From an uncultured Clostridia bacterium (GTDB lineage: Bacteria > Bacillota > Clostridia > Oscillospirales > Ruminococcaceae): a stretch of 37,250 nt of DNA. Below, piece by piece: positions 1-37,250 of this stretch. The stretch spans positions 1 through 37,250 of the forward strand of contig CANQPB010000022.1 of assembly GCA_947625615.1 (NCBI GenBank), written 5' to 3'. The first letter of the stretch is position 1. Every line of letters begins with the position of its first letter. Under the pieces are notes generated by a model. The model was not told the origin of the DNA and ran no database searches. It was given only the letters and a program-made list of their open reading frames with translations. The position numbers and the translations under genes were made by a program.

Positions 1-30
1 TTAGTCTATTTTACAAAACGTACTGCTTTG

Positions 31-1350
31 TCAGCCCTTCTGTTCTCCCTTCGGCTCGCCAATGTGGAAGATTTTCTTTACGGGGTTGTTCGGGGTTCTC
101 GCGCTTGTCTTTCCCTCGGGGGTGATCTCTCCCGCGGCGATAAGCGAGCGCTTTGTCAGCGCCGGGCCGACGAGCTCATAAATAAGCACCGAGAACAGAA
201 CGACGTTTCTCACAACGTGGCCGTCGCTGAGGCTTTGGGCCGTAAGCGCCATTCCGAGAGCCACGCCCGCCTGCGGCAGCAGCGTGATGCCGAGATGTTT
301 CTGAATAAGTTTCGAGCATTTTGTGGCCGCGCAGCTGAGGTAAGCGCCGAAATATTTTCCCAGCGAGCGCGCCGCTATGTAAACCGCGCCGATTAGCAGA
401 ACAAGCGGGTTTGCAAGGATTTCAAGGTCGAGCTCGGCGCCCGAGAGCACAAAGAAGAGAACGAACAGCGGCGCCGTCCAGCCGTCTATTCTGCCCATAA
501 GCTCCTCCGAAAAGTCGCAGACGTTGCAGAAAAGCGTACCGCACATCATGCAGACCAAAAGCAGGCTGAATCCGAAGTGTATGCCGCCTATCTCGAATTC
601 GAGCATGGAAAGGCCGATAGTCAGGAACACAAAGGCTATCGAGATCGAAAGCCTCTTCGAGCGGGAATGGAAGAATTTTTCTATTCCGAAGAGGGCGAGC
701 CCCACCGCCGACCCCAAGACGACGGAAAGCACTATTTCAATTACCGGCTCCAAAATTATCGTGACAAGGCTTATCTCGCCGCTTTCCAGCACCTTTGCGA
801 TCCCGTAGGACGCGGAAAAGAGCATCAGCCCGACGGCGTCGTCTATCGCGACGACGAGCAGCAAAAGCTTCGTCATGGGGCCGTCGGCCTTATACTGCCT
901 TACGACCATCAGGGTGGCCGCGGGGGCGGTGGCGGCGGCTATCGCGCCGAGGGTTATCGCCGAGGAGATTGAGATCAGCCCGGGGTTGATAAAGTGAAGA
1001 ATAATCAGCGCGACGTCCACCGCGAAGGTGGTGAATACCGCCTGCATTATTCCTATGAATATCGCCTTCGAGCCCATCTGTTTTAGCTGCTCAAGCCTGA
1101 ATTCGTTCCCTATCGTGAACGCAATAAACCCGAGCGCCGCCTGGCTTATAAGATCGAGCGAGGCCACCTCGTCCAAGGTGCCGAAGCCTATGCCTATCCC
1201 CGAAAGCCCGAGGGCGCCTATGCAAAACGGCCCCAGCAAAAGCCCCGCGACGAGGTAGGCGGTCACGGCAGGCAGGTTCAAAAGCTTTGCGATGCGCGAC
1301 ATCATCAGCCCGCCGATCAAACATATCGAAATCTGAATCAGTATCAGCAT
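31..1350 (-). CDS. Cation:proton antiporter, CPA2 (Kef/NapA) family
   Basis: This is a polytopic inner-membrane protein of about 439 residues that probably exchanges Na+ or K+ for H+. It is hydrophobic almost throughout, with about 11-12 predicted membrane segments. It has the early CPA2-type stretch LLNLPAVTAYLVAGLLLGP and a mid-protein segment AAATAPAATLMVVRQY followed by VAIDDAVGLMLF, where the acidic pair is the usual ion-binding position of the family. No C-terminal TrkA-N (NAD-binding) domain is present, so it is the membrane domain only. An upstream in-frame start at 1401 is possible, but the ATG at 1350 has an AGAGGAAAA ribosome site just upstream and begins exactly at the first membrane helix. 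It has its own promoter. The substrate ion cannot be told from sequence. Confidence 0.85.
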   Translation of the reverse strand: MLILIQISICLIGGLMMSRIAKLLNLPAVTAYLVAGLLLGPFCIGALGLSGIGIGFGTLDEVASLDLISQAALGFIAFTIGNEFRLEQLKQMGSKAIFIGIMQAVFTTFAVDVALIILHFINPGLISISSAITLGAIAAATAPAATLMVVRQYKADGPMTKLLLLVVAIDDAVGLMLFSASYGIAKVLESGEISLVTIILEPVIEIVLSVVLGSAVGLALFGIEKFFHSRSKRLSISIAFVFLTIGLSMLEFEIGGIHFGFSLLLVCMMCGTLFCNVCDFSEELMGRIDGWTAPLFVLFFVLSGAELDLEILANPLVLLIGAVYIAARSLGKYFGAYLSCAATKCSKLIQKHLGITLLPQAGVALGMALTAQSLSDGHVVRNVVLFSVLIYELVGPALTKRSLIAAGEITPEGKTSARTPNNPVKKIFHIGEPKGEQKG

Positions 1351-1392
1351 GATTTTCCTCTTTTCTGCCCTGAGGCAAATTTTCCGTTTAAG

Positions 1393-1421
1393 ATTATACA
1401 CCCGCTCTTATGATTTTTCAA
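1393..1421 (-). promoter_or_regulatory. SigA-type promoter of the antiporter gene
   Basis: Read on the minus strand, TTGAAA (1421-1416) is followed after exactly 17 bp by TATAAT (1398-1393). The leader to the ATG at 1350 is about 40 nt. It lies back to back with the GH3 promoter. Confidence 0.7.
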
Positions 1422-1487
1422 GTAAAAATGCACAAATTTTTCGATATTTTTTTGTGAGCGTTCCCGCCGCCTGTTTTCCCTGCGGCA

Positions 1488-1516
1488 TTGACATTTTGTA
1501 ATTCGGCCGTTATACT
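1488..1516 (+). promoter_or_regulatory. SigA-type promoter of the GH3 gene
   Basis: A perfect TTGACA (1488-1493) is followed after 17 bp by TATACT (1511-1516), about 55 bp before the GH3 start codon. No clear operator palindrome is seen beside it. Confidence 0.75.
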
Positions 1517-1570
1517 ATCCTTGAGAAAAAGCCGGACATATCTGACATTCATTCAAAAAAGGAGGAAGCC

Positions 1571-4321
1571 ATGCGTTACCCGTTCCAAGACCCATCTTTA
1601 AGCCTTGAAGCCCGCGTCGACGATCTTGTCGGGCGGCTCACCCTTTCGGAAAAGTTAAATATGCTCTCCACCTATCAGCGCGGTGTGCCCCGCCTCGGGA
1701 TCGAGGACTGGCATATCGGCGGCGAGGTGGCAAGGGGCTATGTCTCCCGCGATCCCGAAGTCACGACGACGGTTTTGCCGCAGCCTATAGGCATGTCGGC
1801 GATGTTCGACCCCGAGCTTATAGAGAAGCTCGGCGAAATAGCCGGAATTGAGGCGAGGATACTTCATTCCAAAAACCCGAGGGCAAACCTGATGCTCTGG
1901 GGGCCCACCGTCGACGCCTGCCGCGATCCCCGCTGGGGCCGCAACGAGGAGAGCTACGGCGAGGATCCGTTTTTGACGGGCAGCATGAGCGCGGCATACA
2001 CCCGCGGCATGGCCGGCACCGATCCCCGCTATATGCGCACTATACCCACCCTCAAGCATTTCTTTGCCGACAACAACGAGGAAAACCGCGCCTCCTGCGA
2101 CGCCAACCTTGAGCCCCGCACGAAATACGAATACTACCACGAATTCTTCCGCCATGCTATTGAGGAGGGCGGCGCCCGCTCGATGATGGCGTCCTACAAT
2201 TCACTCTCCGGCGCGCCGGCGATAGTCAACCCCGAGATACAGTCGATAGTCAAGGACGAATGGGGCCTCGACTTCGTAGTCACCGACGGCGGCGATTTCA
2301 CCCAGAACGTCACCGCCCATCACTATTCCGAATCCCACGCCGAGACATTCGCCCTTGCGACAAAGGCCGGCACCGACATTATGACCGACGGCGCCGAAAC
2401 AGTCGCGATTGCCGCTCGCGAGGCCCTCGAACAGGGGCTCGTCACCGAGGAGGACATAAACCGCACCTTAAAGTGCAGCCTCAGGGCGAGATTCAAGCTC
2501 GGCGAATTCGACCCAAAGGGCAGCTGCCCCTATTCCGAAGTAGACCCTGCAAAGATGGACTGCCCCGAGCACAGAAGCATTAACCACCGCGCCGCTCTCG
2601 AGCAGATAGTTCTTCTGAAAAACGACGGTATTCTTCCGCTTGACAAAGGCACCAAGATAGCCCTGATAGGGGATCTGGGCGGCAGATACTGCATGGACTG
2701 GTATACCGGCTATTCGGCGTATCACATCACCCCGCTCGAGGGGCTTCGCTCGGAATTCGGCGGCGTCGCATATGACGACGGCCACGACCGCGTCGCCATT
2801 CGCTCCCTGAAAAACGGGAAGTTCCTCTCGGTCACTCCTGAGGGCACCCTCTGCGCCTGCGCCGATTCGCCCGACGAGCGCTCGACCTTTATAAAAGCCG
2901 ACTGGGGCGGCGAGGTGACCTATAAAGCCGTTTTCAGCAACAAATTTTTCACCACCGAGACCATGAAGGCGGATTCCGACACCGCCTACCGCTGGTTCAA
3001 TCAGGAGATATTAAGACCCCAGATTACCCCCGACGGCATAACCTATCTTACATACTTTAAAGACAGCGTTCTCGGAATATCGGAGGACGGAAGCGTTGTA
3101 AAGGCCCCGATAAGAACCCCGAGGCCGGAGACCCTATTTGAAGAGGTTGTAATCTCCGACGGCGCCGAGCGCGTGAAAAAGCTCTCGAAAGACGCCGACG
3201 CCGTGATAGTCTGCGCCGGAAACGACCCGATGATAATTGCCCGCGAATGCTACGACAGAACCGTCCTCGGCCTTCCGCCCCATCAGACCAAGCTTATTAA
3301 GGCGGCGAAGTCGGCGAACGAAAACACCCTCCTTGTGATGATCTCAAGCTACCCCTATGCCGTTTCGGAGGAGGAAGACCTTGTCCGCGCGGCCGTCTGG
3401 AGCTCACACGCGGGGCCGGAGCTCGGCTCGGCGCTGGCGGAAGCCCTCTCGGGGAAATACAACCCCGCCGGCAGGCTCCCGCAGACATGGTATGTCTCGG
3501 AGGACGAGCTGCCCGACATAAAGGACTACGACATCATCAAAAACAACGTGACCTACCTCTATTACCAAGGCAGGCCGATCCACCCGTTCGGCTACGGCTT
3601 AAGCTATTCGAAATTCGAATATTCCGGACTGACCTTAAAGCGCGTTAAAAACGGCACGGCCGTCTCCTTCGACGTAAAGAACGTCTCCGAGACGGACGGC
3701 GAAGAGGTGGCGCAGGTCTATTTCAAGGCCGTTAAGCCGAGCGTCAAGAGGCCGCTTAAGCAGCTCTGCGGATTCAGGCGCGTGTTCATTCCCGCCGGCA
3801 AGACCGCGCATATCGATATAACGGTAGACGATAAAAATCTCAGATTTTACGATGTCTCCCGCGAGAAATTCTGCGTAGAGACTGGCGAGTACGAGTTCTC
3901 CGCCGGGGCGTCGAGCGCCGACATAAGGCTTTGCGGCACCGTGAGGGTTGCGGGCGAAAAGGTTCCCCCGCGCGACCTCTCGAAGACCACCAAGGCGATA
4001 AACTACGACGATAAATCCGGGACGAGAATGAGATTTGCAAAGCATCTCAGCCGCCACTATATGCAAAACGGCACGCTTATCTATAAAAACGTGCGGCTTT
4101 CGGGCGAGAAGACCCTGCAGCTTCTTTACGCCACCTCCGGCAGGGGAGCGACGGTGAGAATGTGGTGCGACGGCGAGCAGATCTGCGAGCACAGGCTTGA
4201 GGGCACCGCCTGCCCGACCGAATTTCGGTATAAAGAGGTGCCGATAAAGCCCCGCCGCGGCCTTCATGACATCGCCATACAGATAGACGGCATAAGCCTT
4301 CTTGAATTTATTCTTGCATAG
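1571..4321 (+). CDS. Glycoside hydrolase family 3 (beta-glucosidase/xylosidase-like) with inserted beta-trefoil-like module
   Basis: This 916-residue enzyme should release terminal beta-linked sugars from oligosaccharides. It has no signal peptide, so it probably acts in the cytoplasm on imported sugars. The N-terminal barrel shows WGPTVDACRDPRWGRNEE (110-127), KHFFADNNEENR (162-173) and the nucleophile region VVTDGGD with Asp239; Gly follows where many relatives have Trp. The second alpha/beta domain begins near 345 (IVLLKNDGILPL). It is interrupted at about 403-522 by a module beginning VAIRSLKNGKFLSVTPEGTL that resembles fascin/ricin-type beta-trefoils. A fibronectin-III-like domain (about 655-740) and a carbohydrate-binding-like beta-sandwich (about 815-916) follow. 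An AAAGGAGGAA ribosome site fits the ATG. The sugar specificity is not determined. Confidence 0.9.
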   Translation: MRYPFQDPSLSLEARVDDLVGRLTLSEKLNMLSTYQRGVPRLGIEDWHIGGEVARGYVSRDPEVTTTVLPQPIGMSAMFDPELIEKLGEIAGIEARILHSKNPRANLMLWGPTVDACRDPRWGRNEESYGEDPFLTGSMSAAYTRGMAGTDPRYMRTIPTLKHFFADNNEENRASCDANLEPRTKYEYYHEFFRHAIEEGGARSMMASYNSLSGAPAIVNPEIQSIVKDEWGLDFVVTDGGDFTQNVTAHHYSESHAETFALATKAGTDIMTDGAETVAIAAREALEQGLVTEEDINRTLKCSLRARFKLGEFDPKGSCPYSEVDPAKMDCPEHRSINHRAALEQIVLLKNDGILPLDKGTKIALIGDLGGRYCMDWYTGYSAYHITPLEGLRSEFGGVAYDDGHDRVAIRSLKNGKFLSVTPEGTLCACADSPDERSTFIKADWGGEVTYKAVFSNKFFTTETMKADSDTAYRWFNQEILRPQITPDGITYLTYFKDSVLGISEDGSVVKAPIRTPRPETLFEEVVISDGAERVKKLSKDADAVIVCAGNDPMIIARECYDRTVLGLPPHQTKLIKAAKSANENTLLVMISSYPYAVSEEEDLVRAAVWSSHAGPELGSALAEALSGKYNPAGRLPQTWYVSEDELPDIKDYDIIKNNVTYLYYQGRPIHPFGYGLSYSKFEYSGLTLKRVKNGTAVSFDVKNVSETDGEEVAQVYFKAVKPSVKRPLKQLCGFRRVFIPAGKTAHIDITVDDKNLRFYDVSREKFCVETGEYEFSAGASSADIRLCGTVRVAGEKVPPRDLSKTTKAINYDDKSGTRMRFAKHLSRHYMQNGTLIYKNVRLSGEKTLQLLYATSGRGATVRMWCDGEQICEHRLEGTACPTEFRYKEVPIKPRRGLHDIAIQIDGISLLEFILA

Positions 4322-4340
4322 CTTACGCCGTGCGGCATAA

Positions 4341-4394
4341 ATGCCGGAAAAACGCATAAAAATATGCCGGGAAATTTATAAGGTTTTCCGGCAT
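4341..4394 (+). terminator. Terminator-like region with three copies of one arm, after the GH3 gene
   Basis: ATGCCGGAAAA (4341-4351) is perfectly complementary to TTTTCCGGCAT (4384-4394). A second left arm, ATGCCGGGAAA (4364-4374), can pair with the same right arm through one G-U pair and a 9-nt loop. A T-rich tract (GATTTTTATTG) follows. The short-loop hairpin is the likely terminator; the longer one is its competitor. Confidence 0.6.
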
Positions 4395-4402
4395 GATTTT
4401 TA

Positions 4403-4431
4403 TTGACAAAGCTGCGATATTGTGGCATAAT
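4403..4431 (+). promoter_or_regulatory. SigA-type promoter of the perR-like gene
   Basis: TTGACA (4403-4408), a 17-bp spacer and CATAAT (4426-4431) precede the gene by about 50 bp. The rubrerythrin gene downstream has no equally good promoter, so it may be read from here. Confidence 0.7.
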
Positions 4432-4483
4432 AGTATAAAATCCTAATAGCTTTAATGCGGCCTCTATTCGGGGAGGGACGGAT

Positions 4484-4891
4484 ATGCAATCGCGCAACAC
4501 ACAGACGCGGAACACAAGGCAGCGCGCCCTGATTTTAAGGGCGGTGCGTTCAAGGAGCGATCACCCCTGCGCCGACGACATTTACGGCGACGTCAAAAAG
4601 GCGGATCCGAGGGTGAGCCGCGCGACGGTATACCGCAATCTCGGCGTTCTGTGCGACCGCGGGGAGATAGCCCGCGTAAAGGTTCCGTCGGCGGACAGGT
4701 TCGATCTTCGGTGCGACAGGCATTACCATTTTTACTGCGTTCGCTGCGGCGCGGTTTTCGACGCCCCGGTGGATTACATGAGCAGTATAGACCGCATGGC
4801 CGAGGAGGGCTCGGGCTTTAAGGTACTGCGCCACAGAACCGTCTTCGAGGGGCTCTGCTCCGATTGCCTGCTTAAAGAGGGCAAAAAATAA
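4484..4891 (+). CDS. perR: Fur-family peroxide-sensing regulator (PerR-like)
   Basis: This 135-residue DNA-binding repressor probably uses bound Fe or Mn to sense peroxide and controls oxidative-defence genes. The winged-helix part includes SRATVYRNLGVL (45-56). The metal site is of PerR type: Asp74, His80, His82 and Asp93, plus His27 near the N-terminus. Relative to Bacillus PerR, the spacing of Asp85, His91, His93 and Asp104 is kept exactly, and Asp rather than Glu at the first position separates PerR from Fur. The structural zinc pairs C85xxC88 and C125xxC128 are present. A GGGAGGGA ribosome site precedes the ATG. Rubrerythrin lies 78 bp downstream, a classic PerR target. The name is inferred from the site residues; Fur or Zur roles are less likely. 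Confidence 0.85.
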   Translation: MQSRNTQTRNTRQRALILRAVRSRSDHPCADDIYGDVKKADPRVSRATVYRNLGVLCDRGEIARVKVPSADRFDLRCDRHYHFYCVRCGAVFDAPVDYMSSIDRMAEEGSGFKVLRHRTVFEGLCSDCLLKEGKK

Positions 4892-4905
4892 AGGGCTTAT
4901 TTCCG

Positions 4906-4921
4906 CTGCCGCTTGCGGCAG
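4906..4921 (+). other. Small perfect hairpin between the perR-like gene and rubrerythrin
   Basis: CTGCCGC (4906-4912) and GCGGCAG (4915-4921) are perfectly complementary, with only TT between them. No T-run follows, so it is not a good terminator; it may be a processing or stability element in a shared transcript. Confidence 0.35.
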
Positions 4922-4969
4922 GGGCGATAATAGACATTAAATTCCATCAAGTTCAGGGAGGATATCAAA

Positions 4970-5506
4970 ATGAGCAAGTATGCAGGAACAAAAACCGAAA
5001 AGAATCTTCAGGCAGCGTTTGCCGGCGAATCTCAGGCCAGAAACAAGTACACCTATTTTGCCTCGGTAGCCAAGAAAGAGGGCTACGAGCAGATCGCTGA
5101 AATTTTCCTCAAGACCGCCGACAACGAGAAGGAGCACGCAAAGCTCTGGCTCAAGGAGCTGGAGGGGATAGGCACCACCGCCGAGAATCTCTCCGCTGCC
5201 GCCGACGGCGAGAATTTTGAGTGGACTGACATGTACGAGACCTTCGCCAAGGAGGCCGAGGAGGAGGGCTTCACCGCTCTCGCCTACAGATTCCGCGCCG
5301 TAGCCGCCATTGAGAAGACCCACGAGGAGAGATACCGCGCGCTTCTTAAAAATGTCGAGACCGCCAAGGTATTCGAAAAGAGCGAGGTAAAGGTGTGGGA
5401 ATGCCGCAACTGCGGACATATCGTAGTCGGCACCGCCGCCCCCAAGGTATGCCCCGTCTGCGCCCACCCGCAGAGCTTCTTCGAAGTCAGATCAGAAAAC
5501 TACTGA
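4970..5506 (+). CDS. rbr: Rubrerythrin
   Basis: This 178-residue cytoplasmic non-haem iron protein reduces hydrogen peroxide to water with electrons from rubredoxin or ferredoxin. The N-terminal ferritin-like four-helix part carries the diiron ligands: Glu20 ([11 protein letters not shown]), Glu53 and His56 in DNEKEHAK, Glu97-region (EAEEEGF) and Glu115/His118 in IEKTHEERY. The C-terminal rubredoxin domain has C145xxC148 and C161xxC164. Length and domain order are normal for the family. The ribosome site is GGGAGGA. It lies directly downstream of the PerR-like gene and is followed by a strong terminator, so the pair forms a small peroxide-defence unit. Confidence 0.96.
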
Positions 5507-5532
5507 TAAACTTTTTCATTACTTCCTTTTCA

Positions 5533-5566
5533 CCGCCGGCGCGCCCTTTTTCGGACGCGCCGGCGG
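5533..5566 (+). terminator. Rho-independent terminator after rubrerythrin
   Basis: Arms CCGCCGGCGCG (5533-5543) and CGCGCCGGCGG (5556-5566) match perfectly over 11 bp around a 12-nt loop, followed by CATTTTGT. It separates rubrerythrin from the convergent gene ending at 5574. Confidence 0.8.
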
Positions 5567-5573
5567 CATTTTG

Positions 5574-6047
5574 TCACCGGTAAAATTCGGGGAAATATCT
5601 GTATCTCTCATATTCCACCGCCATGGCCCTTGCAAGGAATTTTACGCATTCGGGCGGCGACGAGGCGTCCGGCATTTTTGCTCCCGCCGGCCGGAAGAAC
5701 TGCTCGGCGGTGCGCTCGGGGTCGCAGCAGCTCCAGAGATATTCCACCGAATATTCAAGCGCGAATTTTAAATTGACGGGATCTACCCCGTTTAAGCGGG
5801 AGACCGTTCTGATAAGGCTGCCGTAATCAAGCTCAAGCAGGCCGTCGTCCTCAAGAATTCGGTAAAGGGCGCCGCGCAGCAAAACCGCGTGCCCGAAGAC
5901 ATGCCCCGCGCGAAAGTCGGAGAGAAGCTTTAAAAACGCCAGATTTTCGGGCGAAAATTCCCGGAACTGCGGATAGAGCTCGACGGGCAGAAACCGCTTT
6001 AACACCATGTCGGTGAGAAGACGGTGAAACTTTTCCTCTTCGGTCAT
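5574..6047 (-). CDS. Small protein resembling the Spo0A C-terminal domain
   Basis: This 157-residue soluble protein is not firmly recognised. Its C-terminal half (AGHVFGHAVLLRGALYRIL, then YGSLIRTVSRLNGVDPVNLKFALEYSVEYLWS) follows the pattern of the DNA-binding effector domain of Spo0A (locator helix, YP-x-IA-like turn, then a VERAIRHAIE-like helix ending in W). If so, it would be a stand-alone HTH protein related to sporulation control, without a receiver domain. The longer reading frame to 6167 is rejected because the ATG at 6047 has a GGAGGGAG site nine bases upstream. It is convergent with rubrerythrin. The similarity is from memory of the motif and is moderate; it may be only a helical protein. 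Confidence 0.5.
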   Translation of the reverse strand: MTEEEKFHRLLTDMVLKRFLPVELYPQFREFSPENLAFLKLLSDFRAGHVFGHAVLLRGALYRILEDDGLLELDYGSLIRTVSRLNGVDPVNLKFALEYSVEYLWSCCDPERTAEQFFRPAGAKMPDASSPPECVKFLARAMAVEYERYRYFPEFYR

Positions 6048-6237
6048 GTGCGATGCTCCCTCCTTTTTCCTTTTTATGTAAGTTTTGCATATCGGCCGGA
6101 AAATGTCCATTGGCGCAGTATACGAAATTTTCGCCGCATTTTTGTGGCTTCTGCTGCATTCGGGCATGCGCGGGCTTTTACAACCTGTTTTTAAGGCATA
6201 TGATTAAGGACTTTCGGCGGAAGATATCCGATTTTGC

Positions 6238-6266
6238 TTGCAAAATTTTACCGACTATGTTAAAAT
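6238..6266 (+). promoter_or_regulatory. SigA-type promoter of the GH98 gene
   Basis: TTGCAA (6238-6243), a 17-bp spacer and TAAAAT (6261-6266) lie about 30 bp before the GH98 start. The rest of 6048-6237 is an AT-rich intergenic stretch in which no gene was seen. Confidence 0.6.
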
Positions 6267-6297
6267 ATTTTCAAATCCCCCAAGGAGGTAAATTTAC

Positions 6298-8586
6298 ATG
6301 GACATTATCAAAAGGATAACCGCGGCGGTTCTGCTTGCGGCGGTCGTGATCTCGGTGCTTCTAAGCGGCTGCTCCGGCGGCGCCGACGTAAACACCGACA
6401 GACCCCTCGGCACCGAGACTTTTGTCGCCACCGAGGAACACCCGTTTCGGCGCGAGGTATCTCCCGAGCAGCCTATGTGGATAGTCCACATAGATTCCTG
6501 GGTGAACGCCGATCCCGAAAAGCTGATCGACGCCATACCTGAGGACATTCGCCCCTACGTCGTCTTCAACATCTCTATGTCGATAAGCTGGAACGAGGAC
6601 GAGCAGCGCTTCACCCTCGTTGAATACGGCTACGAGCTCGCAAAATCCTGGCTCCGCGCCTGCGCCGAAAAAGGCGTCTGGACGATGATTCAGCCGGCGA
6701 GCGGCGGCCCCTGCCATTTCCCCGACTACGACCCCGCCGAGATAGACTACGACGACACCCTATTCGGCGAATTCTTCCGCGAATACCCCAATTTCCTGGG
6801 CTTCAACTATGCCGAGCAGTTCTGGGGCTTTGACAACTACGTCAAGGGCTTCCCCGTCACCGCCGAGCAGCGCTATATCCACTTCACCGGCCTTTTGGAG
6901 CTCTGCCACAAATACGGCGGCTACCTTGTAGACAGCTGGTGCGGCAACCAGTGGGGGCAGTCTATAAACCCGCTCGCGATGATAAAGCGTATCCCCGAAT
7001 TCGAGGAGGCCGCCCGCCTTTACAGCGACAACTTCATTCTGCTTGAAAAATATACCCAGACCGGCTACCAGAGCGACATGGAGAGCCTTGTTTTGGGCAC
7101 CTATCTTTCCGGCTACTGCGGAAACTTCGGTATCCGCTACGACGACTCCGGCTGGACTGACGAGAGCGGCGAGGGCACCGGCGGCTATGTTTTGGCTACC
7201 GGCCTGACCATAAACTTCGAGAGATTTGCCTTAAACGGCATGACCGTCATCGACGGCCCCGAGCTCACCTGGGTGGACGACATCTTAGAGGACGAGCCGG
7301 AGGTTGACAAGAAGGGCTACACCATAAGAAAATGGGCGCCCACCGACCAGTTCACCAACGTAATGGTGGATATGTTCCGCAAGGTCGTCAACGGCGATTT
7401 CAGAATACCCACCCGCGAGGAGGTAATCGCCCGCACGAAGCTTATCCTCGTCAACGACGTCGAAACGGGCAACGACGACAGCAAATACTGCACCCCGAAG
7501 GACTTCTTCGAGGGCGTCTACAAGATGGAGAACGACGGCTATTTGCAGGACAACCACTCGTTCTACAAATCCTCGGGGCGCTACCCCACGCTGCCCACCA
7601 CCGCCGGCTTTGCCGATCCGAAATATGAGCAGCTGTTTGAAAAGGTAATCTATAAGTCGGAGTATAAAGATCTCTGGCCGACGGTAGAGGACAAGGTGGC
7701 CGATCTTGAGGAGATGTTCCCCGAGCAGTATACCGGCGACGCCTACGCGGGCAGATTCGAAAACACATGGGTCACCTACAACCCCTATAAGAGAAGCCAG
7801 ACCGCCAGCTCGACGATAGACCTTAAATACAACACCGCCGAGAGCATAGGCGTTTCATATCCCCGCTACTCGACAGGGCTTATCCGCGAATATTCCGATC
7901 ACATAGATATCTACCTCAATAACTTCAACGAGGATTCGCCTATCCAGAAAAACGACGACGTCATAACCGTTGCCGGCGCCTCCGAGCAGCCGACCTATGA
8001 ACTCACCGACAGGGGAATAGGCACCATTAAGCCCACCGTCACCGAGGAATGGGCGAACGGCGTATACACCCTCGTCGTAAGCCACAACGGCCCCGTCGAG
8101 ATTACGGTAAACTGCTCCGGCACCGCGACAGGCAAACTCACCGACTACACCGACGCCACCTTAACCCCGCCCGACTACCCGCCGATTTATGTCGGTCAGC
8201 TTCAGCACGAGGGTGAGCTCTTCGACACCTTAAACGTCGAGCAGACCGTTAAAAACGGCGCCGGCGCGAATGTGCGCAACTACCTCGGCCAGGGATATCT
8301 CATCATGGGCATGACAAAGGACACGAGCGCCCGCGATTCGGTCATGATATATCAGCCCGGGGAATATAAGCTCTCGCTCAGATACCGCGCGGGCGGCGGA
8401 AACGCGGTTATTTACGTCAACGGAAAGAAGGCAGGCACCGTTGAGCTTAACGACACCGACGGCGAATGGGATATTTCCGAGCTTGAGGTTAAGCTCAAGA
8501 AGGGCGAAAACACCGTCGAGATAAAAATAGCCGAGGATCTGCCCTCGAAGCTTTACGTCGACTGCTTCACCCTCGACCTCATTTAA
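6298..8586 (+). CDS. Lipoprotein glycoside hydrolase, family GH98
   Basis: This is a 762-residue extracytoplasmic endo-glycosidase. Members of GH98 include endo-beta-1,4-galactosidases that free blood-group A/B trisaccharides, and xylanases. The N-terminus is a lipoprotein signal with lipobox LLSGC, so Cys25 should be lipid-modified and the protein tethered outside the membrane. The GH98 catalytic region starts at about 60 (MWIVHIDSWVNADPEKLIDAIPEDIRP) and includes FNYAEQFWG, with Glu173 a candidate catalytic acid. A GH98 C-terminal region starts near 490 (TYNPYKRSQTASS). A beta-sandwich resembling CBM6/35 (about 665-762, with YRAGGGNAVIYVNGKK) closes the protein. The ribosome site is CAAGGAGG. 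Galactosidase or xylanase activity cannot be chosen from sequence alone. Confidence 0.8.
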   Translation: MDIIKRITAAVLLAAVVISVLLSGCSGGADVNTDRPLGTETFVATEEHPFRREVSPEQPMWIVHIDSWVNADPEKLIDAIPEDIRPYVVFNISMSISWNEDEQRFTLVEYGYELAKSWLRACAEKGVWTMIQPASGGPCHFPDYDPAEIDYDDTLFGEFFREYPNFLGFNYAEQFWGFDNYVKGFPVTAEQRYIHFTGLLELCHKYGGYLVDSWCGNQWGQSINPLAMIKRIPEFEEAARLYSDNFILLEKYTQTGYQSDMESLVLGTYLSGYCGNFGIRYDDSGWTDESGEGTGGYVLATGLTINFERFALNGMTVIDGPELTWVDDILEDEPEVDKKGYTIRKWAPTDQFTNVMVDMFRKVVNGDFRIPTREEVIARTKLILVNDVETGNDDSKYCTPKDFFEGVYKMENDGYLQDNHSFYKSSGRYPTLPTTAGFADPKYEQLFEKVIYKSEYKDLWPTVEDKVADLEEMFPEQYTGDAYAGRFENTWVTYNPYKRSQTASSTIDLKYNTAESIGVSYPRYSTGLIREYSDHIDIYLNNFNEDSPIQKNDDVITVAGASEQPTYELTDRGIGTIKPTVTEEWANGVYTLVVSHNGPVEITVNCSGTATGKLTDYTDATLTPPDYPPIYVGQLQHEGELFDTLNVEQTVKNGAGANVRNYLGQGYLIMGMTKDTSARDSVMIYQPGEYKLSLRYRAGGGNAVIYVNGKKAGTVELNDTDGEWDISELEVKLKKGENTVEIKIAEDLPSKLYVDCFTLDLI

Positions 8587-8663
8587 CTTCCCTCGCGCAA
8601 GCTATATTGCACGAAAAGAGTCGGCAGCAAAAATTCAAAGCTAAAATTTGGCGCTTTCGTCTA

Positions 8664-8692
8664 TGGACTTGCAAATAATAACAAAGTATAAT
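8664..8692 (+). promoter_or_regulatory. Probable promoter of the Ala-rich surface protein
   Basis: TATAAT (8687-8692) is preceded at a 17-bp distance by TGGACT (8664-8669), a 4/6 match to the -35 consensus. The surrounding stretch is AT-rich, unlike the flanking genes. Confidence 0.5.
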
Positions 8693-8742
8693 ATTATTAT
8701 CGGTAAAATCCGAACAACAGTTTAATTCACAGGAGGAAACAT

Positions 8743-9900
8743 ATGAAAAGAATTCTTGCTCTTGTCCTCGCGATGGCGCTCGCCCTTACCGTGGCGATGC
8801 CTGTATTCGCGGCGGACGAAACTCAGATCCCGCTCGACGCCGATCATCTCGATCTCATCACCGCCGAGGAAGCGGTAATCGCCGACGGATCGATAACCGT
8901 CAATGAAATCAACCAGTTTGCGTTCCTGCTCCCCGAAGTTGTCCCGATAGACGGCACCGTTGTTATCCACATCAAGGGTTCCAGCGACAGCGACTTCCGC
9001 GCCTGGCTTTTGGGCGCCGGCAGCTCTGAGGAAAAGGGCTCTGCGGCCACCTTCTCCAACCAGTGGAGAGCCACCGAGAACGGCTTCACCGCCCCCGGAG
9101 AATTCGAAAAGTACATCGAACTCATAGCCGAGGACTTTGACGCCCAGGGCTTCACCGAAGCCAACAGGGTAAACTTCAAGGCTCCCTCTTACGATTCCAA
9201 TCTTGAAAACTTCACCCTCAGCTATTTGGGCGTCATCTACGGCCCCATGTCCGAGGTTGAAGGCGACGCCGCAGCCGAAGCTCAGCCCTTTGCCGACGCC
9301 GCTGCCGCCGCTTTAGCAGCCGCCCAGGCCGCTAACGGCGACGAAGCCGCCGTGAACGCAGCTCTCAGCGACGCCGAGGCCGCAGTTGCAGCCCTCGAGG
9401 AAAAGGCCGCTTTGGGCTTCCCGGCTGTCAACGATCTGCTCAAGGCAGCCAAGGATTCCGTCAAGGAGATCAACTCGATAATCAATTCCGCCGCCGAGGA
9501 AGCCGCCGTTGAGGCCATTTCCGCCGACGTTGCCGCCGTTGCCGACGCCCTTGCGAGCGCTCAGGCCGCCGGCGAGGATATCGACGCCATAAACGCCGCC
9601 CTTGAATCCGCCAATACCGCCGCGGCCAATCTTGCCGCCGCTGCCGAGAATTCCGAATTCACCGCCGTCAAGACCGCTTCGAGAGAGGCCGGCGAGACCG
9701 TCAGCGAGATAGAGGGAATCCTCAAGGACGCCGAGGACGCCAAGAAGGCCGCCGAAGAGGCCGCCGCCAAGGAAGCCGAGGAGGCCGCCGCCAAGAAAAA
9801 GCAGACCGTCACCATAGTTGTGATAGTCGTCGTTGTCGTCGTTGTTCTGGCGATAGTCGCGGTTGTAGTTATCGGCGCTCTCAAGAAAAAGAAGAAATAA
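8743..9900 (+). CDS. Secreted Ala/Glu-rich helical protein with C-terminal membrane anchor
   Basis: This 385-residue protein is not assigned to a known family. It starts with a signal peptide (MKRILALVLAMALALTVAMPVFA, cleavage near AxA at 23). About 25-170 form a folded region rich in beta-type sequence (GTVVIHIKGSSDSDFRAWLLG, WRATENGFTAPGEFEKYIELI) that could bind a ligand or carbohydrate. About 180-345 are very rich in Ala, Glu and Asp with heptad-like spacing, probably a long helical stalk. Residues about 349-379 are a Val/Ile-rich membrane helix ending in a lysine cluster. The C-terminus would therefore sit in the cytoplasm, with the stalk holding the N-terminal domain away from the membrane. 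The ribosome site is AGGAGGAA. A solute sensor or glycan-binding role is possible but unproven. Confidence 0.8.
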   Translation: MKRILALVLAMALALTVAMPVFAADETQIPLDADHLDLITAEEAVIADGSITVNEINQFAFLLPEVVPIDGTVVIHIKGSSDSDFRAWLLGAGSSEEKGSAATFSNQWRATENGFTAPGEFEKYIELIAEDFDAQGFTEANRVNFKAPSYDSNLENFTLSYLGVIYGPMSEVEGDAAAEAQPFADAAAAALAAAQAANGDEAAVNAALSDAEAAVAALEEKAALGFPAVNDLLKAAKDSVKEINSIINSAAEEAAVEAISADVAAVADALASAQAAGEDIDAINAALESANTAAANLAAAAENSEFTAVKTASREAGETVSEIEGILKDAEDAKKAAEEAAAKEAEEAAAKKKQTVTIVVIVVVVVVVLAIVAVVVIGALKKKKK

Positions 9901-9920
9901 TTCCCCGCCGAAACCAAAAT

Positions 9921-9952
9921 AAAAATCCCCTGGATTTCCGGGGGATTTTTTT
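9921..9952. terminator. Bidirectional terminator between convergent genes
   Basis: AAAAATCCCC (9921-9930) and GGGGATTTTT (9941-9950) form a perfect 10-bp stem with a 10-nt loop. There is a T-run on both strands, so it can end both the surface-protein gene and the GH2 gene that converges on it. Confidence 0.85.
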
Positions 9953-9963
9953 GCCCATGCGCT

Positions 9964-12900
9964 TTATTTTATGAATTTTATCGAGCCGAGGTCGAAATCG
10001 CAGCCGGGCAGGAATACCACGTTCAGATCGAGAACGCCCTTTACCGGCTCGATTTCAAACCGGCGGGTGACAATGTCCTCGCTGCCCTCGAATTCTATGA
10101 TCCTCGCCTCGCCGTCCGAAAATCTCAGGTGGACGGTGTCCTTTTTGTTGCGGGTGCGCCCGGTTATCTCAACGGCCGAGACGCCGCCCGAGAGGTCAAT
10201 TCCGTTGAACACCACGTTCACGTTGTTGCCGATGGATTCTATCATCGTCTTCCCGGCGCGGTAGCTGTCGCCGTAAACGCCGTCGTTTTCAAGCGCCGAC
10301 AGCTCTACCCCCGCGCGCCTCGGCGAAGAGAACCCAAAGCCCTTGAAGCGCAGCCCCTCGTCGAATTCGAAGGTTATGCCCATGATCCCCTTAAGCTTTT
10401 CGGGGAGCTTGAAGGTGTTGTACTTATAGGTGTTCCACTGGGTTTTCGATTGGAAGTTGAGCGTGTCGATCAGCCTGCCTTCGCCGTCTTTAAGGCGGAC
10501 GGGTATGACGTTTTCGTTATAGGTGTATATGCCTATGGTTATCTCGTCGGAGCCAACCGGCCCGAAATCAACCCTGTCGAATATCACATGAGAGCCGGGG
10601 TTTGTCAGCACGCCGCCGCCCATGGCGCTTTGGTTCTCGGAGGCGTTTGTGCAAAGCGATGCGCAGACTATGTCCTTATAGGGGTCTATAGAGGCGGGGC
10701 CGAAGCCGCGGTGCTCCATCTCCATCTCCGAGATGACTTCTTCGCAGCCGGTGCCGTTTTTGCAGTAGGCGCGCAGGCGGTATTTTCCGTCGCCGCGGGG
10801 GATTATCCTCACGCCGCCGGGCAGGCGCTCAAACTCCGCAAGGTTTGTCTCCACGCCCGAATCGGTGACCGCCTTGAAGCCGATGTCGCCGTCGCCGAAT
10901 GTGGCGTTTTCGGGGAGGATCTTAAACATAACGGCCGTGTTTTCCGTGTCGGGGGTGATCACCTTTTCGGGAACCGTGAGCTCGATCTTTCTTACGCTGA
11001 CGTCGGTTTTTTCGGGCTCCGGCTTAACGCTCGTCAGGCAAGAAACGCCCTCGGTGACGGCGGCGCGAAGGGATCTCAGAGTCACCTCGGCGGTCTCAAG
11101 GCCGCTCGACGTAACTTTCACCGCGATGTCGCCCGGCTCGTCCGAGGCGGCTATCATTATAAGAAGCTTGCCGCTGAAAAGCCTGCGCGAGGTGGTCTTA
11201 TACTGGTCGGTGTCGGTGGAATCGCCGTTGTCGAGGCCCACAAGCCTGCCTGCGCCGCTAACCGCAACATTCATGCGGTTTCTCGCGTTCTCAACTGGGT
11301 TGCCGTCTGCGTCTGCGGTTGAGACCTCTATAAATATCATATCCTCGCCGTTTGAGAACATTGTGTTCCTGTCGGGTTTAAGGATTATTTTTTTCGGATC
11401 GCCGAAGCTGCGGCGGACATGCTCGCAGACGGCCTCGCCGTTTTCGTCATATCCCACGGCGCGTATCTCGCCCCTGTGATAGGGCACCTGCCACCTGCCG
11501 GTAAGTCTGCCGTTGCTCTCGTGATCGTGAATATGCGTGCCGACGGAAACGCCGTTTACAAAAAGCTCGGTCTTATAGCAGTTCGAGAAAGCGAAGACGT
11601 CTATAAGCTGCCCCTCGTTGAAGTCCCAATAGGGGAAGAGGTGAACAAACGGCTCGGCGCCCTGGTTCCATTCGGCGCGGTAGGCAAAGTAGCTGTCCTT
11701 GGCAAAGCCGGCGGTGTCGGAATGCCCGAAATAAGAATTTTTGGTCTGATATGGCGTCGGCTCGCCTATGTAGTCCCAGCCCGTCCAGATAAACTGCCCG
11801 AGGCTGAATTTTCTCTTTCTGTCCTCGCCTATGTTGTATTCCACATTCGGCGCGCTCCAGCCGGTGGCGCAGTTTAACAGGCTCGAGCACTGCTGGTCGT
11901 CGTGGGTGGTGGTAAACACCGCCGCCGGGAAGTGGTATATCCCCCTCGACTGGATCGTCGAGGCGGTCTCCGAGCCGTAGATTATCCAGTCGGGGTGCTT
12001 TTGGTGGTGCTCGTCATAGATGTTCTCGGCGTAGTTATACCCCGCGAGGTCTATGGCCTCGGCGCAGTTCTGGGCGCCCTCCCATCTCATATAGTTCGAG
12101 CCTATCGTTATCGGGTGGGCGCACTTGTAGTCGTCTATCCTCACGCACCTTGAAAGCTCCTTGGTGATTTCAACGCCGTGGGGCGAGGCGTGGGTGTCGT
12201 AAATTTCGTTGCCTATGCTCCACATGATAACGCTGACGTGGTTGCGGTCGCGGCGGATCCAGCTTCTCACGTCACGCTCGTGCCACTCTTTAAAGAATCT
12301 CGCGTAGTCGTAGTCGGTCTTTTTAAGCTCCCACATGTCCAAAAGCTCGGAATCGACAAGTATTCCCAGCTCGTCGCAAAGCTCCATGAATTCCACCGAC
12401 GGGGGATTGTGGGAGGTGCGAATGGCGTTCACGCCCATCTCTTTTAGGGACTTAAGCTGCCTGCGGAGCGCCGCGCGGTTCACCGCCGAGCCGAGGGCGC
12501 CGAGATCGTGGTGCATGCATGCGCCGTTGAGCTTTAAATGCTTTCCGTTAAGGAAGAAGCCCTCGTTTTTGTCATAGCGGACGTATTTGTAGCCTATGCG
12601 TTCAAATCTCTGATCCACCCTTTCCTCGCCGATGAACAGCTCGGTCAAAAGCGAATAAAGATAGGGCCTGTCGCAGCTCCAAAGCTGAGGGTTGATTTCA
12701 AAGCTTGCGGAGAGTTTTTTTGTCCCCTCGGGGAAGGGGGATCTTGCCTCGGCGGCAATTTCTCCGTCGGCGTCGTAAAGGGTGTGCCTGATAAGGCCGG
12801 CGGTCTCGCATTCAAGCTCGGTGTCAATTTCGGTGCGCCATGTTCCGCCCTCGACCGAGCTGACAATATAGGTTCCGTCCTCGGCGATTCGGTTGGGGCC

Positions 12901-13308
12901 GGTTTCACTCAGCCATACGTTTCTGAATATCCCCGCGCCGGAATACCAGCGGCTGTTCGGGGATTTATATCTCACCCTGACGGAAATTTCGTTTTCGCCG
13001 GTGCGGATATTTTCAAGCGGGACGTCGAAGGTGGTGTAGCCGTATTTCCATTCGTATACCTTTTCGCCGTTCAGATATACCTCGGAATCCATATACACTC
13101 CCTCAAACCTGACGGAAAAGCGGTTTTTGGGCGTCTTTACTGCCGAAAACGTCTTTTTGTACCAGCCGTCGCCGTCGCCGTAAAGATTTTTCACGTTATA
13201 GATCTGCCAGTCGTGCGGAATGTCCACCGGGGCAAAATCCTCAGGCGAGGGTAAAACGCCTATCGGCTTAAGGGCAAACTGCCAGCCGTCGTTGAAGAGT
13301 CTTTTCAT
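9964..13308 (-). CDS. Glycoside hydrolase family 2 (beta-galactosidase-like)
   Basis: This is a 1114-residue enzyme without a signal peptide that should cleave beta-galactosides or related beta-linked sugars in the cytoplasm. An N-terminal jelly-roll sugar-binding domain (1-135, with IPHDWQ and SRWYSGAGIFRNVW) is followed by an Ig-like domain. The TIM barrel begins near 250 (FFLNGKHLKLNGACMHHDLG, MGVNAIRTSHNPPS). The acid/base is Glu368 in MWSIGNEIYD and the nucleophile is Glu447 in YGSETAS. After the barrel comes a DUF4982-like Ig domain (near 590, ELFVNGVSVG), two further Ig-like segments, and a C-terminal beta-sandwich (about 900-1114). AAGGAGG precedes the ATG. It is transcribed after the DUF4956 gene, but a hairpin lies between. 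Glucuronidase or mannosidase activity is not excluded. Confidence 0.9.
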   Translation of the reverse strand: MKRLFNDGWQFALKPIGVLPSPEDFAPVDIPHDWQIYNVKNLYGDGDGWYKKTFSAVKTPKNRFSVRFEGVYMDSEVYLNGEKVYEWKYGYTTFDVPLENIRTGENEISVRVRYKSPNSRWYSGAGIFRNVWLSETGPNRIAEDGTYIVSSVEGGTWRTEIDTELECETAGLIRHTLYDADGEIAAEARSPFPEGTKKLSASFEINPQLWSCDRPYLYSLLTELFIGEERVDQRFERIGYKYVRYDKNEGFFLNGKHLKLNGACMHHDLGALGSAVNRAALRRQLKSLKEMGVNAIRTSHNPPSVEFMELCDELGILVDSELLDMWELKKTDYDYARFFKEWHERDVRSWIRRDRNHVSVIMWSIGNEIYDTHASPHGVEITKELSRCVRIDDYKCAHPITIGSNYMRWEGAQNCAEAIDLAGYNYAENIYDEHHQKHPDWIIYGSETASTIQSRGIYHFPAAVFTTTHDDQQCSSLLNCATGWSAPNVEYNIGEDRKRKFSLGQFIWTGWDYIGEPTPYQTKNSYFGHSDTAGFAKDSYFAYRAEWNQGAEPFVHLFPYWDFNEGQLIDVFAFSNCYKTELFVNGVSVGTHIHDHESNGRLTGRWQVPYHRGEIRAVGYDENGEAVCEHVRRSFGDPKKIILKPDRNTMFSNGEDMIFIEVSTADADGNPVENARNRMNVAVSGAGRLVGLDNGDSTDTDQYKTTSRRLFSGKLLIMIAASDEPGDIAVKVTSSGLETAEVTLRSLRAAVTEGVSCLTSVKPEPEKTDVSVRKIELTVPEKVITPDTENTAVMFKILPENATFGDGDIGFKAVTDSGVETNLAEFERLPGGVRIIPRGDGKYRLRAYCKNGTGCEEVISEMEMEHRGFGPASIDPYKDIVCASLCTNASENQSAMGGGVLTNPGSHVIFDRVDFGPVGSDEITIGIYTYNENVIPVRLKDGEGRLIDTLNFQSKTQWNTYKYNTFKLPEKLKGIMGITFEFDEGLRFKGFGFSSPRRAGVELSALENDGVYGDSYRAGKTMIESIGNNVNVVFNGIDLSGGVSAVEITGRTRNKKDTVHLRFSDGEARIIEFEGSEDIVTRRFEIEPVKGVLDLNVVFLPGCDFDLGSIKFIK

Positions 13309-13334
13309 ATTTATCCTCCTTAATTAAAAATCAA

Positions 13335-13355
13335 CGGCGCGTTCAGGGCGCGCCG
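13335..13355 (-). terminator. Terminator or attenuator just upstream of the GH2 gene
   Basis: CGGCGCG (13335-13341) and CGCGCCG (13349-13355) form a 7-bp GC stem with a 7-nt loop. On the minus strand it is followed by TTGATTTTT. It sits in the 53-bp gap between the DUF4956 and GH2 genes, only 26 bp before the GH2 start. Confidence 0.65.
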
Positions 13356-13361
13356 AATATA

Positions 13362-14051
13362 TCATTTATTTGAGACGAAATCGAATTCCCGAAGCGTCAT
13401 AACGACGTCGAGATTGCCGTTGCGTGTGCGTATCTGATCCATGAATTCCCGGCGGTCGGTCTTGTCGTCAAGGGTTATCATGTATCTCAGCTCGTAGAGC
13501 GAGCCGAAGTCGGAGGTGCGTATCTGGTTGAGATGCCAGTCCGTGGCGTATTTGTCAAGGATATCGTCGAAGGCGCCCTCGAAATTAAGGCTTTCGGGGA
13601 CGGTTATTTTCAGAAGGAGCTGGTTCTTTTTCGGCGAGCCGAAATTCGAGGCCGAGAGTATCACCATTATCGCGCAGAGGATAACCGTTATGACTATGGA
13701 TATGCCGTAATATCCCGTCCCGCAGCCTATTCCTATAACTATGGCGAACAGAAGGCTTGTTATGTCCATGGTGTCGCGGGGATTTGAGCGGATTCTTAAC
13801 AGCGCAAGCGCGCCGCCCAAGGATACCGCCGCCGCGACGCTTGAATTTACCAAAAAGATTACGCTTGCCATAAGCGGGGCCAAAAGAACTATCGCCGAGG
13901 GGAAGTCCGAGGTGTAGCCGCGCCTGCGGTTGCAGAAAAGGTAAACCGCGCTTAGGACTACTCCCAAAACAAGCGCCATGGCTATCGAGGTGAGCACGCC
14001 CTTTGCGTTAAGCTCAACTCCGCCGATTTGCGGGAAGAGAAAATCGATCAT
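13362..14051 (-). CDS. DUF4956-family membrane protein
   Basis: This 229-residue protein has about four membrane helices in its first 135 residues (near 18-40, 52-70, 97-113 and 116-135) and a soluble C-terminal domain of about 95 residues. The loop SLGGALALLRIRSNPRDTMD (77-96) is typical of DUF4956 proteins. The molecular function of the family is unknown; it is regularly encoded next to VTC-domain proteins, as here (21 bp away). The soluble tail looks like a ferredoxin-fold sensor or regulatory domain (LLLKITVPESLNFEGAFDDIL). AAGAAAGGAA serves as ribosome site. I infer that it works with the VTC protein in membrane or polyphosphate-linked processes, without direct proof. Confidence 0.85.
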   Translation of the reverse strand: MIDFLFPQIGGVELNAKGVLTSIAMALVLGVVLSAVYLFCNRRRGYTSDFPSAIVLLAPLMASVIFLVNSSVAAAVSLGGALALLRIRSNPRDTMDITSLLFAIVIGIGCGTGYYGISIVITVILCAIMVILSASNFGSPKKNQLLLKITVPESLNFEGAFDDILDKYATDWHLNQIRTSDFGSLYELRYMITLDDKTDRREFMDQIRTRNGNLDVVMTLREFDFVSNK

Positions 14052-14072
14052 TTTTAAAATTCCTTTCTTATG

Positions 14073-14822
14073 TCATTCGCCGGAGCCGGCAAGGTGGCGG
14101 AACTCGTGTCCGCAAAAGCGCGAATATTCGTTGCCGTATTTCGAAAACCGGGTCATATAGACCTCTTCTTCGGCGAGCATGTCGCAGAGCCATTTCGGCG
14201 GCGCGTGAATGAATTTTATCTCCATAAGCCGCTCGCCCGGCCTTAAAAGCGGGTCTCCCCCCGGGCCCTTCATGAGGTCTACATCATACCGCCGGGTAAG
14301 GATATTTTGATCGAAGGTGATTCGCAGCGAGGGGTCGTCCCGGTCGGTCATGGCAATGCGGTCGTAGCTTATGAACACCTTCGGCATGAGTTTTTTGCGG
14401 CGGATAAAATATTCAAGCTCCGTGAGCATCAGGTTTTTCGAGTAGTCTTCGGTCTCGGGGCGGATATCGCGGCAGACAAAATCCATCGCGGCGAAATAGG
14501 GCAGGATCGCCCGGCGCTTGGTTACTATCCCGCCTATTTTGCGCTTAAGCTCCAAAAAGACGGTCTCTTCGCCGGTCTGCAAAAAACCGTAGCCGCGAAT
14601 GCGCAGTTTTTCCTTGAATTTCGGCCGCTGCAGCGAGGCGTTTATAACCGAGCTGTTCTCGTCGTCGAAATAAATGTTGTATATCCCGTAGGTCTGCCCG
14701 GCGGCGGAATATTTGTCGTAAATGGCGCCGCGCTCGCCGGCGAGGCGCTTCTCTATCCGCTCGGCCTTATCTACGGGGAGCAAAAATTTCTTTTCATAGC
14801 GTTCAAAAGTATAAATTGCCAT
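14073..14822 (-). CDS. VTC-domain protein (polyphosphate polymerase-like)
   Basis: This 249-residue soluble protein belongs to the VTC family of the triphosphate-tunnel fold, whose eukaryotic members make polyphosphate from ATP. The features visible are FERYEKKFLLP at the N-terminus, the basic and acidic strands of the tunnel (YNIYFDD, KEKLRIRGYG, VFLELKRKIGGIVTKRR), FISYDRIAMTDRDDPSLRITFDQNI, and MEIKFIHAPPKWL near the C-terminus. Alternating Arg, Lys and Glu residues in these strands are the usual nucleotide- and metal-binding positions. An AGGAGCGGGG ribosome site precedes the ATG. It is the first gene of the run leading to DUF4956 and GH2. A CotH gene, often found with this pair, is not seen here. 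Confidence 0.88.
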   Translation of the reverse strand: MAIYTFERYEKKFLLPVDKAERIEKRLAGERGAIYDKYSAAGQTYGIYNIYFDDENSSVINASLQRPKFKEKLRIRGYGFLQTGEETVFLELKRKIGGIVTKRRAILPYFAAMDFVCRDIRPETEDYSKNLMLTELEYFIRRKKLMPKVFISYDRIAMTDRDDPSLRITFDQNILTRRYDVDLMKGPGGDPLLRPGERLMEIKFIHAPPKWLCDMLAEEEVYMTRFSKYGNEYSRFCGHEFRHLAGSGE

Positions 14823-14846
14823 AGCCCCGCTCCTATCTGATTATAC

Positions 14847-14875
14847 ATTGTACCAAAAATCGCGCGAAATAGCAA
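14847..14875 (-). promoter_or_regulatory. SigA-type promoter of the VTC-DUF4956 operon
   Basis: On the minus strand TTGCTA (14875-14870) is followed after 17 bp by TACAAT (14852-14847). It is divergent to the G-tract promoter of the secreted repeat protein. Confidence 0.65.
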
Positions 14876-14929
14876 GACAAATTTGAAAAAAACTGATGAA
14901 ATAAATATGAATTTTTGGTGGGAAGGGTA

Positions 14930-14960
14930 TTGACAAATGCAGCCGGGGGGGGGGTACAAT
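14930..14960 (+). promoter_or_regulatory. Promoter with a G10 tract in its spacer (possible phase-variable switch)
   Basis: A perfect TTGACA (14930-14935) and TACAAT (14955-14960) are separated by 19 bp. The last ten bases of the spacer, 14945-14954, are all G. Loss of two G would give the optimal 17-bp spacing. The next gene starts 32 bp after the -10. Confidence 0.75.
14945..14954 (+). repeat. Homopolymer run of ten G
   Basis: Ten consecutive G directly abut the -10 element. It stands out against the AT-rich flanks and is a slipped-strand mispairing candidate. Its exact length should be checked in the reads. Confidence 0.85.
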
Positions 14961-14991
14961 GTAGGTAAATTAAATTTTGGGAGGAACAGCT

Positions 14992-16632
14992 ATGAAAAAA
15001 TTTTTGATTCTTTTTGTTGCACTCGTTATCGCGGCGACCATGACGGTCAGCCCCGCCTTTGCGGAGGGGAAAACCACGAATGACACCATTGCAATGACCG
15101 TTTCTGCAACGGTAACTTCCGGGACAACTATAAACGTAACTTGGAATGCCGTTTCAGGCGCTTCGTCTTACGATGTTGAAGTCCGCAGAAACAATTCTGT
15201 TGTAAGTCAAAGAACGGGTATAACCGGAACTTCCGTTAGCATTAGCGTCAACGGATACGGCGACCATGTTGTCAATGTTGTTGCGAAGACCTCTACCGGC
15301 GGAATTGCCGGCTCCGGCTCGACAACCGTTAACGTACCCTACTCCTCAACCAATGGCGGAATCGCCGTATACTCAAGCGGCTCTGACACTATTGTTTCTT
15401 GGGCTTCCAGTGCCACGGTGTCGAGCTACTATGTTAGTTGGACGGGACAAGAATCCGGCAACGCCACGGCCACCAATTCCGACACCACATGCTCTTATAC
15501 CATTACCGGCGTAAGCTATGACAAGATCAGCTCCGTCACCGTAAGAGAAGGCAGCGCAAGCGGCGCAATCGTCGGGGTATGGACTGCAAGCTATAGCGGC
15601 GGTGCAACAACCACCGGCGGTGTCTATATCAGCGGCACCACCCTTTACTGGAGCAACCCGACCTATCAGTACTGCTATGTATCCGCCACCTGCAACGGCA
15701 GAACCATTCTTAACAGGCAGTCTGTCGGCACCACCAGCAGCTTCAACTTCGGAAGCTATATCAGTAGCACTTATCTTTACGGCGGCTACCCGATCTACTT
15801 CACCGTCTCCACCGCTTACACCACTATAGGAACCGCCACTTATTATCCCAGTGGCGCTTCTTTGAATGTAACCCTCTCCCAGAATGATGTCACTGTCTCA
15901 TGGAACGCCGTGAATAATGTAACAAGTTACCGTGTAACTTACAAAAGCCTCGCGGAGGGGAGCGCAACGCAAATTCTTGACACAACCGCCACGTCGGTCG
16001 TTCTTCCCCGTCCCGTCGAAGGACTTTATGTCGATGTGAAGTACATCAACAACGGTACGCTATTTGCTATAGGCTCCGCAACAATCGATGCGACGGGCGT
16101 AGTCACCTACGGCGGCGCCAACTATTCCACAATCAGACTGATGGTTGCCGCCAACGAAACAAGCATTACCGCCTCTTGGCTTAGAGACCCCTACGCCACA
16201 AACTACCGCGTAACCTACAAAGGCCTCGCGGAGGGCAGCACGGCAAGCTATTTTGAAACCACGGTCACAACCGCGACATTTTCCCGCCCCGCCGGCGGCT
16301 TCAATATCGAGGTGGGCTTCTATTACAACAACCGATATTACCCGATAGGCGCCGCAACGGTTTCGGAGAGCGGCGAGGTTACCTACAGCGAAAGCGGACA
16401 TATAGAATCCTGCGGAAAGGACGCATACGTCCACTGGACAAAGTGCGACGTCTGCGGCGAAAGCTGGGGCGTTGAGGAGCACGTTTTAGGCGACGACGGC
16501 GTCTGCGAGATATGCCATACAAAACCCGCGGAGACGGGCTCAGGCATTCGCGGCGACCTTAACAGCGACGGCAACGTAACCGTCTCGGACGGCGTTACCA
16601 TGCAGCGCATTCTCGCCGGGCTTGAATCCTGA
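14992..16632 (+). CDS. Secreted Ig/Fn3-like repeat protein with a single dockerin EF-hand
   Basis: This 546-residue exported protein starts at the ATG at 14992, which has GGGAGG eight bases upstream and opens a signal peptide (MKKFLILFVALVIAATM, cleavage near AFA at about 25). Five beta-sandwich modules of about 80-90 residues follow. The last two are clear duplicates: each has YRVTYK-LAEGS, a later R-P-x-x-G, then IG-AT and G-VTY. A Cys/His cluster (about 470-510, CDVCGE, CEICHTKP) may bind a metal. The C-terminus holds one calcium loop of a type I dockerin, GDLNSDGNVTVSDG, and its helix; a full dockerin has two. The middle of the gene is less GC-rich than its neighbours. It probably acts as an adhesin or scaffold-bound protein; no catalytic domain was recognised. 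Confidence 0.8.
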   Translation: MKKFLILFVALVIAATMTVSPAFAEGKTTNDTIAMTVSATVTSGTTINVTWNAVSGASSYDVEVRRNNSVVSQRTGITGTSVSISVNGYGDHVVNVVAKTSTGGIAGSGSTTVNVPYSSTNGGIAVYSSGSDTIVSWASSATVSSYYVSWTGQESGNATATNSDTTCSYTITGVSYDKISSVTVREGSASGAIVGVWTASYSGGATTTGGVYISGTTLYWSNPTYQYCYVSATCNGRTILNRQSVGTTSSFNFGSYISSTYLYGGYPIYFTVSTAYTTIGTATYYPSGASLNVTLSQNDVTVSWNAVNNVTSYRVTYKSLAEGSATQILDTTATSVVLPRPVEGLYVDVKYINNGTLFAIGSATIDATGVVTYGGANYSTIRLMVAANETSITASWLRDPYATNYRVTYKGLAEGSTASYFETTVTTATFSRPAGGFNIEVGFYYNNRYYPIGAATVSESGEVTYSESGHIESCGKDAYVHWTKCDVCGESWGVEEHVLGDDGVCEICHTKPAETGSGIRGDLNSDGNVTVSDGVTMQRILAGLES

Positions 16633-16642
16633 CAAAAAAATA

Positions 16643-16671
16643 AGCAGGGGCTTAAAAACCCCTGCTTTTTT
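16643..16671. terminator. Bidirectional terminator between the repeat protein and ferredoxin
   Basis: AGCAGGGG (16643-16650) and CCCCTGCT (16659-16666) form a perfect stem with an 8-nt loop. A T-run follows on the plus strand, and an A-run on the left gives T on the minus strand, so it can serve both convergent genes. Confidence 0.85.
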
Positions 16672-16680
16672 TGCGGTTAA

Positions 16681-16851
16681 TTACTCCTCGGTCGGCGCGC
16701 CAACGGGGCAGATAGAATTGCAGTTGCCGCAGCTTATGCAGGTGTCGGCGTCGATGACGTACTTGTCGTCACCCTCGGTGATAGCGCTGACAGGGCACTC
16801 CTCGGCGCAGGCGCCGCACTTGATGCAATCGTCGGAAATCTTGAAAGCCAT
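16681..16851 (-). CDS. Small 2[4Fe-4S] ferredoxin
   Basis: This 56-residue cytoplasmic electron carrier is of clostridial type. Cysteines sit in the two classic clusters: C9xxC12xxC15xxxC19 followed by Pro20, and C38xxC41xxC44xxxC48 followed by Pro49. Each set of four, with its final CP, builds one [4Fe-4S] cluster. Length is normal for the family. The start is the ATG at 16851 with AAAGGAGG upstream, and the stop is at 16681. It has its own promoter. It lies directly after thioredoxin and a ferredoxin:thioredoxin-reductase-like gene on the same strand, suggesting that it may be the electron donor of that chain, although general fermentation roles are equally possible. Confidence 0.95.
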   Translation of the reverse strand: MAFKISDDCIKCGACAEECPVSAITEGDDKYVIDADTCISCGNCNSICPVGAPTEE

Positions 16852-16924
16852 GGTATGTATCCTCCTTTAAATAATGGAACGGGCGTTACGCCCACTTCTG
16901 GGGAGCTTGGTATTCTCCAAATAT

Positions 16925-16952
16925 ATTCTAACATAATTTTTATAAAATGCAA
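16925..16952 (-). promoter_or_regulatory. Promoter of the ferredoxin gene
   Basis: On the minus strand TTGCAT (16952-16947) is followed after 16 bp by TAGAAT (16930-16925). The leader of about 70 nt carries a small hairpin (16881-16893, GGGCG and CGCCC arms). Confidence 0.6.
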
Positions 16953-17002
16953 GTGTTTTTGCAAATTATTTTTTGGGGGAGCAAAGCTTTCCGCCCGGGG
17001 GA

Positions 17003-17311
17003 TCAGATCCCCAGCGCCTCGGCGAGTTTTTCTCTGGTTTTAAAGCCCAAAGAGACGGCGGCGGGCTCGCCGTTTTTGAACGCTATAACGGTGGGTATGG
17101 CCGAAACGCCGTAGAGGTTTGCAAGCTCGGGCTCGTCGTCCACGTTAAGCTTGCAGACTTTCAGATCGGGGCGCAGTGCGGCGAGATCGTCGATTATCGG
17201 CGAGAGCATTCTGCACGGGCCGCACCATTCCGCCCAGAAATCCACGATAACGGTGCCCTCGCAGTTTTTCACCTCGGCCTCAAAGTTTTCGGAATTAAGT
17301 TCAATATGCAT
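17003..17311 (-). CDS. trxA: Thioredoxin
   Basis: This 102-residue cytoplasmic dithiol protein reduces disulfides in client proteins. The active site is FWAEWCGPCRM with Cys30 and Cys33. The cis-proline loop is SAIPTVIAF and the conserved Asp24 lies in VIVDFW; all are standard. Length is normal. The ATG at 17311 has AAAGGA ten bases upstream. It lies 34 bp after the FTR-like gene and upstream of ferredoxin, in an order that matches electron flow from ferredoxin via the reductase to thioredoxin. A thioredoxin reductase of the NADPH flavoprotein type is not encoded in this window. Confidence 0.96.
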   Translation of the reverse strand: MHIELNSENFEAEVKNCEGTVIVDFWAEWCGPCRMLSPIIDDLAALRPDLKVCKLNVDDEPELANLYGVSAIPTVIAFKNGEPAAVSLGFKTREKLAEALGI

Positions 17312-17328
17312 AATTACACGTCCTTTCT

Positions 17329-17343
17329 CGGTTATTATAACCG
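17329..17343 (-). promoter_or_regulatory. 15-bp inverted repeat upstream of thioredoxin
   Basis: CGGTTAT, one central T and ATAACCG form a perfect 7-1-7 inverted repeat. It contains a TATAAT on the minus strand but has no good -35 in front. Its geometry resembles Fur/PerR-family boxes, but the bases do not match the PerR consensus well, so it is only a candidate operator. Confidence 0.35.
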
Positions 17344-17345
17344 AA

Positions 17346-17543
17346 TCATTTCTTTTTATAATAGAGCATGCAGTGGCAGTAGCCCTCGAAATCGGGGTCG
17401 GCTATCTGCTCGCGGAATTCGCGGCACATGCAAACGGTGTCCTCGTTGATCTCGCGGCGGCAGGGGCAGTGGCCGTCCTTGCGCTTCAGGCCCTCTCTTA
17501 TCGCCTCGACGAGCTTTTTATCCTCGTTGAAAGTTATTTGCAC
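17346..17543 (-). CDS. Mini ferredoxin:thioredoxin reductase catalytic-chain-like protein
   Basis: This 65-residue protein has the six cysteines of the ferredoxin:thioredoxin reductase catalytic chain: CPC (26-28) followed by Arg, CMC (38-40) and CHC (56-58) in YCHCMLY. In plant-type enzymes the spacings are 16 and 8 residues; here they are 9 and 15, while the distance from first to last cysteine is the same. By analogy Cys28 and Cys58 would form the redox disulfide, and Cys26, 38, 40 and 56 would bind the [4Fe-4S] cluster. No variable chain is seen. It starts with GTG, with GGGAGAG in front. Thioredoxin follows by 34 bp and ferredoxin after that. Function is inferred; enzymatic reduction of thioredoxin by this short form is not shown by sequence. 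Confidence 0.75.
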   Translation of the reverse strand: MQITFNEDKKLVEAIREGLKRKDGHCPCRREINEDTVCMCREFREQIADPDFEGYCHCMLYYKKK

Positions 17544-17566
17544 GAAAATCTCTCCCTTCGGATAAA

Positions 17567-17595
17567 AGTATATACCTCCCCGGGGAATTTGTCAA
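17567..17595 (-). promoter_or_regulatory. SigA-type promoter of the FTR-like/thioredoxin operon
   Basis: On the minus strand TTGACA (17595-17590) is followed after 17 bp by TATACT (17572-17567). The spacer contains the perfect 10-bp palindrome TCCCCGGGGA (17577-17586), which could be an operator. Confidence 0.75.
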
Positions 17596-17633
17596 GACAA
17601 AAGGGGCATAGAGAGATGCCGCTTAAAATTCAA

Positions 17634-17690
17634 AAGTTTTCGATCAAACCTTTTTCAAAAGGTTTGCGGGGGTCTCGGGGGCAGAGCCCA
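17634..17690 (+). repeat. Dispersed hairpin repeat, copy A
   Basis: This is the first of three related intergenic elements. The order is AAGTTTTCG (17634-17642), a hairpin with arms CAAACCTTTT (17645-17654) and AAAAGGTTTG (17657-17666), and GGGGGCAGAGCCC (about 17677-17689). It continues into the structured stretch at 17695-17860. Confidence 0.7.
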
Positions 17691-17694
17691 CGAG

Positions 17695-17860
17695 CCGCGA
17701 CCGCAGTCGCGGAATCTCACCGGAGCGGGCCGAGCAGGTACGCTCCGGTTAATGCGAAGCGGAGCGCAGGACGGGGAGAAAAAAATCTGTTCGGTGGACA
17801 GTTTTTTCGCGGGGAGACCCTCGCCGGGGGTCTCCCCGGTGAGGCGCCTTGGGTGCCTCG
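17695..17860. other. Highly structured noncoding stretch between the dpaB and FTR-like genes
   Basis: In the 344-bp gap 17544-17887 no gene is seen, but several perfect inverted repeats stand in a row: CCGCGAC with GTCGCGG (17695-17712), ACCGGAGC with GCTCCGGT (17719-17749), and GGGGAGACCC with GGGTCTCCCC (17811-17837). An A-rich and a T-rich arm flank CTGT/ACAG near 17780-17807. A structured RNA, a mosaic of repeat hairpins and a transcription barrier are all possible. Confidence 0.5.
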
Positions 17861-17887
17861 CACACGGAAAGGGGCAGGTAAATCCCC

Positions 17888-18463
17888 TTACCCTCTAACC
17901 ATCGGCTGTATCTGCTCGCCGCGCAGGGCGGCCTCGGCGGCGGGGCTTATCAGCGAAAAGTCCGCCACCATCGACATCGGCTTTTTGAAAATGTCGTCCT
18001 GCCTATAGGGCACAAAGAAGTAGTTTCGGCTGTTCTGCAAAATACCTATGTTCTTTGCGGCGGCGGCAAGGGCGTCGTTCGTCGAGACGGCAATAAGCAC
18101 CGGCCCGGCGTTTCTCAAGTGGCTTTTCACCGCCATGGTGACCGGGGTGTCGTTCACGCCGCAGGCGAGCTTCGCCAGCGTGTTCGAGGTGCAGGGCGCG
18201 ACGATCAAAAGATCGAACATTTTTCGCGGGCCGACGGGTTCGGCGTCCTCAATCGTGGATATCCCTTTGCACCGGCATATTTTTTCAAGCCGCTCGCGGT
18301 TTTCCTCCGCGCTTCCGAAGCGGGTAGAAAGGTTATACGCGTTAAAGGAAAATATCGGGGTGAGGGCGCACCCCTCGCCGACAAGCCGCTCGGCCGCCTT
18401 AAAGGATTCCGCAAAGGTGCAAAAGGAGCCTGTCACCGCGTATCCTATCCTAATGTTCTGCAA
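17888..18463 (-). CDS. dpaB: Dipicolinate synthase subunit B
   Basis: This 191-residue flavoprotein-fold subunit acts with DpaA to make dipicolinic acid in the mother cell; the product fills the spore core. The N-terminal GYAVTGSFCTF is the nucleotide-binding loop and the mid-part FDLLIVAPCTSNTLAKLACGVNDTPVTMAVKSHLR is typical of DpaB/SpoVFB. Length fits the family. The start is TTG (18463), preceded by GGGAGG, and it overlaps the end of dpaA by 14 bp, so the two are translationally coupled. In Bacillus, asd and dapG follow; here the FTR-like gene lies downstream after a structured gap. Confidence 0.93.
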   Translation of the reverse strand: MQNIRIGYAVTGSFCTFAESFKAAERLVGEGCALTPIFSFNAYNLSTRFGSAEENRERLEKICRCKGISTIEDAEPVGPRKMFDLLIVAPCTSNTLAKLACGVNDTPVTMAVKSHLRNAGPVLIAVSTNDALAAAAKNIGILQNSRNYFFVPYRQDDIFKKPMSMVADFSLISPAAEAALRGEQIQPMVRG

Positions 18464-19292
18464 GGCCGCCGACCTCCCTTATTCTTTTTATCACCGATTC
18501 GGCTATAAGTCCGCCGGCCGTCTTCGGCGCGGTCTTTCCGGGGAGCCCCGGCGCCGTCGCAGCCTTTATTTTCAGCTGACGCGCTGCCTCGAAGTCCACC
18601 CCGTATGGAGCAGACGCGAGATCGAGTAAAAATACGTCCCTTTTCATCGCCAAAAGCTCGTCTTTGCCGATTATTATGTGAGGAACGGTGTTTATGATTA
18701 CGTCGGCCTCGTTAAGGCCGGTTATCTCCCCGGTCTCGCAGACGGAATAGCCGAGCTTTGCGGCCTCATCGCGAGCCGAAGCCGAGCGCGCCGCAACCGT
18801 CACCCTTGCGCCGAGGGCGGCGAATGTTTTTGCGCAGGCTTTCGCGACCCTACCGAAGCCGTAGACGCGCACGTTTGAATCCGCGGCCGAAACTTCCGTC
18901 TCCCTTAAGACTATTTCAAGGGCGCCCTCCGCCGTGAGATCGGCGTTGCGAAGGGTTAGATCTTCGTCGTCGAAAAAGTCGAAGACCTTTGCCGCGCGTT
19001 CATAGCAGTAGCTTTTAAAGCTGTCGCCGAGCCCTCCGCCGAATAAGATTCCGCCGTAGCGAAGCATGTCGAGCGCCGACACCGCCGGGATCTTCTGGGA
19101 TAAAAGCGGAGCGTTCAGGTATTCCCCCGCGAGGGAGAGATAGGGCAGGACGAGAACGTCCGCCTGTTTCAGCTCCCAGATAGGGCGGCTGTCCGCAAAG
19201 CCGTAAGTGTAAACGTCAAATTCGGGGGCAAGCGCCGCCGCGGCGTATTCCATGCGCCTGTCTCCTCCCATGACGAGCAGTTTTTTGTTCAT
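18450..19292 (-). CDS. dpaA: Dipicolinate synthase subunit A
   Basis: This 280-residue dehydrogenase-fold subunit of dipicolinate synthase oxidises the lysine-pathway intermediate to dipicolinate. An N-terminal segment (KLLVMGGDRRMEYAAAAL) is followed by a Rossmann motif near 140 (VRVYGFGRVAKACAKTFAALGARVTVAARS). Both are typical of SpoVFA. The ATG at 19292 has GGGAGTGA upstream. It begins the dpaA-dpaB pair and indicates that the organism can sporulate. Expression should depend on a mother-cell sigma factor. I did not find a convincing SigK or SigE promoter in the upstream gap, although the motif CATAGACTG (near 19370, minus strand) is a weak candidate. Confidence 0.93.
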   Translation of the reverse strand: MNKKLLVMGGDRRMEYAAAALAPEFDVYTYGFADSRPIWELKQADVLVLPYLSLAGEYLNAPLLSQKIPAVSALDMLRYGGILFGGGLGDSFKSYCYERAAKVFDFFDDEDLTLRNADLTAEGALEIVLRETEVSAADSNVRVYGFGRVAKACAKTFAALGARVTVAARSASARDEAAKLGYSVCETGEITGLNEADVIINTVPHIIIGKDELLAMKRDVFLLDLASAPYGVDFEAARQLKIKAATAPGLPGKTAPKTAGGLIAESVIKRIREVGGLAEH

Positions 19293-19417
19293 ATATATGT
19301 CACTCCCGAGAAATCGCAGGTCTTGCCGGCCGCCGAAAGGATATTAAAACGACCGGCTACGTTTTCAGTCTATGCCGGCCGGTGGCCGAGGGTGAATGAT
19401 ATGAGCGGACGGGAAAA

Positions 19418-19500
19418 AAGTTTTCGCCGGCCTTTTTCAAAAGGCCGCGAGAAAGTCCGGCAAAGCCGGTGTTTGCGTTAGCAAACCCGAGGCAGGCGAC
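19418..19500 (+). repeat. Dispersed hairpin repeat, copy B
   Basis: AAGTTTTCG (19418-19426) is followed by arms CGGCCTTTT (19428-19436) and AAAAGGCCG (19439-19447), then by small hairpins (near 19457-19469 and 19471-19486, GTTTGC with GCAAAC) and GAGGCAGGC. It accounts for much of the 389-bp gap 19293-19681, in which no gene is seen besides the flanking promoters. Confidence 0.7.
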
Positions 19501-19603
19501 GCGATTAAAACTCTTTGTTCACCTCCTGTATCCTTGGGCATACGTTCCCAACAATTATGCAAAATTCCCAAAAGCGCGCCGGCATTTCTGTAAGGCGTTA
19601 CAC

Positions 19604-19633
19604 TTGCAACCGCGGGCGGGAAAATGTTATAAT
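19604..19633 (+). promoter_or_regulatory. SigA-type promoter of the DUF1846 gene
   Basis: TTGCAA (19604-19609), an 18-bp spacer and TATAAT (19628-19633) precede the ATG by about 50 bp. Confidence 0.7.
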
Positions 19634-19681
19634 GATATGAATGATTTTTCTGCGGAGGTTTTTCGCAGTCAGGAGGAGAAA

Positions 19682-21166
19682 ATGTTTAAAACGGGTTTTG
19701 ACAACGACAAATATCTCAGAATGCAGTCGCAGCACATAAAGGAGCGCATCGCGGGGTTTGGCGGAAAGCTCTATCTCGAATTCGGCGGCAAGCTCTTCGA
19801 CGATTACCACGCCTCAAGGGTGCTGCCCGGCTTCAAGCCCGATTCAAAGCTGCAGATGCTTTTGCAGCTTAAAGATCAGGCGGAGATAGTCGTTGTGATC
19901 AGCGCGGGCGACATCGCCCAGAATAAGGTAAGGGGAGACATAGGCATCACCTACGATCTCGACGTCTTAAGGCTTATCGACAGCTTTCGCAGATACGGGC
20001 TTTATGTCGGCAGCGTAGTGCTGACAAAATACGAGGGTCAGCCGGCGGCGCAGGCCTTTATGGGCAAGCTTGAAAGCCTCGGCATCACCGTTTACCGGCA
20101 TTACCCCATTGAGGGCTACCCCGCAGATCTCACCCACGTCATAAGCGACGACGGCTACGGCCGCAACGAATATATAGAGACTACCCGCGAGCTCGTCGTG
20201 GTAACGGCGCCGGGCCCCGGCAGCGGCAAGATGGCCACCTGCCTTTCGCAGCTCTACCACGAGCATAAGCGGGGCATAAAGGCGGGGTACGCGAAATTCG
20301 AGACCTTCCCGATATGGTCTATACCGCTGAATCACCCCGTAAACCTCGCCTATGAGGCCGCCACGGCGGATTTGAGCGACGTCAACATGATAGACCCATA
20401 CCACCTTGAGGCCTACGGCAAGCTTGCGGTGAACTATAACCGCGACATCGAGGTCTTCCCGGTTCTGAACGCTATGTTCAAGATGATCCTCGGGGAATCG
20501 CCCTATAAGTCGCCGACCGACATGGGCGTGAACATGGCCGGCTTCTGCATTATAGACGACGAAGTGTGCGCCGAGGCTTCAAAGCAGGAGATCCTGCGAA
20601 GATACTATAAAGCCCACGGCGAAAAGCTCCGCGGCAGCCAGAACGGCGATGAGATTTTAAGAATCGAGCTTTTGATGAAAAAGGCGGGGATAACCGCCGC
20701 CGACCGCGCGCCTGTCGGCCCGGCGCTTGTTAAAGCCGAGATTACCGGCGAGCCCGCCGCCGCAATAGAGCTGCCCGACGGCAGAATCGTCACCGGCAAG
20801 ACTTCGGAGCTTTTGGGCGCGTCTTCGGCGATGCTTCTGAACGCGCTCAAGACCCTTGCGGGAATTTCGGACGACACCCTTTTGATGAGCCCGTCGGTTA
20901 TCGAGCCGATAACCCGGCTTAAGGTAAACCACCTCGGGAACGAGAACCCGAGGCTTCACACCGACGAGATTCTGATAGCGCTTTCGATATGCGCCTCGCA
21001 GGACGAAAACGCCCGCCTTGCCCTTGAACAGCTCAGAAAGCTTGAGGGCTGCGAAATGCATTCGAGCGTAATGCTGTCGTCGGTAGATCTGAGGACGTTT
21101 CGGCGGTTAAAGGTGAACGTCACCTGCGAGCCGGTATACCAGAAAAAAGGGCTTTATCATAAGTAA
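19682..21166 (+). CDS. DUF1846 (UPF0371) protein
   Basis: This 494-residue soluble protein belongs to a family of unknown function. The start [20 protein letters not shown], the P-loop-like segment [25 protein letters not shown] near 180, and [27 protein letters not shown] are typical. The glycine-rich loop suggests nucleotide binding, but activity is unknown. A longer frame to 19469 is rejected, because the ATG at 19682 has AGGAGGAG upstream and the promoter TATAAT (19628-19633) lies inside the extra part. Length matches the family exactly. It stands alone, ending in a strong hairpin. Confidence 0.92.
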
Positions 21167-21171
21167 AATGC

Positions 21172-21204
21172 GTCCCGGCTTCGGAAATTTTCCGGAGCCG
21201 GGAC
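21172..21204 (+). terminator. Terminator of the DUF1846 gene
   Basis: The arms (21172-21187 and 21189-21204) pair over 16 bp with a single G-U pair, and a TTT-containing tract follows. It also faces the convergent gene that ends at 21226. Confidence 0.75.
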
Positions 21205-21225
21205 TTTAGTGGGGTTTAAAATTTT

Positions 21226-21723
21226 TCACCAGATGATGTCTAAGTAAATTACGTATTTCTCCTTTGCACTGACAACCCTATACCGCGTTTTTCTCGATAA
21301 TAAACCGCGGTATTTTTCACGCCTCACAAAGCTTTTCAGCGTCGGCTTTGCGATAAAGTCTTCGAATCCGAGAGCGTGCAGCCTCAATGCGATTTTTTTG
21401 CAGACCGTTTCCGCAAAAGCGGATTCGTATCCGAAGGATACTACGGTATAGTATTCGCTGCCGTTGTAAGGCCTATAGACCGCTTCGTCTTCGGGAAAGT
21501 CCGATAATGCAAACACATATCCGTTGCCGTGCCATTTTTTAGACAGATACCCCGATATCCGCCTTACGCCGGTCTGCGCAAGCCTCGGGCAGACGTCTTC
21601 TATAATATCGACCGTCTCATCGGCGTATTTTTCCGCCGCCATCTCAAGCGACGACTGCTTTTCTTTCTCGGTCAACGCTTGTTTATTTTTTGCAAGTTCT
21701 CTCAGATTTTCGGCAAAGTTCAT
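21226..21723 (-). CDS. Hypothetical protein of the AT-rich divergent locus
   Basis: This 165-residue soluble protein is not recognised. The first 50 residues are strongly charged and helical (ENLRELAKNKQALTEKEKQSSLEMAAEKYADE). The rest looks alpha/beta, with a YRPYNGSEYYTVVSFGYESAFAETVCKKIALRLHALGFE stretch and a basic C-terminal part (SFVRREKYRGLLSRKTRYRVVSAKEK). The ATG at 21723 is chosen over 21777 because the -10 element (21749-21754) lies inside the longer frame. It is divergent from an HTH regulator and sits downstream of a consensus promoter overlaid by a perfect palindrome. The lower GC content than its neighbours suggests transfer. No function is assigned. Confidence 0.6.
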   Translation of the reverse strand: MNFAENLRELAKNKQALTEKEKQSSLEMAAEKYADETVDIIEDVCPRLAQTGVRRISGYLSKKWHGNGYVFALSDFPEDEAVYRPYNGSEYYTVVSFGYESAFAETVCKKIALRLHALGFEDFIAKPTLKSFVRREKYRGLLSRKTRYRVVSAKEKYVIYLDIIW

Positions 21724-21748
21724 TTTTTCACTCTCGTTTCCTTTGTAT

Positions 21749-21777
21749 ATTATAGTCATAATTATGACTATTGTCAA
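21749..21777 (-). promoter_or_regulatory. Consensus promoter for the hypothetical gene
   Basis: On the minus strand TTGACA (21777-21772), a 17-bp spacer and TATAAT (21754-21749) are perfect. The spacer is almost filled by the palindrome 21752-21771. Confidence 0.85.
21752..21771. promoter_or_regulatory. Perfect 20-bp palindrome, probable operator
   Basis: ATAGTCATAATTATGACTAT is its own reverse complement over all 20 bases. It overlaps the -10 of the minus-strand promoter and abuts the plus-strand -35. The divergent HTH protein is the natural candidate to bind it. Confidence 0.75.
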
Positions 21778-21799
21778 GTATATAACAACAAGTTATTCT
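21771..21799 (+). promoter_or_regulatory. Promoter of the HTH regulator gene
   Basis: TTGTCA (21771-21776), a 17-bp spacer and TATTCT (21794-21799) precede the TTG start by 26 bp. Its first base is the last base of the palindrome. Confidence 0.6.
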
Positions 21800-21825
21800 A
21801 AAAATAGGATAAGGGAGTGATATAC

Positions 21826-22047
21826 TTGATAAGCTATGCTCCGTTTTGGCGGACTTTAAAGGAACGCGGAATATCTACGTATGCGCTGATAAACAGATAC
21901 GGGATAAGCAGCGCGACAATATCGAGAATGAAAAAAGGCGGCGGCATAACCACTCTGAAAATAGACGATTTTTGCAGAATACTCGGCTGTAAGCCGGAAG
22001 ACATAATAGAATATATCGGCGAAAGAAAAACCGACGGTTCCGAATAA
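21826..22047 (+). CDS. Small HTH (Cro/CI-type, HTH_26) regulator
   Basis: This 73-residue protein is a single DNA-binding domain. It shows the five-helix XRE pattern: WRTLKERGISTYALINRYGISSATISRMKKG with the recognition helix SATISRMKKG, then LKIDDFCRILGCKPEDIIEYI. The TTG at 21826 is the likely start, because GGGAG (21813-21817) is eight bases upstream; the GTG at 21817 would overlap that site. It is divergent from the 165-residue unknown protein, and a 20-bp palindrome sits between them. It probably represses one or both promoters. A role as an antitoxin cannot be excluded, but the partner does not look like a known toxin. Confidence 0.85.
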   Translation: MISYAPFWRTLKERGISTYALINRYGISSATISRMKKGGGITTLKIDDFCRILGCKPEDIIEYIGERKTDGSE

Positions 22048-22065
22048 GAACCGCCGGACTTTTTT
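22031..22065 (+). terminator. Terminator after the HTH gene
   Basis: CCGACGGTTC (22031-22040) pairs with GAACCGCCGG (22048-22057) with one mismatch, followed by CTTTTTTA. It also lies at the end of the convergent epimerase gene (stop at 22064). Confidence 0.75.
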
Positions 22066-22762
22066 ATTTCTTTACCTGCCCGTAGTAGGCGTTGGCGCCG
22101 TGCTTTCTTAAGTAGTGCTTGTCCAAAAGCTCCTGCTGCATCGTCGGGACTTCGCCGCCGTAAATTATCTTTGAATACATCGCCATCTTGGCGCACTCTT
22201 CAAGTATCACCGAGTGGTGTACGGAATCGACGGCGTCCTTTCCCCAGGTGAAGGGCCCGTGCGAATGCACGAGAACGCAGGGTATTGCGTCGGGGTCGAG
22301 GTCTTTAAAGGTCTCGATGATAACAAGCCCGGTGTTCTTTTCATATTCCCCGGCGATCTCCTCGGGGGTCATCTTTCTTGTGCAGGGCACCGCGCCGTAG
22401 AAGTAGTCGCCGTGGGTGGTGCCGAGGGCGGGAACCGGCTTTCCGGCCTGCGCGAACGAGGTGGCGAATGTCGAATGGGTGTGGGTGACGCCGCCAATGT
22501 TTGGAAACGCCTTGTAAAATTCGATGTGTGTGGGGGTGTCGGACGAGGGCCGAAGATCCCCCTCAACCACCTTGCCTTCAAGATCGACTACCACCATGTC
22601 CTCCGGCTTCATCTCGCCGTATTCTACCCCCGAGGGCTTTATTACGACAAGACCCTTTTCGCGGTCGATCCCCGAGACGTTGCCCCAGGTAAAGGTGACG
22701 AGCCCGTACTGAGGGAGCATCATGTTTGCTTCGTAGACCTGTTTTTTGAGTTGTTCAAGCAT
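22064..22762 (-). CDS. araD: L-ribulose-5-phosphate 4-epimerase (AraD-like)
   Basis: This 232-residue cytoplasmic class II aldolase-fold enzyme interconverts L-ribulose 5-phosphate and D-xylulose 5-phosphate, feeding arabinose or similar sugars into the pentose phosphate pathway. [16 protein letters not shown] begins the substrate loop; [31 protein letters not shown] carries the zinc histidines; [11 protein letters not shown] holds the later one; [12 protein letters not shown] is also typical. Length fits the AraD/UlaF/SgbE group. The ATG at 22762 is preferred over the TTG at 22771 by spacing from the AAGAAAGG site. No kinase or isomerase of an arabinose operon is adjacent, so L-ascorbate or xylulose routes are alternatives. 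Confidence 0.9.
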
Positions 22763-22826
22763 TTTTATCAAACCTTTCTTACCGCGGGTAACTTTTGCCC
22801 GCTGTTTTCATATAATGTTTTATGAG

Positions 22827-23309
22827 CTATTCGAGCTCGGCGTGGGTGCAGAGGATCCCCGCGGGCAGAACGTCTATCGCGGCATAGCTCGGCGCAAGGC
22901 CGTCGCGAGGCAGACCGAGGCTTCCGGGATTTATGTAGTAAACGCCGTCCTTATATTCGCATCTGCGCTCGTGGGTGTGCCCGAAGAGAACGAGATCGGC
23001 GCCGGTGTCCTTGGCAAGGCCGTAAAGGCCGCTAAGGCCGAAGCCGACATGCTGCAAATGCCCGTGGCAGTAAACGATTTTCTTGCCGCACACCTCTACC
23101 GTCGCGACTGGCGGATCCATAGAGTAGTAGTCGCAGTTTCCCGAGACGCAAAGAACCGTCTTATTCGGGTAGAGCATGGGTATGTCGTCAAGATCCCCCT
23201 CGCCGTCGCCCAAAAAGATGTAAAGATCGGTCGTCAGGGCGGTCTGCTCAAATAGCTTGTGAACGCTGCGGGAATGCCGGTGGGAATCGGAGAAAGCGAT
23301 TATTCTCAT
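22827..23309 (-). CDS. Metallophosphoesterase, YfcE/MJ0936 family
   Basis: This 160-residue dimetal phosphodiesterase has all the motifs of the fold: FSDSHRH (near 6-12), LGDGEGD (near 33), SGNCD (near 56), CHGH (near 80) and GHTHER (near 110). The metal-binding Asp, His and Asn residues are intact. Length is normal. In this family phosphodiester substrates vary, and the physiological one is usually unknown. It has a good promoter upstream, divergent to a three-gene unit of small proteins; araD follows downstream on the same strand after 64 bp. Confidence 0.92.
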   Translation of the reverse strand: MRIIAFSDSHRHSRSVHKLFEQTALTTDLYIFLGDGEGDLDDIPMLYPNKTVLCVSGNCDYYSMDPPVATVEVCGKKIVYCHGHLQHVGFGLSGLYGLAKDTGADLVLFGHTHERRCEYKDGVYYINPGSLGLPRDGLAPSYAAIDVLPAGILCTHAELE

Positions 23310-23339
23310 AAATTATTCCTTTCTGTCTTTGTCGCGTTA

Positions 23340-23368
23340 AGTATAGCACATCGAAACAAAAATTTCAA
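23340..23368 (-). promoter_or_regulatory. Promoter of the phosphoesterase gene
   Basis: On the minus strand TTGAAA (23368-23363), a 17-bp spacer and TATACT (23345-23340). Confidence 0.7.
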
Positions 23369-23385
23369 TAGAGGAGCCGAAGTTT

Positions 23386-23625
23386 ATGAACATAAGCAAG
23401 AATCAGCAGGAGCATCTGATATCGATGACGTCAAAAAAGCTGGGAGTGCCGGAAGACGACCTTCGTCGCGAGCTTCAAAGCGGCACATTCGACCGCCTTT
23501 TGGGCGCCCTGCCCGCGCAGGATCAGAAAAAGCTGACCGCCGCGCTTTCAAACCCGGCGACCGCCCAGGCGGTGCTCTCAAGCCCGCAGGCAAAGGAACT
23601 GATGAAAAAAATCTTCGGAAAGTAA
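23386..23625 (+). CDS. Small helical hypothetical protein, first of a three-gene unit
   Basis: This 79-residue protein is not recognised. It is all-helical in character, without a membrane segment or signal peptide: NQQEHLISMTSKKLGVPEDDLRRELQSGTFDRLLGAL, then two short helices (QKKLTAALSNPATAQAVLSSPQAKELMKKIFGK). A GAGGAG site precedes the ATG. It is followed by two further small proteins, one of them with an apparently damaged start and one with a hydrophobic C-terminal end. The three overlap or nearly touch, so they are probably co-transcribed and co-functional. Role unknown. Confidence 0.7.
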   Translation: MNISKNQQEHLISMTSKKLGVPEDDLRRELQSGTFDRLLGALPAQDQKKLTAALSNPATAQAVLSSPQAKELMKKIFGK

Positions 23626-23685
23626 AGGGCAATTTCAGCAAAGGGGGCGATTTGAACGGAAGATCTCGCCGAAAAAATCTCGTCG

Positions 23686-24027
23686 GTGCTGTCCGACCCG
23701 GAATCTTTAAAGCAGCTCGGCGAGCTCGCGCAGATGCTCGGCCTCTCCCCTGACGCTCCCGCCCCCGAAGCTCCCACGCAGGATAAAAGCGCCCGGCCGC
23801 CCGAGGGCATGCCGGATATCGCGGCGATGGCGGAGCTTATGGGAAAGCTTAGGCAGGCCGGCGCCGACGATGACAACATACGCTTTCTGATGGCGCTGAG
23901 GCCGCTTTTAAGCGAGGAAAAGCACGGCCGCCTCGACCGCGCTGTGAAAATTCTGAAGGCGATAAATCTTCTGCCGGTTTTAAAGGAGAGCGGCATTTTG
24001 GGAGGCGACCTGCTTGGCATCTTATAA
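23686..24027 (+). CDS. Helical hypothetical protein with apparently frameshifted N-terminus
   Basis: This protein of 113 residues from GTG 23686 is not recognised. It is helix-rich, with a proline/alanine linker (about 28-43, DAPAPEAPTQDKSARPPEG) and a leucine-rich C-terminal part (FLMALRPLLSEEKHGRLDRAVKILKAINLL). The in-frame codons before 23686 (23656-23685) read TEDLAEKISS, which makes a good helix start, but the TGA at 23653 blocks the frame. If one G of the GG at 23658-23659 is removed, a TTG at 23652 gives MNEDLAEKISSVLSDPES, with AAGGGGGCG in front as ribosome site. This suggests a one-base insertion, or a sequencing error; see findings. It sits between two small proteins in one unit. 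Confidence 0.6.
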   Translation: MLSDPESLKQLGELAQMLGLSPDAPAPEAPTQDKSARPPEGMPDIAAMAELMGKLRQAGADDDNIRFLMALRPLLSEEKHGRLDRAVKILKAINLLPVLKESGILGGDLLGIL

Positions 24028-24349
24028 CGGCGATTTCGGCAAGATGCAGGAGGAGGCCCTTGCGCGGCTTCGCGAGATGCAAAAGCGCTCCCGCACGGCT
24101 ATAAACCGCCCCGGGGCGCAGCCCAAGCCCATGCCGCCGCAGCCGCCGCAAAACCGTGAAAACCGCGGCGCCGATCAGGCGGCAAGCCCTATAGCGAATC
24201 AGCCGCAACGCCCCGACATCTTAAAAAGCCTTTTCGGGGAGATAACCGCCGACCCCGAAAAGGTGCTGATACTTTTGATGCTGTTCGTGCTTTACAAGAA
24301 CAAGGCGGACATAAAGCTGCTGCTTGCGCTGGGGTATTTGCTGGTGTGA
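24014..24349 (+). CDS. Hypothetical protein with Pro/Gln-rich linker and hydrophobic C-terminus
   Basis: This 111-residue protein is not recognised. An N-terminal helix (NGDFGKMQEEALARLREMQKRSRTAI) is followed by a Pro/Gln/Asn-rich linker (32-68) and a hydrophobic C-terminus (KVLILLMLFVLYKNKADIKLLLALGYLLV), which may be a short membrane hairpin or a membrane-associated segment. The TTG at 24014 has GGGAGG upstream and overlaps the preceding gene by 14 bp, so coupling is likely. Together with the two upstream genes it could form a small membrane-linked complex, but no partner is known. Confidence 0.7.
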   Translation: MASYNGDFGKMQEEALARLREMQKRSRTAINRPGAQPKPMPPQPPQNRENRGADQAASPIANQPQRPDILKSLFGEITADPEKVLILLMLFVLYKNKADIKLLLALGYLLV

Positions 24350-24370
24350 AGGTCTTGTCGATTTGGGGGG

Positions 24371-24470
24371 AGGGGCTTGCCTCGCGCCCCTTTCCGGGCT
24401 GCGACAAGGGGCTCTGCCCCTCGACCTGCGCGGCCTTTTGAAAAATGCCGGCGAAAACTTTTCTAACTTC
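24371..24470 (-). repeat. Dispersed hairpin repeat, copy C
   Basis: Read on the minus strand it runs AAGTTTTCG, GCCGGCATTTTTCAAAAGGCC, GAGGGGCAGAGCCCC, ending in GCGAGGCAAGCC. It shares the same order of motifs as copies A and B. One hairpin base is mismatched (A where copy B has C). Confidence 0.7.
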
Positions 24471-24483
24471 ACCGCACAAAACA

Positions 24484-24503
24484 CCCGCCGCATTTGCGGC
24501 GGG
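24484..24503 (-). terminator. Terminator of the 24511-25110 gene
   Basis: CCCGCCGC (24484-24491) and GCGGCGGG (24496-24503) pair perfectly around a 4-nt loop. On the minus strand TGTGTTTTGT follows. Confidence 0.75.
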
Positions 24504-24510
24504 CGAGGTT

Positions 24511-25110
24511 TTAAACCAGGACTATGCAGTTTAGCAGGTTGTCTCCGCCTTCGGCGCTGTCCTCGATGGTGTCGAGCCTGAGATAGACGCAGGCCAGCCT
24601 GCCCTCCTTGAGAACGGCGACCGTTCTGTCGGCAAATTCCACCGCTTCGCCGTCCCCCTCGGGATTCCCGAGGCAGAGTATCCTCCTGCGCTGGTCAAAG
24701 AGCACCGAGTTTGCGGGGTATGGGCAGTAACAGCCTACGCTCTGCGCGCGCAGCGTGTCGCTTTTGCATATGAGCTTTCTCTTTTCGGCCTCCGGCACTT
24801 CAAGAACCGCCTGCTTCGCGGTCAGCTTCGACATGAATCCCGAGATCTCCCGGCATTCGCCCGTCGTGGAATTCACGCTAAGCTCAAAACGCCAGTTTCC
24901 CGCAAGATATACCGAAAAATCGCCCCTCTTGCCGTTCTCGCCGCCCTCAAAGCAAAGCGAAGTGTCCGACGTCAGAACATAGCGGCCGTCGCCGCGCTCT
25001 CTCGGCTCGCCGGGCTCGAACCTCATGCTGAGATCCGGCTCGGGATTTATCGGGTCGAGCTTCTTTTTTGTAACCGACCTCTCCCAAAGCGCGGTTATCA
25101 GACTTTTCAT
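24511..25110 (-). CDS. Hypothetical protein
   Basis: This 199-residue soluble protein is not recognised. It reads as a mostly beta-type protein (GRYVLTSDTSLCFEGG, FSVYLAGNWRFELSVNSTTGECREISGF, RRRILCLGNPEGDGEAVEFADRTVAVLKEGRLACVYLRLD) and has six cysteines without a metal-like spacing. There is no signal peptide or membrane segment. The ATG at 25110 has AGAGG upstream. It has its own promoter and lies downstream of trmB. Enzymatic function cannot be inferred. The cysteine run KSDTLRAQSVGCYCPYPANS is notable, but no family is known to me. Confidence 0.7.
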   Translation of the reverse strand: MKSLITALWERSVTKKKLDPINPEPDLSMRFEPGEPRERGDGRYVLTSDTSLCFEGGENGKRGDFSVYLAGNWRFELSVNSTTGECREISGFMSKLTAKQAVLEVPEAEKRKLICKSDTLRAQSVGCYCPYPANSVLFDQRRRILCLGNPEGDGEAVEFADRTVAVLKEGRLACVYLRLDTIEDSAEGGDNLLNCIVLV

Positions 25111-25140
25111 AATACACACCTCTTATTTTAAGATGCGTAT

Positions 25141-25169
25141 AGTATATCATATTCGCAGAAAATTTTCAA
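25141..25169 (-). promoter_or_regulatory. Promoter of the 24511-25110 gene
   Basis: On the minus strand TTGAAA (25169-25164), a 17-bp spacer and TATACT (25146-25141). Confidence 0.65.
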
Positions 25170-25195
25170 TAGTTTGTCAAAAATTTGTGCAACTT

Positions 25196-25867
25196 TTACT
25201 TCAAAAATGCCTCGAGACGGTAGATGGGCAGGCCCTGTTCCGAAAAACGCCGCTCATATTCGGTCTCGATGTTGCCCTCGAAGCCGCTTTTGTGCAGATC
25301 GAGGCTGATATTTTTCAGCGTAAAGCCGCTCTGCGAGAACTCCTCGAGCGAAAATTCAAAGAATTCCCGGTTGTCCGTCTTCTGGTGGATCTCCGCGCCG
25401 GGGACGAGCAGCTTTTTGTAGATTTCAAGGAATTTGCGGTGGGTGAGCCTGTGCGCGGCGTAGGATTTTTTCGGAAACGGGCAGCTGAAATTGAGGTATA
25501 TCCTTGAAACCGAATGCTCGGGTATGTATTTTTCAAGATATTCGGCGTCGCAGCGAAGGGCGACGGCGTTTTTTATGCCCAGCGAGATTATCTTCTCGGC
25601 GGCGTCTACGATGACGTTCGAGGACTTTTCAACCGCGAGGATATTCACCTCAGGCTCCCTTTGGGCAAGCTCGCAGCAAAACTGCCCCTTTCCCGCGCCG
25701 ATTTCAAGAACCACCGGGTTGCCGTTTCCGAACAGCGCCGGAAAATCGAGGTATTCTTTCTCCTCGACCGCCCGCTGAAAATGCCTGTCTTCGACGTTTA
25801 AAATCAGCAGTCTGCCGGTGCTGCGGCATTCCTCAAGCCGCTCGTCGAGGCGGGCTTTGCGGCGCAT
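25196..25867 (-). CDS. trmB: tRNA (guanine-N7-)-methyltransferase
   Basis: This 223-residue enzyme uses S-adenosylmethionine to make m7G at position 46 of tRNA. The SAM motif is VVLEIGAGKGQFCCELA, followed by NILAVEKSSN and the catalytic stretch SRIYLNFSCPFPKKSYAAHRLTHRKFLEIY. The usual NFPDPWPKKRH motif here is NFSCPFPKKSY, a variant also expected in Clostridia. The C-terminal SGFEGNIETEYERRF is the conserved end motif. The ATG at 25867 is preferred; the GTG at 25873 would overlap galK and lies too close to the GAGGTGA site. It closes the rodA-galK operon. Confidence 0.92.
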   Translation of the reverse strand: MRRKARLDERLEECRSTGRLLILNVEDRHFQRAVEEKEYLDFPALFGNGNPVVLEIGAGKGQFCCELAQREPEVNILAVEKSSNVIVDAAEKIISLGIKNAVALRCDAEYLEKYIPEHSVSRIYLNFSCPFPKKSYAAHRLTHRKFLEIYKKLLVPGAEIHQKTDNREFFEFSLEEFSQSGFTLKNISLDLHKSGFEGNIETEYERRFSEQGLPIYRLEAFLK

Positions 25868-25869
25868 TC

Positions 25870-27090
25870 TCACAGCGTCACCTCAACTCCGCCGAACGGC
25901 CTCACGTCCAAAACATAGCAGCTTCCCTCGCCGAAAACCCGCTCCATGCCCTTGACGAAGCCCTCAAGCCTATGAGCGGGCACAAACGCCTGAATAGTTC
26001 CCGCAAAGCCGCCGCCGTGCACCCTTGCGGCGCCCTCGCCGGCAAGAAGCGAATCGGCAAGATAGAGCGCCAGCGACACGCCCTGCTCGTCGGGGTGGGC
26101 GTTGGCATATACGTTCTGAAGATATTTATAGGAGCTCTCGCCGGAGCGCTTTATAACGCCGAGGAACGCGCCGAAGTCGTTTTTTCTGATCGCCGAGGCG
26201 AGCTCGCTTACGCGGGCGTTTTCGTCCTCAAAATGCAAAGCCCGAAGGACTGCCCTGTCGCCGACGGCTTCGCGGAGGGCGGGAAGATCATCTATTATAT
26301 CTTCGCGCGAAACCTCGCGGAGATAATTTTTGCCGAAATATTCCGCAACCGCCCTCATTTCGGAGGGGATAGCCGCGTAGTCGGGGGTGAGATCGGCGTG
26401 ATCGCCCCTCGTGTCTATTATGCAAAGGCTGTGGCCGTGGGCCTTAAGATCGAGGGAGACGGATTCGATAACCGGGTTTTCGGGATCGGCGAAATCAATT
26501 TCGGTGAAGCCGCCCACCGAGCTCGCCATCTGATCCATAAGCCCCGAGGGCTTGCCGAAATAGACGTTTTCGGCGTACTGCGCTATCTGGGCTATCTCGA
26601 CCGCGGAAACCTCTCCGCCGTTATAAAGCCCGCTGATCACTGTGCCTACGAGCACCTCGAACGCCGCCGACGACGACAGCCCCGAGCCCTTTAGGACGTC
26701 GGAACGGGTATAGGCCCTGAACCCGCCTATTTCATGCCCGCGGGATTTGAAGCCGGCGAGCACCCCGCGTATAAGCGCGGCCGAGCTGTTTTGCTCCTTC
26801 GGGTGAACCTTAAGATCGGAAATGTCTATCCTGTCCTCGGGGTAGCCCTCGGATTTTACGGCGACGAGGCCGTCGGAGGTCGGCTCGACCGCCGCGATAA
26901 CGTCAAGATTTACCGCCGCGGCCAGAACCCTGCCGCGGTTGTGATCGGTGTGGTTGCCCGAAATTTCGCTTCGCCCCGGCGCGGAAAAGAATCTTGAGGG
27001 GGAGCTATTGAAATGCTCCCCGAACATCTTTATAAGGCCGTCAAAGCGCTCGAAAGAGCCGCCAAGCTGTGAAACGGTTACTTTTTTCAT
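25870..27090 (-). CDS. galK: Galactokinase
   Basis: This 406-residue GHMP-family enzyme phosphorylates galactose at C1 with ATP, the first step of the Leloir pathway. The signature PGRSEISGNHTDHNRG (38-53) is the clostridial form of GRVNLIGEHTDYNGG. KGSGLSSSAAFE (134-145) is the phosphate-binding loop and CIIDTRGDHADLTPDY contains the conserved Asp region; ARVHGGGFAGTIQAF is the C-terminal motif. Length is normal. The start overlaps the previous gene by 4 bp (ATGA). Other gal genes are not in the window, but galactose from the GH2 and possibly GH98 enzymes would feed it. Confidence 0.94.
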   Translation of the reverse strand: MKKVTVSQLGGSFERFDGLIKMFGEHFNSSPSRFFSAPGRSEISGNHTDHNRGRVLAAAVNLDVIAAVEPTSDGLVAVKSEGYPEDRIDISDLKVHPKEQNSSAALIRGVLAGFKSRGHEIGGFRAYTRSDVLKGSGLSSSAAFEVLVGTVISGLYNGGEVSAVEIAQIAQYAENVYFGKPSGLMDQMASSVGGFTEIDFADPENPVIESVSLDLKAHGHSLCIIDTRGDHADLTPDYAAIPSEMRAVAEYFGKNYLREVSREDIIDDLPALREAVGDRAVLRALHFEDENARVSELASAIRKNDFGAFLGVIKRSGESSYKYLQNVYANAHPDEQGVSLALYLADSLLAGEGAARVHGGGFAGTIQAFVPAHRLEGFVKGMERVFGEGSCYVLDVRPFGGVEVTL

Positions 27091-27659
27091 GATATATCCT
27101 CCTGTTGTTTATCCGAACGCTCTGCGCGCTCGGCAAGTTTTTGATACCTCGGGCGGTTATAGCGCTGAACGAGCACGAAATACCCGTCGGCGCATGCCGC
27201 CGCAAGCGAGGTTATAACGAATATCCACACGCTGCCGAAGGGCAGGGCGTAGAATATCGGCAGAAAGCTTAAAACCGCGATTATTGCGTGGGTGAGGCCG
27301 GCATGGCAGGAATTTGAGACGAGCTCGCGCGGGGTGCGCGCCGAAAAGTCGAATTCCCGGGGATCGTATGTCGGGGCGAAGGATTTCAGCTTTTTGAAGC
27401 CGAGCTTTTTATAGAGCGCCTGCTCCCGCCTGCCTACGCGGTATACGGGGTTGTCGGGGCTTTTGATTCTTTTCGGCATGGCCGTGGCGATTGCCGCGCC
27501 CGCGAAGCGTATTACAACGTGGGTGAACACCGTCAGCGCGGTTATCCCGAGAGAATAAAAGAAGCCGATATCCTTAAAAAACCAACAGACCGCCATGACG
27601 GCGAAGCTTGCCGCCCCCGCGATTAAAAGCGCGGCCTGTAACCTGCTTTTGAATTTCAT
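27087..27659 (-). CDS. Membrane protein resembling CrtO-type acyltransferase
   Basis: This 190-residue protein has about four membrane helices (near 8-26, 31-53, 126-145 and 148-168) around a cytosolic loop of about 70 residues. RTPRELVSNSCHAGLTHAIIA and the end motif VQRYNRPRYQKLAER recall the glycosyl-diaponeurosporenoate acyltransferase (CrtO) family, which is found far beyond carotenoid pathways. No carotenoid genes are present here, so the natural substrate is open. The ATG at 27659 has GAGGG upstream. The gene touches rodA on one side and overlaps galK by 4 bp on the other, so it is part of that operon. Confidence 0.6.
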   Translation of the reverse strand: MKFKSRLQAALLIAGAASFAVMAVCWFFKDIGFFYSLGITALTVFTHVVIRFAGAAIATAMPKRIKSPDNPVYRVGRREQALYKKLGFKKLKSFAPTYDPREFDFSARTPRELVSNSCHAGLTHAIIAVLSFLPIFYALPFGSVWIFVITSLAAACADGYFVLVQRYNRPRYQKLAERAERSDKQQEDIS

Positions 27660-27666
27660 GGCGCCC

Positions 27667-28833
27667 TCACTTATGCTTTGCAAAGATTGTGTCGAAGCGG
27701 GCGGAATGGTAGTATACCGACATCACAAGCCCTATCGCCACCGTTGATGTGAGCATTGAGGTGCCGCCGGCGGAGACAAAGGGCAGGGTGATCCCTATTA
27801 CCGGCGTAACGCCTATGACCATGCCTATGTTCAGAACGCTCTGCGAGAAGATGTATGCGAACACCCCGACGCAGATATACCGCCCGAGGCCGTCGCCCGA
27901 GCGCAGGCTGTTGCCGAGGATCCTAAGGCATATCAGCCCGAGGAGTATCACCAGCCCGAGGCAGCCTATAAAGCCGAGGGTCTGGCCGACGTAGCTGAAG
28001 ATAAAATCGTTGTGGCAGGCGGGGACATAGGTGTATTCGCCGCCGAAGAGCCCCTTTCCCCGAAGCTGCCCCGAGCCGAGGGCTATCTTTGAGAGGTTTG
28101 TTTGGTAGAGTGAATCGGCGGTGGCGTATTTTTCGGGATTTATCACCGAGAGGATCCTGTTTTTGTGGACGTTTTGCAGGTAGTGCGTCCACATATACCA
28201 CACAGCGAGAGGGGAGAGTATGGCCGCGCCGAGGATATATTTCCAGGATATCCCCGCGGCGAAGATTATCGCCAAAAAGATCACCAAAAAGACGAGCGCG
28301 GTGCCGTCGTCGCCCTGGAGCATTACAAGCCCCACGGGTATAGCCCCGTGAATGCAGAGGGCGAGGATATTAAGGGGATTGTTGAATATCTCGGCGGTCT
28401 TGTGGCAGTGGTAGGCAAAGGAGAGTATGAACGCGAGCTTTAAAAATTCCGCCGGCTGAACGGTTATGCCGCCGAGGGCTATCCAGGCCTTGTCGTCGGC
28501 GCCCTCAAGGCCGGATCTTCCCAAAGAGGTGAACGTAAGGCAGGTGAGGCCTATCGTCAGCGGGAGGTAGATAAACCACAGCTTTGAAAATTTTCGGTAG
28601 TCCCACACAGCCACCACCACCGAAAAGGCGAGCCCCAGCATGGCGGCGAACGCCTGGGTGCGGTAGTCGGTATAGTCGAGCTGCGCGTTGGTTATCGACT
28701 GCGTCTGGTTGTTTATCACGAGCGAGTACAAAAGAACCACGCTGAACGCGCAGACGGCGGCGGCAAGCAGCAAAAGTATCTTGTCGAGGCGGCGAAAATA
28801 CTGCCACAAAAGGCCGAACAGCTTTTTTACCGT
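27667..28833 (-). CDS. rodA: FtsW/RodA/SpoVE-family peptidoglycan polymerase (probable ACG start)
   Basis: This 388-residue protein with about ten membrane helices belongs to the SEDS family, which polymerises lipid II into peptidoglycan. GSGQLRGKGLFGGEYTYVPACHNDFIFSYVGQTLGF and FVSAGGTSMLTSTVAIGLVMSVYYH are the family motifs and include the polymerase Asp in NDFIFS. RodA (elongation) is favoured over FtsW by RLGKGLF-type motifs and order, but SpoVE cannot be excluded. No ATG, GTG or TTG lies at the expected N-terminus. Only an ACG at 28833-28831 has a proper GGGAGG site, eight bases upstream. The reading frame extends upstream to 29028, but the promoter at 28868-28896 lies inside that extension, so it cannot be the start. 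Confidence 0.85.
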   Translation of the reverse strand, partial: TVKKLFGLLWQYFRRLDKILLLLAAAVCAFSVVLLYSLVINNQTQSITNAQLDYTDYRTQAFAAMLGLAFSVVVAVWDYRKFSKLWFIYLPLTIGLTCLTFTSLGRSGLEGADDKAWIALGGITVQPAEFLKLAFILSFAYHCHKTAEIFNNPLNILALCIHGAIPVGLVMLQGDDGTALVFLVIFLAIIFAAGISWKYILGAAILSPLAVWYMWTHYLQNVHKNRILSVINPEKYATADSLYQTNLSKIALGSGQLRGKGLFGGEYTYVPACHNDFIFSYVGQTLGFIGCLGLVILLGLICLRILGNSLRSGDGLGRYICVGVFAYIFSQSVLNIGMVIGVTPVIGITLPFVSAGGTSMLTSTVAIGLVMSVYYHSARFDTIFAKHK

Positions 28834-28867
28834 GGCGAAAACCTCCCTTCTTTCGTTTGTCAGAAAT

Positions 28868-28896
28868 ATGATAGCACATATCCGCCGAAAATTCAA
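28868..28896 (-). promoter_or_regulatory. SigA-type promoter of the rodA-galK-trmB operon
   Basis: On the minus strand TTGAAT (28896-28891), a 17-bp spacer and TATCAT (28873-28868). The transcript would begin about 28 bp before the ACG at 28833. Confidence 0.65.
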
Positions 28897-28969
28897 GACC
28901 AAATCAAACGGAGAGCAAAAGCCCGAGGCCGGAATTTTAAGGCGGATTTGTGAGAACGCGCGCATATAG

Positions 28970-29087
28970 GGAGTGTCCATTCCGCACGCATTATTAAAAA
29001 ATTTTAAAAATGTCGCCGCAGGCGACACCTTGAAACTCTAACTTCTATCTTCTTGATGTGGCCGTTTCGGCCACATCAGGCCGAAGG
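28970..29087 (+). repeat. Tandem intergenic repeat, unit 1 (118 bp)
   Basis: The unit begins GGAGTGTCCATTCCGCACGC and ends AGGCCGAAGG. It contains the hairpins GTCGCC-GCA-GGCGAC and GATGTGGCCG-TT-TCGGCCACATC, separated by CCTTGAAACTCTAACTTCTA. A second unit follows almost at once. The 454-bp gap 28834-29288 holds these two units and the two flanking promoters; no gene is seen. Confidence 0.85.
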
Positions 29088-29088
29088 A

Positions 29089-29220
29089 GGAGTGTCCATT
29101 CCGCACGCATTATCAGAAATATTTAGATGCGTCGCCGCAGGCGACACCTTGAAACTCTAACTTCTAATTTCTAACTTCTATCTTCTTGATGTGGCCGCTT
29201 CGGCCACATCAGGCCGAAGG
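29089..29220 (+). repeat. Tandem intergenic repeat, unit 2 (132 bp)
   Basis: It matches unit 1 closely, with an extra 14 bp (an additional ATTTCTAACTTCTA) in the TCTAACTTC stretch, a changed AT-rich stretch after the first 24 bases, and one T-to-C change in the loop of the second hairpin. Confidence 0.85.
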
Positions 29221-29227
29221 TCACATC

Positions 29228-29256
29228 TTTACAAATCGCTCAAGAAGTGCTATAAT
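29228..29256 (+). promoter_or_regulatory. SigA-type promoter of the recJ-relA operon
   Basis: TTTACA (29228-29233), a 17-bp spacer and TATAAT (29251-29256), about 32 bp before recJ. Confidence 0.75.
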
Positions 29257-29288
29257 AACCGTATCTATAATTTTTTACGGAGAAATTT

Positions 29289-31340
29289 ATGAAAAGATGG
29301 ACAGTTGCCCGCCCGGACAGGGCGGCTGCGGATAAAATTGCCTCGCTGACAGACCTCGGCCCATTTTTAAGCGGCATTCTTGCCGCCAGGGGACTTGACA
29401 CCCCCGAAAAGCTGGAGCTCTTCTTTAACGCCGACGAGCTATCCGATCCCTTTTTGCTCGCTGACATGCAAAATGCCGTTGACGAGATAAACAGCGCCGT
29501 AGATTCCGGCCTGAAGATATGCGTCTTCGGGGATTACGACTGCGACGGCGTCACCTCGGCCGCCATGCTGACGGGATATCTTGAAAGCATGGGCGCCGAC
29601 GTCGGCTGTGTGATACCCGACCCCGACGACGGCTACGGCCTCAGCGTTTCGGCTGTCGAAAAAATGCACGCCGACGGCGTGGGGCTTATTATCACCGTTG
29701 ACAACGGGATCACCGCCGCCGCGGAGGCAAAGCGTGCCGCCGAGCTCGGCATGCGCCTTGTGATAACCGATCACCACCAGCCGCCCGAGGAGCTTCCCGA
29801 GGCCGCCGCTGTCGTAGATCCCCACCGCCGCGACTGCCCCTCGCCCTATAAATATCTCTGCGGGGCGGGAGTGGTGCTTAAGCTCTGCGCGGCCCTCGAC
29901 GGCGGCAGTTACGACATGGTATCCGAGCAATATTTAGACCTTGCGGCGATAGCCACAATAGCCGACGTCGTCCCCTTAACCGGCGAGAACAGGATAATCG
30001 TCTCGAAGGGGATAATGTATCTTAAAAACACCGAAAATCTCGGGATATTGGCCCTTATGGAAAAGAGCGGAGTTGCGCCGCAGAACGTCACCGCCTCGCA
30101 GATAGCCTATTCTTTGGTGCCGAAGATAAACGCCGCGCGAAGGGTGGGCTCGCCGCTTGTGGCGCTTAAGATGATAACCGGCGACGGCGAAGCCGCCGAA
30201 GAGGCCGCGGCCGAGCTCATCGGTCTGAACGATCTGAGGCGCCAAAAGGAGCGCGAGATCACCGCCGAGGCGCTTAGGCTTATCGATTCCGAGCCGGAGG
30301 TTTTGTGCAAAAGAACGCTCACGCTCTGCGGCCGGGGCTGGCATAGGGGAGTTTTGGGCGTTGTTGCGGCGCGGCTTGCCGAGGCGTTTTCAAAGCCGGT
30401 CTTTCTGCTGTCTTTGGACGACCGAGGAGAGGCGGTCGGTTCGGCGAGATCCTTCGAGGGGCTTAACGTCTTCAAATGCCTTGAAAGCTGCCGCGATCTT
30501 TTGGTGAAATACGGCGGGCACGAGCTTGCCGGCGGCCTTACGGTCAGGGAGGAGAACGTTTCGGCCCTTAAAGAGGCCGTAGAGGATTTCGCCTCGCTTT
30601 CCGAGATTGCCCCGAGGGCTTCGGTTTCGGCGGACGGCATTTTGGAGGGGAGATTTTTGACCCCCGAGAATGCGGCGTCTCTTAAGCGGCTCGAGCCCTT
30701 CGGCGCGGGCAACCCCGAGCCGGTGTTTGCGCTTTCGGGAGCCGAGATAACCGCCGTCAGACCCCTGAAAGACGGCCTTTATACGAAGGTCTCCCTTTTA
30801 TACGACGGCGCAAGGTGCGACATGCCGCTGTTCAATGTAAAGTCGGCGGATTTTCCCTATTCGCCGGGGGACAGGCTGGATATAATGGCGTCTTTGTCGC
30901 TGAATGAATATAAAGGTAATGTGAGCGTAAACCTTAAGGCAGTGGATCTTCGCCCCCACGGAATCAGGCAGGAGAGATTCTTCGTGGGGATTGAGGCCTA
31001 CGAAAAATTCCGGCTCGGCAGACTTTCGGACAGGGCGACGCTTTTAAAGGGAGATCCCACCCGCGAGGAGCTCGTCGGGGTGTATAAATACATAGGCGAA
31101 AAGAAGACGCCGCTAAGCTTTGAAATGCTCTGCGCGCATTTTGCGGGCGGCATAAATTCGTTTAGAATGTCGGTGATACTCGACGCTTTCTGCGACACCG
31201 GGCTTTTGGAATATTCCCGCGCCTCGGGCAGAATACGCGTTAAAAAGCCGACGGAAAGAGTGGACATAGATTCGGCGAAAACGCTTAAGGCGCTGAGAGA
31301 CGCCATAGGAAAGGAAGACGGACATGGCAGAAACATGTGA
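29289..31340 (+). CDS. recJ: Single-stranded-DNA exonuclease RecJ
   Basis: This 683-residue DHH-family enzyme degrades single-stranded DNA 5' to 3' in recombination and repair. Metal-binding motifs are GDYDCDG (81-87), VDNG (137-140), TDHH (160-163) and DPHR (177-180). The DHHA1 part contains YGGHELAGGLTV, and RPLKDG-type sequence lies in the C-terminal OB domain (about 455-560). A further winged-helix-like tail (about 590-680, REELVGVYKYIGEKKTPLSFEMLCAHF) is common in Clostridia. The ribosome site is ACGGAGAA. It starts a five-gene run in which recJ overlaps relA by 17 bp. Confidence 0.95.
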   Translation: MKRWTVARPDRAAADKIASLTDLGPFLSGILAARGLDTPEKLELFFNADELSDPFLLADMQNAVDEINSAVDSGLKICVFGDYDCDGVTSAAMLTGYLESMGADVGCVIPDPDDGYGLSVSAVEKMHADGVGLIITVDNGITAAAEAKRAAELGMRLVITDHHQPPEELPEAAAVVDPHRRDCPSPYKYLCGAGVVLKLCAALDGGSYDMVSEQYLDLAAIATIADVVPLTGENRIIVSKGIMYLKNTENLGILALMEKSGVAPQNVTASQIAYSLVPKINAARRVGSPLVALKMITGDGEAAEEAAAELIGLNDLRRQKEREITAEALRLIDSEPEVLCKRTLTLCGRGWHRGVLGVVAARLAEAFSKPVFLLSLDDRGEAVGSARSFEGLNVFKCLESCRDLLVKYGGHELAGGLTVREENVSALKEAVEDFASLSEIAPRASVSADGILEGRFLTPENAASLKRLEPFGAGNPEPVFALSGAEITAVRPLKDGLYTKVSLLYDGARCDMPLFNVKSADFPYSPGDRLDIMASLSLNEYKGNVSVNLKAVDLRPHGIRQERFFVGIEAYEKFRLGRLSDRATLLKGDPTREELVGVYKYIGEKKTPLSFEMLCAHFAGGINSFRMSVILDAFCDTGLLEYSRASGRIRVKKPTERVDIDSAKTLKALRDAIGKEDGHGRNM

Positions 31341-33501
31341 CGAAAGATTTGAAAAGATGATAAAGCGCCTGTCCGACATGGATAAGCACTACAAGATCGA
31401 AAAGCTGCGCTCGGCCTATGAATACGCCGCCGACATGCATAAAGGGCAGTTTCGCGAATCGGGCGAGCCGTATATCACCCACCCGCTCGCCGTGGCGGGA
31501 ATACTTGTAGATCTCGGCATGGACACCGACGCCATTTGCGCGGCGCTTTTGCACGACGTAGTCGAGGACACCCCGGCGACCTATGACGACGTTAAAAAAC
31601 GGTTCGGGGCGGACGTCGCGAACCTTGTCGACGGGGTAACGAAGCTGGATAAAATAAAGCTCGCCTCAAAAGAGGAGCAGCAGGCCGAGAACATAAGAAA
31701 GATCTTTCTTTCCATGGCCAAGGACATAAGGGTGATCATCATAAAGCTCGCCGACCGGCTTCACAACATGCGCACCCTCAATTTCCGCAGCGGAGTTAAG
31801 CGCCGCGACGTCTCGCTTGAGACGATGTCAATATTCGTGCCGCTTGCAAACCGCCTCGGAATCCGCCAGCTAAAGGAAGAACTTGAGGACATATCCTTTT
31901 CCTATCTCGATCCTTTTGCCTACGCCGAGATAGAGCAGCTTCTTGAGAAAAACAAGAAGGAGCGGGAGGATTTCATTGAATCGATAAAGGTCAGGATAAA
32001 GGAGCGCCTTGCGGCGGACTTCCCCAACGCCACCATAGAGGGCAGGGTGAAGAGCGCCTACGGAATCTACAAAAAGGTATACGAGCAGGGCAAGACCTTC
32101 GACGAGATATACGACAAATACGCCGTAAGGGTGATAGTCGACAGCGTGACCGACTGCTACTACGTCCTCGGAATCATGCACGACATGTTCCAGCCGATAC
32201 CCAACCGCTTCAAGGATTACATCTCCACCCCGAAGGCCAACATGTATCAAAGCCTTCACACCACCGTCATGGGCAGGGAGGGCATACCCTTTGAGGTGCA
32301 GATAAGAACCTGGGAGATGCACCACACCGCCGAATTCGGAATAGCCGCGCACTGGAAATATAAAGAGGGTCGCACCGGAAAATATAAATTCGACGAGCGC
32401 CTGAACTGGGTGCGCCAGATACTCGACATACAAAAGGAATCGGACGACGCGGAGGACATAGTCCGCGCGATCAAAAACGATCTCGCCCCCGAGGACGTAT
32501 TCGCCATGACCCCGAAGGGGGACGTCATCACCCTGCCTCAGGGCGCCACCGTTATAGACTTCGCCTACGCCATTCACACGCAGGTGGGCCACAAGATGAC
32601 CGGCGCCAAGGTGGACAAAAAAATGGTGCCCTTCGATTACGTAATAAAGACGGGCGAGATAGTTGAGATAATCACCTCGAAAGACCCCGCCCACGGGCCG
32701 AACCGCGACTGGCTCAACATCTGTCAGACAAACGAGGCCAAGGCGAAGATTCGCACATGGTTCAAAAAGGAGCGCCGCGAGGAGAACATCTCGGAGGGCA
32801 GAGAGGAGCTTTGGCGGGAGCTGAGGCGAAACCTGATTCACATAGAGGAGCAGGATTTACCCGAGCTTGTGGCGGTTGACATGAAGCACCACGGCTGCGA
32901 GACACTTGACGATTTCTACGCCGCCATAGGCTACGGCGGGGTGGTTCTTTCAAAGATCCTCCCGCGGCTCAAGGAGGACTACAACAAAAAATTCGTCCAG
33001 ACCGAAAAGCCGGAAAGCATGGGCTTTGCGCCTGTAACAGACCGCTCCTCCTCCGGCGTTATAGTCGACGGCATAGCCAACTGCGTGGTAAAGCTTTCGC
33101 AGTGCTGCTCGCCGCTGCCCGGCGACGACATAATAGGCTTCATCACCCGCGGCCACGGCGTTTCGGTGCATAAAAAGGACTGCGTAAACTACCTTTCCCA
33201 GAAGGATCAGGCGCCGGACAGGTGGGTGCCAGTCAGGTGGGCGGGTCAGCCCGCGAAGAACTACTACAAGGTGGCGCTCGACGTTGTCGGCTACAACCGC
33301 ATAGGAATCTTCGGAGACGTTCTGCAAAGCCTCAGCGAGGCGAGGATAACCACCCACGAGGCCACGGCGCGCGTCCTTAAAAACGGGAACTTCATGGGCT
33401 CGCTGACGATAAGCGTTGCCGGCACCGCCGAGCTCGACGGCGTTATTTCGCGAATGAAAAAGATATCCGGCGTGCTGTCCGTTGAAAGGAGCGCAAAATG
33501 A
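31324..33501 (+). CDS. relA: Bifunctional (p)ppGpp synthetase/hydrolase (Rel)
   Basis: This 725-residue enzyme makes and degrades (p)ppGpp during starvation. The HD hydrolase domain (1-200) has His53, His77-Asp78 in LLHDVVEDTPAT, and DRLHNMRTL. The synthetase domain (about 230-350) has RFKDYISTPKANMYQSLHTTV; RFKD (RxKD) is the form seen in bifunctional enzymes, so both activities are predicted. The TGS domain (about 395-455, DVFAMTPKGDVITLP) is followed by a zinc-finger-like helical part (CCSPLPGD) and an ACT domain at the C-terminus (about 650-725). All key residues are intact. The ATG is within the end of recJ; the next gene overlaps by 4 bp. Confidence 0.96.
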   Translation: MAETCDERFEKMIKRLSDMDKHYKIEKLRSAYEYAADMHKGQFRESGEPYITHPLAVAGILVDLGMDTDAICAALLHDVVEDTPATYDDVKKRFGADVANLVDGVTKLDKIKLASKEEQQAENIRKIFLSMAKDIRVIIIKLADRLHNMRTLNFRSGVKRRDVSLETMSIFVPLANRLGIRQLKEELEDISFSYLDPFAYAEIEQLLEKNKKEREDFIESIKVRIKERLAADFPNATIEGRVKSAYGIYKKVYEQGKTFDEIYDKYAVRVIVDSVTDCYYVLGIMHDMFQPIPNRFKDYISTPKANMYQSLHTTVMGREGIPFEVQIRTWEMHHTAEFGIAAHWKYKEGRTGKYKFDERLNWVRQILDIQKESDDAEDIVRAIKNDLAPEDVFAMTPKGDVITLPQGATVIDFAYAIHTQVGHKMTGAKVDKKMVPFDYVIKTGEIVEIITSKDPAHGPNRDWLNICQTNEAKAKIRTWFKKERREENISEGREELWRELRRNLIHIEEQDLPELVAVDMKHHGCETLDDFYAAIGYGGVVLSKILPRLKEDYNKKFVQTEKPESMGFAPVTDRSSSGVIVDGIANCVVKLSQCCSPLPGDDIIGFITRGHGVSVHKKDCVNYLSQKDQAPDRWVPVRWAGQPAKNYYKVALDVVGYNRIGIFGDVLQSLSEARITTHEATARVLKNGNFMGSLTISVAGTAELDGVISRMKKISGVLSVERSAK

Positions 33502-34124
33502 CCCTTCACCCGCTTTACGGCCTCGGCGATTTCGGCACGAACTGCTATATTCTCGCCTCGTCCGACGGCCTCGCCGCGCTCATCGACGCGCCTTACAGCG
33601 CCGCCGCGATATCAAAAAAGCTCGATTCCGAGGGGCTTAGGCTTAAAAAGATTTTTCTCACCCACGGGCATTGCGACCACATCGAGGCGCTCGGCGGGCT
33701 CTGCGAAAAATACGGCTGCGAGGTGTTTATCTCCCCCGGCGACGCAAAAATGCTCGCCGACGGGCGTCTTTGCCTTTCGGAATATTTTGGCACGCCGTTT
33801 AAGCCCTTTTACGGGGCTTCCGAACTCTCGGACGGCGAGACCTTAAGCCTCGGCGACATATCGCTTAAGGTTATGTTCACGCCGGGGCACAGCGCGGGAT
33901 CGGTATGCTATATCGCCCGCGATTTCATATTCACCGGCGACACCCTTTTTGAAGGCTCGGTCGGCCGGACGGATCTCGGCGGGGACATGAACGAGCTTCT
34001 TTTATCGGTAAAAAAGCTTATGGATCTCGGCAGAAACTACACGGTATATCCCGGTCACGGCGCCCCGAGCGATCTTGAAACCGAGCTTAAATTCAATCCG
34101 TGGCTCGGGCCGCTGAGAAATTAA
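33498..34124 (+). CDS. MBL-fold metallo-hydrolase (glyoxalase II-like)
   Basis: This 208-residue enzyme of the metallo-beta-lactamase fold hydrolyses a thioester or similar bond. THGHCDH (55-61) carries the dimetal-site His56, His58, Asp60 and His61. PGHSAGSV and FTGDTLFEGSVGRTDL carry the third His and the bridging Asp, and PGHG near the end gives the last His. Length is normal. It overlaps relA by four bases (ATGA). It is commonly found beside relA and hemZ in Clostridia. The true substrate is unknown; hydroxyacylglutathione is unlikely in an anaerobe without glutathione. Confidence 0.92.
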   Translation: MTLHPLYGLGDFGTNCYILASSDGLAALIDAPYSAAAISKKLDSEGLRLKKIFLTHGHCDHIEALGGLCEKYGCEVFISPGDAKMLADGRLCLSEYFGTPFKPFYGASELSDGETLSLGDISLKVMFTPGHSAGSVCYIARDFIFTGDTLFEGSVGRTDLGGDMNELLLSVKKLMDLGRNYTVYPGHGAPSDLETELKFNPWLGPLRN

Positions 34125-34138
34125 AGGCAGGAGTTAAT

Positions 34139-35647
34139 ATGACGCTGATTTTTTCCGGCCACGGCTTCAGATATGAGACCGAGGCCGTGGCAAAGCTTTT
34201 CTTTCCCGCGCAGCCCTTTTCGTTTACAGAGGACGGCTCGAAGGAGATCTTTATGTATACCCCCGGGCCCTGCTGCCTGATTTTAAGGGATATAGACGGC
34301 GGCGGGGCGAATCTTTACGCCGCGGCGAAGATCGGGGAAAACACCGAGGAGAGACAGGGATTTGTTTCAGGCTCGGATCCCGATTTTGAGCATTCCTGCG
34401 AGCTGGGGCTTTGCAGGCTTATGTTTGAATGCCTGAGCGCCCTAACGGGTATCCGCCCGGGCTGGGGGGTTCTTACGGGCGTCAGGCCGGTTAAGCTTGT
34501 CAGCAGGCTTATGGCCGGCGGAATGAGCCGCGAGGAGCTTTACCTGCATATGCGCGACAGGCTTTACGTCACGCCCGAAAAGACCGCCCTTGCGCTTTCG
34601 GTCGCCGAGAACCAATCTTCGGTGACGGCGGCGCTTCCGCCCCGAAGCTTCAGCCTATATGTTTCGATACCCTTTTGCCCGTCAAGGTGTTCTTATTGCT
34701 CCTTCGTCTCTGAAACGGTGGGCAGCTGCTTCGGGCTTATCCCGGAATATATCCGGCTTCTCTGCGAGGAGATATCGTATACCGCGAAAAGGGCCGGCGA
34801 TCTCGGCCTTAGGCTCGACACCGTTTATTTCGGCGGGGGAACGCCCACCGCAGTAAGCGCATGGGATCTTGAAACGCTGATGAGAGCGATATCCCGGGGA
34901 TTTGATATTTCGGGGATCCGGGAATATACCGTTGAGGCGGGGCGGCCGGACACCGTCACCGAAGAAAAGCTTAAGGTGATAAAAGATAACGGCGCCGACA
35001 GGGTTTCGGTAAACCCGCAGACGCTTCGGCAGAGCGTTCTTGACGCCGTAGGCCGCAGGCACACCGTGGAGCAGTTTTTCGAGGCTTACGGGCTTGCGCG
35101 CCGCCAAGGCTTCAAGGCGGTGAACGTAGACCTTATAGCCGGGCTTCCGACCGACGACGAGGAGGGCTTTAAAAGCACGGTAAACAGGGTAGTCGGTCTT
35201 GAGCCGGAGAACATAACCGTCCACGCGCTTTCGATAAAGCGGGCGGCGGATTTGGGCCGCGGCGGGGCGCCCGTTTCGGGGGCCGAGGCCGCCGCGAACA
35301 TGATAGCCTATTCCGAGAGCTTTCTTGGCGGCGCGGGATATAAGCCCTATTACCTTTACAGGCAGAAAAACCAGCTCGGCAATCTTGAAAACGTAGGCTA
35401 CGAGCGGGGCGGCACCCCGGGGATTTACAACGTCAACATGATGGAGGAGATCCAGACGGTCATAGCTGTCGGCGCGGGGGCGTCGACAAAGGTGGTCTCG
35501 GGCGAAAAGGAGATAAAGCGGTATTACAATCCGAAATATCCGCTCGAATATATCCGCAGGTTCGACGAAACGGTCAAAGCAAGAAAGGCCGAGGCGTTTT
35601 TGAGGATAGAGAATATACTTGAAAGCAAAGGAAAGCTTAACGTATGA
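34139..35647 (+). CDS. hemZ: Coproporphyrinogen dehydrogenase-like radical SAM protein HemZ
   Basis: This 502-residue radical-SAM protein is of the oxygen-independent coproporphyrinogen oxidase family. The first 165 residues are the HemZ-specific extension (SGHGFRYETEAVAKLFFP, GVLTGVRPVKLVSRLM). Then comes YVSIPFCPSRCSYCSF, with Cys180, 184 and 187 binding the [4Fe-4S] cluster. YFGGGTPTAVSA, TVEAGRPDTVTEEK and VNVDLIAGLPTD are the further strands of the barrel. It should act on haem precursors, but HemZ and HemW relatives also act as haem chaperones, so activity is uncertain. The ATG at 34139 is chosen with AGGAG upstream. The last four bases overlap the next gene. Confidence 0.92.
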   Translation: MTLIFSGHGFRYETEAVAKLFFPAQPFSFTEDGSKEIFMYTPGPCCLILRDIDGGGANLYAAAKIGENTEERQGFVSGSDPDFEHSCELGLCRLMFECLSALTGIRPGWGVLTGVRPVKLVSRLMAGGMSREELYLHMRDRLYVTPEKTALALSVAENQSSVTAALPPRSFSLYVSIPFCPSRCSYCSFVSETVGSCFGLIPEYIRLLCEEISYTAKRAGDLGLRLDTVYFGGGTPTAVSAWDLETLMRAISRGFDISGIREYTVEAGRPDTVTEEKLKVIKDNGADRVSVNPQTLRQSVLDAVGRRHTVEQFFEAYGLARRQGFKAVNVDLIAGLPTDDEEGFKSTVNRVVGLEPENITVHALSIKRAADLGRGGAPVSGAEAAANMIAYSESFLGGAGYKPYYLYRQKNQLGNLENVGYERGGTPGIYNVNMMEEIQTVIAVGAGASTKVVSGEKEIKRYYNPKYPLEYIRRFDETVKARKAEAFLRIENILESKGKLNV

Positions 35648-37250
35648 CGAAGAACGATGTCATAAGGCTTGAGATAACGTCGGTTGCAAACGACGGCTCC
35701 GGCGTGGGAAGATATGAGGGCGCGGCGGTTTTCGTGCCCTTTTCCGCTGTCGGCGACATACTGGAATGCCGGGTGCTTAAGGTGCTGAAAAACCGCGCGT
35801 ATGCAAAAATCGAGAGGATAGTTTCCCCCTCGCCCGACCGCATACCCCCGGACTGCCCGGCATATTTAAAGTGCGGCGGCTGCTGTTTCAGGCATATAAG
35901 CTATGCCGCAGAGCTTAGGGCCAAGGCGGGCTTTGTTTCGGACGCGTTTCGGCGGATAGCCTCGCTTACTCCCGAATTCGAGCCGATAATCCCGGCGCCG
36001 TCGCCCCAAAGATACCGCAACAAGGCGCAGATGCCTGTCGCCGAGGGTGATAACGGGCCGGTCTGCGGGTTTTACTCGGCGCGCTCGCACAGGGTTATCC
36101 CCTGCGGCGACTGTCTTTTGGCGCCGAAGGAATTTTCCGACATCTGCCAAAGGATCCTCGAATATCAGAAGAAAAAATCCTTAAGCTGCTACGACGAAAT
36201 TACCGGCAGCGGGCTTTTGCGGCATATCTACCTCAGGCGGGGGCATTACAGCGGCGAAACGGCGGTCTGCCTGATAGTGACGCGGGCGACGCACGCCTAC
36301 GACGGGCTGGCGAAAGAGCTCGCGGGCGAATTTTCGGATATAAAGACGGTGATACTGAATATAAATCCCGAGAGGACGAACGTCATCACCGGGGAGAGGG
36401 AGATAATTCTTTACGGCGGCGGCAGGATAAACGACATGATATGCAATATCGGGGTGGAGCTTTCGGCGAAGAGCTTTTACCAGGTGAACACCCCGGCGGC
36501 CGAGGCGGTATACCGAAAGGCCGCGGAATATGCCTCTCTCACCGGCCGCGAGACGGTTTTGGATCTTTACTGCGGCGCGGGAACGGTGGGGCTTTCTATG
36601 GCCAAGGACGCCCGCAGGCTTATCGGCGTTGAGGTGGTGCCGCAGGCGGTGGAAAACGCCAAGGAAAACGCCCTGCGAAACGGCGCACGAAACGCCGAGT
36701 TTATAGCCGCCGACGCCGCCGAGGCCGCAAAAAGCCTCTGCGAAAGGGGAGAGCGCCCCGACGTCGTGATAGTGGATCCTCCCCGAAAGGGCTGCGACCC
36801 CGCCACCCTTGCCGCCATCGCCGAGATGTCCCCCGAAAGGGTTGTGATGATTTCCTGCGATCCCGCCACCGCCGCCCGCGACTGCCTTAGCCTGACGAAA
36901 GCGGGCTACGCGCTTTCAAAGGTCTGCCCCGCCGACATGTTCCCCCGCACAAGGCATGTGGAGACAGTTGTCCAACTTTCCAAGGGAGAAATCCAGTCAA
37001 AGAAGATTCGCGTTGACTTCTCTCTGGAGGATATGGATATGTCCGGCTTCCAAAAAGGCGCGACCTATGGAGAGATCAAGGCTTATGTGAAAGAGCATAC
37101 CGGGCTCACGGTTTCTTCCCTCTACATCGCGCAAGTGAAACAGAAGTGCGGGATTATTGAACGGGAGAATTACAATAAGCCCAAGTCAGAGAGCGCCAAG
37201 CAGCCCCAATGCCCGCCGGAGAAAGAAGCGGCGATTCGGGCGGCACTGGA
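35644..37250 (+). CDS. rlmD: 23S rRNA (uracil-5-)-methyltransferase RlmD-like, partial, with foreign-looking C-terminal extension
   Basis: At least 535 residues are present and the frame is open at the window end. A TRAM domain (1-60) is followed by cluster cysteines C71, C77 and C80 (CPAYLKCGGC) and one near 155 (IPCGDC). The SAM site is VLDLYCGAGTVGLSMA; VIVDPPRKGCDP and MISCDPATAARD carry the catalytic residues. The family normally ends soon after RTRHVETVVQLS (446). Here the frame runs on for at least 89 more residues (SKKIRVDFSLEDMDMSG, YIAQVKQKCGIIERENYNKPK, QCPPEKEA). From about 36960 base and codon use change from GC-rich to mixed. This suggests the end was exchanged by an integrating element. 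The enzyme core is intact and probably active. It overlaps hemZ by four bases (ATGA). Confidence 0.88.
   Translation, partial: MTKNDVIRLEITSVANDGSGVGRYEGAAVFVPFSAVGDILECRVLKVLKNRAYAKIERIVSPSPDRIPPDCPAYLKCGGCCFRHISYAAELRAKAGFVSDAFRRIASLTPEFEPIIPAPSPQRYRNKAQMPVAEGDNGPVCGFYSARSHRVIPCGDCLLAPKEFSDICQRILEYQKKKSLSCYDEITGSGLLRHIYLRRGHYSGETAVCLIVTRATHAYDGLAKELAGEFSDIKTVILNINPERTNVITGEREIILYGGGRINDMICNIGVELSAKSFYQVNTPAAEAVYRKAAEYASLTGRETVLDLYCGAGTVGLSMAKDARRLIGVEVVPQAVENAKENALRNGARNAEFIAADAAEAAKSLCERGERPDVVIVDPPRKGCDPATLAAIAEMSPERVVMISCDPATAARDCLSLTKAGYALSKVCPADMFPRTRHVETVVQLSKGEIQSKKIRVDFSLEDMDMSGFQKGATYGEIKAYVKEHTGLTVSSLYIAQVKQKCGIIERENYNKPKSESAKQPQCPPEKEAAIRAAL
36945..36985 (+). other. Candidate attachment-site region at the rlmD 3' end
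   Basis: The normal end of the methyltransferase (codons for HVETVVQLS) meets the new composition here. Such a position is where elements that target rum/rlmD genes are known to integrate. The exact crossover core cannot be fixed without the other end. Confidence 0.45.

Follow-up and report, generated by a model that had tools for sequence, protein, structure and literature searches.

That a poly-G tract in a promoter spacer can govern transcription is already known from porA of Neisseria meningitidis and tp0126 of Treponema pallidum. In porA, the loss or gain of one G between the −35 and −10 boxes alters transcription (passages of PMC3899988 and PMC7864442), and shortening the spacing below the optimum abrogates it (the same passage of PMC7864442). 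In tp0126, transcription is best when the length of the poly-G tract gives a spacing of 17 nucleotides (introduction of PMC7864442). The opc gene of N. meningitidis likewise encodes a surface protein controlled by homopolymer length, and sortase pili of the gut commensal Bifidobacterium breve are exported proteins subject to G-tract slippage; the B. breve switches described in the relevant part of PMC9187656 lie within coding sequence, and G-tracts inside promoter spacers are mentioned there as beyond its scope. Genes of gut bacteria are also known to be turned on and off at random by the invertible promoters of Clostridioides difficile and the Bacteroidales, which depend on site-specific recombination (PMC11868660). 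Random surface variation of gut bacteria is mostly discussed as invertible DNA; the gain or loss of a single G in a run escapes inversion searches and is hidden by consensus assembly. Among the listed openly licensed PMC papers, none was found that deals with poly-G promoter spacers in Clostridia or in Bacillota at large.

Here we describe a promoter of this kind in a window of 37,250 nucleotides (the whole stretch of DNA analysed) from an uncultured bacterium of the Ruminococcaceae (Clostridia). The promoter, its gene and the adjoining signals are composed as follows.

14930..14935, + strand: −35 hexamer TTGACA, read from the sequence and common to the class by design of the search
14936..14944, + strand: nine-base part of the spacer ahead of the tract, AATGCAGCC, read from the sequence
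14945..14954, + strand: G10 tract abutting the −10 box, the proposed slippage site, read from the sequence; the same arrangement occurs in 30 promoters of the genus
14955..14960, + strand: −10 hexamer TACAAT, giving a 19-bp spacer, read from the sequence
14979..14985, + strand: ribosome-binding site GGGAGGA, read from the sequence
14992..16632, + strand: exported protein of 546 aa (ATG at 14992) with a signal-peptide-like start, FN3-like stretches and a C-terminal dockerin-like repeat
16642..16667, + strand: terminator-like hairpin 3' of the gene, found as a consensus match

A preliminary description of this DNA had placed TTGACA and TACAAT 19 bp apart with ten G directly before the −10 box, so that two G fewer would give 17 bp; the layout is exact and the arithmetic correct. 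The position of the Gs in the −35/−10 spacer is shared with porA and tp0126 (PMC3899988 and PMC7864442), but porA is a single porin gene of a Gram-negative pathogen and tp0126 an OmpW homologue of a spirochaete pathogen, and the promoter described here is one of eight in the genome of a gut bacterium of Clostridia type. Moreover, most spacers of the class described here do not have the 17 nucleotides that are optimal for tp0126 (PMC7864442). The tract of opc is a poly-C that includes the −35 sequence (PMC7864442), unlike the poly-G beside the −10 box found here, where poly-C spacers are rare. B. breve differs in belonging to Bifidobacterium and not to the Clostridia, and the recombination that drives invertible promoters is a mechanism unsupported at the window locus.

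Tracts of about eight bases or more are long enough to slip, and the G10 tract, a simple repeat between the −35 and −10 boxes, exceeds this length. Its mere presence is weak evidence, because G10 is expected 0.22 times in the window (55% GC) and occurs in 11 of 100 shuffles, and because G8 is not enriched (three overlapping matches versus 2.23 expected). It is the position of the tract, rather than the G10 itself, that stands out in this window: TTGACA-N19-TACAAT with at most one mismatch is expected 0.03 times and was found twice, the copy at the locus being perfect. MerR-type promoters have a spacer of 19–20 bp with a dyad operator inside. Such a promoter was rejected for the locus, as no inverted repeat of at least 10 bases with both arms within the spacer was found there, nor a stable fold of the spacer (z 0.70).

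The product opens with a signal-peptide-like start, which bears out the exported protein that had been proposed downstream. The label dockerin-like is a fair one, albeit weak, with one repeat that scores 12.1 bits against a Pfam Dockerin_1 cut-off of 22.9; a cellulosomal dockerin protein, with a duplicated repeat above that cut-off, was rejected. The repeats, formerly called Ig-like, are better described as FN3-like, since they weakly match FN3 domains of known structure (best E 0.0033). The window also encodes a GH98-family glycoside hydrolase (6298–8586; Pfam 296 bits) as well as GH3 and GH2 enzymes, which would fit a user of host glycans.

A search of the bacterium's own genome for TTGACA-N{3,14}-G6 yielded 28 raw matches, corresponding to 12 distinct sites when counted by hand, and none for the reversed pattern. 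Eight sites have at least 8 G when no −10 box is demanded, and seven of these abut a −10 box while the one on contig C21 lies one base away. With a −10 box required and at least 7 G, eight promoters were retained, namely on contigs C1, C8, C20, C21, C22 (the contig of the window gene), C27, C34 and C35. Their tracts are located at C1:54813, C8:48275, C20:18532, C21:34721, C22:14945, C27:4069, C34:20641 and C35:17284. All eight fit TTGACA-N-G8..10-TANAAT, which again has no reversed counterpart, and the prefix ahead of the tract is nine bases long in seven of them. Ordinary promoters of the same genome mostly have a 17-bp spacing (first 100 of 164). The genome contains 20 runs of at least 8 G (rows collapsed by hand), and eight of these lie between TTGACA and TANAAT, yet promoter spacers make up about 0.2% of the genome; given 164 promoters in 2.17 Mb, a post hoc binomial test puts the probability of this placement at about 1e-16.

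Proteins with a dockerin-like motif follow five of the eight tracts (C8, C20, C22, C34 and C35). Four of these proteins score under the Pfam Dockerin_1 cut-off and the one on C8 has no reported match; the C34 protein additionally has leucine-rich repeats. The C21 tract precedes another exported protein. The gene after the C27 tract encodes a signal peptidase II domain that scores 33.6 bits against a cut-off of 25; with the NCBIfam lspA model its score falls far short of the cut-off. No ORF was called downstream of the C1 tract. Viewed from the genes, a tract is present in four of the eight dockerin-motif genes with inspected upstream DNA, or five of nine including the window gene. On C8, a further run of G11 (48177–48187; L039 778–788) lies 87 bases before the poly-G tract and seems to fall in the 3' end of the gene upstream.

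The paralogue on C20 is 80% identical to the window protein at residues 1–294 and 89% at residues 382–545, and its promoter is built in the same way (TTGACA, nine-base prefix, G10, TACAAT). The two genes share 84.6% identity in the first 870 coding bases versus 48% in the 60 bases preceding the −35 box. The nine-base prefixes match at 3 of 9 positions, yet both genes keep an uninterrupted G10, which may be counted in favor of maintenance of the tract. The paralogue on C13 is more distant (57% identical to the window protein); like homologues in three other genomes (G015, G016 and G023; 50, 39 and 34% identical), it has TTTACA-N17-TATAAT and no G run. The tract may have arisen on the branch leading to the window gene; since the three homologues look closer to the C13 gene, this gain is inferred. 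No closer relative or ortholog of the window gene outside its own genome was found in a whole-genome search of relatives. A tblastn search of the genome collection returned no relatives of the window protein, whereas the whole-genome search did find relatives.

Within the genus, 30 poly-G promoters were found in 16 of 31 genomes, with tracts of G7 to G11 (floor G7) and spacers of 15 (2), 16 (7), 17 (2), 18 (9), 19 (8) and 20 (2) bp, and the reversed pattern is absent from all 31. At the family level there are 46 such promoters in 18 of 395 genomes, again with zero reversed matches; most family genomes therefore carry none. In the genome collection, the pattern matches at least 118 stretches, and the 80 titles listed include gut Clostridia and Bacilli, Saccharibacteria, Spirochaetes, Streptobacillus, Helicobacter, Streptococcus, Blautia and others. 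The class recurs in many unrelated, mostly gut-dwelling bacteria. The relatives were sampled at one genome per species, and many are metagenome assemblies. Spacers of 14–19 bp were allowed in the scan of the collection and of 14–21 bp in the search of the genus. Most loci were gathered with a floor of G7 or G8 beside a −10 box, and the tight position of the tracts near the −10 box is partly made by the search because both were required. In the viral collection, a single stretch with a poly-G spacer promoter was observed (L363).

The spacing of these promoters departs from that of ordinary ones. Among the collected loci, a 17-bp spacer is present in 15 of 181 de-duplicated poly-G promoters versus 66 of 97 ordinary promoters (Fisher 1.9e-25), a comparison that dropped spacers outside 13–21 bp (including two 11-bp cases of the sister genus g86) and promoters whose tract is separated from the −10 box by a base, and in which de-duplication may leave a few truncated copies counted twice. 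The 125 promoters among the matches listed from the collection have spacers of 14 (3), 15 (15), 16 (22), 17 (9), 18 (34), 19 (41) and 20 (1) bp. When tract lengths were shuffled against prefixes in 124 of these promoters, 19.9 promoters were expected at 17 bp and nine were seen, with phylogeny uncorrected. This deficit comes mainly from one cell, the 8-base prefix with G9, which has three cases among the 125 promoters listed, versus 17 and 18 cases of G9 with 7- and 9-base prefixes (p 2.5e-4; phylogeny uncorrected). G9 is the most frequent tract length. The break between short and long runs of G is in part a product of the search, since a floor of G7 or G8 was set for most loci. With 17 bp avoided, most resident alleles seem to lie away from the optimum, the pattern expected of a switch that is low by default.

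The base preceding the tract is C in 133 of the 181 poly-G promoters. When poly-C was allowed anywhere in the spacer, four promoters were found in 3 of 395 family genomes, each with exactly 17 bp, versus 36 promoters with poly-G ahead of the same TATAAT in the family search (hand count). One thought is that keeping the bases beside the −10 box constant at any tract length might account for the Gs on one strand.

Downstream of the tracts, exported products are overrepresented: they follow 117 of 163 poly-G promoters versus 24 of 64 ordinary promoters (p 3.5e-6), as called by a simple hydrophobicity rule instead of SignalP, and with promoters lacking a called ORF omitted (18 of 181 and 33 of 97, respectively). 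In the collection set alone, 78 of the 116 poly-G promoters listed precede an exported product, and in a separate control set of 30 promoters, 5 of 19 called ORFs are exported. The surface-protein target that had been suggested thus agrees with the enrichment of the class, with the signal peptidase II-domain gene and the ORF-less stretch as exceptions. Several members of the genus contain clusters of divergent lipoprotein genes (L325–L340), seven of these 16 stretches having one poly-G promoter each.

Tract length varies among similar promoters. In g86 (floor G5), 20 promoters in three genomes have tracts of G5 to G11 and spacers of 11 (2), 13 (1), 14 (2), 15 (4), 16 (6), 17 (4) and 18 (1) bp; one member, G115, itself covers G7 to G11. 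Seventeen of the 20 precede exported proteins (read by eye), ten of which end in NPDTGR, and others run off the locus. The remaining three, to which both 11-bp spacers belong, precede two permease-like genes and a stretch whose only ORF is short. A permease-like gene, read by eye, has G7 with an 11-bp spacer in one g86 genome (L372) and G9 with 16 bp in another (L245).

When both flanks are at least 87% identical, the number of G differs in six of seven promoter pairs and the length of the prefix in none, the pairs being partly dependent as three stem from one trio of promoters. For instance, L262 and L352, both from genome G274, differ by one substitution on either side of the tract and carry G8 and G10; L163 has G9 and L237 G8; and genomes G003 and G011 have G9 and G7 ahead of a lipoprotein that is 97% identical between them. 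The pair L101/L103, just below the cut-off, is equal with G7 each. At looser cut-offs (28 pairs), the number of G differs in 19 and is equal in nine, and the prefix differs in four. A tract length fixed in all relatives had been named as a sign against switching; this fails for the class (G5–G11), and the locus itself is known from one allele, its nearest paralogue, on C20, likewise having G10. Loss of mismatch repair was rejected as a cause of instability, MutS_I being found in 17 of 18 genomes tested, the own genome included; the exception is G274 (88% complete).

We consider slipped-strand change of promoter spacing the best explanation of the poly-G class, with a probability of roughly 0.7 on the strength of these sequence comparisons. 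The G10 tract would be a slippage-prone element in the spacer of a sigma-70-type promoter. During replication, the tract would gain or lose Gs, shifting the distance between the −35 and −10 boxes and thereby the strength of the promoter. The assembled 19-bp form is predicted to leave the exported protein weakly expressed or off in the majority of cells, because transcription of tp0126 and porA depends on spacing; by this analogy the promoter at the locus should be weak or off, and loss of G towards 17 bp would turn expression up. With at least eight such promoters in the genome, each free to vary on its own, a clonal population would be a mixture of surface states. We infer slippage within populations, its effect on transcription and its usefulness to the cell. 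For the phase variation first proposed for the G10, the architecture, the class-wide length differences and the export bias speak in favor; the single allele at the locus and the identical tract of its paralogue do not.

The strand bias of poly-G over poly-C, the C before the tract, the predominance of G9 and the spacer peak at 18–19 bp among the collection promoters listed would also suit a fixed functional element, in which a G-rich spacer on one strand sets promoter strength or response instead of switching, for example by shifting the optimal spacing to 18–19 bp through an A-like DNA geometry or by RNA polymerase contacts directly upstream of the −10 box. We regard such an element as unlikely, though deserving of attention: the same promoters have a second peak at 15–16 bp, unlike one preferred geometry, similar g86 promoters range from 13 to 18 bp, and near-identical promoters are one to two G apart. 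The concentration of long G runs in promoter spacers of the own genome, the lack of a comparable occurrence of poly-C, the downstream bias to exported proteins and the G10 preserved between the window gene and C20 despite their diverged prefixes make it rather improbable that poly-G is a neutral by-product, arising and drifting by slippage in tolerant spacers with no selection for switching, even if homologous genes can lack the tract and the targets include the signal peptidase II-domain gene and permease-like genes.

Miscounted Gs, with a true spacer of 17 bp, would be conceivable in view of the many metagenome assemblies among the records, where long G runs may be miscounted, and part of PMC9187656 warns that G-tract lengths in databases may depart from the real distribution. 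Miscounting, however, would neither prefer one strand nor depend on prefix length, and the tracts of G115 alone span G7 to G11, for which reasons an assembly artefact appears very improbable. The least credible reading is an invertible promoter, in which inversion at inverted repeats would exchange the −35 sides of two divergent genes. A perfect 11-base inverted repeat (14844–14854 and 14953–14963; 11 of 11 complementary, 98 bases apart) does span the −10 box of the window gene and the −10-like TACAAT of the divergent VTC-domain gene, and TTGCTA-N17-TACAAT was scored on the other strand. But the repeat is largely −10 consensus, the full 11 of 11 recurs in only 1 of 170 poly-G promoters, at least nine matches occur in 21 of 170 (one shuffle gave 11 of 170), and a scan of 25 window ORFs revealed no recombinase. 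A slipped-strand promoter, preferred earlier over an invertible one, remains by far the more probable reading.

Beyond the mechanism as such, the breadth of the class, its fixed strand and its avoidance of 17 bp look new. With even odds, we propose a widespread design for stochastic surface switching in gut Bacillota and some other phyla, in which perfect boxes are combined with a strand-biased G tract set against the −10 box and a prefix that places the usual G9 on either side of the 17-bp optimum, so that the resident state would be weak or off and one or two slips away from on. If so, eight such promoters could give one genome many combinations of surface proteins with no recombinase involved. 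If the class switches, an easily recognised set of exported proteins and lipoproteins of commensals would vary within clones, possibly with a bearing on phage resistance, antibody coating and colonisation.

Two minor observations concern other contexts. Noncoding stretches from four members of the genus (L104, L107, L112 and L113) share by eye a poly-G promoter and also a GAAACCT...CGTC motif, a AAGAAGTG box and a hairpin with a T run; the motif resembles an ECF-sigma promoter. Rfam gave one match, far under its gathering score, for nine loci with noncoding targets, and none for these four. Finally, a G8 on C14 of the own genome (49128–49135; L063 629–636) lies within the part of an exported-protein gene that codes for the signal peptide. 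At the assembled length, a stop follows directly on the tract and an open frame of 789 aa continues beyond it in another frame, which makes this G8 a candidate translational G-tract switch.
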